The notes under the pieces were generated by a model. That model saw only the letters and a program-made list of their open reading frames with translations, did no database searches and was not told the origin of the DNA. The position numbers and the translations under genes were made by a program. From positions 1-64,000 of the forward strand of contig MDYQ01000062.1 in assembly GCA_003024175.1 (NCBI GenBank): a stretch of 64,000 bases of DNA. Direction: 5' to 3'. This DNA is from Planoprotostelium fungivorum. Taxonomy: Eukaryota; Evosea; Variosea; Cavosteliida; Cavosteliaceae. Shown here in pieces: positions 1 to 64,000 of the stretch; within the stretch, counting starts at the first letter, position 1, and each line of letters starts with the position of its first letter.

Positions 1-423
1 GCAAGAACTGATCCGCTGGATCAAGGGGACAATGTTATGACGCTACGTTGTAGAGAAGGAATATCGACGAGAAAAGGAATTGATTTAACGGTCTACAATT
101 GTATTGTGTAATAAAAAGGGATTGTTCGAAGCCCATCCAAAAGGAGAGGTCTCGTACACAAACTATCCAAGTTGCCCATCTTCGTGAATCCTTTGCCCTA
201 CTATCAAGAGTGAGATCATCCAACCATAACAGATTGTACTGGTTTGATGTTATATTGCCGAGTGAGAGCAAATCTGCGGGCACTCGGCCAAAAAAGCAGT
301 TTTTCAGTTTTTTGCCTGCGCTGTAGGCGTTCCGTAGAACGTCCTAAGAACAAGGGTAGTACAAAATAGTGACACAAAGATTGTCATATTTTCAGGGAAG
401 TTGTCTCGTGAAGTGAGATTGAT
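1..423. other. no gene recognised
   Basis: Short overlapping open frames on both strands show no family signature or consistent splice chain. I see nothing supportable here. Confidence 0.4.
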
Positions 424-1120
424 ATGGGACATACAATGACTAGTGAAGTATCGCTGATACAATTCTACACTGAGAGGAAGAACAGAGAACAAACTGACGC
501 CTCTGAGCTGAGGTGGGGATACCAGGCTGAAGAAGCCGGCAGTGAAGAGCTCTCATCCCTGGATTGCAGCAGCCCACGACATCATAGCAGAGCGGCTAAG
601 GTGAGGTGGAAGATCGGTGCAGAGAGACAAGATAGATAAGATGCTGGAGAGTTTCTTGCATAGAGTGAGAGAGGAAACAAGCCGCAGACGATGCGAAGAA
701 TGTGAGATCATCACCGTCTCATCCTGAAGATCTCCAACATCTCAAGGAGATCTGATGTGATGGTATGTCTCTGAAAGAACCAGTGTGACTCCCCCTTCTT
801 GAGGAGAATGATTATCTACAGCAACCACACCTTGAGATGCACTGGTCACAATAATTGTACGGTGACGAGATGAGATGTTGATGCCATCATAGAGCAATTC
901 ATAGATGCGATGACAATGTCCCTAGGGACTGTCAACATGATTAAAGCATCCGGCCTTGCGCTGTTGAAAGGTCGATTCATGGGTTGTTTTGTTGCCGAGC
1001 TCAAATGGAGAATCATAGCCACCACTCAGTGAATCACTCCTACATCGTACTCATCTCCCTCAGAAGAAGCAGCAGGATGACTGAGGCAGAGAGGATGAGA
1101 ACAGGTCACTGCTAGTGAAC
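424..1120 (+). CDS. possible unidentified spliced gene
   Basis: I do not recognise this gene. The clearest coding-like stretch is at about 523-600. Read in the frame giving GDTRLKKPAVKSSHPWIAA followed by AHDIIAERLR, it ends at a GTGAG donor, and a downstream stretch near 637-663 continues as DKIDKMLESFLHR before another GTGAG. Further short open pieces with plausible donors follow to about 860. The upstream ATG at 424 is only a candidate start, because I could not find a phase-consistent link to the 523 exon. It points toward the USP39 gene end at 1215. It could also be a decayed gene or chance open frame. Confidence 0.3.
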
Positions 1121-1214
1121 AAGAGCGATGAGCTCGTTTTTCAATGAAATATATGTATTGGCGTTCATCATTATATCAGAATGGAGAACAACCAAGAATC
1201 ACAACATGAAGAGT

Positions 1215-3166
1215 TTATCCATGGCGTTCATATATTTGTATGTACGACTCAGCAATCAAGATTTGTTCAGGAATGATCTACGCAACTATCAGACAAAGTT
1301 ATAGCAATAATTCACCTCTTTCACTGCCAGATCGCTGATCTCATACCATTGGTTGTTTGACTTGTGTAAGGAGTGAATTCTATAGCTATTGGTCTCACTA
1401 TCGTGTACAATGCTGCACACGAGATTGTATTGTGTGCTGCCATTATACTTGGTTCCAGGTGCCATATCTGTTGTGTGTCAAGGTTAAGATTGTGGCTCTC
1501 TTTTGAAAAAGGATACAGTCCTTCAATTCCAGATTCTTCAGTGGGGATGTGACTATAGTGGGATTCTTCTCTTTGAAGAAATTGTTCTTGGTGAATCTCT
1601 TGATGTGCAGAATGAGGTACGGAGGTAATTTGGTCAGTTGATAGGTCTTTCTCTCTCCTGTGACCGCAAAATGCTATTTGCGATGAGTTCAAGATGGATG
1701 ATGGAAGACACCTTGATCGTCCTTCCATCAAACTTGGCAAGCAGATCAAAGATAGGTCTCTGAGGAATGATGTTGCGCTCCTGCTCGTCTTTGAACAGTG
1801 GTGGTGGTGGTACTTCCAGTGTTAGGAACAGGAATGGAACCACCTCGACTTTTCTTTCTGTCCTTGGTTAAATCGATTGTTGATGTGATCATCACCTTCA
1901 GCCCTACCCAAAGTAGTGACTTGTACTTGTCCCTGAAAAACAGAGTGAACGATACCTGCTGATGGTGAGTCTTTGGTCATTTGACTACTCTTACTCTTTC
2001 CTCCAACAGCCAGGTGCTTATGCACAGATGACAAGAACCATTGTATGTAGTCAATTGGGTCTGATATCTGCCCTATGGTGAATCGCTTGTTACTTTCTGC
2101 ACTGCTGCACTGTAGCAGCTCGTGTGGGTCAACATGAGCTTTGAAATTCCTCGGGTTGTACAACTTCCTCGCTAGTTCTCCAAACCGGGTGACCAATGGA
2201 TTCTTTGTCTATGGTACTTCAGATGTGGACATTCAGTGATGTAGATCACCATTTGGATGTAGTTCTCCTCCTGCATGAAGAAATTTCTGAACGGAACCAC
2301 TCGGATGAGAGCTTGGATGACCACATTGAACCAGTCGGTATTTTTGATGTTGTTCAATCCCACAAACCCTGGAATATATTCCGTTTTCTCCACTAAAGAA
2401 GTCGCCTTATTCTTGTTACCGTCTATTTTCTTGACCTGACAACATCGTTACGACACAGATTCTCTTTTCTGCATTCACCTGTTCAGGGGTGTACGTGGGG
2501 TTGAGAACAAACTTGATGTCAGACAAAGACGGATCTGAGACCTGCTGATTGATCAGTTGCTCATGTTCGTGCGATGACCGAGACCTCGTAATCATCGGGT
2601 AGGCAGTAGACTCTCTCGTCGTGGAGATTGATGAAGACGTGATGATTGGCCTGTAGACTGTGGAGGTAAGCTTGAGATCCCCTCCCTCTACCTGTAGTTG
2701 TGTTAGATCAAGTTGTATGGTCAAATCACACCTTGAAAATATTTTCCACATACAAGACAAGCGTATACGTTCAAATTTTGCAGAGTCACGCTACAAACCT
2801 GATGTCGTTAGAGTTGAAAATGGAAAAAGGAGTACCTTCTCGAAATCAAAGTCCAAATGTCTTCTCTTGATAGTGTCTAGGTAGGGACAATCCCTTCTGA
2901 CCTTCGATTTCTTCTTCTGGAATATTCCTTTAACTGCATCAGCCGATCCCAAGTAATGATTCTGGCTCACCTTCTTCTTTGTTTTTCTTCAATTGGTTCT
3001 TAACCTTCGCAATGAGCTCTTCTTTCTCAACTACTCCCATGTAGTCGACTCTGTTTTCATCAAGTATACTGCGAAGCTCTTGTATACTGAGGTCATTGTA
3101 ATTTGACTCTTCTTCCTCTTCGTCAACGTGTTTCCTCTTCGCATCCAGCGACTCGCCAGACGACAT
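1215..3166 (-). CDS. USP39: USP39/Sad1-like U4/U6.U5 tri-snRNP protein
   Basis: USP39 is a catalytically inactive ubiquitin-protease homologue needed for tri-snRNP assembly and pre-mRNA splicing in the nucleus. The protein starts at 3166 with an acidic, SAP-like N-terminus (DLSIQELRSILDENRVDYMG). The ZnF-UBP region follows, entered by DCPYLDTIKRRHLDFDFEK near 2890-2830. The UCH-like domain reads GFVGLNNIKNTDWFNVVIQA near 2370-2310 and RFGELARKLYNPRNFKAHVD near 2190-2130. In GLNNIKNTDW, Asn stands where active proteases have Cys, as in the family. The C-terminus needs a 38-nt intron near 1277-1314: SYRIHSLHKSNNQWYEISDL, then IIPEQILIAESYIQIYERHG before a TAA at 1215. It is divergent from PSMD13 across 165 bp. 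Confidence 0.93.
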
Positions 3167-3331
3167 TTCTCCAGGCCAATCGATGATTCGGATCACGATC
3201 CCCCAATAGATGGGCCGATTTATGCGAACGCGAATGCGAATACAATTTGGCTGGTGTGAGGTGGGATGACGTGGACGGAGATCGCACATTCCCTGGCACA
3301 AATCAGCCAAGCTCAACCATCAACAACAGAA

Positions 3332-4703
3332 ATGACGGCGGCATCCGTTGCAGCGAAGAACTATATCAACAAATTGGCAGAAACACATCCTAACCCCACC
3401 ATTCGCGCTGAATACGTGAAGGAGAGAGACCTCTACGAGAAGAAGTGAATTTAACGATCCCATTTGCTCTCTAATTAGGTGTAGGCTATGGCATCAACTT
3501 ACTCTCAATCTGGAGAGTCTCGTGTTGAACCCTTACTTCGATGACAACAAGGAACTGATCGAATTATACGATAATTTCATCAGAGAGTTCGAAGCACGCA
3601 TCAATCAGCTCAAATTCGTGAAGATCTGTTTGGGCATCGCAAGGCAAGTGAAAGGTGAGACCTGCGCTCCTCGCTCTTCTGATCAATACCAGACCCGTCA
3701 CAGGCCATCGCTTTCATCAAACACTTCAGCGCTAAACTGAACCAAAAAGACAAAGAGGCTTATTCTCTCATCTTGACCGAAACGGCATTCCTCAACCTGC
3801 GATCTGCTCAATTTGACACCGCCAAGCAACTGACCGAACAAGCCACAACCATTTTGGATTCCGTCACTGGAGCTGATCCCTACGTGTACTCTTCACTCTA
3901 CAAGACTCTATCTGCATATCACAAGGTGGGCCATCTATTCACATTACCATCTACTCTCGCTAAGATCACGACAGGTCAAGGTGGCCTCGACGGACTTCTA
4001 TCGCACATCTCTGACGTACCTGGTGTACACACCCATCGAGTCACTGTCCGTGGATGAGCAGAAAGTTCTCGCTTTCGACATGGGAATTGCGGCCCTGGTG
4101 TCCCCTGACATCTACAACTTTGGACAACTGTTATCCCACCCCGTATTGTCTTCCCTCCACGGTACATCCAACGAGTGGCTGGCCAAGTTCTTGGTGGCAT
4201 TCAACTCTGGAGACTTGTACAAATACGATGCCATCCTGAAGGAGTACCAAGGGAAGATCACTGAGACGGTGAGTCCTCATTCAATGAGAGGTGACTGATG
4301 AGAACAGCCGGCGTTGATCAACAACATGGTCCTGCTGAGAGAGAAGATCTCCATGCTCGCACTGATGGAGTTGGTCTTCAACCGAACTGCAGAAGAGAGG
4401 ACCCTCACCTTCAACACCGTCGCAGAGGCCACGAAGGTCTCGATGGAGGAGGTGAGTGAAGAGGGGGGTCACTCCTGAAGAGAGCAGGTGGAGCTGCTGG
4501 TGATGAAGGCCCTGTCATTGGACCTCATTCGGGGAGTGATCGACGAACCTAATCACACGGTGTCCATTCACTGGGTGCAACCGAGAATTCTGGACTTGAA
4601 GCAAGTAGAGAAGATGAAGGAGAGGGTCGCTCAGTGGGAGGGAAATGTGGTGTCCACCCTCAGATTTGTGGAGAACGAGACAGCACCGGAGCTCTTGGCC
4701 TAA
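3332..4703 (+). CDS. PSMD13: 26S proteasome regulatory subunit PSMD13 (Rpn9)
   Basis: This is a PCI-domain subunit of the 19S regulatory particle lid, acting in ubiquitin-dependent protein breakdown. The ATG at 3332 gives MTAASVAAKNYINKLAETHP. An in-frame upstream ATG at 3266 exists but lies deep in the divergent promoter. Exons give NPYFDDNKELIELYDNFIRE, AFIKHFSAKLNQKDKEAYSL (after an intron near 3652-3700), DPYVYSSLYKTLSAYHKV and LAFDMGIAALVSPDIYNFGQ. The C-terminal PCI and winged-helix part reads NNMVLLREKISMLALMELVF, ELLVMKALSLDLIRGVIDEP and VSIHWVQPRILDLKQVEKMK, ending APELLA. Length and order match Rpn9. At least four short introns are needed, two of them (near 4268-4307 and 4451-4487) bounded by GTGAG and CAG. 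Confidence 0.95.
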
Positions 4704-5571
4704 GGCAGATAAAATCTCATAGACACAAATGGAAGTTTGTCTTATGAAATAGAGCTTGATTGAATGCATCTGATCGTTCACAACAGTCAATGAAATGTGC
4801 CATGCCGCCCCAAACGTCGTTCTCACTCTCCCTACAACCATAATGAAGATGATCGATCTTGAAGACATCCTAAACCCTGCCACAATGTCCAGTACTAGGG
4901 AATAAGCTTTCTTGGACTTCACCACACGATGTGATTCCAATATTATCTCTCACTAAAGAACTACTCCAAAGGACATTCAACATTATTCGTTCTGTGAGAT
5001 GTCACAACACAGTTGAGAAGACTCAACGTATGGGGTGACTTTGGAGGTTCTCCATTGATGCTGTCTCCTTTGTCTTGTTGTTGGACTCCAGCTCAGATGC
5101 GTCTTCCGCTTTCAAATGGGATGCCATCTCATTGCACTTGCAATGACTACTGTTATGAGTATTTGAGTATCCTATCCTCGGCATACTCATATACTCACTC
5201 ACTCATATACCCATTCCCAGTGAGAGATGAGATTCTGACTTACTCTGGAAACAACACAGGGATCATTGAGGCATCCAGACCATTGTCTGGGAATGGTTTG
5301 GACACCTCTGTTGGTCAGAGTTACACAATGTCTAAACTGCCTCACTCCAATTCTCTTTGTTGGACGTGAACTTAACCAAAGACACAATGCCTAACACTCA
5401 CTGCACGCTCTGAGTGCATGAACAATTATCAATTGTTCACAGGGATTTTCAAACTGATCACAGGATGACCGAGGATTTATGTGGAAGTCTTCTGCCGTTT
5501 TGATGTCGTTTCTTCTGCTGTTTCCGCTTGTCTTGAGAGTCCATTCTGGTTCGATACCACCTCCGCATCCA
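4704..5571. other. convergent intergenic region with two hairpins
   Basis: This separates the 3' ends of PSMD13 and PP4R3. Open frames on both strands (for example minus 4940-4720, a Cys-rich reading ending HKTNFHLCL) are not supported by a family or a clean splice chain. The one clear structure is a pair of adjacent inverted repeats at 5402-5439. Confidence 0.4.
5402..5439. repeat. two adjacent short inverted repeats
   Basis: TGCAC at 5402-5406 pairs with GTGCA at 5414-5418 around a 7-nt loop. Immediately next, TGAACAATT (5419-5427) pairs with AATTGTTCA (5431-5439) around a 3-nt loop. They may form hairpins in a 3' end or a small RNA; the function is unknown. Confidence 0.5.
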
Positions 5572-8500
5572 TCACATCCTTCGCCTCCGCGTTGGCTGGT
5601 TGAGGCTATCCCTCGTTATTCTGCGCCCCACGAGAGATGAGCCCACCTCTCCTTCGCTTGGTGTAGGTCCACTGGGTACCGGCTCGGCGTTTGTTGTGTC
5701 GAGTTTGCTCTTGATGCTGATGTTGATCTTACTTGCCTTCGGTGAATGGTGTGCTCGGTTGAGCATTACCTCCTCCTCTTCTTCGTCCTTCTTCTGGTCC
5801 ACACGAGATTGAAATACAGCGTCGTCGTGCTTCTGTCTCTCTTCAGCTTTTCTCTGCATCTTTCCTCACCCTCTTTACCTGCTGTCCGTTCGGCTTCGCT
5901 TGTTCGTCGTCCTCATTGAAAAACTCTTCATCGTTGTTGAGAGTGGAGTCCCTCGATGCATGCAAACTGAAGGAATGAGTCGAGAAGACAAAGTGGGTCA
6001 CCTCTGGGTCGAACTGTTGGAGTGGTTCAGCGTGCCTGATGGGTTGGATTCTTCTTGATTCTGCTCGTGCTTCTGTATCAACTGCTTGCACGTGTCCACG
6101 TATGTCACCGATTCGAGGACCTCCTTGTAGTTCTTGTAGAGGTAGCTGATGAGATGCTTGATGTTCTCCTGTATCCATCAGATGTGACTGTGATGAACCA
6201 ATCACCTTTCGGATGAAATCAAAGAGCTCGATGATGGACGAGTTGATGAGATTATACCGATTTCCGTTCCGCTTGAAAATGTCCATGATGGGATCGAAGA
6301 GAGAGTATTTGGTGATGTGACGGTTGTAAAACTCGTCCTTCATTCCCACGAAGCAACGGAACAGACGAATGGATGCTGAGATAGTCACCAAGAGCAATGT
6401 CTCACTCTTACCTAACGAGATGTGCCTTTCGGTTGATGCCGCCAGTTTGAGGGCTTTGGCTAATATGTTGTTTCCCAGTATAAAGTATTTGATTCTGTAT
6501 CCATGGTGAAGGACGCAGAATCCCAGTATGTCACAAACGTTCTCTTTGACGGATGATGGGTATTGATCTTCTCACGAGGTCAGCTCCCTTCACGATATGC
6601 CTCTCACTCTTTTGGTCATCGTTGATTGGCTCCACCAGATTGTTGATAAAGTCAGAATAGAATAAGCCGAGGAACTCATCCTTCTCCCCAGTCTATCACA
6701 GTCAATGTCACATACGATGATGACACATTCACCTCCTCCATGTTGGTGAGATCCAACATGGCTCTGAGGATCTCTCTGAGCTGCAATCTGACGCCGAGCT
6801 CAGAGTCGTGGAGGAAACCATGGATGATCTTCCTCATCATTCCATATCCACTCTCGTTCTCCTTCGCACTGCCGTTTCCTCCTTTGGAAGCTGGGCCGAT
6901 CGGTCTGTCGGGTTTTTGTGATAGAATGTACAACCTCATCATCGATGCATCCTGTGCCATGATGGAGTCCAAGATGTGTATACTTTTCTCGTCACCCTCT
7001 CTCTCCTTGATCGTCCCTCACCTGATCAGACGGATGGACAGATTGCTGTGATTGACAGTCGCTTCCAGTACTTGACATAGACCGTGGCGGTGGAGTGTTC
7101 TGTCCTCCATTCAACTGGGTCTCCTTTATGGAGGACTCACTGGTAAAGAGCAATTCTGGGTTGGATCTGCAGGTGTTTGGACAGGTTGCAGAATTCTTGA
7201 AGGAAAGACACGCAATCCTTCACGTCCTCCTCACTGGCCTCTCCCTTCATCTTGGCGAATCTATCATCCATCAGATCAGAAGAGACCAGATCAACGAGAG
7301 ATGAAGAACACATAATGTAAAGATGATGTAAAGATGATGTAAAGATGATGTAGAGACCAAGTAGAGATGATGTAAAGACCAAATAGAGATGAGAGAGAGA
7401 CAAAGGAGAGAGTACTCACACAGATTTGAGGAAGAGATCATCATGCTGGATGACATCAACAATCTCCACATTCTTGATGAAGATGAGGGAGTTGATGGTG
7501 CCAAAGGTGGGATCATCCAGGGCCCTGGGTAACACGACGTCCTTGACGTACTGCAGACGGAAGGATTGGTGGATGTTGTTCAGCACCTCTGGACTTCTAA
7601 AGGGTGCGATCTGTCAACGGTCACCCTCCTCCCTCCGTGAGATCTCACCTGTTTAAACACCACCTGATTCTTGATGTAATGGCGGTGCTTCACTCGCACA
7701 GATAATTCTGGATCGTCTGTAGTGGTCAGTCGTCTGCCGTTCTTTCGTCTCGGCTTGACTCACACTCTAAGGCCCCGAGGACACCGAAGATGTATTGATC
7801 GCTGAACAGAGCTTCGAACAGAGCCGTGTCGTTCAAGAGAACTGGATGGAGTGAGATGTAAGGAGGAGTGAGATGTAAGGAGGAGTGAGATGTAAGGAGG
7901 AGTGAGATGTAAGGAGGAGTGAGATGTGAGGAGGAGAGAGAGCGCACCTATGTTCTTGAAGATGTTGAACAGCTGATGGAGCGAGTCCTTATCCTCCAGG
8001 TCCTCTGCCGTTTCGAACACTTGGATCAATTTGCCGAGGTAGTTCTGTCCCTCTTAGCACCGCAGAGACGAAGGACTCACCTCTTTGAGGATGGAATTGA
8101 CCAGCTGCTCCCTCTTCAGAGTGGAGTTGGCGTGAGCAAGGATTTTGTCGAGCTTGTCCAGATTCTCCAGCGAGGGTTGCGGTAGTTCAGCTCTGTTGTC
8201 TCCTTCTTCCTCGTGTCAGAAACGTTTCCTTCCTCTCTCTCACTTGTCTTCCGGTTGTTCGCCTCGCTGTCCGTCTTTTGTACTGAACAGATCTGGTCCC
8301 TTCACTCCGTCAGACACTGATGAGAGGGCAGCCTCACCAAACTTCTTTACAGCCCGTGGATTCTTGAAAGCTCAGAGCCAGATCCATGTCAGACTCGGGG
8401 TCGTTCCATACGATTAGTGAATCTGTATGAATGAGCATCTGAAGGACTCCCAAAGGCCATGGCATTCAAGATGGGAGAGCTCACCAGCCTGCATCTGGTA

Positions 8501-8808
8501 GATGTCCTCCATGAAGATCTTGGACTCCAGCAGTAGATTGTCGGGCTCCTTCTCAGACCGGACGATGAGGCTCATTCCGTCGTTCTTCTGCTAAAGGTTA
8601 ACGATGGAATGAACTCTTTTCTCAGCGATGGGCGGCCTCATGTGGTTTAAAGATGCTGGATAATTATCTCGAGCGAAGGCTCTTGAAGACGGTAAGAACT
8701 ACAAACCTCCATGAAGACGCATTCAACGTGTCCCGTTCCCTTGTCTTCCCATTGTACATTGTCGTCCAATTGATACACCTTCACGCGCCTTCGGACCGAA
8801 GAAGCCAT
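5572..8808 (-). CDS. PPP4R3: protein phosphatase 4 regulatory subunit 3 (PP4R3/SMEK/Psy2)
   Basis: This is the regulatory subunit that targets PP4 phosphatase to substrates in DNA repair and cell-cycle control. The start at 8808 gives MASSVRRRVKVYQLDDNVQW, then EDKGTGHVECVFME, the PH/EVH1-like RanBD fold of the family. SLIVRSEKEPDNLLLESKIF and DLALSFQESTGCKEVW follow. The armadillo-like core gives RPSIASKGG-type pieces and KIIHGFLHDSELGVRLQLRE, LREILRAMLDLTNMEE near 6850-6730, and YNRHITKYSLFDPIMDIFKR with NLINSSIIELFDFIRK near 6320-6200. The tail is acidic and basic low complexity (DQKKDEEEEE) and ends NQPTRRRRM at 5572. Two introns carry minisatellites (7316-7395 and 7855-7930). Confidence 0.92.
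7316..7395. repeat. intronic tandem repeat, GATGTAAA unit
   Basis: Repeats of about 12 nt (GATGATGTAAA and the variant GATGTAGAGACCAA) fill a PP4R3 intron. Confidence 0.75.
7855..7930. repeat. intronic minisatellite, 17-18 nt unit
   Basis: The unit GTGAGATGTAAGGAGGA is repeated about four times almost perfectly inside a PP4R3 intron. Confidence 0.85.
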
Positions 8809-9086
8809 AGATCAGGTTTGAAAGGTTCGGTCAAGTAAGGACGGTATTCTCTCTGACCGTCTGTTGTCCCCTTCCGCTCCTCAGAGTAAAGATCTGATGT
8901 GTTGTCTCGCCTACCGAAATGTTCTTAGGATAGCAGTAAGGTGGAGGAGGTATTCCTTCCTGCTGCCTCTCTTTTGAAGATAATAGAAACGCCTGATCCT
9001 TCTCGAAAAGGCCACAACAATAAATTCCCCCAGGTTTCACTTCATCTACAATAGCTGTGACCTCCCCTTGGCGATCACATCTTGAA

Positions 9087-10170
9087 ATGAGGGTACCAAA
9101 ACAGTGGGCTCTTCTGTCTGATGCCAAGATCAGATTGAAGGCAGGAGTCATCTGCAAACCTTTATGGTTCGATGTTGCTGCTACTTTAGCACCCAAGATG
9201 CCACCCATTTTGACAAGGAAGCAGCGGCCGAAGCTGAAGGAGATTGTCTTTCCTGAAGACCGATTGAGAAACATATACCTGCAGAGGAACCCAGAAGGCC
9301 ATCTATATCCCCTTCGATTCTTCCCACACGAGAGCACAGCCGAATACATGATCACCTCACCTGCCGATGTATTTGTCAGCAAACAAATCGAGTTCATCCA
9401 GGAGAAGGGCCATACCGAGAATCAAGCCTACATTGCCACACAGAAATGGTTCAACGAGAAACTTTACGCTTCAGATTTGGAGACAGATTTGTTGGAGGCA
9501 CAGATAGCCCTCTTTGAGCCGCAATTGGGAATAGAGAAGGAGGCAACGCCTTTCTATCGCATCCACCGACAGTATTTCAACCCCGAATACGACAGCCACA
9601 TCGATGACTTTCCTCGATTATTGACCGAGGAGCAAGAGAACAACATCTGGGAGTGAGTTTCATCGCAGACACCCCATGCTGATGAGAGATAGACAGTGGG
9701 AGAACGAGGCCGGAAAGGCGACGGGATTGTACCCACTGCTGGAGATGGCAGCGGCCCCACCACCACCACCCATGGAAGCAGAGGACGAGCAGCCATTTGA
9801 AGAGTTCGAGATCGAGGAGACCGACAAAGTCATCGGATTCATCTTCAACGGGTTCCCCAAGAAGAAGCCCCAGTCGACCCTGTCGGCCGCCCAGAAACTG
9901 CTGAAGAAGATGATGAAGGAGGAGAGGGATGGAACGGTCACACATGGAGGATGGAAGGCCAACGGAGAGGAGTGGCTCTTCCCTCCCCAATCCCTCAACA
10001 AGACCTTCACCCCCGACGAAGAGGAGCCGGCCAACGAGTTTGAGGTCAACGCCCGAGTGGAAGACGTACTGACCACACCCGAGTACTTGGTCACCATGTG
10101 GCAGAAGAACGAAGCCAGAAAGAAGAAGGGCGATGGCTCGGACGAGTTTGTCACGAAGAAGAGGAAATAA
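9087..10170 (+). CDS. MRPS23: mitochondrial small-subunit ribosomal protein mS23-like
   Basis: This is a likely mitochondrial ribosome small-subunit protein. The N-terminal part from the ATG at 9087 reads ALLSDAKIRLKAGVICKPLW, FDVAATLAPKMPP and EIVFPEDRLRNIY. It matches the mS23 pattern of a short basic helix, AGVxxKPLWFDV and HEDRIR. After one short intron (about 9655-9691) it continues QWENEAGKATGLYPLLEMAA and a long acidic/basic C-terminus (EEPANEFEVNARVEDVLTTP, then TKKRK and TAA at 10168-10170). This tail makes it roughly twice the length of animal mS23, so the tail is lineage-specific or belongs to a distinct fold. It is divergent from PP4R3 (278 bp) and ends 21 bp from the DRC11 stop. 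Confidence 0.7.
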
Positions 10171-10191
10171 TAGACTACATTCATCTCTCGT

Positions 10192-13100
10192 TCATCTCTT
10201 TCCCTTCTCCTCCTTCCCCTTGCCCTTCTCTTTCCTCGTCGGGTTTCCTTCATTCTCTGGTATCAGCGGCTTGATGCTCACTTTGTTCATGAATTTCTGC
10301 GCTCCTTCACTATCGGCACCGCAATGAAATCCTCACCTGGTACACTTCGTCATCGCACTTTTGTGATTCCAATTTAGACAGAGCATTGGAGAATTCCGTA
10401 CATGTGAGAGGCTTCTTATCAATCTGTTTTCATCTGTCGGTCGATGTCTGCTGATGTCCTCTCACCATCTGAATCCGATTGGCCATCAGTGTCTCACTGA
10501 CACAGGTTTGTATCTGCATCTATTATACACGAAAGAGAGGATCCCGCACTCACCGCAGCGGCTGTGTATCCCTCAGAAATGTGTGACAGAGTGCTGATGT
10601 CCAGCTCAGGTGTGATCTTTCCTCCTCCACTCCGGATCAATTGTGTCCACAACAAGATACGAGATGCATAGTCCGGAAGGGGTAAGAAGATGCTCTTCTG
10701 AGCAAAGGAGAGTAACTTCTTCCCGCCCACTGTGCGATGTGAGTGTGGTCCGTATTCAATATCTCACATTGAGGATATTTTGTATTTGCAATCACAACGA
10801 CTCGGTCTGTGGGGCGCAATGATCTCAACTGCTGCATGAGGAATTTTCTGTACAGATTTTTGGCAGCTTGAGAGGGCTCCCCCGGAAGAATCTTTCGGTC
10901 ACGCTTCAGTACCTCCCAGAGTTCAGCATCAGCATTCAAAGATGATTGTCACCTTTTCCATCTCATCGATGAAGATCACCGAGGGGGCTATGGTTTTAGC
11001 CACCTTGAAGACCATGTGGAGTGTCACACGGATTTCAGCCGAAGGTATGACCTATTAGCATGTCGGAAGACCCTGTTTCGTACACTTTACCTTATGAAAG
11101 CGAGCCGGCGAGATGTCGAACAAAACTGAGCCTGTTTCGGTGACGGCAGCGTGGGTGATCATGGATTTTCCACAATGACCGTACAATAGAATCGTCTTCA
11201 CAAACGGTGCATTTCGGTGTATGGCCTCCGACCCCAACGGTAGAATGCAATACTCGGTGATCGCTCGTCTCACCTGGATCTCACTCAGAAGGAGAGATCA
11301 CCGCCTTCCCACCTCGGAGAGAGAGGGTACGTCTCTGTTCTCATTTCCATGGATAGCTCTCACTGCCTTGTTCGGAGGCTTGTTTGGATTGAATACCACG
11401 GCTTGGTTTCCGTGATATCGTTCACCTCCGATGAATTCTCTCAGATGGACCTTCACATCTCAGCATCGCATAGAGTATAGGGTATTACCTCTGGGCATTT
11501 GATGATGATCTCTTTGATGACCAATTCTCCGTGAAGGGATTCGATACTTCGATCGGCCGTCAGATCGCCACTCTTTTTCCTTCCCCTCTTTTTCTTGGCT
11601 ATCTTCCCCTTCTTCTTCTTCTTACCCTCCACTGTCTTTCTCAGATTCTCTAATTCTTGTCGCAGTAGTACATCCACTGGCACAGATGTGAGCTCATCGT
11701 GTTGCAGTCAATGATGTGAATCACCTGACGCTCGAATCTCTTTCTCCACTTCCGGGCGGAGACCCTCTTTCATTAGATCAGGATCGTATTTCTGCGTGAA
11801 GTTGCCAGATTCGTCACGATTGAGCCAAACACCCTTGAACTTCTCCAGGGAAGATTGGATGATGGGAAGGAAATTGGATTCCGGGGTAAGCACTGGAAAT
11901 GATTCCTCGTTGTCTTTCTTTCCCTTTCTCTTGTAAGAACTGTGGGAAGTTTTGGTCGTTCCCGGTCTACTGCCGCTCGTTGTGGCTGTGGTGGCGGGGC
12001 GAGAGTTAGTTGCTGTCATCCTCCCATTGGTAGAGCCTGCTGTGGTGGCTCTGCCCAATGTGTTGGAACTGAGAGATCTCGCATTTTTCAACGGTGGAAG
12101 CAGCTTGTTCCCTTGTTCGATCTTCTGCTGCTCTAATAAATCCCCGATCTTTAAACTTCCTCCTTCTTCTTCTGTTGGAAATTGGGGAAATTTGCCGTGA
12201 AGTTCTTTGTGGGAAACGATCCAACCTCTTATCTCTTGCTGCATCTTATCCCTCAGTTCCGGTCCCTCCACTTCGTGCAGCCTGGAGGATGTCACATGAC
12301 GAAGCCCTTTCTAACTTGCTCACTTTTGTTTGATTGTCACAAGGGCCTCCACGTACTCCTGCTGGTTGTGACTCTGTATCAGCTTACGAAGAGCGTGAGT
12401 CTGTTGTAATTTTGTCATCGGGCTAGACTCCTTTCTAGCCTCTTTAGCTTGCATCTTGACGAATATTAACTCTTCGTTCCGCATCTCTTTGGTTCCTTTT
12501 CTGGCCAGATGCCCCCTGAAGCACTTCTGAATGCGCACTGCTGCCTCGGCCGGGTCAAAATTATACTTTGATGTCTTCTTCTTGACGGGCTCCTTCTCGT
12601 GCCGCCGGATCTCTTTCGCTTCTTTATGCCTCTGCCTGCCTTGTCTTCCTCTCTCATTCATTTGTATAATTTTTATCGCCTCCTCGAGCGTCATTGGTGC
12701 AACGACCGCTACTTCGCCCTCAGCCGGCACTTTGATGGTTCGGCTGATCAATGCAACCTTAGATATATCAGCTTTTCTCAGTAGTTATGTCACTTACCAA
12801 CAATTTCTCTCTCTCCTGGAGTTCTACCTGACGCTCTTCGATGTAATAGCGTGGGATAGGGATACTGATGAGATCAGGAGTCAACTTGTACTCCAGGAGG
12901 ATGTGATCAAAATTGAGGTATTCTTGCTGATCGATCCGAACGAGTACCTGCAACGAGATCAATTACGATGGTGAGAGTGTTCGTACGTCTTTGATCTCCA
13001 GTATTCTCCCTGCTATTGCCTCCAACATGGTTCGAATCTCGGTTCTCTTCTGCGGGTGTGCCATTTGGTCGTAACTGTCTTCTAAGTCTCGAAAGATGCG

Positions 13101-13321
13101 CACGTAATGAACATATAACCTGCTATATTGCTGCCAGATCTCATTGAATGTCTGCATCGATCAGCGTCGAATCATAGACGAGGTCGTACCTGTGGTCTTC
13201 TGGAACCATCCGCTAATAGAGCTAACCCAGGAAGTTCGTATTGTTGAAAATTAGATTCTATTCTGGTCATCGCACGATGCCATAGTTCATTGAACGATCT
13301 GCATAGTATTAGGCTCGACAT
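10192..13321 (-). CDS. IQCA1: DRC11/IQCA1, IQ motif and AAA domain protein of the nexin-dynein regulatory complex
   Basis: DRC11 is an axonemal protein that helps regulate ciliary and flagellar dynein, so this organism should make motile flagella. The first exon from 13321 reads MSSLILCRSFNELWHRAMTR. The IQ segment AAVRIQKCFRGHLARKGTKE lies near 12550-12490, inside a long charged region. The AAA part has VKTILLYGHCGKSMIT near 11200-11155 in the Walker A position, two residues shorter than canonical GxxxxGKS. Walker B is APSVIFIDEMEKV near 10975. RVVVIANTKYPQCEILNTDH, KSIFLPLPDYASRILLW and KKPLTCTEFSNALSKLES follow. The last exon is KEKGKGKEEKGKR with a TGA at 10192-10194. About a dozen short introns are needed. 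Confidence 0.9.
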
Positions 13322-13456
13322 ATGGGTGAATAGACACACTGGTGAGACATGACTATGGTCTGTTTCGGGACTCAAAGACGTCTAAAATTGCGGTTAAATT
13401 TAAATCGTTTTAAACGGATAAAACACATCATCGACACAGAGAGCGATACGAGGAAG
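13322..13456. promoter_or_regulatory. divergent promoter, DRC11 / GPR89
   Basis: Only 135 bp separates the two start codons, so both promoters must lie here or overlap the neighbouring 5' exons. It holds an AT-rich stretch with GGTTAAATTTAAATCG near 13392-13407. Confidence 0.55.
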
Positions 13457-15130
13457 ATGGATGGGTGGAGTTGGATCCAGAATGGATTCTTATTGATGGC
13501 CTCCAATATCGGTTTCTTCTTTTTCGCATGGTTCTTCTTCCGTGCGAAGTTGTTCAAAGACTACGAAGTGAAGAATTGGACTGTACAGTTTCTCTTCTCA
13601 CTCACATTTATGTTCTCATGTTCGATGTTTGAGCTCATCATCTTCGAGATATTAGACATCACCGATAGGAGGTGGCGAGAGGATTCGTATACACTCGATT
13701 GAACCCTGACAGTTTTCGATGGTTTAATTGGAAATTGAATTTGTATGCCACATTCTTTGGCCTTCTCTTTGTTCTTCCATTTTATCAATTCTGGCTGCTC
13801 TTCAGTGCAACTCGTGAGTAATGGCATCAGGATGGAGATTGAAGACACTCAGGCCTGAAGAACAGGAAGCACGTTCTCCTACTCAGTATCGTCTCGGAGC
13901 TGATCTTCTTGTGGCTCTTCTACAAGATCGGAGAACCCTTTCCAATCAGTAAGATGAAGAGCGAGGAGCACGTGTACACTTCCTGGATGAGCATAGAGGG
14001 AGGGATAGGTAGAATCGGTGTACTCGGTGTCACTGTGATGGCTTTCCTCTCTGGCTTCGGAGCCGTCAACTATCCCTACAGCAACATGTCCTTCTTCCGT
14101 TCAAAGGTCAACGACGCCCAGATCGCCCAGGTAGAGAAACACTTGCATCACACCTTGGATCACCTCTGCATGGCCAAGAGAAAGAGGCTCATCAGCGACC
14201 GAAGTGGAAAGAACGGCAGTACGTGGGGAAAGAGCACCGATGACGAGGAGACGAGTATGAAGGGATATCAAGAGCTGGCCAGGGAGCTCTTCCTCGAGAT
14301 GGACGAACTGAGGAACGAAAAGTACAGGATTGCCTTCTCGAAGACGTTCCAAGGTAGAGTCTACAACCTCCTGGGGTACTTCTTCTCGCTGTACTGCCTG
14401 TACAAGATCTTCATGGTGAGTTGTGAGAGAGGATGTCGACTGAGAGGGGCAGTCGTTCATCAACATCATCTATGACAGAAAGATATCCATCGATCCTGTC
14501 ACTCGAGGTCTCTCCATCCTCTTTAACACGCTCAACATTCCCATCGACGTTCCCTTCTGGTCGCAGCACATCTCTTTCATCCTCGTTGGCATCATCATCG
14601 CTTCTTCTATCAGGGGGTTCCTCAACGTCATCATGAAGGTACTCCTTTCCTCCCTCTATCCTTCTATCTTTCTCTATCCTTCTATCTTTCTCTATCCTTC
14701 TATCTTTCTCTATCCTCTACCTCCGTTCTCTTGAGTTGTTCTGATTGAATGCAGTTTTTCTACGAGTATGCCAACAGTGTGACATCAAATAACATCGTCC
14801 TGTTGATCGCACAAGTGATGGGAATGTATTTCGTCTCCTCTGTTCTTCTCATTCGGATGAGTCTCCCCGCTGAATACAGGTGATCTACCTCCTTCACAGA
14901 ACACATTTCACTCATCACTCTCCACACGTGAAGATCGAATGTCTTATGTTCCACACGAACGATCTAACACAAGGTTCAGAGCCATCATCACTGAAGTGCT
15001 GGGGGACATCAGCTTCAACTTTTATCACAGATGGTTCGACTTCATCTTCATTCCGTCGTCCATGGTCACCATCTTACTCTTCTTCATCATCTCTCGCATG
15101 AATCGAATCAACAGCATCGACTTCACGTAA
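13457..15130 (+). CDS. GPR89: Golgi pH regulator GPR89 (GPHR/GTG family)
   Basis: This is a multi-pass membrane protein of the Golgi/ER, described in animals as an anion channel that keeps Golgi pH and in plants as GTG proteins. The ATG at 13457 starts [20 protein letters not shown]. Family signatures are [55 protein letters not shown] with [87 protein letters not shown] and [20 protein letters not shown]. It ends RINSIDFT with a TAA at 15128. It needs about five short introns; the one near 14640-14755 carries a short tandem repeat. Its stop lies 35 bp from the GluRS stop. Confidence 0.95.
14652..14720. repeat. intronic repeat, CTATCCTT/CTATCTTT units
   Basis: The unit TCTATCCTTCTATCTTTC recurs about four times within a GPR89 intron. 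Confidence 0.8.
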
Positions 15131-15165
15131 TAAAGTATCGACAAGTGAAGAACTCTTGTGATGTA

Positions 15166-17969
15166 TCAATTCTTCGTGGCTGCAGGGGCCTTGGCAGTCA
15201 AGACGGATTGACCCTTCTCGTTGGTGTGACCGTCGGGGATCTCAATCAAGACCATTGGGTTGCTGGCTCTGACGTAGGGCTCGTCCACGATGAAGTAACC
15301 TCTTCTGTTCAGCTGCAGTCTGTCTCCCTTCTTCAGCGTGCGCAAGCTGGGATCCGCGAGAGCTGGTGTCTGTGTGCAATCAGCTGAGAAGAGTGGGGAG
15401 TATGAACGAGTGAGAGAAAGAAGAGACTGACGTCATGCTTGGAATCCTGGTTGATGCATGTCTCCAACCACTCAACGTCTGTCTCCAAGAGCTTCTTGAC
15501 TTTGAGGAGGTGATCGTATCGAACCAACACGGCGGGCACGAGATCGGAGATGTCAGACAGCCAAGTCAGTTTCTTCGACGTGCTCTTGATGTCACCAGAC
15601 AGGTTCAACCTTCCCTTGAGCACCACCTTCTCTCCCTCCTTCTCGATCTTCTCGATGATGGCATTTCCCCAGTCCATCAATGTCACCTGCTCCCTTCACC
15701 TTCACCTCTCCCCTCCCTCACCTCTTCTCCCTCCTTGATGGCCGCAGCATCGAGGCCCTCCAACCAGATGCGGTTCGTGTAGGTGATAACCTTGTGTCCC
15801 ATAGTGGGGTTCTTGTTGTGCTTCAACACGGTCTTCTGCTCGGCCTGCGCCGGACCATCAGAGATCTCGAACAGAGCTCTTGCCTCCGAAGCGATGGCCG
15901 TGTATCTGCCCTCTGTCACGCACTCTTCACCACTGAATCACACCTGGGAATGACTGGATCGATGATCTTCTTGTTCAGAGCCCACAGCTTCTCAACGTCC
16001 ATGAGATTGAGGGACTTGGAGGCACCCTGAGACAGGATGAAGTCTCGAATGGCTTCAACGGTCAGACCCCTTCGGAGGAGTCCTCGGATGGTGGGGAATC
16101 TGGGGTCGTCCCAGCCTTCTACAATCCCGGCGTCCACCATCTTCTGAAGCTTCCTCTTCGACAGGAGCATGTGGGAGAAGTTGAGACGGCTAAAGTCCTA
16201 CACCAATTAGATAGAGAGAAGAGAGAGATGAGATGGAGAGAGAAGAGAGATCAGACAGAGAGAGAAGAGAGAGAAGAGAGAGATGAGATGGAGAGAGAAG
16301 AGAGAGATGAGATGGAGAGAGAAGAGAGATCAGACAGAGAAGAGAAGAGAGAGATGAGACAGAGAAGAGAGAGATGAGATGGAGAGAGAAAAGAGATCAG
16401 ACAGAGAGAGAAGAGAGACGAACCTGAATGAAAGGCTTGCGGAGCTTGAGGGCGTCGATGACCCAGTAGTAGAGGGGATTCCTGTCGTGGTACTCGGATG
16501 ATCTGAGGGCATGAGTGACACCCTCGAGACTGTCCACGATGGGGCAGGCGAAATCGTAGAGGGGGTAAGCCTTGTACTTGCTTCCCGTTCTGTGGTGGGG
16601 AACGTCGGCGGCACATCGGTACATGGATGGATCTCTCAGCACCTTAATCCTTGAGCTCTCCTCCTTGTCTCTTCTGTCCTCTCACCTTGTTCTTGCACTG
16701 CATGTCGATCTTTGCTCTCACGACACACTGCACACCCTCTGGAGATCCCTTCTTCATCTCACTCCACCTTCTCAAGTTCTCCTCCACGGACTCGTTCCTC
16801 CTCTTTGATTCGATTCCCTTGTCTCTCTCGTCTCTCATCTTCTCCACGGGTGTGTCATCGATGTAGCCCAATCCAGACTTCAACAACTTTTCTCTTCAGA
16901 TGAGATTCCTCATCACATATCACCTGCTCGCAGTAGGCCTCGATCTGATCAAAGTAATCGGAGGTGTAAGTGATGGGACCGGATGGTGTGATCTCCATGA
17001 CCTTGAGGTCCTCCAAGATGCTGTCCACGTACTCCTCCTTCTCTTTCGATGGGTTCGTGTCATCGAATCGGATGATCAACTTTCCGTTGTAGGCCTGGGC
17101 ATAGTAGTTGTTCATCAGAGCTGCCTTGGCGTGACCGATGTGAAGGTATCCAGAGGGCTCGGGGGGGAAACGTGTGACCATCTCTCCGTCTTTGGCGTTG
17201 GGTAGCTCCAAGTTGTTGAAGTTTCCTTGAGATCCTGCCTTCGATTTTCCACTCGCTCCTGTGTCAAATGAGCGATCGAGATGAATGATTCGATCGATTA
17301 CCCTTGGCGAGGGCCTTGTTGGCACCGGCAGAGCCTTGGCTGTGGCTGTTGGAGAGGTCGCGGATGAACTCGAACCATCTTCCAAAGTTGACTTTCTTGG
17401 CTGCGGCGGCAGAGAGGCCCTCCCAAGAGGGGTTGGCTGCGAGGATCAGCTGCATTCGAATGGGATGAGAAGGTGGAGGGGTAATCACCAGTGAGATGGT
17501 AGTAGAAGCTGAGATCGGCGATGGTGGGACGGTAATCGGCGAGGAAAGATCTCAAGTGGAGGTGAGATTCGAGTTGGTCTACGAGGCCGCTGACTTCCTC
17601 CTTCGTTGCCTTGGCCAGATTGGGGGAGACGATTAGATCTAACCATTCATCGACCTGAATGGAAAATGGGTACAGACGATCAAGTCGTAGAAACGGCTAC
17701 CTGAGAGGCTCCAATAGCAGACTTTCCATATAGACCAGAGTCAGGTTGAACTCTTGCCAGATAACGGAGTACAGTGTGTAATCCTTTCAGCACTTTCCTG
17801 ATAACATTCATCAGACAGTCTGAAGAGCTATCACACACCCCTCCACGTTGGCTTGTGTGGTGGTGGATTGAGCTCTGTTCGCATTTGTAACAGAGCCCAA
17901 CTGAATCGTTGACTCAATTAATACATTGAGAGGTGCAGATTGCAGATCGTATTCTACGACGATCGACAT
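15166..17969 (-). CDS. EARS1: cytosolic glutamyl-tRNA synthetase
   Basis: This enzyme charges tRNA-Glu with glutamate in the cytosol. It is the eukaryotic/archaeal class with a GST-like N-terminal appendage, seen here before a linker. The start at 17969 gives [20 protein letters not shown]. The Rossmann catalytic core has [20 protein letters not shown] near 17185-17125, with the HIGH motif, then [38 protein letters not shown] and [18 protein letters not shown] lie near 16575-16440. The KMSKS equivalent is [12 protein letters not shown] near 16165. [20 protein letters not shown] follows. The anticodon-binding part includes [13 protein letters not shown] and ends [20 protein letters not shown], then a TGA at 15166-15168. 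A long GA-rich intron (16205-16425) interrupts the core. It is divergent from the Ded1 helicase by 140 bp. Confidence 0.95.
16205..16425. repeat. intronic GA-rich minisatellite
   Basis: Imperfect repeats of GAGAGAGATGAGATGGAGA, about 22-26 nt per unit, occupy an enlarged GluRS intron. The many open frames over it are low-complexity artefacts. Confidence 0.85.
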
Positions 17970-18109
17970 GGGTGTGAAGAGACGTAGTGATCTATTCAGA
18001 AAAAAAACGAGTTCTCCTCTGAAAGTTGCAAAAGTATAAAACGTGTTGTAGTCCTTTCCTGAAACATTCCAGGGTTCACTTTTTGAGAGGGGAAACAGGC
18101 AACACCAAC

Positions 18110-20722
18110 ATGTCTCACTATTCTTCCCGCCGCGATGACCACTACTCTAGCAGCCGTTCAGAGCGTGACGACCACTATTCTAGCCGTTCTGACTCCAGCC
18201 GCCCCGAGCGTGATGACTATAGGAGTGGAGATAGAGACCACTACTCCAGCAGAAGCAGAGACGATACACGCGGAAGCGACCATTACAGTAGATCCAATGG
18301 AGATCACTACAGCAGCAGATCAGGCGGAGACCACCACAGCAGCAGATCAGGCGGAGACCACCACAGCAGCAGATCAGGCGGAGACCACCATAGGTCTGAC
18401 AGAGATAATTATTCCTCCCGAGACTCAAGGGATCATAGAAGCAGCAGTGATAGAGAAAGAAGCCGCTCTCGTCAAGACGATTACCCTCCCAGAAGCAGTG
18501 ACTACAAGAGCGACCCCTCCGCCTCCTCGAGGCCCACAGACAGCTATGATTCGAGACCTCCACCACCGGCAGGAGGTGCCTCTCATGACGTTCCAAGACC
18601 TCCAGCCCCAACGGCGGCCAGCGGAAGTACCGACGACGGATTGAATATCCCCAAGGGGCCCAACTCTTCGGCCATCGATTTCGATCAGGTGAGTTTCATC
18701 TACTCGGCTATCTTCGGCACAGCGATCTCTGTCGGTCATGTCTCGGGGCTTTTAGACATGATCAAGAGGAGTAACAGTAGGTGAGCTGAACTAGAGGTTC
18801 GGTGAAGAGGAGTCTCCTCTCACTGTTCCCTCTCTCGACTCAGCCTCCCTTCTGCTCACCCTCAGACAGGGTCGTCTGTGCTCAGATGCATCTTTCATCG
18901 ACACGTGAATGATTCTTTCTTAAGTACGACGATATCCCCGTTGAGACCTCCGGAAGAGACTGTCCACCCAACATTGTTGCATGGGAGGAATCTAAGCTCG
19001 GTCAGTCTTTTCTCTCTTCCATCATCTCCCTTCTACATCTCTCACATCACTTCCTCTCACACACATTTGCACCAATTGATCTCTTCTGACGATGGATACA
19101 GACGAGAGACTGTTGAGAAACATTGCAGAGGCGGGATACAAGAGACCCACCCCCGTACAAAAGTATTCCATTCCCATTGTTGGTGCAGGAAGAGATCTCA
19201 TGAGCTGCGCTCAGACTGGTTCCGGTAAAACGGCCGCTTTCCTCCTCCCCATCATGTCTCAGATGCTCCGAGTGAGTGACATCATCAACAACTCATCCAC
19301 TCACCCTCTCAGCTACCCTCTGAAAGAACACCTTACGGTAAGGCCTTCCCCACCGCCCTCGTCATCGCACCGACGAGAGAGCTCGCCATGCAGATCGCCG
19401 ACGAGGCGAGAAAATTTGGAAACCGAACGGGCCTGAGGACGGCCGTGCTGTACGGAGGTACTCCGATGGGCCAGCAGCTGAGAGAACTGGAGAGAGGTGG
19501 CATCGATCTCGTAGTGGCCACACCAGGTCGTTTGGTAGACGTGATCGAGAGGGGAAAAGTGTCTCTCACTCAGATCAAATTTCTCGTTCTCGATGAGGCC
19601 GATCGCATGCTGGACATGGGGTTCGAGCCCCAGATCACGAGGATCGTGGAGAGAGAGAACATGCCGAGAAAGGGTGTCCGCAACACTCTCATGTTCTCCG
19701 CCACCTTTCCCAAGGAGATCCAGATTTTGGCGGGAAAATTCCAGCACGACTACATCTTCCTCACCATCGGTCGAGTCGGATCAGCCACCGAACTGGTCAC
19801 ACAGAAATTCATCAACGCGACGATCCCAGGCACCAACAAGAACCGCATTCTCATGGACCTCATCCGCAAGACTGTAGGCAACGAGCTCACCCTCATCTTT
19901 GTCGAGACGAAGAGGACTGCCAACCACTTGGACATGGACCTCAGGAGATCCAACATCCCCTCCACTTCCATCCACGGTGATCGCTCGCAGCAGGAGAGAA
20001 CGCAGGCCCTCCGCTCCTTCGCCAGCGGTCACTCTCCCTTCCTCATCGCAACGAACGTTGCCGCCCGTGGTTTAGACATCCAGAACGTCACCCACGTCAT
20101 CAACTTTGAGATGCCCAACAACATTGACGACTACATCCACAGGATCGGTCGTACCGGAAGAGCCGGTAAATCAGGAGTGTCCACTTCCTTCATCGATGCA
20201 GGCTGCCCCGTCGTGGGCGATCTCGTCGAGAGACTGAGAGACAACAACGCTGAAGTCCCCGACTGGCTCGAACAGATGGCCAAGTTCTCCGGCTCTGGTT
20301 TTGGAAAGAAGCCAAGGGGCGGCGGCCGCGGTGGTCCACGCTTCGGAGGTCGCGACGTCAGAAACGAGGGAGGACACGGGGGACATGGAGGACACGGAGG
20401 ACACTCTGGAGGGTACTCTGCACCTCCCTCTTATGGAGGATACCAAGGATACGGTGCTGCCCCTCCTGCTTACCCTTCTTACGGAGGTTACGGCGGATAC
20501 CAGGGATACGGTGCTCCCCCTCCCGCTTACCCCCCCGCGGCTGCTTACTATGGAGGATACGACGCCTCAGCTTACGCTTACCCCCCTGCGGCTGCTCCCG
20601 CCGGTGGAGCTCCCTCCGCTTACCCGGCTTACACGGCTCCAGCAGCAGATCCAGCTGTTGGACAGAAGAGAGATCGACCGGAAGACACGAACGGTGACGA
20701 TTCGAAGAAGCCAAGGTATTGA
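18110..20722 (+). CDS. DDX3: DEAD-box RNA helicase, Ded1/DDX3 type
   Basis: This is an ATP-dependent RNA helicase acting in translation initiation and mRNP remodelling. The ATG at 18110 starts [20 protein letters not shown]. An N-terminal Ser/Arg/Asp-rich tail includes three direct SSRSGGDHH repeats (18309-18390). After a first intron of about 240 nt comes [20 protein letters not shown], the region typical of Ded1. The Q motif and motif I are [14 protein letters not shown] and [81 protein letters not shown] and [15 protein letters not shown] complete the core. The C-terminus is Gly/Tyr/Pro/Ala-rich with [14 protein letters not shown]-like repeats, a likely disordered tail, and ends DDSKKPRY. 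Confidence 0.95.
18309..18390 (+). repeat. 27-nt coding repeat in helicase N-tail
   Basis: Three near-identical 27-nt copies encode [12 protein letters not shown]-level identity suggests recent duplication within the disordered tail. Confidence 0.85.
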
Positions 20723-20878
20723 ATATAGAATTTCTGCTTTCTGTGTCCTTTTTATCTATGTGAAGGCCTGCTTTCTACTTGAGGACGAACGTCTTATTGT
20801 GTTCGGTTGAGTCGCTTTGTCTAGAGAACAAGCGAAAGAACGCCGGATCAGTTTATATATCTAGGTTGTCTTTCATCG

Positions 20879-21978
20879 ATGGATCCACTCGAGGATTGGC
20901 GAGGATCCGTACAGTATTGGTGTCTTCGTGGATGAAGGCTTGATCAGGGAATTGGGGGATGGAGAGATGCATTTTATTATGAACAGCTCCGGAGTAAAGT
21001 ATCTGGAGATGAAACTATTATGCATCAGCTTACAATTACAGTGTCTGAGCCTGTGCTGTCGTGTGAGCGATCCGTAGTTGTAGATAAATTTGGTGTATAT
21101 TTTCAACGCATCAACGTGATGCAACAGCCTGACCGAAAAGGGTTGAAGTCTGCGCAGAGAAAGTGAGCTGTCGCTGACTCTAGCTTATGATTAATGTCTC
21201 ATCAGCCGAGAGGTGTTGAAGAATGAAGCGGACCGAATAGAGGCTGAGACAAGGTGAATTAAGGATACCACACTCTCTTAACATCCTCAAAGACGCATGG
21301 AAAATGAGCTCGCTGCGCTGAAAGAGATGAACGCGAATGGAACTTACTCACTTGCAGCACTGAAAGGCGCCATTCCTCTAGTCAAGAAGTCCAATAAGGC
21401 TTCCACTTCTAAAAAGCCATCAAAGCCTCCTGTAGATGAAACGAAGTCTAAACCCAATCCTCCCAAGCCAGCCAACCGTGAGGTTCGAATAGACATCTTG
21501 CCAAAATGAACCTGTTCAGAAACAAGACAAGAAGCCAGCCACTGTCGAGCAAAAGGTTGAATCGAGTGGAGGGGCACTCTTCGGCGTTTACGATGAAGAT
21601 GCTGGGCGTGAATCTTTCGCTCAGGCCTTGGCCGAATGGAGGAACGTGCCCACGAGCCAAGGTGGGGCAGATAAGAGCACTGCAGAGACAAAGGAGAGGG
21701 GAGGAGAATTGCTGGATGGTCATTACGATGAGGAGGCAAATCGACGGTTGTTTGCACAGGCCGTGCAAGAGTGGAGGAGTGGGCCGACGGAAGAGAAAGG
21801 GGACGATGCCACATCACAGCAGAGCACACAAGAGCAGGGAATGCAGGCACAGCCTCTTCAGAATACAAGTCAGGCCGACAGGATCGCGCAGCAGTTGGCG
21901 TTCATGGACTCAGCCTCGTTTCTACAGAGGTCATCATCAGACAAGGCACCGAACCCAAATTGTTTCTCCAGAAAATAG
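20879..21978 (+). CDS. ZBBX-like coiled-coil protein (tentative)
   Basis: The spliced reading from the ATG at 20879 is MDPLEDWRGS, then after a 39-nt intron GIGGWRDAFYYEQLRSKVSG, DETIMHQLTITVSEPVLSCE and DKFGVYFQRINVMQQPDRKG. A coiled-coil stretch follows: REVLKNEADRIEAETRRMEN, then ELAALKEMNANGTYSLAALK. A last large exon reads ALFGVYDEDAGRESFAQALA with EWRNVP and, later, RRLFAQAVQEWRSGP, ending NPNCFSRK at 21978. The pair of FAQA(L/V)xEWR segments resembles motifs I recall from zinc-finger B-box protein ZBBX, a ciliary protein. No Cys/His B-box is visible, so the name is tentative. Its stop is only 15 bp from the frataxin stop on the other strand. Confidence 0.5.
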
Positions 21979-21993
21979 ACATTACAACGTTCT

Positions 21994-22608
21994 TCATTGT
22001 CCTTTCCTCCGTTGGATGTTGTTCATCGTGAGCACGGTGCTGATGTCTTCCTCTAAAAATTGACCTAATTCTCTTCCATCTCTCGAGTTCCTCCAAACCT
22101 TCTCCTTTGGCTCGTAGTTGTACCGCTTCGGTCCACTGGATGATGATTCAGTATGTTCTACATGTTGGATCTCTCTACCTGATCGGTGATGATAGCCATA
22201 TCTGGCGGTTGGGAGATTGTTTATTGAGTACATAACACCCCAGCTCCCCCAATTTCAATTGAAATATTCCATCCTGATCGAACATCAGGTTGATGAAACG
22301 ATTATTGGTTGTCTCACAGAATATGTTGCGTCAAAGTCCCCTTGTATGAGTTCCTCTAATTCTCCTTCGTATTTCTCGCAGAGGGCATCCAACGTGGCAT
22401 CTGCTTCACGATGAAATTCGTTGATGTCTAACTCTTTTGTGTCTGTGGAAAATGTTCTCTTTATGAAAGCCTCTCTTCTGAGGCTTGGTAATCGGGGGGT
22501 GATGTGTATCTTAGGCGATGAACTGACGAACGATTTGTGATTACATAACCCAGATATGATTCTGGTTGGCTGTATTCGTGATGTGCATAGCTGGCTGACT
22601 CTCCTCAT
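21994..22608 (-). CDS. FXN: frataxin
   Basis: Frataxin is the mitochondrial iron-sulphur cluster assembly factor that stimulates cysteine desulphurase on the scaffold protein. The start at 22608 gives a basic, Ser/Arg-rich presequence without acidic residues for about 60 codons ([20 protein letters not shown]), as expected for matrix import. The mature domain begins [20 protein letters not shown] with YEGELEEL, the first acidic helix. Two introns (about 45 and 44 nt) split [20 protein letters not shown] and [12 protein letters not shown] from [20 protein letters not shown]. This reproduces the family core ([23 protein letters not shown] in other eukaryotes). It ends [20 protein letters not shown]. 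The UTP15 stop lies 59 bp upstream on the same strand. Confidence 0.95.
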
Positions 22609-22667
22609 CTTCGGTGTATCGAGATGCGATCACGCACATCATCATTTCGTTGTAGAGCATGCTTTTA

Positions 22668-24879
22668 TTACGTTCTCATCGACACCGACAGAATCAAGTC
22701 TAATGACCCAATGATCTTCATCAGATCCTTTTGCATCTGCATCGCAGAGCCAGCTTTCCTCTTCAATAACCGCAGCTCTCTGTCCACCAGTTGTGATTCT
22801 CCGACGATCCCCCCGTAGATGTCTGAACGTGTCACTCTCTCTCCTTCACTCTGCCTCTCACCGACTACCATGTTGGCCAGATCCAGCACCTCTGACATGA
22901 AGTTCGACTTTGTAATGACTCGATTCAAAAAATACAGGATGGGCAGCAGACCCTCTTCATCTCGTCCTCCCACGGCCTTGTGCAGTGCCCCTGTTCCTCT
23001 CAGTCTCTTCTTCTCTCCTCCCTCTCACCTCTTCGTGCAAGCTCCGTGATCATCGACACGATGAGTGATTCTTGTCCGGTGGCCAGGACACTGTCCAGTG
23101 ACTGTCGGAATTGGAAGGTCATGAGCCATCTCTCGTATTCGGCTAATTTCACTGCTCTCTTCTTCTCTAATGTTGCCGTCTCCACCTATCACTCGTCACT
23201 CTCTCTTCTATTCCTCTCTCTTCTATTCATTTCTATTCTTCTATTTGCTTGTCTATCCTTCTCTCTTCTATTCATTTCTATTCTTCTATTTGCTTGTCTA
23301 TTCTTCTCTCTTCTATTCATTTCTATTCTTCTATTTGCTTGTCTATCCTTCTCTCTTCTATTCATTTCTATTCTTCTCTCTTATGATCTTCTCCTCACCT
23401 GAAGTTTTCTGGCCTTCATGATGGCACCTCGTCTCTCTTGTGTTCTGGTACCCGGTGCTTTGCTCACATTGACTCTTGTCTTCACCGATAGCACTCCGTC
23501 TGCCATACCCACTGCCAACTTTGTCTCATCATCCTAATCACCGTCACGATCATCATCACATATCATCACGATCATCACGATCATCACCACATATCATCAC
23601 GATCATCACCACATATCATCACGATCATCATCACATATCATCACGATCATCATCACATATCATCACTCACCGATACACCCACACAGAGGATGGGAGAAGG
23701 ATATGCAACGGAAGCGATCTTCTTGTAATCAGAAGTATCGTGGACCTATCTCCGTCAGATCTCACGACACGATGAGACGATCACCTTGACCATCTGATCG
23801 AGACCTGCCGAGACGATTCTGGATCCACCACGAATCAAGCAGATGGACGTGACTGTCTTCTGGTACTCGTTGATGCTCCCTCTCATTTTTCCTCCCATCA
23901 GAATGTCCCAGAATTTAACGGTAGGACCACCTGCAGAGATGATCGTGTGGCCTCCCGGTGCACTTTTTACCTTCAGAATCGACCGATGGACAGAAGAGAA
24001 AGACTCACAGGATGATGGATTCAACGGGGAAGCTGTGATCGATGCTCATGACTTCCTTCTGTGCTCGAGGGTCCCACAGTTTGACCGAGTGATCGTAAGA
24101 ACCACTGCAGATGAGTGTTCCTTCCCTCCCTTTCGTGTGATTCGTTGCCAGACCTCTGACGTAATCCGTGTGGGACTGGTTGATGTTCAGTGGGGGAGAC
24201 GGAGAGGAGAGGCACCTTGAAAGTCATGACGTCCGTGCCCGTCGCCACGTCCCACAGTTTGATCTGAGTGTCATCGGATCCCGATGTGATCTGTGTGAGA
24301 CTGTACCAAGCGAGAGATCGGACGGTCTTGTTGTGTCCTCTCATGTCTCGAATCAAATCTTTCGAGCTCGTTGCGAACAATTTGATGCTGTTTTCAGCCT
24401 CACTGGCTGTTCATCGTTTCAATCACTCATGTCTATAGAGTTCGTTCGCTTACCTCCGACGAGGACTTGTCCGTCGATTCTGAATTTGGGGCAGAGAGCA
24501 TTGATACGAAAACGTGGGTAATGTACGATCTCATCACTGGTCAAACCTTTATACACTGTCAACTGTCACTCGGTCAATGATGTCTCAGATCTCGATGTCA
24601 GTGATGAAAATCATCACCCTCGAGTGATTTGTGGTTGCGAGGTCGTATGATGGAACGTGACTGAAATCTAAAGCCGTGACAGGGCCAGCATGATTGAATA
24701 CTTGCGGGAACTGTAATTGTCAGGCTTCAACTTCCAACTCCTTTTACCTTGAAGTTATTCCAGAATGATTCTTCTCTGGATGTACTTTTGACCTTGTGTC
24801 TCTCAGTCTTTATCTCAAGCTTTCTACGCTGGGTATCTAGACCTGGTGTCTGCTTCTCTCGCTCTTGTTGGGTTGTCAT
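22668..24879 (-). CDS. UTP15: UTP15, U3 snoRNP / t-UTP subunit
   Basis: UTP15 is a WD40 protein of the small-subunit processome that couples rDNA transcription to 18S pre-rRNA processing in the nucleolus. The start at 24879 gives MTTQQEREKQTPGLDTQRRK and REESFWNNFK, then QVFNHAGPVTALDFSHVPSY, matching the UTP15 N-terminus (YWNNYK, then the first blade). WD repeats include RGHNKTVRSLAWYSLTQITS, GSDDTQIKLWDVATGTDVMT, GGPTVKFWDILMGGKMRGSI and YQKTVTSICLIRGGSRIVSA. The UTP15 C-terminal domain reads LAEYERWLMTFQFRQSLDSV near 23150 and EEGLLPILYFLNRVITKSNF near 22955, ending DLILSVSMRT. Two introns between blades and C-domain carry minisatellites (23205-23385 and 23545-23670). Confidence 0.95.
23205..23385. 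repeat. 45-nt intronic minisatellite
   Basis: A 45-nt pyrimidine-rich unit (starting TTCTATTCATTTCTATTC) is repeated about 3.5 times in a UTP15 intron. Because 45 is a multiple of three it stays open in one plus frame, giving a spurious repetitive peptide. Confidence 0.9.
23545..23670. repeat. intronic ATCATCACGATCATC repeat
   Basis: Units of about 21 nt (CATATCATCACGATCATCAC) are repeated five or six times in a second UTP15 intron. Confidence 0.85.
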
Positions 24880-25974
24880 TTGATAACGCTATTTATGAAC
24901 AGAGGTTGAGCGTGTAAGACCCGATCTTCAATTCCTCGATGACTGAGAGAGGGAGATAAACAGAGATGACACAATGCTGATCCGTGATCTTTCTTGCCTC
25001 TGTCACAAAAAGCCTTTTTGACGTTCGGACTACACTTCTCAAATAAATAAAATAAAACTCTCATTTCCTCGATTTTACTCCTCACGTCTGCACCCTTTCT
25101 CATCACTTCATCTCTATACCTGTTCATCTCATCTTCATCTTCCTTCGTCATCTGGCCCCACAGCACTGATGCATGACTCCACATCCTAGAGGTGTTCCTG
25201 TTCACCGATAACCTCTCCTCTCCCGCTGCAGTCCTCTCTTCGCTTCGATATAATTCTCCGTGTTTTTCTGAACGAATTGGCTCTACGATACATCACACTC
25301 TCTCACGTTCCAGTCAGACAGCCTCTTTGAAGTATTCTCTTCAGCCCTTCTTGCTTCTTCTTCTGTCACGCCTCTGCCCAGCACGGACCTTCCAAATAAA
25401 CCGCTCGGTTTGTTTTCTATTCAATTCAGTCACGAACATTGATCTCTCCTCACTCCTCTCTTGTTCTTCGTATCTCTTGATGTCTGTCTGTGTCTGGGGT
25501 ACATCGACCACTGTGAAGTGACGTCTTCCGTACAGCCCTTCTTCGGTGACCACCTGTCTCTTTGTCGTCACTGGTTCTTCTCTTTCTGTGGGTGCTCTCT
25601 TTGGCGGTGCGCTCTTCTGAGATGTCGTTACTCATGGTGGAAGGAGAACGGGGTACCTTCTTCTTCGGTATCACATCTTTCTTACTGGATCCGAATGAGA
25701 GGGGTAAGTCTCCAAATGATTCGTCCTCTGAAGGAGGATGATCTCCAGCGATGTCTGGTAGCGCTTCTTGTGTCTCATTTTTAACGGCTGAATTCTTATC
25801 TAACTTGGCTGTAATCGATGCCAAACTATTATTCTCAGGGCGCTTCCTCAGATCGATTGGATCTCCGGTCGAATGTAAGAGAATCTCGGAGGGCTCGACG
25901 ATGATGTCACGCGTATCTATGAACTTAGCCTTTTTCCTCCTCTGGTACGGTCTGATCTCGATGGGTACCTCCAT
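24876..25974 (-). CDS. unidentified charged, probably nuclear protein sharing the NDC80 promoter
   Basis: I do not recognise this protein. The start at 25974 gives MEVPIEIRPYQRRKKAKFID, then TRDIIVEPSEILLHSTGDPI. A disordered region GDHPPSEDESFGDLPLSFGS and KKDVIPKKK is followed, after a 41-nt intron, by KSAPPKRAPTEREEPVTTKR. VTEEGLYGRRHFTVVDVPQT, ELNRKQTERFIWKVRAGQRR and, further on, EMNRYRDEVMRKGADVRSKI with EEMRVLFYLFEKCSPNVKKA form charged helical stretches. Basic clusters suggest a nuclear location. It is divergent from NDC80 across 209 bp that hold E2F-like sites, so a role in S phase or mitosis is a reasonable guess. Its likely stop (TGA, 24876-24878) overlaps the UTP15 ATG. An alternative last-exon frame stops about 20 bp earlier. 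Confidence 0.6.
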
Positions 25975-26051
25975 TGTTACGCAACACGAGATGTGATGCA
26001 CTACATTTCTGACTTCCTTTCCGTTTGAATGTGGTTGTAGATCACTTCAAA

Positions 26052-26080
26052 TTTGGCGGGAAAGAGCCGGAGCGGGAAAA
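26052..26080 (+). promoter_or_regulatory. E2F-type sites in the NDC80 divergent promoter
   Basis: TTTGGCGGGAAA at 26052-26063 is a full E2F/DP consensus, and a second AGCGGGAAAA lies at 26071-26080. They sit between the start codons at 25974 (minus) and 26184 (plus). The same 12-mer occurs upstream of SMC3. Confidence 0.7.
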
Positions 26081-26183
26081 CGCTCATTTCGAAATTCGTT
26101 CTGTCTATCAACCGACGAGGTCACATTGCAACATGTAAACCATCTCATTCATACTATGTCTTAATATTCTATTACAGTTGCCG

Positions 26184-28483
26184 ATGATGGCTTCTCGTCA
26201 ACCTCTGGCGCCCGTATCGGCCAACAATCAAAATCGTCTATCGATGGCTCCTCAGCGCACTTCTATGGCTCCACCTTCAGCAAGGAAGTCACTCGGTCCC
26301 TCGAGAAATTCTACTAGTCGGCCGTCTGTCGCTCGCACACCCGTTGCACCGAACAGCGTCAGTCGTCCAAGCATGGGAAGTGGTGTATACAGAAAGTGAG
26401 TTTGTGTTCTCGAATGGATCAAGGAACGATCTGATTATGAACAGTGGACGCCCAAGCAATGTATATGGAAAAGGTAAGACCGCCAAGAGCGATCCCAGAA
26501 ACATCACGGACCCTGCTTTCAAGCAGATGTGCGTCAGGTGAGGCCTTCACATCATCTACCTCGCGGTCTCGTTGTTCATCTCGAATAGGACCTTGTTAGA
26601 ATACGCCTTCGGTCACGGATACTCTGGACAAGTATCCGTGAAGATCCTCAACTCACCCACCACGAAAGACTTCATCGGTATCCTCACCTTCTTGTACAAC
26701 CAGATCGATCCCAACTATACCATCGTCAAATTAGAGGAAGACGCCATCAACTTGTTCAAGAGCCTCAGGTGAATATCCACCCACGCTTCCATTCTCACCG
26801 CAGAGAGGTACCCAGTCAACATCTCCAAGAGTGCCCTACAATCTGTAGGTACCATGCACACCTGGCCCAATCTCCTGGCGGCCCTCCATTGGTTCGTGGA
26901 GCTTTTGGTGTTCTACGAGAGCAGGATCAACATTCAGATCATCGACAACGAGGGACAGATTCGCTTCGATGAATTGTACTCTGATGCCATGGAGAACAAC
27001 GAGCAGAAGGTCAGCTCTCTCATCATGGACGTCACGGTCCGTGCCTACGAACAGTGGCTCATTCAGAACATTGTGAGTCTCTCCTCTTCTCTCTCTTCTC
27101 ACTCTGTCCCAGGACGATCGATACCCCGCCCTTCTAGATTTAGAGGTGAGAGATCGATCTCTCTGTTGATCCTGATGTCGTCAGGCTCAATTCCAAGAAT
27201 ACTGCGCTCAAGACATTCATGCGGTGGCCGCCCAAGAGGCAGAGAAGAACCGTATCTCTAACTCGATCGAAGACCTTCTCAAGGGAGAGGTACTGTCTCT
27301 TCGTTCGTCCCCCACTCACTCTGTGCAGAATGACATTCCAGAGCGTCAGCAGAGGCTTCAGATCTTACAGGAAGACTCGAAAAAGTTTCAGGCTGCCATC
27401 GATAAGGTGGCCGAGGCACAGGCCAAGCGACACGTGGGCATGATCAAACTGCAAGAGAACACCGTCACGGAGGGTGAGAGGAAGAAGAGGATCCAGTTGA
27501 CATTCCACAGAGGCCGCCCTCGAGCAAGTCCTGCAGGAGTTAGCCGAAGTCCAAGGCCTCGTAGAGGGACAGCAGGCCATCGCCGCCGAGCTGGACAAGC
27601 TACTGAGAGAGTGCAATTCTTTGGACGAACAGATTCTCTCCTTCACACAGATGAGAGAGGAGAGAGAGAGGGTGAGCCACAAACGATGAACAAGATCCTC
27701 ACACGAGCAGGGCAACCAGGCCATGGAGGCGAGCATCTCTCGAAAGATGGAAGAGGTGGAGAAGCAGACCCTGCAGTACAACAACGTCGGCAGACAGATG
27801 AAGATCATTCCTTCCACCTGCAAGAAGGCCAAGGGCACCAACTATCAGGTGAGCCACCCCCCACGCTCTCCACTCACCCACATCAGATTGTATTTGATCA
27901 CAGCAAGCCCGACTCCTGGATGGATGCCTTCAAGAACACGACGAGGGGGGCCCTCGTGGCCTTCCGCAACGAGACCGACAGAAGCACCGCCCTCTTAAAG
28001 GACCAGAAGCTGTCGTCAGACGACCAGACCGAGAGGACGGAAGAGTCCATCGTTACCCTCGACGAGGAGATCAGACAGGCCAAGTCAGACGTGGACGTCC
28101 TCAATGAGAAGATCAGGCAGGACAAGGAGGCTCACAAGGGTGAGAAGAGACGAGAGGCGTAGAGAATAACAGAGACAGTGTGGACCGTGGAGAGAGACAA
28201 CAACTTGGGGAAGGTCAGGGCGGAGATCAAGTTCTTAAATGATTCCGTGCGGGAGTCTGTGGAGAAGTCGAACAACTCCCTGACAGAGATGAAGGGGTTC
28301 AGACAGCAGACCCTGCAGACGTACGAGAAGGAGAAGATGGAGGCGACGAACATCTGCCACGGGGCGCTCGAGAGATTGATCTATATGATGGAGCACCTGA
28401 AGGACAACACGTCGGCCTTACACCAACACGCTCTGTCGCAGAAGGAACAATCGGCTGTGCCAAAGACGTGGTCTACACAATAA
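26184..28483 (+). CDS. NDC80: kinetochore protein NDC80/HEC1
   Basis: NDC80 is the microtubule-binding subunit of the outer kinetochore NDC80 complex in mitosis. The ATG at 26184 gives MMASRQPLAPVSANNQNRLS, a Ser/Pro/Arg-rich unstructured tail as in the family, which Aurora B phosphorylates in other species. The CH domain reads DPRNITDPAFKQMCVRTLLE, KDFIGILTFLYNQIDPNYTI, EDAINLFKSLRYPVNISKSA and TMHTWPNLLAALHWFVELL. The coiled coil starts after DDRYPALLDLEAQFQEYCAQ and runs through SIEDLLKGE, KPDSWMDAFKNTTRGALVAF and HGALERLIYMMEHLKDNTSA. It ends SAVPKTWSTQ at 28483. Ten or so short introns are needed. An in-frame TTG at 26178 is not used here as a start. Confidence 0.95.
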
Positions 28484-28537
28484 ATGGGATGATGATGTGT
28501 GATGCTTCATGATCGTTCGGTGAATCGTCTTTCGTTG

Positions 28538-28561
28538 TAGATGACTTCATGAAGTCATCTA
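28538..28561. promoter_or_regulatory. 24-bp perfect palindrome upstream of TM2D3
   Basis: Half-site TAGATGACTTCA is followed at once by its exact reverse complement with no spacer. It lies between the NDC80 stop (28483) and the TM2D3 signal-peptide ATG (28588). It contains TGACTTCATGAAGTCA, which could be a bZIP-like operator; this is inference. Confidence 0.5.
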
Positions 28562-28587
28562 GATCAGATGGAAGATACACCACCGAC

Positions 28588-29312
28588 ATGTTCAACCGCA
28601 GTTGGAATGTCGCTATTCTATTCGTCCTCTTCTTCACTTACGCGGCCGGTCAGGGAACCAACGACATCACCATACAGTGCTCACAATTAGACGCCACATT
28701 TTACAACTGCTCGTTCAACTGTTCATGCCGCTACGGCTCTTTATCACAAGTGGAATGCAGTATCGTAGACGATTTTTTCAATAGCTCACAGTGCGCGGTG
28801 AGGAAGATGAACATTATCAATGTCTAACGAGATCAGGGGAACACAACGTTTACGAAAGATTTTCAATGTCTATACTGCTATCAATTACCAGACACTGAGT
28901 ACACATGTTCAAGAACCGATGATTGCGATGCAAGCAGATCTTCACCATACTTGACAACTTGCCTCGTGAAAGGCGACGTCCTTTGTTTAGGTGAGCACAC
29001 TCTTTACACACAAACCTGAGAGAACACAGGAGAGAGACAGTTCATGAAATACGTACAATGTAGCGTGAGAGGCAGGTACAGATGGAGGACGGCAGTCTTA
29101 CTCAGGTGAGAAGAACGAGAGGTGGATCTTCTAACTCTTCAAGCCTCTTCTTGGGTGGATTTGGTGCCGATCGGTTCTATCTGGGACACTTGGGATGGGG
29201 TTTCTTCAAGTTGTTCACCTTTGGAGGTCTGGGCGTGTGGTCACTGATCGACGTCATCCTCATCTTGATCGGTTATCTCAAACCTGCCGATGGATCACTT
29301 TATCTGTATTGA
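28588..29312 (+). CDS. TM2D3: TM2 domain-containing protein 3 (almondex/TM2D3)
   Basis: TM2D3 is a secretory-pathway membrane protein that affects Notch signalling in animals; its role in protists is unknown. The ATG at 28588 places a signal peptide [16 protein letters not shown] at the start; an in-frame ATG at 28549 would add 13 residues and is less likely. A Cys-rich luminal part follows: [20 protein letters not shown], then [20 protein letters not shown] and [20 protein letters not shown]. The TM2 domain reads [20 protein letters not shown] with the DRF motif, then [20 protein letters not shown], and it ends PADGSLYLY, the typical TM2D3 C-terminus. Confidence 0.93.
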
Positions 29313-29502
29313 GCGGAGAGGATATGAAAAACGTAAGACAATTGATCTGCTTCTGAACATAAAGAGTAAATAGACATGTTTGATTCATGTCTCATCCAAT
29401 ACATCTGCTTGGGGTTGATCATGCATGTTCTTCATGTGAATACAAATAAAAAGAATAAAAGTTAACGGTAAAAAATTGCGGACATCACATGAGGGGAGAG
29501 CG

Positions 29503-32500
29503 ATGAGTAGGTTAAGAGAGCAGAATCGATTGAATACCTTTCGATTCTTTGGTAAGATATACTCCCAAGAAGCGGACAATAACTTGATCTATGGCCTCGG
29601 TGATAGTGAGCCAAGGGTGCCATTCCTCTTCGAGACAACCAGCACATTCCGTCCCTTTCTTAATTGTGTGTTCATTCGCTCTCTTCTCTCAAAATCAATA
29701 ACATGCGAACAGTTGCATCCTCTGGAATTCACAAGGCCTTGATGGGAACATCTTTCACCGAAGATATAACTCGTTCTGTGAGTTGATGTGAATTCTAGAT
29801 CCCAGATATCCATCGGCAGCTCCTGATGTGATACACAGGTGGAAGAATGTGTGGATACATCTGAGGAACTAACGAATGATTTCATCTGTGAGAACACAAA
29901 GAGGGAAGGCAGTATCCTTTCTTCGACGACGTATTTAACGGCTACTGTTATCCTTGACTTTCGTTAGATCTCATCATCTGTTTGATCGACGGTCTCTCAT
30001 TCACTTCGGAAGTAACCCATCTGGAACATTTCAGAGATGCCCACACAGCTCGCATAGAGAGCGTGTTATCCACGCTCGTCGAAGGTATTTCCATTCCCAT
30101 GACACGGAGAATGAGATGAGTTGCAGATGGCGAGCGAAGTCCACTGGGCTTCATCTTCACGAAACTATTATACAGTAACTTTGTCTATCCTCCCATCATC
30201 AAGAGCGAAAGGAGAACGCCCCAACTGTCTATCGAGTACCCCTCCTGTGTCCCTCCAATGCTCAGTGAGAGAGGAAGAGAAAATTTCGCTGAGACGAACA
30301 GAGCCGAGGAGACCGAAAGAGACGAACACGTTGATCCCTCACACGGTCACCATGGGAGAGAAGAAGAAGGAGAGACTCTTCTCGGCCCACTACCAACGCT
30401 ACGTCAACGAGCGAAGAGAAGAGAAGGACAAGAGGATCTGCAAGCTGTACACGAAGAAACAACTCGCTAGGGCAAGATCGAGGATATTGGGCTCTCACTA
30501 CACGAAATACGGACACAATCCTGAGGTGAGACGACTTCTCATCATCACCTGAAGACATCAGCACTTATTCACGTACACGCTCGATGCTGCAAAGAACAAG
30601 AAGGAGGGTGTGCAGGCAGTGGAGACGTCAGATGCAGAGACTTCTCACGCGAAAGAAGAAGAGACGACGACGCAAGAGAGTACGAGTGAAGACACAGTGA
30701 ATGACAACGGGAAGAAGAAAGGTGAAATGATAGAGAGAGAGAAAATGACGAGATCAGTGGTGAATCGAATGGGAGGAAAGACAGTTGTGGAAGAACTGGA
30801 AGAGGTGAAGGAAGAGAGGAAAGACTTGTACACGCCAGAAGAATGGACGAGGAATGCCATGGCCATGGTATCTACCATCTACAAAGAGGTGAGGAGGAGA
30901 GGAGAGAGGGAGAATGACGGGAGAAGTTGATACAAGAGGTGGTGGACGATCTATCTTGGAAGTTATTACAGAGGACGATATCAGAGCACAAGAAACAGAG
31001 AGAGAAGGCACTGGAAGAAGAAGCATTGAAATCAGAGAGAGGTCAAGTGTTCATATCAGAGGTGAAAATGACGATTGCAGAGAGGAGAGAGAGAGAAGAG
31101 AGAGAAGAGAAGGAGAGAAAGAGAGCCGAGGTAGAGAAGAGGAGGCAGGAGATACAGAAGAAACTCGACGCGTTCGCATCAGAACACACGGAACAGGCCA
31201 TTCAAGTGAGACGTATCTAAGATATCATCAGACTGAATGATTCAGGCCGAGATCGCGAGTGTAGTGAGCGAATGTATTGAAGAAGAGAAGAGGGAGAGGA
31301 AGAAGAGGAATGCTCTGCAGAAGCAACAGCAGGCACAGGCACAGGCACAAGCACAGAGACAGAGGACGAACATGCAGAGCACCAGCACACCCTTTGTTCC
31401 CGGTAGTGCACAGGTTTCAAAGAACGCACCCATCTACGCTCCTCCCAATCTGTACCACCCTACCACTTACAATCCCATACCCATCTCGGCCTCTATCAAT
31501 CCTCCCATGGTGTCTATCTCTTCTTCTTTCGTTCTTCATCTCTCTTCATCTATATCATCTCATCTATATCATCTATATCATCTCATCTATATCATCTCAT
31601 CTATATCATCTCATCTATATCATCTCATCTATATCATCTATATCATCTCATCTATATCATCTATATCATCTATATCATCTCATCTATTCACCTCTTCATC
31701 TAGTTCATCTCTGTATCATTTTCCTCTTCTATAGAACATCCTAACGTTCATCTCAGGTTCCAACAGGTAGTTATGCTCCGAGGAAACAAGGACCCACCGT
31801 ACCACCAGTGAGTTCATCTTCACACTTTCTCTCACAATACGAATGATGCATAAAATGGTGAAGACCAAGAGGCTGATCTTCATTCAGTACTTCCCTGATG
31901 CAGTTGTACCTCAGAGTGTGACGACACCAACGGTTGCAGTGAAGAGTGAGAAGGGTAAGGAGGAGGATAACCAAGACGATATCGATCTCAACATTGTCTG
32001 GAATAATTCTCTCTCTGTGGATCATGAGGAAGAGCCAGACAACAACGAGGTGATCCATCTGTTTGTATCTCCATCTATATATCATCTCTATGTATAATGT
32101 ATTATCTCTATGTATAATGTATTATCTCTATGTATAATGTATTATCTCTATGTATTATCTCTATGTATTATCTCTATCTATGTCACACACTGACACACAC
32201 AGACGGAATCGGTCTACTCTGCCATTGGACCCGCCGAATACTCTGTCTTCGGTAGCAGCAAGTTTGGTCCCTCGACCCTCTTATCTCCCTTCTCCTCCAA
32301 TCCTCCCGTCACCGTGAGTCTCCACTATCACCCTATTCCATCTCACTCCAACAGAGAGCGGCACCTGCCATCGGTAGCAACGGTGCAACGAGGCAACAGG
32401 ACACCATTTTAACTTGTGAGTGTGGATAAGGAGGTGAAGCTGATGATGACAGCGGACACGGGTCAAAAGTACGCCTTCAACGTATCGAGGGGAATGATCA

Positions 32501-32859
32501 GAAACTACAACCCAGGGCAGACTGGGTCCCTCTTCAACAACAACAACACGAACCTGCAGAGGTCCTTTGACTCTGCTCCTCCCCTCGACATCCAATCCGC
32601 CTTCAACAACGGGTGAGTCTCTCATCATGATGAGACGATGGACTCTCTGATGCTCTCCATCTCCTTCATGACTCATTCGCTGACAAGGGTTAGATCGAAT
32701 GGATTCTTCCCATCAACGGGAGGGACGCAGAGGAGAGGAATGTATGGACCACCCATGGGACAGAGTAACCCTGTGGTACAGAGTAACCCTATGGTACAGA
32801 GTGCAAACAACAACCCCGTCATCTCGGCTGAGGCCGCCTTCCTTGGCAGATTCGGATAA
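29503..32859 (+). CDS. large unidentified coiled-coil protein
   Basis: I do not recognise the family. Phase-consistent splicing gives SSGIHKALMGTSFTEDITRS, then VEECVDTSEELTNDFICENT, LIICLIDGLSFTSEVTHLEH, SPLGFIFTKLLYSNFVYPPI, and a basic segment MGEKKKERLFSAHYQRYVNE with RARSRILGSHYTKYGHNPE. Charged coiled coil follows (30600-31330): KLLQRTISEHKKQREKALEE and AERREREEREEKERKRAEVE. Then comes a Gln/Ala run (QQQAQAQAQAQ) and Asn/Ser/Phe-Gly-rich low complexity (VFGSSKFGPSTLL), ending AAFLGRFG at 32859. The start is uncertain; ATGs at 29503 and about 29703 are both possible. The helical C-half faintly recalls Sac3/GANP proteins, too weak to name. Two introns carry AT-rich repeats. Confidence 0.6.
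31535..31685. repeat. intronic TATATCATCTCATC repeat
   Basis: CATCTATATCAT and CATCTCATCTATAT units of 9 and 14 nt alternate through an enlarged intron. Confidence 0.85.
32075..32175. repeat. intronic 22-nt repeat
   Basis: The unit ATCTCTATGTATAATGTATT is repeated about four times, with shortened copies at the end, in an intron of the same gene. Confidence 0.85.
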
Positions 32860-33322
32860 AAAAGAAATCACAGAGTTCACTTCATGACAAGATTTGTTGC
32901 ATGTCTCCCATAGACAAGCCGTGTCGCTGCCTCTTCGTTAGATGGCATCAAATGAATCTTCGTGAAAGAGGCATTTCGTCATACTGAAGTAGTAGAGATT
33001 CTGTTGTAACACCCTCTATCTATCACGAAATTATGAGCCGTGAGAGAAGCACCGAGAGGAGAACACACCGGGGTGGTACAGTTGCTTACAGATCACGAGC
33101 TGAAGAGGTCATCGGGCCAGCGATAATGGGGTCTTCTTCGATCAAGCCTTACGACTACACCACTACCCTCAGGACTTTTATGGTCGGTAAGAATCTGGCT
33201 ACCGCGAGCGCGACTCTCAGTGAGGGGGCAGTGCGGGTAACGTGACCGGTATTCGATATCCATTGCATGTGTAGTCCTAACATCGACCATCTCTCGCGAC
33301 GTGTGACTTGATCAGGGCCCTT
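32860..33322. other. convergent intergenic region
   Basis: It holds one ATG open frame of 70 codons on the plus strand at 33033-33245 (MSRERSTERRTHRGGTVAYR). It is rich in Arg and Ser, with no family match and no splice signals around it; it may be a small gene or chance. Confidence 0.35.
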
Positions 33323-36300
33323 TTATCTTTTATTATTATTTCTCAGGGCCTGAGAATGTGTGATGGGAGCGTAGACATCGTGTACGATCGCAACTGAATC
33401 GGTTGATTCCGTTACACAAGGATTCGAGTAGATTGGAACTCTGTTCTCTTGAGGCTGCTGCTCCACCTCTTCTACTCGCACGTTATCCGATTCGAAGCCC
33501 TCCTTCATCCTCATCATCTCTTCTTCCACATCGCTCTGAACGGGTGATGAGCCTGGAGCTAATGATCTCACGATCATCTTGAAGTTTGGACGATCATCCG
33601 GTAACTCCGACCAACAGACTGGTGATGATCAGAAGATGTGATGAGATCTCGAAGAGGCTCACTCTGCATGAGCATTTGGAGTTGAGGGTCTGTGTCTGGA
33701 ATTTCAAGTCTCTTCTTCTCGCTGATGATGGCGACCGCTGCTTCCACGGGCGTCATGTCTGGGAATGGTTCGGACACCTCGATGATCTCCCTGATGATGT
33801 TTCAGAGGAAGGTGGAATCTCAACTCTCACCAGATGACCACTCCGAAAGACCACACGTCACTCTTGGTCGAATACTGTCTCTCTTTCAAGGCTGTTTATG
33901 TCAGGTGATGATAGTGAAAGTTGGGACTCTACCTTCGGGCGCCATCCTGTGGGTATGTCAGTGATCGAGATCATGGTGAAATCTCACCATTTAACCGGTC
34001 CAACGTTTGTATTGGTCCTGAAATGACGTCATGATGACATCATCATACGTCAACACTCACTTGGCACCGCGCTCGTCGGCCGATTCGGTGACTCGACTCA
34101 TTCCAAAATCGGTCACTTTAGGTTCCAAATGCTTCGTCAGTAAGATGTTTCGAACCGCCAACTATCTCTCATCAGTACAATTATCTTCGTTTCTCTCTCA
34201 CATCACGATGGATAACGTTCTCTTTGTGGAGATGAAGCATTCCCAGAGCTGCAATGATTTCAATTTACGTTTGGGTCTTATCTCTCACCGATGCCAGTGA
34301 TCCATTCCATCTTCATCTCTAGACCGACTGTATTCTTTCTGAGGAAATCGTACAAACTTCCTCCCTCACAGAACTCTCTGTCGATTCATCAGATGATATA
34401 GAGAGTGAGAGGTGGATCACGTGATCATGGTCAGTGGTTGAGGCGGAATAGTCATGCCGATGAACAAGACCACGTTCTGTTGAGATGTCACGACATGAAC
34501 GATGAGATCATCCCATCGAATCAACTCACGGGATGGCTTCGGAGGTTCTGGAGAATGGCCACTTCTTTCAAGAAGGCTTCTACTTGTTCCCTAGTCACAT
34601 GTTCGGCCCTGATCTGCTTCACGGCCACGTTTAATTCTCTCCACAGACCCTTGAAGACAACTCCGAATGCCCCTGATCCGATTTCCTGTTGATCATCAAC
34701 TGATGTGATCCATCTCCCTCTCACTCACGGCCATATCAGATATCTCTCTGTAATCGACCTGAGATGTGTCAATTCGATGGATTTCGTTAGGTGCCTCACG
34801 ATCGATCTCTTGGCGGCACCGAGGTCGATGTCTTCTAGATCGATGGTCTGATGCATGATCTGAGTGATGTGCCTGTACTCGTTAACTTGTATCACGTCGA
34901 TCTTTCCACCTCTTTCGGAGGGCTAAGGCCACGAGCGATGAGACCAATATCAGAACGAGGAGAGATCCTCCCACAGAAACACCGATGATGACACTCTTTG
35001 GAACTTCCGAACCTTGATTGACATCGTTCGTTGTGACCTGTAGCTGAGGAATATAATTGGAGAAGTTTAGGACTTTCACTCCATGATTGGATAGGGCGGT
35101 CAGTGTAGTGGGATCTGCCAGTACACTGAGTAGACGAGATGAAGAACCCTCATTCGATCTAAAAGAAATTAAGACGACACACACAATCAACAAGCATGAT
35201 TCACCCCTCGAGTGCAGGAGATATGGCACCATCTACGATAACACTTCCTTCTTGCACTTTCAAAATCGTGAATCGTCCAGTATTTACTGCCAGCACCTGA
35301 CGGAATCGATCAGGTTCAGATCGGTCGAAAGGCACTCACAGCCGATAGGGCCATCAGATAAGCAGTCTGGTTCCAAGTAGATAGAGACCCTTCCATTCTC
35401 ATTCTGAACTGTACGGTCACGTTTGAATCGGTAGTGGTGCATGTAGCATTGCATCGAGAGCGGGACGGGGAGGTGATTGGACATTCGAATGAATTCTCCA
35501 TAAAGTTGCACAATTGAATGGAGGGGGGAAGAGTTAAGACGCTGACGTCATTGAACGAGTTGTGAGACATATCAAGGGACTGAGAAGATCAGGCGAATGT
35601 CAAACGAATATCTCTCACGCGAAGGCTGTTCGAGAATTGCGGAATCTTCCCGGTGAAGGCATTGTAGCTGCTCGATGTTAAATCTCGTCTACAACAGTGT
35701 AGATTCATCACCTCATATTGACCGTTTGTATCTGAAATAGAGATCTCATGGTACCGATAGATCCAGTGAGAATATTGTTCGATAGATCGAGACTCTTCAA
35801 AAATTTTGCCGATGACAGGTCGGGCAGGTTTCCTTCGAAGGCATTTCGACTCAAATTGAGCTGCTGAATCGAACCCAACTTATTCAACCAAGTCAAAGGC
35901 CCCCACAGAGCATTGTCCGATAGATCGACGAGGGAAGGGTCGCTCTGTCAGGGTTATTTTGTGCTTTCAAACTAATATTTGTGTCACCAGAATGTCTTCC
36001 AACGAACCGTTGAGACTGTTGTTGTGCAGGTCGATGGACTGTAGCGAGCGGATACTCCACAATTCCTGTGGTACGTCTCCCTGTAGATTACAGTTGGACA
36101 AGTTGAGGGATCTCAGATTGATGAGATTCGATATGTCGGAGGGGATCTCGGTAGTGAGAGGGTTGTTTGATAAGTCCAATGTCTGATTCAGATCAATCGA
36201 CGTAAATACCGACGACGCTCACCGTGAGTTGAGTGAGAGACATCAATTGCGTCAGATTGGAAGTGAGACGATTACCACAGACAGACAATTCCTGATACCA

Positions 36301-39300
36301 TGAGATTCAGAGTAAAAATATTATCCGTGTGATCGTCTCACTTGAAGATACAGTAGAAGATCCATGCTGGGTAACGACCCAGACATCCTGTTTCCACCCA
36401 ATCGAAGTGTTCTGAGGCTGAACAAGGAGGCAACGGATGATGGGAAGGGGCCGTAGATGTCATTATTCGAGGCGTCCAACACCTGCAAATAAGAAGACGT
36501 CAAGAGTTGAGGCGGGAAGAAGCCAGTGAATCGATTGTCGTTGACGTAGACGTTCTGCAGCAGTTTTCCGTTGTTGAATAGGTAGAAGAGATCTCCATTG
36601 AAGAGATTGTAAGAGATGTCGACGTAATTGAGCTGGATGGATGTGTACTGTGGAAACGAACCCGTGAAAGAATTATTCCTCAGGTTCAATCTATCAGCGT
36701 CAGAAAGTTAACAGAGCGTTTCGATCTCACCTGCTGATGTAGTTGAGAGAATTCAGCGAAGGGATGCTGCCAGAAAATTGGTTGTTTGACCTGTCCGTGT
36801 CACGTGACGTACCATCGACGGGTCGACTCACAGATCGAGCAACTGTAGACCAGCCAAATTTCCCAGCCACTTCCAGTTGGACCCAGTGAACTGATTATCG
36901 TTGGCGTAGAGGATAGCCAGTTTCGACGTTGTCAATTGAGGAAAGTCACCGGAGAATTGATTGTGACCGACTTGGAGCAATAAGAGGGTGTCACCGGTTG
37001 TGATGGGCTGTAATGTTCCGTTGAATTTGTTGTTCGTGAAGATCAACTGAGAGCAGGCGGGTAAGTTGTAGATGGAAGGAGGAAGATTTCCGCTCAATTG
37101 ATTGTACGACACATCCAAGATATAGAGGCCGGTCAAGCTACCGAATACATCGGGAAGCTATCAATTGGCGTCAGAGATGATGACAGACGGACGATCTACC
37201 TGTCCACTGAGTTGATTGCTGCCGAACTGAAAGTATTGAAGATTGTGAAGATTCTTAAGGCAAGCGGGAATCGAACCGTTGAATTGATTGTTCGACTGAA
37301 GATATCAGCAAGATAAAAGAGCCGGATCGTTACCATGGTCAAGTCTGTGAGTTGTGTCATGTTTCCGATCCAATTGGGAATGGAACCTGACGACCGACAT
37401 CAGTGGACGCCACACGAAGAACGGATCACCTGTGAACGTGTTGAATGCCATACTCAGGATCTGAAGATTCGGACAGCCAGCGACGTTCGGAAACGCTCCT
37501 CTGAAGGTATTCTCTCCCAGGTAAATGGTCGTCAGATAAGGCAAACGTAGCACCGGAAACTGTACGACATTAAATGTGAACATCAAGTGGAATCATCTCA
37601 CCAGTCCTCTCAGTCTGTTGTTACTTCCGTACAAGATTTTGAGATCGATCATATTGTTCATACAAGAAGGAAGTCTACCAGTCATTTGATTCGTGTGGAA
37701 TGTGAATTCGGTCATTTGTGTGGCATTACAAATCGTTCGTGGTAGAGTTCTGTACGCCCTGATGAGACGGAACATATTATATCTGGACGGACTCACCCGT
37801 CCAACATGTTATTGTTGATGTAGAGTTGTAAGAGATTCTGACAGTTGGTTAAATTTGGAAGACTTCCCGTGAGGAAATTGAAGGCCATATTTACGACCTG
37901 TCTGTTGATGAGGGACATTCTGTGTCATTGGCTTTGTTGATATCCTCACCGTCAATTGTGTCAAGTTGTATAGGATGTCAGGCACTTTTCCGCTCAGGTC
38001 ATTGTGGTTCAAGCTCAATTCTCTTACGGAGGTGAGGCCACACAACGAGCGTGGGATCGATCCTATAGTATGTTATCGACATCCATCTTATCACCCTCAC
38101 CCGTCAGTGCATTGTTATTCAGGTAAACGTTCTCCGCTAAAGAGAGGTTGCCCAGGCCGGCAGGTATCTCTCCAATAAAACTGAAAACAAGGGTGAGACT
38201 TGGACCCAACAAGAGAAGACGTACTCGTTGAAAGACAGATCCAGGTAATAGAGTTGAATGAGCTGAGAGATGGATGATGGAATCTCTCCGGTCAGACCTG
38301 GATTACCGATGATGGCCAGAAATTGTAAATTCGTCAACGTCCCCAGTGATTCTGGAAGCGAACCTGTCACCATGTTAGACACAACGATCGCTCGAGGCGT
38401 GGTTCTCACCGGTCATGTTGTTATTGACGAAATAGAGGAATAAGACACGATATTCATCGTCACAGACGATATTCGAGAACGAACAGAATTGATTGCTATC
38501 ATTGATGGGAAGCGTCCAATCTAAACCTTGCCAGCCCACACCTATCGATGTCACTAACCGTGTAGATAGCCAATTCCATCACCTCCCGCTTGAAGATACA
38601 GATCGTTAAGTGCGGCACAATCTGGACAGCCTTCGATCGGAATCACGGGTTGTAGAATGACATCACACGGAGTGATTCCCGTCTGAGAAGGGGTGACGTA
38701 ACCGTAACTGTACATCGCTTCCATGGACCATTGCAATCGATCGTTGGCAGGCCATACATCGTAAGACCATCCACCCTTAGCACTCAAGAACACCTGACGT
38801 ATGTTCATACTCATCGATCACGCAATCTCATGCACCTGAAATAGCGCCGAGAGCAGATCTCCGCTTCGATCCAGCGACACGCCACAGCCGTTGAAACCAT
38901 CAACCAATAGAGGTCGATTGGGATTTGCCACGTTGTACCAATAGATATTGTTAGCGATCTGGGGTACTAATCCGTTAATCTTATCGTCGTCCGTGTTGGA
39001 GGAAAATTTCTGAGTATCTCAGTCTCACGTGAGATGATGCATGACTCACACCACAGAGGTAGATCTGGTAGTTGTACCAGACAGTGTGATAAGGTGGTTG
39101 AGACATAAAATTAACCCATGCAGCATCTGTCGGGTTCGCATTGTCAGGCAGATCCACCACGACGAAGACTTGATCGTTGTATCGTCTCACAACATTGTAA
39201 GCAGCTTGGTAATAGCTGCGCCAATCAGAATCGTCTGAATGATCAAACATGCAGAGACTCACAACATGAGATTGTTGATGTCTGCACCATTCGCCGCTGG

Positions 39301-41638
39301 ATTATCGATGACCGATATCCCGATGAAGTTGTGGTGCTTTCCGTATCGAGTCATAAACTGATCCATTGCGCTCAGCATGCAGTCGATGTTGGACATGTAC
39401 GGACTGAAGTAGTAAGCTCCGGAATTGTTCGGTCCAGAAGCTCCTTGCCCCGCGTTCTGACCACCTGGTACAGAGTGCATGTCTAGAATGATACCCAAAT
39501 CCCACTTGGCAGCCCACTGGAAAGCTTGGTCTAAGTAGTGGAGCGACCCCGTGACGAAAGCGGAGGGGCTGACGCCAGGGCAACCGTTCTGTCCTCCTCC
39601 CTGCCATCGCTTCAGAATCACACGTACCGTACGTATACTCACGGCGATATCGAATATCTGCCACCATCCCACTGGTACCCGTACCGAATTGAGACCCAGC
39701 ATGGACATCTTTGCAAAATCTTCTTCGTCCACATAAGTGGCCCAGTGTTGTCTCATGATCGTGTTCGCTCGCGATCCCAGGCACTGCTGCAAGAGCCAAG
39801 TTCCCGGATAAGTCTGAGGAGAGCAGTCGTTCTGCAGCCACATGGAAGAGGAGAAGTCTGAATCGACCAAGAACCAACCGTAGAGAGATGCCGCACGTAC
39901 CGGTACGGAATAATTCTTGACTGATTGTAGACGGTCGCCGATGCAAGATTTCTGAGGTAGATATTCGATGGTGGGAGATGTCGTGGGGACCGGTGCTGAC
40001 ACAGGCGTTCTACAACCAGTCAATCTTGCAGCTGCTACCGCAGTGAGACTCACACAGAGGACCAAGGAGCGGTGCGTATGCTCGTTACGACGTCGCTATC
40101 ATCTCCTACGATGCACGAGGGTAGTCCGGTGGCATTGGATTGAAACCAACCCTGACGGTAAGATTCTCTCATGGACCATACGGTTCCCGTTGCCCTCCAA
40201 CTCCAGTACGTCCATCCTCCCTTCACTTTTGCAAAGACCTAATTCATTTAACCCTTCTTCTACATCGTTGTAGATCACCTCCAATTGTGCCTTGGCCAGT
40301 AGCCACTCCTTCCCTCCCGACACACCACACAGAGACCATTCACCGATCATGAGAGGCTTCGCATTGACCTGCATTCGAATGAGAAGAGAAGCAGATTCGC
40401 TCCACCTTGGCGTATTGCTCCAACAATTGATTCTTCGCCGTATACATGTTCTCGATACGATCATCATCGGTGTCTCCCGCTCCTCCCTGTGATGATGTCA
40501 TCACACGTCATCCATCGGTAACTCACGAAGCACTGATAGGCGTGAAGGTCCAGGTATACGTTGGTGTATTTGGTGGTGTCACTCATGAGAATGATCCAAT
40601 CAGATTCCGTTCCTGTCTGAAAGGGTGTAGTCAAGGGGCTGATGACCACGAGACCCTGGCTGCTGTACTTTCTAACGGCCGCATAGGCCAGGTCGTAGTA
40701 CCTGATCATGTCATTTACGTCTACAACGAGACGTCCTCACGTGTAGAGGAAGTACACGTTGAACATGTGGTCCGAGCATCCCGGTTCATTTAAGAGGGCG
40801 AAACCGAGAAAAGAAGTCCGATTGTGATACCTCTCGGTGTAAGCTCTGATCGATTCTACTGTCTGATACGCATTGTTTGGATCGGTATCGAAGCCGCACG
40901 AGTTGAGAGAAATTGGGGAACTGTGAGGCTGCGGCTTATGTAAGCAAGGTGATGACAGAGAGGGAGATCACTTGTCCGTTCTGTGAATTGACACCGGCGT
41001 GCATGTCTAAGAGGACCGCGATTCCGTACTTCTCCGCCCAATTGAAGACAAGGTCGATGTATTTGAGAGCACCCATGGCGAAATTGGTGGGAGAGACTTG
41101 CAGGCCCGCTTGAGACGCTCCACCCTGGGTCTCGATCAGCTCATGTGACGGACGGGTGTATGATACTCACGACCGTATCGTAGATCTGCCACCTGGAAGA
41201 TTCAATCAATGCGAGGTGAGATGAGATGACATCACCATCCGAGAGGAACTCTGACCGTGTTGATGCCTTGAGCTGCCATCTCCTTGAAGTCTGTCTCGTT
41301 CATCCAAGTGGACCAATGATGCTCCAGAACTTGATTCATCAACTGCATCATGTCATTTTCTCTTTCCGTCCATCATCTCATCTCACCGCCGGTGACTGAG
41401 CGTATAGACATTGTTCCAATAGGTACTGCCCTGGGTGAGTGTCCGGGTTACAGTTGTTGTCTATCCATAAGTTGGGGTACATGTAAGACTCCACGATGAA
41501 CCAAGAGCCCAGGTTAACTCCTCTCATCGGCACAGACAAGCTCTTCACTGCATCGAGCCTCTGTCTGAGGCATGTGTCGTCCAAGAGGGCCCAGGCTACG
41601 GTACTAAAATACAAGAAGAGCTGCAGCGACTGCTTCAT
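33323..41638 (-). CDS. GH5-GH5-LRR-TM-kinase receptor
   Basis: This appears to be one receptor gene. Signal peptide MKQSLQLFLYFSTVAWALL starts at 41638. GH5 domain 1 has RGVNLGSWFIVES, LLDMHAGVNSQNGQ, acid/base FALLNEPG near 40790 and nucleophile LMIGEWSLCG near 40340. A 44-nt intron joins APWSSV to a linker TPVSAPVPTTSPT and GH5 domain 2 (39930-38680), where NEP is DNP (VIDNPAANG) and GEWS is DGFN. A single exon at 38814-38554 carries the GH5 end and the LRR cap (CPDCAALNDLYLQAGGDGIG). Plant-style LRRs (GLTGEIPSSISQLIQLYYLD) run to about 35560. After QVLAVNTGRFTILKVQEGSV comes the TM helix SVIIGVSVGGSLLVLILVSS. The kinase shows EIGSGAFGVVFKG, VAVKQI, IHRDLAVRN, DFGMSR, PVKWMAPEA, SDVWSFGVVIWE and CWSELPDDRPNFKMIV. 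It ends SQALRNNNKR. Confidence 0.85.
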
Positions 41639-42193
41639 CCTTTCGAGCTCTGTTCTGTTTGATTAAGCTCCTCTTCATTCCTCCTTCCATCCTCCCTATC
41701 CAACTCACTCCTACCCACGTCAGTCGTCCTGCGTTACGATAACACAAGCAACCCATTGAGACGATGATACGCGCCATATGAAGAACTACCTTCCAGCGGG
41801 GGATATGAGAAGATTCCAAGGGCATTACGTTGAATCTCCACAGAACGAAGGAGAAGAGCCCATCGGTGTTTGCCCCATTCCAAGTACATCGGGGGGATTC
41901 GAATCACCGATAGGACCCGAATCTTGACTATCCATGGGCTATATTCGATTCCCTATCCACATAGATCCCTATAGACAGCTCTATGTCTGAAGATGAGAAG
42001 ATGAGACACAGAAGATGATGAGATGTAGATGAGAAGAGGAGACACAGAAGATGATGAGATGTAGATGAGAAGAGGATGAGATGGAAAATGAGACATAAAG
42101 AATGAGATGAGATGATGAGATGCAAAAGATGATGAGATGCAAAAGATGATGAGATGCAGAAGATGATGAGATGCAGATGTAGAACATGTCGGT
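41639..42193. other. tandem intergenic region with repeat
   Basis: It lies between the 3' end of the mitochondrial-type orphan and the receptor start, both on the minus strand. The left part should hold the receptor promoter; the right half (41990-42180) is a minisatellite. Confidence 0.5.
41990..42180. repeat. intergenic minisatellite, GATGATGAGATGCAGAA unit
   Basis: Imperfect 17-nt units GAAGATGATGAGATGCA, and longer units with GAGAAGAGGAGACACA, fill the region just after the stop of the gene at 42194-45249. Confidence 0.85.
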
Positions 42194-45100
42194 TTATCCT
42201 CGGTTGCTGCGAGTCCAAGTCTCCCACAAGTCCTGATGGATGTTGGTGAGCACGTGCTCCTCCTCTGCCTTCCTCCTGATCTCAAATGTCTCCTTGATCG
42301 GATTCTTCTTGAACTGCTTGTAGCTCTCCCAGGCGTGTCTTCCATCTGCCTCCGTGACAGCGTCCTCCATCTCTTGAAAGTGTCCTCCCCACAGCTGCGT
42401 CTCAAACTTGTGCTCCTCTGCCGTCAGCCTGATCATCCTTCGCTGGGTTTCAGGGTCCAAGTCCTTCACTGGTTCGTCTTCGTCTTCTCCTTCTTCTTCT
42501 TCTTCTCCTCCTCTCTGCTTGGCCCTCAGCTCTTCTTCTCTGGCATCCATCCTGTCCTGTGCGGCCTCCATCTCCCTCTCGATCTGTTTCAAACCAGTCT
42601 TCTCTTCCCACTCTTCTCTCGTCATTCCCTTCTCTCCCAGTTGTACGTTGACAAAGTCATCGATGAGCCTCTGGTAGTTGTTCTTCTCTCTGTGGGTGAC
42701 TCGAATGTCTTCACCAAAGGCCAAAAAGTCTTGGTCCTTGTACATGTCGTAATCGTGGGGGGCAGAATAAGGAATCTCTTGCAGGTCTAAGAGACTCTTG
42801 AGGTAGCTGCTACTGTCAACCTCTACAACACTTGACGATTTCCGACTCACGCTCTCTGTGCGGGAGACTTCCAAGAGCGGTTTCTCACTCTTAGCCTTCT
42901 CCTCTTCAAGCTTCCCACTCTCCATCTTCCCTTACTGGGTTGATCGTGTTCCATGAAGCTGGGGGCGCCGGGGTCACGGTACACCTTCAGCTTCCACAGT
43001 TGTCTCCTCAGGCGACCGGGTGACCCAGCGATGGTTCTACCATCCTTGTCTCTGATCCAGTAGTGAGCCCAGACTAAGACTTTGATGGTAAAATAGACGA
43101 GACCGTTGATGCGGTGGATCCTTCTGCCGAGCTGAAGGGGTCAGCGGGACAGAAGGGTATGGACTCACCGTCATCTTTCCGATACGGTAGAGTTTCATGT
43201 AGGAGGTCACTTGTTGGTATTCCATGATATTTCTCATCCTCTCGATTCGGTTGTACAACTGAAGAACGTGAGAAGAAGAGATGAAATAAACGAGAGGAAC
43301 GTGAGAAGGTGAGATGAAACAAACGAGAAGAATGTGAGAAGGAGAAGAGAAGATGGACTCACGTATGGACCACACATGGCACGAATGACGTGCATCTTGC
43401 TGAAATTGTTGGACATGGCATTGAACAGTATGGGCACAAAATACTTCCTGACACTCTTCTTGAAGAACATCGAGTGGAACTTTGGATCCAAGTTTCTCCT
43501 GAGGGCGCCCCAGGTGACCCTCTTCATCAGCTTTCTCATCCTTCTCCTGTGTTTCCTCACTTTCCTCTTGAAGCCGAAAGGCAGCTTCCTCCTCCTCCTT
43601 CCCCTTTTCCTCTTCCTCCTCTTTCTGTGGATGGTGCGCTGTCTGTACCTCCACCATTGGATGAACTGCCAATTGCTAAAGTTGTTTTTGATGTAGTCGA
43701 CCTTCTCTTCTTGTGTCATCTCTGGGAAGGGTTTCGGTGGTTCGGCCCAGATCTTTTCGAATGTCAATCGATGTCATCATCTCATGTCTCATGATCTCGT
43801 GTTGATATTGACAAACGTCGTAGTGATGATGGATGACGATCACGATGATGATGTCCACGACGATCACAATCACCTTGTCGTTGTAATCGATGACTGAATC
43901 TGCCATCTCCACGTCATGCTTCGTCTCCGCCTTCGGAGTGTATTCCAATGGACGATACTGGTAGTTATCCCTTCCCATCAGCCATCTTCCTTGGTCGTCG
44001 ATGTTGTGTCTCTCTCTCAGTACTGGACTCTGTCTCCTGTGTCCCAATATTCCCTCCTTGAGTGATTTGTATGGAAACATCATGTTCCTCCTCCTCTGCT
44101 CGTGGTATTTTCCCCACTGTAATTGTTTCTCTTCTTCGGGCAGCTCGGGCACTGGATCAGGATCCACCTCTGGTAATCGTGAAGCGACGCCCAGTTTGGC
44201 CAGACGCTGCGGATCCAACTGTATCGGTGCGGGTGGTAAGACAGTGGCTACGGCAGGAAGTGCTGGGATCTCTTCTTCATACTTGATCCTCTCCTCCTTG
44301 AAGCCGAAATCGTTGAATCGACCAGAGGGGATGTGGAACTGACGTGCCATGGCATGATGAGGGGCCATGCTGATGACCTTCTGGGTGAGACGATCGACGA
44401 GATCTCCGATCTTCTTCTTCAGTTGGGTGGCACCGATGATCCTGTTCTCGAGTTCACAGAGACCGTCATCGTCGACTCGGGCGGCCTGAAGAGCCTGCAT
44501 GTTTTCGGCGTACGATCTCTGGAGCTCCATGATGGGGAGGGTGAAGTGATAAGCCAACTTGTAGACGAGCTTTCCCTTGACAAACATCTGACTGTCTCGG
44601 TAGACCTGAATGCTTCAGAAATGAAGGATGGAGTAGAATGTACCTTTCTGATGTAACGCTTGTCTCTCCTCTCGTATCTCTTTCTGTGTAGATCGTCCTT
44701 CTTGAGCGTAAACCATGCGAAGAGCTGGGGCAACATTCTGACTTCCTCCCAATGTCCAGTTGTCACGTTTAGACCGTAGTTGTACCATCTGAGGTCCTTC
44801 ATGTACTCGTGATATCGGACTACATAGTTGGCTTTCTCCATGGCCTGTGTCATCACTATGATCTTCTTTCGGTCGTCGTGTCCCATTGCCTCTTCATCGG
44901 TCAGAGGTCCCGAGCTGAGTACTTGAAGTTCTTTCTTCTCGGCTTCAGACAAGTATGTCAATGGTTCGTCCACGGGTGGTAAACCAACGGGGGGTACTTG
45001 TTTCTCTAGCTCCGCGAGTTCTGCTGGGGTGATCTGCCGTTTCATTTTGGAGGGATGAACGTTCCATGCTACTTCTCCGAGATCTGCTGGAACTTCTACT

Positions 45101-45249
45101 TTCATACCCACACGCCTGAGATCGTTATAGAAACTCATACAGCGTGTGGGCTGGAGATTGGAAGAGAGTGGGACTGTCTTGGATCCCACATGTATCGAAT
45201 GCCGTTGAGAGGGCGGCGGAGTGGGCCGCGCCCTCGCCAATCGTAGCAT
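42194..45249 (-). CDS. orphan protein with mitochondrial-type N-terminus
   Basis: I do not recognise the family. The start at 45249 gives MLRLARARPTPPPSQRHSIH, basic and free of acidic residues for over 40 codons, as in a mitochondrial presequence. The body follows: FYNDLRRVGMKVEVPADLGE, YHEYMKDLRWYNYGLNVTTG, FVKGKLVYKLAYHFTLPIME, MAPHHAMARQFHIPSGRFND, and a very basic segment WWRYRQRTIHRKRRKRKRGR. Next are KFHSMFFKKSVRKYFVPILF, INGLVYFTIKVLVWAHYWIR and GRLRRQLWKLKVYRDPGAPS. An acidic stretch (GGEEEEEGEDEDEP) precedes the end WETWTRSNRG. The Arg/Lys/Trp/Tyr-rich make-up suggests an RNA-binding, possibly mitoribosomal, protein; that is inference. An intron at 43262-43345 has a tandem repeat. 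It is divergent from ketopantoate reductase by 145 bp. Confidence 0.8.
43262..43345. repeat. intronic repeat, about 32-nt unit
   Basis: The unit GAGATGAAATAAACGAGAGG with AACGTGAGAAG recurs about 2.5 times in an intron of the orphan gene. Confidence 0.8.
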
Positions 45250-45394
45250 CTGTTGATGCTGATTGTGATCGTGATCCTCGGCGTTCTATATTTATTTTAT
45301 TTTATTCTTTTTGTGGAAATTCCCAGCGCTCAACAACATCTGCCCTGACAACCGAATCAGTCCATCACAACAATCACAGACCAACAAAGGACAA

Positions 45395-46796
45395 ATGAGC
45401 GGAGGACAAGAGACTCGCATTCTCATAGTGGGAACTGGTGATGACGTATGATATGGATGATAACAAAACTAAACGAAGTCAAGGTGCTGTGGGAGGCTTT
45501 TATGGTTCGAGAATGCATCAGCCTCCTCAGACGAAAGTTTCTGTGTTGTGTCGATCCAATTATAATGCCGTCAAGGAGAAGGGAATCACGCTCAAGACGA
45601 GAGATTTTGGAGATTATCACTTTCAACCTCACGCTGTATTTCGAAACATCATCGATGCAGCACGAGACGTGAGGTGATTGTCGTCGTTCGACCGGTCGCC
45701 ATGTTGATGTATCCAGTTACGATTACCTGATCGTGACCGCAAAGGCGCTTCCCGACGTGGTCGATGATTCTGCCGAGATCGAGCCGTTGGTGAGAGAGAA
45801 CACTTGCATCGTGTTGATCCAAAATGGTGTCGGTGGGTGCATCGATCCTCATCACACATTGAAGGTGAAAAGGAGTGGAAGAACCGTACAGAAACAGGTA
45901 TCCTAAGAACGTCATCATCAGTGCCGTCACTGTCATCTCGGCCGAGCAGGTGAAGAAGATGAAGAGACGATCGTGATGACCATCTCAAAGATCGAACACG
46001 GAGTCATCCGACAGAACCGATGGACGAGGATCACCATGGGTCCTTACTACAACGGTCACTTGTCCGGTATTTGAGACGTCCCAAAACGTCCGAAAGTCTC
46101 AACTTCTCCAGGTCAAAGCCAGACCAAGACCGACATCGAAGAGAAGAGCGAGGCACAACTGCGGCGGCTGGCCGAACTCCTCCAGAGAGGAGGTGAGGTC
46201 ACGTGGCCTCGCATCCCTTGACCGCATTCGCAGGTATCAGAGATGCGAAGAAGGTGGACGAGGAAGAGCTGCAGATGACTAGATGGCACAAGATAGCCAT
46301 CAACGGATCGATGAACCCTTCTTCTGTCCTCTCCAATGGCTGCGGAAACGCAGCTATGTCGTTAGATTCGGAGTTGCGTATCCACCTGAAGGGGGTCATG
46401 GAGGAGGTGAGGCCCACGGGAGAAGTACGTACGTAATTACGTCAGGTGCTACGAACGGCTCCACTGGTTCTGGGTAGAGAGTGGCCCAGTAAGGGTTACG
46501 CTACGTCGGAGGAGATTCTGAAGAGCACGGAGAGAAACACGGAGGGAAGACCTTCCATGTTGGTGGACTGGGAGAACCATCGTCCTATGGAGATAGAGGT
46601 GAGAGTTTTTCGACGATGATGACGATGGATGATGGATGATGGATGATGGATGATGGATGATGTGTGGCAGGTGATATTGGGGAATCCGATTCGGATAGCC
46701 AGGAGCAAGGGAATAGAGATGCCTCGGTTGCAGAGTCTGTACGCTCTCATCAAGATGGCGCAGCAGCAGAGAGATAAAATGAAGAGCCGTCTTTGA
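45395..46796 (+). CDS. panE: 2-dehydropantoate 2-reductase (ApbA/PanE family)
   Basis: This family reduces ketopantoate to pantoate with NADPH in pantothenate/CoA synthesis. The ATG at 45395 gives MSGGQETRILIVGTG, and a 45-nt intron falls inside the nucleotide-binding loop so that it reads IVGTGAVGGFYGSRM. SVLCRSNYNAVKEKGITLKT, YDYLIVTAKALPDVVDDSAE, NTCIVLIQNGVG and YPKNVIISAVTVISAEQ match the N-terminal Rossmann half. The C-terminal helical half shows QMTRWHKIAINGSMNPSSVL (the family K-NxxxN-like segment), PSMLVDWENHRPMEIEVILG and NPIRIARSKGIEMPRLQSLY, ending RDKMKSRL at 46794-46796. About six short introns are needed. An intron near 46600-46670 has a GATGGATGAT repeat. Confidence 0.9.
46612..46662. 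repeat. intronic GATGGATGAT repeat
   Basis: About six copies of GATGGAT/GATGAT lie inside a short intron of the ketopantoate reductase gene. Confidence 0.8.
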
Positions 46797-46933
46797 GGAC
46801 GTAGGATCTGTTTCAATCTTGATTAGGGGTGTTGAGTGGCTTTATGCACGGAGGAAAGACATAGAGGACGAGCATTTAATGAATGGGCGGTCGGCTTTAT
46901 GTCGATCTTGAGTTTTACATTGTGGATGACGGC

Positions 46934-47075
46934 TTATCCAAAGAGGGAGTGACCGCACTTGGGGCACTTCTTGTCGGAATCGTCACACTTGTTCTTGCAC
47001 TTGTTGCAGGTTCTGAACTCGGCAGCGGAAGTGACGGCGAGGATGATAGAGTCGACGATCTGCATGAGGCCCATC
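46934..47075 (-). CDS. 46-residue zinc-ribbon protein
   Basis: The ATG at 47075 opens MGLMQIVDSIILAVTSAAEF, then RTCNKCKNKCDDSDKKCPKC, ending GHSLFG and a TAA at 46934. The CNKCKNKC and CPKC cysteines form a plausible zinc ribbon, preceded by a hydrophobic segment that might be a membrane anchor. An upstream GTGAG...TAG intron (about 47076-47114) ends exactly before the ATG, so a short 5' exon may exist (it could extend the protein). There is no family assignment. It lies 137 bp from the convergent ketopantoate reductase stop. Confidence 0.55.
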
Positions 47076-47578
47076 TATGTCTACTTCAGCGTCTCCTTTG
47101 AGTTTGGGGCTCACCTTGTTCTTTGGTGGTTGTTCGGTTTGTGATTTGAGAAGGCGGGTGAGCTAACCCTGGCAGCGCCAGCCAGGAAGAAAAAAATCGA
47201 GTAATTACTCGTATGTAAAACACACCGTTCACCGAAGCTATCGAATCTAAGTGCCTGAAGGTGTATCCGATAGAGCCCCTTGGACTTCACTTGACGTCTC
47301 GATCGTGTGTCCGCTTTCATTAGACCACGAAGCTGCGCAGCTCAAAAGCGATCACCGTGTCGCATGCGATGCATCCTCCAAACGACACACAATGTCTCTA
47401 TTTATGAGCCCTCGTGCATTTATCATATTCTTATTTGTGCTGGTTGGCGACACTTGACTAATTTTTAATCCCTCGAAACTGCTGAAAAGGAACACAAAAC
47501 AGAATATCCTGTATTTTATTCTGAATAACTCGGCGCATCATCAATCTTTTGAGATCCCAACAAAGTAGACGATATCTG
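47076..47578. other. intergenic region upstream of the ankyrin gene
   Basis: It holds the probable 5' exon of the zinc-ribbon gene at its left edge and a 14-bp perfect palindrome, CGAGTAATTACTCG, at 47198-47211. The rest has no supported gene. Confidence 0.4.
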
Positions 47579-49907
47579 ATGATGAGCGGAATCATCACCA
47601 GTCACGATGTTACAAAGATGATCTTAGAAATCGTGATGAACGAAGGTATCAAACAACAAGATGGCCAATACTCGAGCAAGCCTTGGCACTATAAATCCCA
47701 CGTTGCAAGAAAGGAACAGTTTGCCAAGCTTCGCCTGACATGCAAGTTGTGGAAAGACATCGGTGAGAACAGCGTCTGACGCTCTCTTAATCTGCTCAGT
47801 GGACAGCTTCACCCACTGGCTGACCTATGACGATCTGTTCCTGGCAGTAAAGGGATGCAACATCGAGTCCCTACGCTTCCTCTTGACTCACACCGAGCTG
47901 GACCCTGGTGAAGGACGTAATCAACTCATCATAGAGGCATCTCAAGATGGTCTGACCGAAATCGTGCGGCTGCTCTTGTCCGATCCTCGTGTGGATCCAT
48001 CAGCAGATCAAAATGATGCCCTCGTAGAGGGAATCTCCTATGGTCACATTGAGATCGTCAGGCTACTCTTGTCTGATCCTCGTGTGGATCCGCCAAAAGA
48101 TATCATGACGGTGGCAGCCTCCAGTGGATGTACTGATGTGGCACGACTACTCTTGTCCGATCCTCGTGTGGATCCATCAGCAGATGGAAATGAAGCCATC
48201 GTAGAGGCAATCTCCTGTGGTCACATTGAGATCGTCCGGCTGCTCTTGTCCGATCTTCGTGTGGATCTGCCAGAAGATATCATGACGGTGGCGGCCTCCA
48301 GTGGATGTACTGATGTGGTACGACTACTCTTGTCCGATCCTCGTGTGGATCCATCAGCAATGGACAATGATGCCCTTAAGACGGCGATCTACTGTGGCTA
48401 CATCGAAATCGTACAGCTACTCTCAAGTGACCACCGTATTGATCCATCATTGAACGGTGACGAGATGATCAGAACTTCAGCCCTTGGAGGTCATACGGAG
48501 ATCGTGCGGCTACTCTTGTCCGACCCTAGGGTAGATCCTTCAGCGAAGGACAACGAAGCCGTGAGAGCGGCAGCTTCACGTGGTCACACTGAGGTTGTCC
48601 GGCTACTCTTGTCCGATCCTCGTGTGGATCCATCAGCGAAGGACAATGAGGCCGTGAGAGAGGCAGTTTCACGTAGTCACAATGAGGTTGTCCGGCTACT
48701 CCTGTCCGATCCTCGTGTGGATCCATCAGCAGAAAACAACGAGGTCATCGTAAAGGCTGCATCTTTTGGATCTATTGAGGCGGTCAGACTGCTCTTGGCT
48801 CACCCAAAGGTCGATCCATCTGCGAGAAACAACGAGGCTATCGTCGCTGCTTCTCTTAAAGGGCGAACAAAAGTGGTTAGGCTGCTATTAGACCACCCAA
48901 GAGTCGATCCATCGGTACGAGACAACGAAATCATCATACGAGTATCATCGCACGGCCACACTGAACTTGTACAACTTCTGTTATGCCATCCACTCGTGGA
49001 TCCATTCACACGAAACAGTGAAGCCAAGAGAAATGCAACTAAAAAAGGACACAACGGGGTGGTACAGCTGCTGTCAGCTTTCGAACGAAGAGTGGCATGG
49101 GGAGAAGCTGTGAGCGAGGAGGTAGAACAGATGGATGATGATCATCAAGCGATCGAACTCCTCTTGCTGGCACATCCGCAGGCAGATCCATCAGCAGTAG
49201 ATGACTACACCATCCGATATGCTTCGTCCAACGGCTGCATCAAGCTGGTGCAGGCACTGTTGGCTGACCCTCGTGTGGATCCGTCAGCAAGAGACAACGA
49301 GGCGATCAGAGAGGCTGTATCGAAAGGCCATCACAAAGTGGTAGAGCTTCTTTTAGCCCATCCTCGTGTGGATCCATCAGCAAGAGACAACGAGGCTATC
49401 CGAACTGCTGCAATGAGGGGTGGACATCAATCAGTGAAATTACTCTTGATGCATCCTCGTGTAAATCCGGCAGTTAGAGACAATCAGCCCATCAGGACTG
49501 CATCCGGATACAACTGCACCGAGACAATACGACTGCTACTGGCCGATGATCGAGTGGACCCATCGCCTGGAGACAACTACGCCATACAAAACTCAGCGGC
49601 GATGGGATGGCATGAGATTGTGGACCTTCTCTTGGCTGACCCTCGCGTGGATCCGTCGGCGAAATCCCAGAATGCCATCAGAAGGTCATCAGCCAAGGGC
49701 CATACCAAGATAGTGCAGTCACTTTTGAACGACCCTCGTGTAGATCCGTCTGTAGACAACAACTACCCCATCCGTGTGGCAGCAGACAGAGGCCACACTG
49801 AGGTCGTAAAACTTCTGTCGTCTCATCCTCTCGTGGATGCATCAGCACGAAATGCTTCCACCGTGAGAAGACATGTAAGGGCGTCACAGCCGCCCTCGAA
49901 TCGATAA
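47579..49907 (+). CDS. ankyrin-repeat array protein with F-box-like N-terminus
   Basis: Exon 1 from the ATG at 47579 reads MMSGIITSHDVTKMILEIVM and later FAKLRLTCKLWKDI, which resembles a degenerate F-box helix pair. A 37-nt intron (47773-47800 region) leads into one long exon ending PPSNR at 49907. This exon has about 20 ankyrin-type repeats of 32-36 residues with the theme GHTEVVRLLLSDPRVDPSAK and DNEAVR. Such F-box/ankyrin proteins often act as adaptors or are repeat-family proteins of protosteloid amoebae; the binding partner is unknown. Adjacent repeat pairs near 47985-48350 are almost identical in DNA, showing recent unequal duplication. The repeats carry DPRVDPSA in the hairpin, unlike the usual TPLH start of animal ankyrins. 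Confidence 0.85.
47985..48350 (+). repeat. recent two-unit duplication in the ankyrin array
   Basis: A block of about 180 nt containing two ankyrin units (IMTVAASSGCTDV and SYGHIEIVRLLLSDPR types) is present twice with few differences. Confidence 0.8.
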
Positions 49908-50326
49908 AAATTACATAAAAACCGCGTTTGATGGACATATATGCACTTTTATTCACCACTTCTACACGATATGTACAGGACTGGATCTCCTTCATACATA
50001 TTGAGCCTGTCTCAGGACCTCATACCCAAATACTCACTCAACAGGGATTCATCCACTCACTCAAATACCTATTCCTGCCGAGGTTTTTGCGGCCCTTGGC
50101 TCATTTGATGTCCAACTGTTCGAATCATATAGCGGTATTGAAAGAACAAAAAAAATGGTTCATCTATTCACAATGGAGTTGATGCTCATACGAGGGTCTC
50201 TTGGAATCTCCCTCTTTTGCCTCAAGTCATGACCCTCCATATTCCTCTTCATCAACAGCAGTTCCTCTTCCCTGCCGATTCGCTGCTCCCTGCACTATTG
50301 TCAATTCATCAATGATAAACGTTCCC
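49908..50326. other. convergent intergenic region
   Basis: This lies between the ankyrin gene stop and the homeobox gene stop. No supported gene was found. Confidence 0.4.
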
Positions 50327-50647
50327 TCACTTCGACCTCCTGTTTCGATACCACGTCTGGTCATCATCAAAACTCGCACTCATGTCTGTTTCACTTACCC
50401 TCACTCGTTTTTCTGACATGACCACCATATCAGCGACCATCTTCACCTCTCGTCGATTTGGATTCGGATTATGTTTGAACATTTCCGTCAGTGCTGCGGT
50501 TTGTTGTGGGGTCGTTCTGTACTCTTGCAGTCTACCGTCGTCTATCGAACTTCTCCTCTTCCTAGTATGTCTCCACGCCTCATTACACGAGAAATCGCCG
50601 GAGAGTACCATAAGGTCAGAGTCTTCGTTTGACATTGGACGGTGCAT
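50327..50647 (-). CDS. small homeobox transcription factor
   Basis: This is a DNA-binding homeodomain protein of about 92 residues. The start at 50647 gives MHRPMSNEDSDLMVLSGDFS. The homeodomain follows: RKRRSSIDDGRLQEYRTTPQ, then QTAALTEMFKHNPNPNRREV and KMVADMVVMSEKRVR. A 43-nt intron (GTAAG to CAG, about 50357-50399) falls inside helix 3, followed by TWYRNRRSK and a TGA. Helix 3 WYRNRR corresponds to WFQNRR of typical homeodomains; Arg sits at the usual Gln position (residue 50 region), which may alter specificity. The protein ends right after the homeodomain, so it has almost no other domain. An upstream extension of the start is possible. Confidence 0.85.
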   Translation of the reverse strand: MHRPMSNEDSDLMVLSGDFSCNEAWRHTRKRRSSIDDGRLQEYRTTPQQTAALTEMFKHNPNPNRREVKMVADMVVMSEKRVRVSETDMSASFDDDQTWYRNRRSK

Positions 50648-51140
50648 GATGAGAAGTCCGGCCAGCTAGAGAGTCGTCTGTGAGTTCCCCGTCCCCGAGC
50701 CTAGGACAACTGTGTTTCTCCCTGCTATCTGACGGACAGACCCGCAAGAACATGTGCTGTTGGGTGCTACAGTCACGCTCGTCTTCAGATTTAATCTATT
50801 ATTCTTCAGACCGGCTTACGTAATCGGGTTACACCACGGGTGCCGAGGCATGGTCTGGTGGTTAGAGAGGAGGAAATTAGATGACGATTCACGTTGTTAG
50901 CGAGGGTAACGGTGACGACTTGAAAGATGTCCCTGTCGTCTCCACTCGTTAAGAATGTGATTGACCTCTGAGATGTGATGATCTGATTGACCACCATGAA
51001 TGTATGAAGAGTGGTTGTGATATGCCTCAATTATCGCGAGAAGACTCGGGCAATCGGGTGAAACATCATGTCGAATGTGAAGCCACATCACACCTACACA
51101 GCCGCATGAACATCTCATCCTCTTACGATTTACATTTCAT
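50648..51140. other. intergenic region between homeobox gene and SMC3
   Basis: This is the upstream region of the homeobox gene and downstream of SMC3, both on the minus strand. Short open frames on both strands are unsupported. Confidence 0.4.
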
Positions 51141-55838
<4,698 letters not shown>

Positions 55839-56239
55839 GTCTGTTGCTGCGGCCTTGACCCTCCTCCTCGGTGGTCGCTGATGTCCGCCTGGTTTTTTCT
55901 TTTGGACCTTTCCTCCCCGATTTTTGGCGGGAAAACTTGAGATTTGGCGGGAATAAATTGAGGCTCGTTGTTTGTCATCAGCCTTTTTGATGACTTATTG
56001 GTTTGTGCCGTTGTGTCAAGTGTTATGATAGAGCACAAGTATCGACCATCAAACCTATACTGGATGATATATAGAATCATCTTCCTGATCTATTCTCAAA
56101 AAGTTCCATTCCTTCTCTTTTGGGTGGACTGCGTGATTTTGACACCTGATGGCAGACATCTCTTCCTACACACAAAACAAACTTCGGTTACACACGGTGA
56201 GATGCAGTCCAAAAGGTTCTTTGAGTAGAGGCTGACGAA
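55839..56239. promoter_or_regulatory. divergent promoter region, SMC3 / Sel1-repeat gene
   Basis: This 401-bp spacer carries the E2F pair near the SMC3 side; the rest shows no gene. Confidence 0.5.
55923..55954 (+). promoter_or_regulatory. tandem E2F sites upstream of SMC3
   Basis: TTTGGCGGGAAA at 55923-55934 and TTTGGCGGGAAT at 55943-55954 lie 20 bp apart, about 85 bp upstream of the SMC3 ATG. They match the E2F/DP consensus used by S-phase genes in animals and plants. Confidence 0.7.
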
Positions 56240-57267
56240 ATGATAAAGATGACGCAGCAACACCACGCTCCAAATGGGAGACTTCAGCATCTTCTCCATA
56301 ACAAAGAAGATGTAAAGAGCGTGAGATGGGACGACCCGAATGTGAGATCGATCGTGTGCATCTGTGTTGATGGATCCATCATCATGTTCCTGAATGAATT
56401 TAGGTCGAATTCGCGGTGGGAGTCTGCTATTCAAAAGGTTCACACATCGAATGTAATCCCATAGAGGCAGCCAAATGGTATCGGCGAGCCGCAGAGAAGG
56501 GACATCATGCAGCTCAGAGGAGTCTGGGCACTTGCTATCGATACGGCATCGGTGTACCCATCGATGAAAGTGAAGCGACTCTGTGGTTCGATAAATCTGT
56601 CGGCGAGGGAGAGGTGACACCAGGAAAAGAAGAAGTAGACGCCATCATATCCAAACTGGTGAGTTCTTCTCGATACTCGTCAACAGGATTAAATCTTCAA
56701 AGATTCACTTGGAAGACAGCAGTGCAGAAAAGGTGGGTCTACTTCGTTGTAGATCGTGATTAAAAGATGGAAAAGGAAGGAGAAGATCGATGGCCTCAGT
56801 GGAGAGGATTCAGCGTCGGCAGAGACATCTCCTTCAGCGTGCTCGAAATCCCACTGCGGCACCCGAAGAGGAACCACACGACATCACCTCCATCATCGAG
56901 AGCACATCCATCTCCCATACTGTCCTCCCAACCGCTCTCGAATGCCTCTCCTCTTACACCGACACCCACCCTCTACGATGATGAGACGGTTGATCTTCCC
57001 CTGCACGACACGAGAGAGCAGAAGAAACCAAAGGCAAACATCATGAGTCAGATGAAGAGCCCGCCGGCCCTTCTAAATCATGCCCCGACGCTTGCAAACA
57101 CTCCACACAAACTTTCACTCACGCAGCTCTTGTCACTCGGTACGGGAGAACCTTCCATCAGTGATCCATACCGATCGGGGAGACACATGGTCATCGTGGA
57201 GAAGAAGTCAGACGGGAGTTGGTTGAGAGAGGACGAGCCGCAATCGGGGATGCGATTGCCAATGTGA
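56240..57267 (+). CDS. Sel1-like repeat protein
   Basis: The ATG at 56240 gives MIKMTQQHHAPNGRLQHLLH. After a 62-nt intron two Sel1-like repeats follow: VEFAVGVCYSKGSHIECNPI with EAAKWYRRAAEKGHHAAQRS, then LGTCYRYGIGVPIDESEATL and WFDKSV. Sel1 repeats are TPR-like helical pairs used for protein contacts. The C-terminal region, read from about 56767 as EKEGEDRWPQWRGFSVGRDI and NHTTSPPSSRAHPSPILSSQ, is Ser/Pro-rich and ends SGMRLPM at 57265-57267. The splice between the Sel1 part and this tail, near 56658-56760, is not firmly fixed. The cellular role is unknown. Confidence 0.75.
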
Positions 57268-57699
57268 AGAATAAAAGTATCGATGTATCTGTCTCGGATT
57301 TCATCTCAGACAGCAGGTTGTCAATGAAGATAAACTCCCCAATCTTTTCTACGAGAAAAGGAATGGAGAATTAGACATTCTAATGAAAGAGTTGGTGGTG
57401 GCACGATCAACGCCGACTGCAACGTGGACCCACACGTCAGCGTGGAGAGCTGGCATTTCAGCTGAGAGCTGCTCAGAGACCATTGGAAGATAATAACCTT
57501 GGCGTTGCCGTAAAAACGTGAGCCAATCTATACAACATGTTGATTTCCACTGAAAGCATTCACACTCTGTCTTCGTTTATTTTGTCTCGATTCTTCAGAT
57601 AATTCAACAGCGAATCATCGTGCAATTTGTCGTCGTTCCCCAGTATCTGCGTGACCTTGATCTTGGCATGCCCAACTGCTCGTCTGTCAGTTCTCCATC
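57268..57699. other. convergent intergenic region
   Basis: This lies between the Sel1-repeat gene and cystinosin. No coding or structural signal was recognised. Confidence 0.4.
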
Positions 57700-58916
57700 T
57701 CACGAGGCGAAGAACATTCGCCTCGCTTCACCTTCATTCATCTCCGTCGTACCTTTCTTTGGGTTGAGAGGGTCCTCTTCTCCCTCTGCTGCTCCTTCGT
57801 TCTCTATATAACCTTCGTCCCACGCGCTGTGCCTCTGGTATCCCCTGTTGTTTCGGTACAAGACGTAATGTTGGAAGATGAATAAGATGTCAAAGAAGAT
57901 GGTGACGAAGCCGAGGCCGAACTTGACCGGGTTGCCGATGACTCCCTTCCAATCTGATTTTCTCCATCCGTCCAAGATGAGTTGAGCGATGGAGAGAATG
58001 GCTCCGGTGAGATCCTTGTCTTGTGTGAGAGAGTGAAGAGACGTCGTGAAGGTGATGATGAAGGAGATCTGATGTGATGGACACGAAAAATCACCATCAC
58101 GATGTTGCGTGATGTTGGAGTGACAGAACATTGTGATGTGGACAGATATACTGTGGTGACTCACCAAGAGGATGTTACCAATACTCCATCCTTCTGTGGA
58201 TTTCCGTTTGAAGTTCATGTAAGCTTGGGGGATGAGTTTGATGGTAGAGATACCCAGTTTGACGAAGCTGAGGAAGTAGAGAAAGTCGTACCTGGAGGCA
58301 TTGACGCGGTGCAACATGACTTGATCTATCTCACCAGAATCCAATCTTGTTCTTCACTCCTGCTGCGATGAGATAGCCAACTATGGATAGGATGATTGTC
58401 ACGATGATCATGATCATCCATTTAGAAACCTTTTGATCTCCTCTCTTGCTCGCGTCAATCGCACAGCCATTTCAACCGAAACCCCTCTCACCTCGAAGAT
58501 GAACAACTGAGAGAGTGTGATAGAAGATAAGAGCAGAGCGTGTAGTGCGAACACGACATCGTTCAGCGTCACGAGAGATGTGTTACCTGATACATTCAAT
58601 ATAGGCTACAACCACTGAAGACTGACCTTCGTGTGTTCTCCCGTATTCTTGTTTGATGGTGTCGGCGAAGAAGAATGGGACTGTGTAAGCAGACAGACAT
58701 GCGAATCCCAGAACGTTGATGAACGTGAAGTCGAACGAGAGACCGACCACACTGACGTTCGATCAGGTGATGACAAGGCGAGTTGTGTTACCTCTTTCTC
58801 CTCCAATTCTTCCAGACTTGTGGATAGAAGCTGACGCTCCAAGCGACGGTGTAAGACCATCCTAAGATGTCAGAAAGGACTTCGCCAGTCGTTCCTAACT
58901 TTGGTGTTGTCGTCAT
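57700..58916 (-). CDS. CTNS: cystinosin, lysosomal cystine transporter
   Basis: Cystinosin is a seven-TM PQ-loop protein that exports cystine with protons from lysosomes. The ATG at 58916 gives [20 protein letters not shown] and [20 protein letters not shown], the first PQ loop. A GTG codon upstream extends the frame but is not used as start. [40 protein letters not shown] and [20 protein letters not shown] with SIGNIL (second PQ loop) follow. [20 protein letters not shown] and [20 protein letters not shown] complete the core. The tail ends [10 protein letters not shown], without an obvious C-terminal GYDQL-type lysosomal signal. It is divergent from NOC2 by 265 bp. Confidence 0.94.
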
Positions 58917-59181
58917 CACGATCGATCGATGCTGATGTGTTGTTTCTGATTTCAATTTCACAGTTGCGAAATCCACACGAGTTTCACTCGATGAGCTGTG
59001 ATTTCCACTGTCCCAGCATCTTCATGTATCATGCTTCAAAGCATAATCCTTGTGCGGCGGTACCTCTTCCAAGAGGAAAACAGTTCAACATAATAAGAAT
59101 AAAGGCGACAGTTTTGTAGATGATGAGCCGCTACAACGGGGTCTGAGGAAAATTTGAGAAAGAGAAAGTGGAGGAGGAAAC

Positions 59182-61743
59182 ATGCCACCGAAGGGAGCAG
59201 CAGGCACCCAACTGAAGAAGGGAGGAAAGGATAAGATCAGACATGCCGGACATCAATCGTCACACAAGGACAGCAAGAGAACGAAGAAGTTCAAGCATAA
59301 GCATCTGGAGGACACTCTGGCCTTGCGAAAGAAGCTGAAGTTGTTCAAGGGAAGAGCAAAGAAGAAGGAGGACAGAGAAGAAGAGGAGAAACAGGGTCCA
59401 TCGTTCTCTTACCGTGAGTACGATCGCATCACGAATCACATCACATCGACATCACCTCTGACGTTCGAACAGCGGATGCCGCGATAGAAGAACAAGAGGA
59501 AGAAGAGCAGGAGTCCGGAAGTGAGGAAGAGGAAGAAGAGGAAGCTCTCGATGACATTAACATCGAGAGTGATGAGGAGGAAGATGAAGACGCCAGAATG
59601 GACCTTCTGCAACACAAGAAAGAATTGGAGGCTTTGGCAGAGAAGGATCCAGATTTCTTTGAATATCTGAAAGAGACATCAGAGGACGTCCTCCAGTTCG
59701 GTCAAGTGAGCCCTTGAATCTCACTCTCTTCCTCATGTTCCACAGGAAGAAGATGATGAGAAGTTGGAAGAAGAAGCCAAGAGAAGCATCAACAAGAAGA
59801 TGATCAACCAATGGTACAGAGAGGCCAGAGACGGCTCTCTCACCGCTCTCAAGAGGCTCATCGTCGCCTTCCGCTGTGCCATCCGATCTGATGAATCATC
59901 CAATCAAGTGGCCGTCTACACCATCCCCGGAGAGAAGACTTACACGCACCTCTTCAACCTCTGCATGCAGAACCTCTCTCATGTCTTCCAATCGCATGCC
60001 GGAGATCAGACGGGAAAAAACAACAAGCGCTGGTTACGCATCAAGAACCTCGTGCGAAGCTTCCTCTTGGACGTCCTCCACTTCATCACGAAGAACTCAC
60101 ACAGCGACGACAGTCTATCTCACGTCCTCCAATATCTAAAGCGCTACTGCATGTGGATCTCACGCTTCGATGATCTCTCCCAAAAGTTCATCAGACCGAT
60201 GATGGAGGTCTGGTCCGAAGGCACTGACGCCACGAGAGTCTCCGTGTTCCTCTCCGTCAGAGAATTGGTCGTCCATTCAAAGAATCAATTCACCGAAGAG
60301 CTGCTGAGGATCGTATACCTCACTTACGTGAAGAAGGCAAAGAACTACAACGGCAAGACGGCACCGTCCATCCAGCTCATGTCCAACTGTGTCGTGGAGC
60401 TCTTCCTCATGAACAGAAGCATCTCTTACCCTATGGTCTTTGTCTACATCAGGCAGCTCGTGGTCCACATCAGAAAGTTTATGCAGAGTAAATCGAAGGT
60501 GAGAAAAAAAATGGAGGGAGTGGGGATTGAAACGTGGGCAGGATGATCTGAGGAACATCTGCAGCTGGCAGTTTATCAATTCGATCAAAGTGTGGGTGCA
60601 GCTGTTGGTCGAATACGCAAAGAAACATCCAGAGTTGGTCTCATCGAACGACAAGTGTGACCTGTGGCAGCTGTCTTTCCCTCTCATCCAAGTCATCATC
60701 GCCACCATCAGGTTTTATTTCATTTTATTTCTCTCCTCAACGAAAATCTTCACATCCCTTTTATTTCATTTTATTTCTCCACACTTGATTGACTTGGACA
60801 GGGTCAGCACAAACTCGAGATACCTCCCCCTCCGTTTCCTGTGCATCGAATTCCTCCACTCTCTCAGCCAATCCGGCCACGTTTTCATCTCCACCATCCC
60901 CTACATCTTGGAGGCGTTGGACAGCAGCGAATTGAAGAAGAAGACGAAACCGAGCGACAAAGAGATCAATTTCACTCACACCTTAAAGATCACCAAGGGC
61001 AACATGGGAACGCAGAGCTTTCAGGTGAGAACAGCCTCTATCCCCTTCGTTCTGACTCGACCAGGATTACGTTGTCAACCGTATCTACATGCTGATGATG
61101 GAATACTTTTCCATTCAGTCACGCTCCATTTCCTTTCCGGAGATGACTTACGGCACCATCAACCGTCTGAAGAGCTTCAACAAGAAGGCACACGTTGCCA
61201 TGTGGAAGAAGAAGATGATGCAAGTGATCGAGCAGTTGGAGAAGAATGCGAGACACGTGACGACGCAGCGTCTCAGCCTCAACTACAGCCCGAAGAACGT
61301 CGACAAGAACAAAAACTTTTTGGCGGGAACGGTGACGCCACTGACTAAGCACTACGAGCAGCTGAAGGCGAACGAGCTGAAGATCCAGTCTCTGAAGAAG
61401 TACGATTTAGAAGACGAGATGGACGATTCAGACGAAGAGAGAGAGGAGAAGAGAGAGAAGAGAGGGAAGAGAGGAGAAAAAGAGGAAGAAGAGGAAGAAG
61501 AAGAAGACGAGGAAGAAGAGATGGAAGAGGAGATGGAAGAGGAGGAAGAGCCAAAGAAACAAGTGAAAGTGGAGAAGCCTTCCGGACAGAAGAGAAAGAA
61601 GCAGGAGAAGAAGGGAGGGAAAGAGAAGAAGCAGAAGACAAAGGAGATGTGAGTCGTGATGATGATGATGAGATGGCTGATCGTCACGTAGGAGCAACGA
61701 TGAGGACATTGTGGAGGACTTTTCTTTCTCGGATGATGAATAA
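59182..61743 (+). CDS. NOC2: nucleolar complex protein 2 (NOC2)
   Basis: NOC2 works with NOC1/NOC3 in pre-60S ribosome assembly in the nucleolus. The ATG at 59182 gives MPPKGAAGTQLKKGGKDKIR and a basic region TKKFKHKHLEDTLALRKKLK. The acidic stretch and EKDPDFFEYLKETSEDVLQF come next. The conserved body has KKMINQWYREARDGSLTALK, KTYTHLFNLCMQNLSHVFQS, DVLHFITKNSHSDDSLSHVL, QLMSNCVVELFLMNRSISYP and WQLSFPLIQVIIATIR. TNSRYLPLRFLCIEFLHSLS and INFTHTLKITKGNMGTQSFQ follow. The C-terminus is long acidic/basic (DEEEEMEEEMEEEEEPKKQ), and a last small exon reads SNDEDIVEDFSFSDDE with a TAA at 61741-61743. The stop is 45 bp from the gamma-glutamyl hydrolase stop. Confidence 0.94.
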
Positions 61744-61788
61744 AAGACAGAGGAATCGATCTTCTTATCTTAAGCGAAAGAAGAGATT

Positions 61789-63230
61789 TTATTGCCATTG
61801 GAAAGCGTAGGTCTGCTCGTCTGGCCACGAGTCTGTAGAGTCCTCTGAATAGTAAGGGTTGTAGTTGTAGATGAGAGCTTTCGCTTCGTCCGCAGCTGTA
61901 TCGTATCTGGAAACGAGTCATACTCTCTTTCCGTCATGATGATCAGAGTCATGATGATGATGATGATGGTGCACCTGTGATCGTTCTTTCTGGCCTCATC
62001 TACAAAGAAATCTCCAAAGTATTGAGAAGCTCTGATGGCTTGTCTGGAGTGAGATACTGATTCCCTCACATTCCACTCGAATGCATTTCTCTCTGGATGA
62101 AATTGGACACCTATCGATCGTCATCGTTGCGATCGCGATCGTGATGACGATGATCGATATGATCGCGATGACATCGATGCATCGATAGAACGAGAGACGA
62201 TGTGAGTGCGAGTGATGACGTGAATGAAGACGATGACGATGATGATGATGTACATACCATAGACGGGATACTTTCTACCCTCCATCACAGATGCAAATGG
62301 AGTTCCTTTCCTATCCACGTTCTGTGCGATCATACGGAAAAACTTTCTCATTCGATTATTCTTCTGGAACGTCTGAGGGTAAACACCATCTTGCATCACC
62401 GATCAGACACGATCGTCATCACGATCAGCTCACCGTGATGCAGATTGATGGTGAGAGGTAAATTCTCCAAATTTACGTAGATGTCATCGGACATATCGGC
62501 GAGCATGCGACTCTGATCGGCCTCTGTGGACCAAGTGAGAGGCAGTGATAGATTCTCAGCGTCGAAGGCTTGCAGCTATCGGCATCAGATCGTGTGATGC
62601 ATGATCTTCTTTCGTTCACCTCCAGAGCTCCTTCACCTCCGATGAGAACGGATAATAATTCGAAACCTTGACAAGTGCCCCACACTGAGCGATGATTAGA
62701 AGATGGAATCGAGTAGAGGATAGAAGGCACCTGGGAAGTGAACACCTCTGTCGTTCTCTTCGAGAGCCAATTGGAGAAGATATCTGGCCGTCTCTACATC
62801 TGTGAAGACATTGAGAAGGTCGTAGACGGATTAGAAGATCTTCAAGACTCACAAGTGGCGTTCTCTGATAGAACGAGATCTCCTCCCGTGAAGAGGATGC
62901 TGCGACGGATTAGAGTTGGTATCAAGATGTACGTGTACCCATTCAAATGAGAGAACTGCTCTTTCAACTTGTCTTTGCTGGAGTTGAACCAAACGGGTAC
63001 GACTCGTGCACCACTAGACTCGACCTATACCATTTCACCTTCCATTCAGAATGGATCACTTTCATACGCACCCATTTCACATAGTTCGCAGCGAGATACG
63101 ACGTGTTACCTCTGTAAGTCAACCCGTCACCGGCCGGTTGATCTAATATACCAATCACAGGTCGGTCATTCAACTGCGAGAGAACACTGGCGACCAGAAT
63201 GAACAAGAAGGGGAGGTATGATGTCATCAT
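61789..63230 (-). CDS. GGH: gamma-glutamyl hydrolase (folate gamma-glutamyl peptidase)
   Basis: This secreted/lysosomal cysteine peptidase trims poly-gamma-glutamate from folates. The ATG at 63230 gives MMTSYLPFLFILVASVLSQL, a clear signal peptide, then NDRPVIGILDQPAGDG and NTSYLAANYVKWV. The catalytic Cys lies in VWGTCQGFELLSVLIGGEGA near 62680-62620, with a class-I glutamine amidotransferase-like setting. MSDDIYVNLENLPLTINLHH, NRMRKFFRMIAQNVDRKGTP and SVMEGRKYPVYG follow. Near 62110-62070 the catalytic His segment reads VQFHPERNAFEWNVRESVSH. It ends YAFQWQ with a TAA at 61789-61791. About five short introns are needed. It shares a 101-bp divergent promoter with the cytochrome b561-domain gene. 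Confidence 0.93.
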
Positions 63231-63331
63231 CCCTCTTCGATCTCGTGATTTCGGAATCAGCTCCAGAGAATTCTCGAGATCTCTTCTAATTCTCAGACCA
63301 CTCCAACAAACGAGCCACAACTGCCGACATC

Positions 63332-64000
63332 ATGGCCGACAAGGAAGCTCTACTAAGAACAAACGATCAAGAGATCCCCCGTAGCTTCAGCCCCACTTGG
63401 GAATTAGTGAGGATCGATCTGGATTGACCGACCGATCTGACAAAGATCTAGCTCTTACGAGTCCTTGTGAATGCCAGCATACTCACCATCTGCATCATCG
63501 TCTGGTGGAGGGCTAAGGACTCTGGTCTTCCCGATCTCTTCTTGATTCACGTTATCGGAATGCTCCTCTTCATCCTCTTCAGCGCCAATGCAGTGTGAGA
63601 AACAACTCATCCATGCTTCGTTGCACTCATTTCATCCAGTTTCGCCCTCCAACACGGCCATCCTGCCCTCAGAAATGGTGCACCCAAGATACTTCACATC
63701 CTTTTGAACAGCATGTCTGTTCTAGCTCTCATCGTTGGATTCACTGCCATCGTTCTGAACAAGAACAAGATGCACAAACCCCATTTCACATCGAACCATG
63801 CAAAAGTAGGACTCACCACCATCATTTTGACCTTCTTGGCCGCTCTTGGCGCTTACTTCTTCAAGTACGCTCTCGGTCCTCCCAAGGGTATGACACAATC
63901 ACATCCCATCTTGAGAACGTGTTCTTAACGATTCAAGGACCCTGGCTGTTCCCCATCCACGTCGTGCTCGGTTACATCATCACCATTCTGTGGCACATCA
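63332..64000 (+). CDS. cytochrome b561-domain membrane protein (CYB561D1/2-like), partial
   Basis: This is a transmembrane ferric/ascorbate redox protein of endomembranes by family. The ATG at 63332 gives MADKEALLRTNDQEIPRSFS, then after a 45-nt intron LLRVLVNASILTICIIVWWR, PDLFLIHVIGMLLFILFSAN (heme-ligand-type His), a further exon with KILHILLNSMSVLALIVGFT, and HFTSNHAKVGLTTIILTFLA (the HxTxxH pattern of CYB561D proteins). FPIHVVLGYIITILWHI runs to the window end, so the 3' end is missing. Four His residues on two helix pairs fit two b-type haems. Confidence 0.88.

What the first reader, a model, noticed from the sequence alone, without database searches (positions are those of the whole stretch)
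33323..41638. One gene joins two GH5 glycosidase domains, plant-like LRRs, a TM helix and a tyrosine-kinase-like kinase
A single exon (38814-38554, minus) contains both the end of the second GH5 domain (GGWSYDVW, WSMEAMYSYGYV) and the LRR N-cap that leads into GLTGEIPSS repeats, so the GH5-LRR fusion is visible without any splicing assumption. The second GH5 has no ATG of its own (the frame opens at a TTG), and a 44-nt GTGAG...TAG intron joins the first GH5 to it in phase through a Pro/Thr linker. The LRR region runs through a TM helix into a complete kinase. I know of no described receptor with this order. A surface enzyme-receptor that cuts beta-1,3-glucan and reports it would fit a fungus- or yeast-eating amoeba (inference).
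Basis: partly seen in the sequence, partly recalled or inferred. Interest (0 to 1): 0.95.

Follow-up and report, generated by a model that had tools for sequence, protein, structure and literature searches.

The report
Enzyme-headed receptor kinase in a protist
One long gene in an intron-rich eukaryote appears to encode a cell-surface receptor whose outer part carries two sugar-cutting-enzyme domains (one that looks active, one that has lost its cutting residues) on a long repeat stalk, with a tyrosine-kinase-like signalling domain inside the cell; if RNA confirms it, it would be an unusual way to sense glucan.

Summary
A minus-strand gene (ATG 41638, stop 33323; modelled with 44 introns of 37-53 nt) reads as one 2147-aa protein: signal-peptide-like start, GH5, Pro/Thr linker, second GH5, about 33 plant-type LRRs, one TM helix, kinase with tyrosine-kinase motifs. 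One uninterrupted exon (38793-38583) holds the end of GH5-2 and the start of the apparent LRR cap.

GH5-2 is a pseudoenzyme: both catalytic glutamates are replaced (N640, G746), while GH5-1 keeps both (E226, E336). And GH5-2 arose by duplication inside the gene: its four introns all match GH5-1 introns in position and phase.

Best reading: a glycan (probably beta-glucan) receptor; GH5-1 engages or trims glucan, GH5-2 with the LRRs binds, and the kinase reports. Precedents exist for the parts: tobacco CHRK1 (dead chitinase-like ectodomain plus kinase) and Klotho (tandem dead GH1 domains serving an RTK).

Weak points: no RNA; no eukaryotic database could be searched; the organism is unidentified; my two automatic models both spliced out the TM helix, through splice sites that rank lowest among those compared, and I restored it by hand. 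New variant of a known kind.

The parts
33323..41638 (-). Whole coding region, 45 exons, 44 introns, 2147 aa
   Evidence: Splice model by script, then curated by domain continuity; one stop, at the end. 41 of the 44 introns were found by at least one automatic run; 3 (35204-35159, 34909-34873, 33932-33892) are curated only
41585..41638 (-). Signal-peptide-like N-terminus MKQSLQLFLYFSTVAWAL
   Evidence: Sequence and hydropathy (best 10-residue mean 1.55); no signal-peptide predictor run. The finder preferred an upstream ATG at 41825
40122..41527 (-). GH5-1 (about aa 38-395)
   Evidence: Pfam PF00150 E 3e-22, aa 90-372; PDB 1cz1 E 8.2e-27
40785..40787 (-). GH5-1 acid/base Glu226 (NEP motif), present
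   Evidence: Aligned to the NEP of 1cz1; numbering; the catalytic role of the motif is recalled
40339..40341 (-). GH5-1 nucleophile Glu336 (GEW motif), present
   Evidence: Aligned to the GEW of 1cz1; numbering; the catalytic role of the motif is recalled
40010..40053 (-). 44-nt intron joining GH5-1 to GH5-2 through a Pro/Thr linker
   Evidence: GTGAGT...TTGTAG; 24th percentile of 141 other introns. If kept, the GH5-1 frame stops at once, at 40050
38692..39951 (-). GH5-2 (about aa 438-800), copy without catalytic glutamates
   Evidence: Pfam PF00150 E 2.6e-10; PDB 8z2w E 2.4e-23; 129 of 371 aligned residues identical to GH5-1
39301..39303 (-). Asn640 in place of the acid/base Glu (IDNP for NEP)
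   Evidence: lies inside an exon
38896..38898 (-). Gly746 in place of the nucleophile Glu (VDGF for IGEW)
   Evidence: gap-free stretch anchored by PL and CGVS on either side; lies inside an exon
38583..38793 (-). Single exon holding the end of GH5-2 and the start of the apparent LRR cap
35448..38446 (-). About 33 plant-type leucine-rich repeats (aa 869 to about 1638)
   Evidence: Pfam; script chains 34 units of 21-25 aa, the last one not LRR-like
34975..35447 (-). Membrane-proximal region (aa 1639-1766), no Pfam match
   Evidence: PDB search found only weak matches, mostly to TM segments, best E 0.28
34918..34974 (-). Transmembrane helix VGGSLLVLILVSSLVALAL (aa 1767-1785)
   Evidence: Highest 19-residue hydropathy in the protein, 2.54. 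Both automatic models spliced it out; kept by curation
33560..34731 (-). Kinase domain (about aa 1822-2069) with HRDLAVRN and PVKWMAPE
   Evidence: PF07714 E 1.5e-76 against PF00069 E 2e-54; motifs
33323..33559 (-). Cytoplasmic tail with two tyrosines (VPIY Y2113, HDVY Y2132)
   Evidence: role as phospho-sites is inference

Best explanation
One gene encodes a type I membrane receptor kinase of a eukaryotic microbe. SHOWN by sequence, given the splice model: a GH5 domain with an intact catalytic pair; a second GH5, a duplicate within the gene, that has lost both catalytic glutamates; a long plant-type LRR array; one TM helix; a kinase with its catalytic motifs and tyrosine-kinase signatures. 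INFERRED: the protein is made as one chain and sits at the cell surface; GH5-1 engages, and probably trims, beta-1,3-glucan-like chains from a microbial or own cell wall; GH5-2, chemistry gone, holds the glucan or product; the LRR array supplies reach or a second binding surface; clustering or a shape change activates the tyrosine-kinase-like domain and phosphorylates the tail.
For: Domains. Best PDB matches of both GH5 domains are exo-beta-1,3-glucanases or glucan 1,3-beta-glucosidases. Catalytic residues kept in GH5-1, lost in GH5-2. Duplication: all 4 GH5-2 introns coincide in column and phase with 4 of the 8 GH5-1 introns, about 1e-9 under uniform placement; these coinciding introns came from the automatic run, before any GH5-1/GH5-2 alignment. 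Bridging exon, and no convincing ATG-plus-signal-peptide at the first two joins. One-gene call by a finder with parameters from the other window genes. TM. Kinase: glycine loop, VAVK, HRD, DFG and APE present; the residue matching PKA Thr201 is Pro, not Ser/Thr, a criterion read in PMC1420674 section 9.
Against: No RNA evidence. Both automatic splice models removed the TM helix, and the final model rests on three curated introns that neither run found. The finder errs in this window: it appears to have fused an Ndc80 gene with a TM2-domain gene and split a PP4R3 and a Glx-tRNA-synthetase gene. Split penalties inside the gene are 2.7-25.5 nats, 5.5 at the GH5/GH5 linker, 2.7 near the end of the LRRs. 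An ATG at 35232 opens a strongly hydrophobic stretch and could start a short TM-kinase isoform. Scans for GH5 relatives confirmed none, but they used narrow patterns in viral and prokaryote collections. Substrate and activity are inferred. 25 sequons lie outside and 0 inside, but composition alone predicts 24.7 and 1.6, so they say nothing on topology.
Confidence: 0.57

Rival explanations
1. Two or three adjacent genes: a secreted tandem GH5 protein (or GH5-1 alone, ending at the stop at 40050 if intron 40053-40010 is kept) followed by a separate LRR receptor kinase.
For: If intron 40053-40010, or the intron after 38583, is kept, in-frame stops follow at 40050 and 38554; splitting costs only 5.5-6.4 nats near these places; the finder appears to have fused two genes elsewhere in the window.
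Against: Exon 38793-38583 carries the end of GH5-2 and the apparent LRR cap without a stop; in the GH5-2 frame the first ATG is inside the domain; the ATGs listed at the GH5/GH5 and GH5/LRR joins open no convincing signal peptide (unspliced reading, hydropathy only), whereas the TM2 gene fused by the finder shows [23 protein letters not shown] of its own. Stop-containing introns are the rule here: 33 of 44.
Confidence: 0.13
2. Glycan-binding receptor in which neither GH5 acts as an enzyme in vivo: GH5-1 is used only for binding, as in CHRK1 and Klotho.
For: The GH-like domains of CHRK1 and Klotho are described as without activity (passages); GH5-2 lacks its catalytic pair here.
Against: GH5-1 keeps both glutamates and the Arg, His, HxY and Trp positions aligned to 1cz1 (that these line the active site is recalled). 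Retention beside a decayed copy suggests selection for chemistry (inference).
Confidence: 0.2
3. The receptor monitors the cell's own wall (cyst, spore or stalk glucan) rather than prey. Compatible with the main mechanism; differs in the target.
For: Yeast Exg enzymes act on the cell's own wall glucan (recalled; no call); nothing in the sequence points to prey.
Against: Nothing tested; the organism is unidentified and its wall unknown.
Confidence: 0.25
4. A short TM-kinase isoform starting at ATG 35232 is the main kinase product, and the upstream GH5-LRR part is a separate product.
For: Hydrophobic stretch after ATG 35232 (best 10-residue mean 3.8); cheapest internal split, 2.7 nats, at 35530-35410.
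Against: The stretch is read through the pyrimidine-rich end of intron 35204-35159, which would give hydrophobic codons by chance (inference); the upstream LRR protein would then lack an anchor.
Confidence: 0.07

Closest known systems
CHRK1, chitinase-related receptor-like kinase of tobacco (passages in the review PMC10573068; the original paper is not held)
   Same: Glycosidase-like ectodomain and kinase in one membrane protein; the ectodomain lacks a catalytic glutamate
   Different: Class V chitinase-like, not GH5; no LRR array mentioned in the passages; plant; here one GH copy keeps its catalytic residues
Alpha/beta-Klotho, co-receptors of FGF receptors (passages in PMC10628560)
   Same: Tandem glycosidase-like domains (joined by a proline-rich chain in alpha-Klotho) with catalytic Glu replaced (Asn241 in KL1 of beta-Klotho; Asn640 here), serving a receptor tyrosine kinase
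   Different: GH1, not GH5; the kinase is a separate protein; animals. Resemblance in design, not shown to be descent
Plant and oomycete LRR receptor-like kinases (oomycete: passages in PMC3019232)
   Same: Extracellular LRRs, TM, cytoplasmic kinase
   Different: No word starting with glycosyl, glucanase or hydrolase occurs in the main text of PMC3019232; the kinase here is closest to EGFR, CTR1, ABL, EPH and ITK in the PDB, with no RLK/Pelle kinase in the best 60 of 2696 matches
Amoebozoan receptor tyrosine kinases of Acanthamoeba and Physarum (passages; section 28 of PMC4758236)
   Same: Protist tyrosine kinases with predicted TM domains
   Different: No GH5 or LRR ectodomain in the passages read; their domain figures were not held
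Exo-beta-1,3-glucanases (PDB 1cz1, 8z2w; that these are fungal is recalled)
   Same: Best solved matches of both GH5 domains; catalytic pair shared with GH5-1
   Different: Enzymes without receptor parts (recalled); GH5-2 lacks the catalytic pair

Membership tests
Glycoside hydrolase family 5 (GH5) | Match to the GH5 profile above Pfam's gathering score | tested here: met
   79.9 and 40.7 bits against a cut-off of 23.5
Glycoside hydrolase family 5 (GH5) | Two catalytic glutamates, GH5-1 | tested here: met
   E226, E336
Glycoside hydrolase family 5 (GH5) | Two catalytic glutamates, GH5-2 | tested here: not met
   N640, G746: a GH5-related pseudoenzyme by sequence, not an active GH5 enzyme
GH5 exo-beta-1,3-glucanases | Best relatives are exo-beta-1,3-glucanases | tested here: met
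   Top PDB matches; PDB only, no CAZy subfamily scan
GH5 exo-beta-1,3-glucanases | Hydrolysis of beta-1,3-glucan | not testable with these tools
   Needs an assay
LRR receptor kinases | LRR ectodomain, one TM, cytoplasmic kinase in that order | tested here: met
   the TM depends on a curated splice choice
Plant LRR-RLK (RLK/Pelle kinases) | RLK/Pelle-type kinase domain | tested here: inconclusive
   None among the best 60 of 2696 PDB matches; no kinase tree built
Receptor tyrosine kinases | Motifs of the HRDLAxRN and PxKWMAPE type, and no Ser/Thr at the PKA Thr201 position | tested here: met
   HRDLAVRN, PVKWMAPE, Pro at the Thr201 position. The Thr201 criterion is from PMC1420674 section 9, which also notes non-TK kinases without Ser/Thr there; the two motifs are recalled
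Receptor tyrosine kinases | Phosphorylates tyrosine | not testable with these tools
   Needs an assay
CHRK1-type glycosidase-domain receptor kinases | Class V chitinase-like ectodomain | tested here: not met
   No chitinase family among the ectodomain matches up to E 1; the significant ones are GH5 and LRR families
Klotho | Tandem GH1 domains, neither active, no kinase in the chain | tested here: not met
   GH5, one copy with its catalytic pair, kinase in the same chain

The most novel reading that the evidence does not exclude
A self-contained cut-and-read receptor: an active GH5 glucanase head trims wall glucan at the cell surface, a dead GH5 twin derived from it binds the product or chain end, and the same chain passes the signal through an LRR stalk to a tyrosine kinase, so that an enzyme's own activity generates the ligand its receptor reads.
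Probability: 0.28. Interest if true: 0.85.

Novelty: new variant of a known kind. Interest (0 to 1): 0.62.

Why it matters
A receptor with an apparently active glucanase, its dead twin, plant-type LRRs and a tyrosine-kinase-like output in one chain would be a concrete, testable candidate for glycan sensing outside plants and animals, for instance in how a single-celled predator or an encysting cell reads a wall. It would also be an independent case of a Klotho-like design (duplicated glycosidase-like domains, catalytic residues lost, tied to tyrosine-kinase signalling), with the duplication still legible in shared introns.

Tried and rejected
Whole-genome search for other copies: no genome is held. 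Relatives by translated scan: GH5-1 in viral contigs, no pattern match; GH5-2 in viral contigs, 0 of 5 pattern matches confirmed; GH5 pair alignment in prokaryote genomes, 0 of 49 confirmed; kinase in prokaryote genomes, 2 of 131 confirmed as kinase relatives at 31% and 23% identity, whose architecture I did not examine. These scans use exact short peptide patterns and are insensitive. Rfam at gathering thresholds: nothing. tRNA: nothing.

Considered and dropped: N-glycosylation sequons as proof of topology (composition explains them); the finder's one-gene verdict as decisive; donor 38558 for the GH5-2/LRR intron (5th percentile); the 34974-34923 intron of both automatic models, which removes the TM helix (0th percentile). 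Automatic models differed from the final one: one search stopped at 33901 with 42 introns; one search gave 51 introns and 1983 aa and cut out further domain parts. The agreement of intron length (median 42) and donors between this gene and the others is partly built in, because the finder's length penalty and first splice matrices were taken from this gene.

The Pfam and PDB scans were run on pieces of a model that differs from the final one only around aa 837-844.

Neighbours: 23 of the 29 other predicted proteins of the window were scanned with Pfam at E 0.001 (5; 10, one cut to its first 309 aa; 8). g05, g07, g10, g11, g16 and g24 were not scanned.

Papers: ten searches answered, open-licence PMC only, listings of 5-40 papers. 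No title or abstract start listed there describes a GH5-LRR-kinase. Passages or single sections were read of nine papers; none was read whole.

Change after re-checking: confidence of the best explanation went from 0.60 to 0.57, because one search showed that both automatic models splice out the TM helix.
Full report
What was checked. The region was read on the minus strand and splice models were built by dynamic programming: once with the start fixed at ATG 41638 and once over the whole window without fixing it. I then curated junctions by domain continuity. The final model has 45 exons and 44 introns of 37-53 nt (median 42), from ATG 41638 to a stop ending at 33323: 2147 aa, no internal stop. 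Of the 44 introns, 36 are in the first automatic run and 37 in the second; 3 are in neither. Keeping an intron brings a stop in 33 of 44 cases and shifts the frame in 38 of 44; one does neither.

The weakest curated point is the TM helix. Both automatic runs spliced it out through 34974-34923. Those sites score at the 0th percentile of 141 introns of other window genes, against the 50th for the intron I used, 34909-34873, and the helix lies in an open frame exactly between the ectodomain and the kinase. I keep it, but cDNA must decide.

Is it one gene? A finder with codon and splice parameters from the other window genes (9128 codons, 192 introns) returns a single gene ending at 33323, though it prefers an upstream ATG at 41825. 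It scores 236 nats, against 0-2.7 in 20 dinucleotide shuffles and 3.1 on the opposite strand. The hold-out is incomplete, because those gene models came from a finder seeded with this gene. Forcing a boundary at sampled positions inside the gene costs 2.7 to 25.5 nats. Cheap places include the end of the LRRs (2.7), the tail (4.2), the first exon (4.7), the GH5/GH5 linker (5.5), a place inside GH5-1 (5.8) and the LRR cap (6.4). An extra gene carries a fixed cost of 7 nats in this scheme, so the scan does not decide. The same finder appears to have fused an Ndc80 gene with a TM2-domain gene and split PP4R3 and a Glx-tRNA synthetase.

The stronger arguments are direct. Exon 38793-38583 carries the end of GH5-2 and the start of the apparent LRR cap without a stop. 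The first ATG in the GH5-2 frame is inside the domain (39843). The ATGs at the two upstream joins open no convincing signal peptide, though hydropathy is a blunt test: the gene's own start scores 1.55, and an ATG at 38373 leading into an LRR scores 1.73. ATG 35232, before the TM helix, opens a strongly hydrophobic stretch (3.8) and could start a short isoform. I put a single gene at about 0.85.

The two GH5 domains. Both match PF00150 (3e-22 and 2.6e-10), and their best PDB matches are exo-beta-1,3-glucanases or glucan 1,3-beta-glucosidases (17 distinct sequences matched by each at E up to 0.001, the weaker ones including other GH5 enzymes). GH5-1 keeps the NEP glutamate (E226) and the GEW glutamate (E336). 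GH5-2 reads IDNP and VDGF at the same places: N640 and G746. Both substitutions lie inside exons, away from any splice choice. The copies share 129 of 371 aligned residues (35%). All four GH5-2 introns fall in the same alignment column and phase as four of the eight GH5-1 introns, about 1e-9 under uniform placement; these coinciding introns were found by the automatic run before the two domains were aligned with each other. The second domain is therefore most simply an internal duplicate that has lost its chemistry.

The rest of the receptor. About 33 LRRs of 21-25 aa follow; 21 cores of the NxLxGx(I/L/F)P type were counted. Then come a membrane-proximal region with no Pfam match, the TM helix (hydropathy 2.54), and a kinase with glycine loop, VAVK, HRD, DFG and APE. 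It carries HRDLAVRN and PVKWMAPE, and Pro at the position where PMC1420674 (section 9) finds Ser/Thr in conventional Ser/Thr kinases. The best PDB matches are an EGFR entry with two kinase copies, CTR1 (a plant TKL kinase, recalled), ABL, EPH and ITK (best 60 of 2696). I built no tree, so 'tyrosine-kinase-like' is the safe term. The tail has two tyrosines (Y2113, Y2132). All 25 sequons lie outside, but composition alone predicts 24.7 outside and 1.6 inside, so this is not evidence.

Surroundings. Of 29 other predicted genes, 23 were scanned and 19 gave a match. These include PSD13/Rpn9, PP4R3, UTP15, Ndc80, Noc2, a Glx-tRNA synthetase, an SMC fragment, a homeodomain and an ankyrin protein, so this looks like an ordinary nuclear locus. 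None of the listed matches is a GH5, LRR or kinase family. The organism was not identified.

How it probably works. Shown, given the model: anatomy, catalytic residues, duplication. Inferred: the ectodomain meets beta-glucan; GH5-1 trims or grips it; GH5-2 holds it; the LRR array provides reach or a second surface; clustering activates the kinase. Whether the target is prey or the cell's own wall is open.

Comparison with the known. CHRK1 shows that a dead glycosidase-like ectodomain on a receptor kinase exists. Klotho shows tandem glycosidase-like domains without activity serving a receptor tyrosine kinase, with an Asn in place of a catalytic Glu in beta-Klotho KL1. LRR receptors and protist receptor tyrosine kinases are known, and the nine classic receptor kinases of the Dictyostelium TKL group have other ectodomains. 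None of the passages read describes GH5 with LRRs and a kinase. That rests on ten searches of open-licence papers with capped listings, and on no eukaryotic protein database.

Noticed in passing
window 34882-35232 (-): ATG 35232 opens MVPYLLHSRGESCLLIVCVVLISF..., in frame with the TM-coding exon through an unspliced intron: a possible short isoform start.
   Followed up: partly
window 34975-35447 (-): Membrane-proximal region of about 128 aa between LRRs and TM has no Pfam match; it may be an unnamed domain.
   Followed up: partly
window 26373-29312 (+): Ndc80/HEC gene apparently followed closely by a TM2-domain membrane protein with its own ATG and signal-like start; the finder fused them.
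   Followed up: partly
window 47579-49866 (+): Predicted 508-aa protein with ankyrin repeats.
   Followed up: no
window 50101-50997 (-): Small predicted gene with a homeodomain match, E 2.8e-8.
   Followed up: no
window 42000-42190 (-): Low-complexity CATCTCATCATCTT-type repeats upstream of the receptor gene.
   Followed up: no
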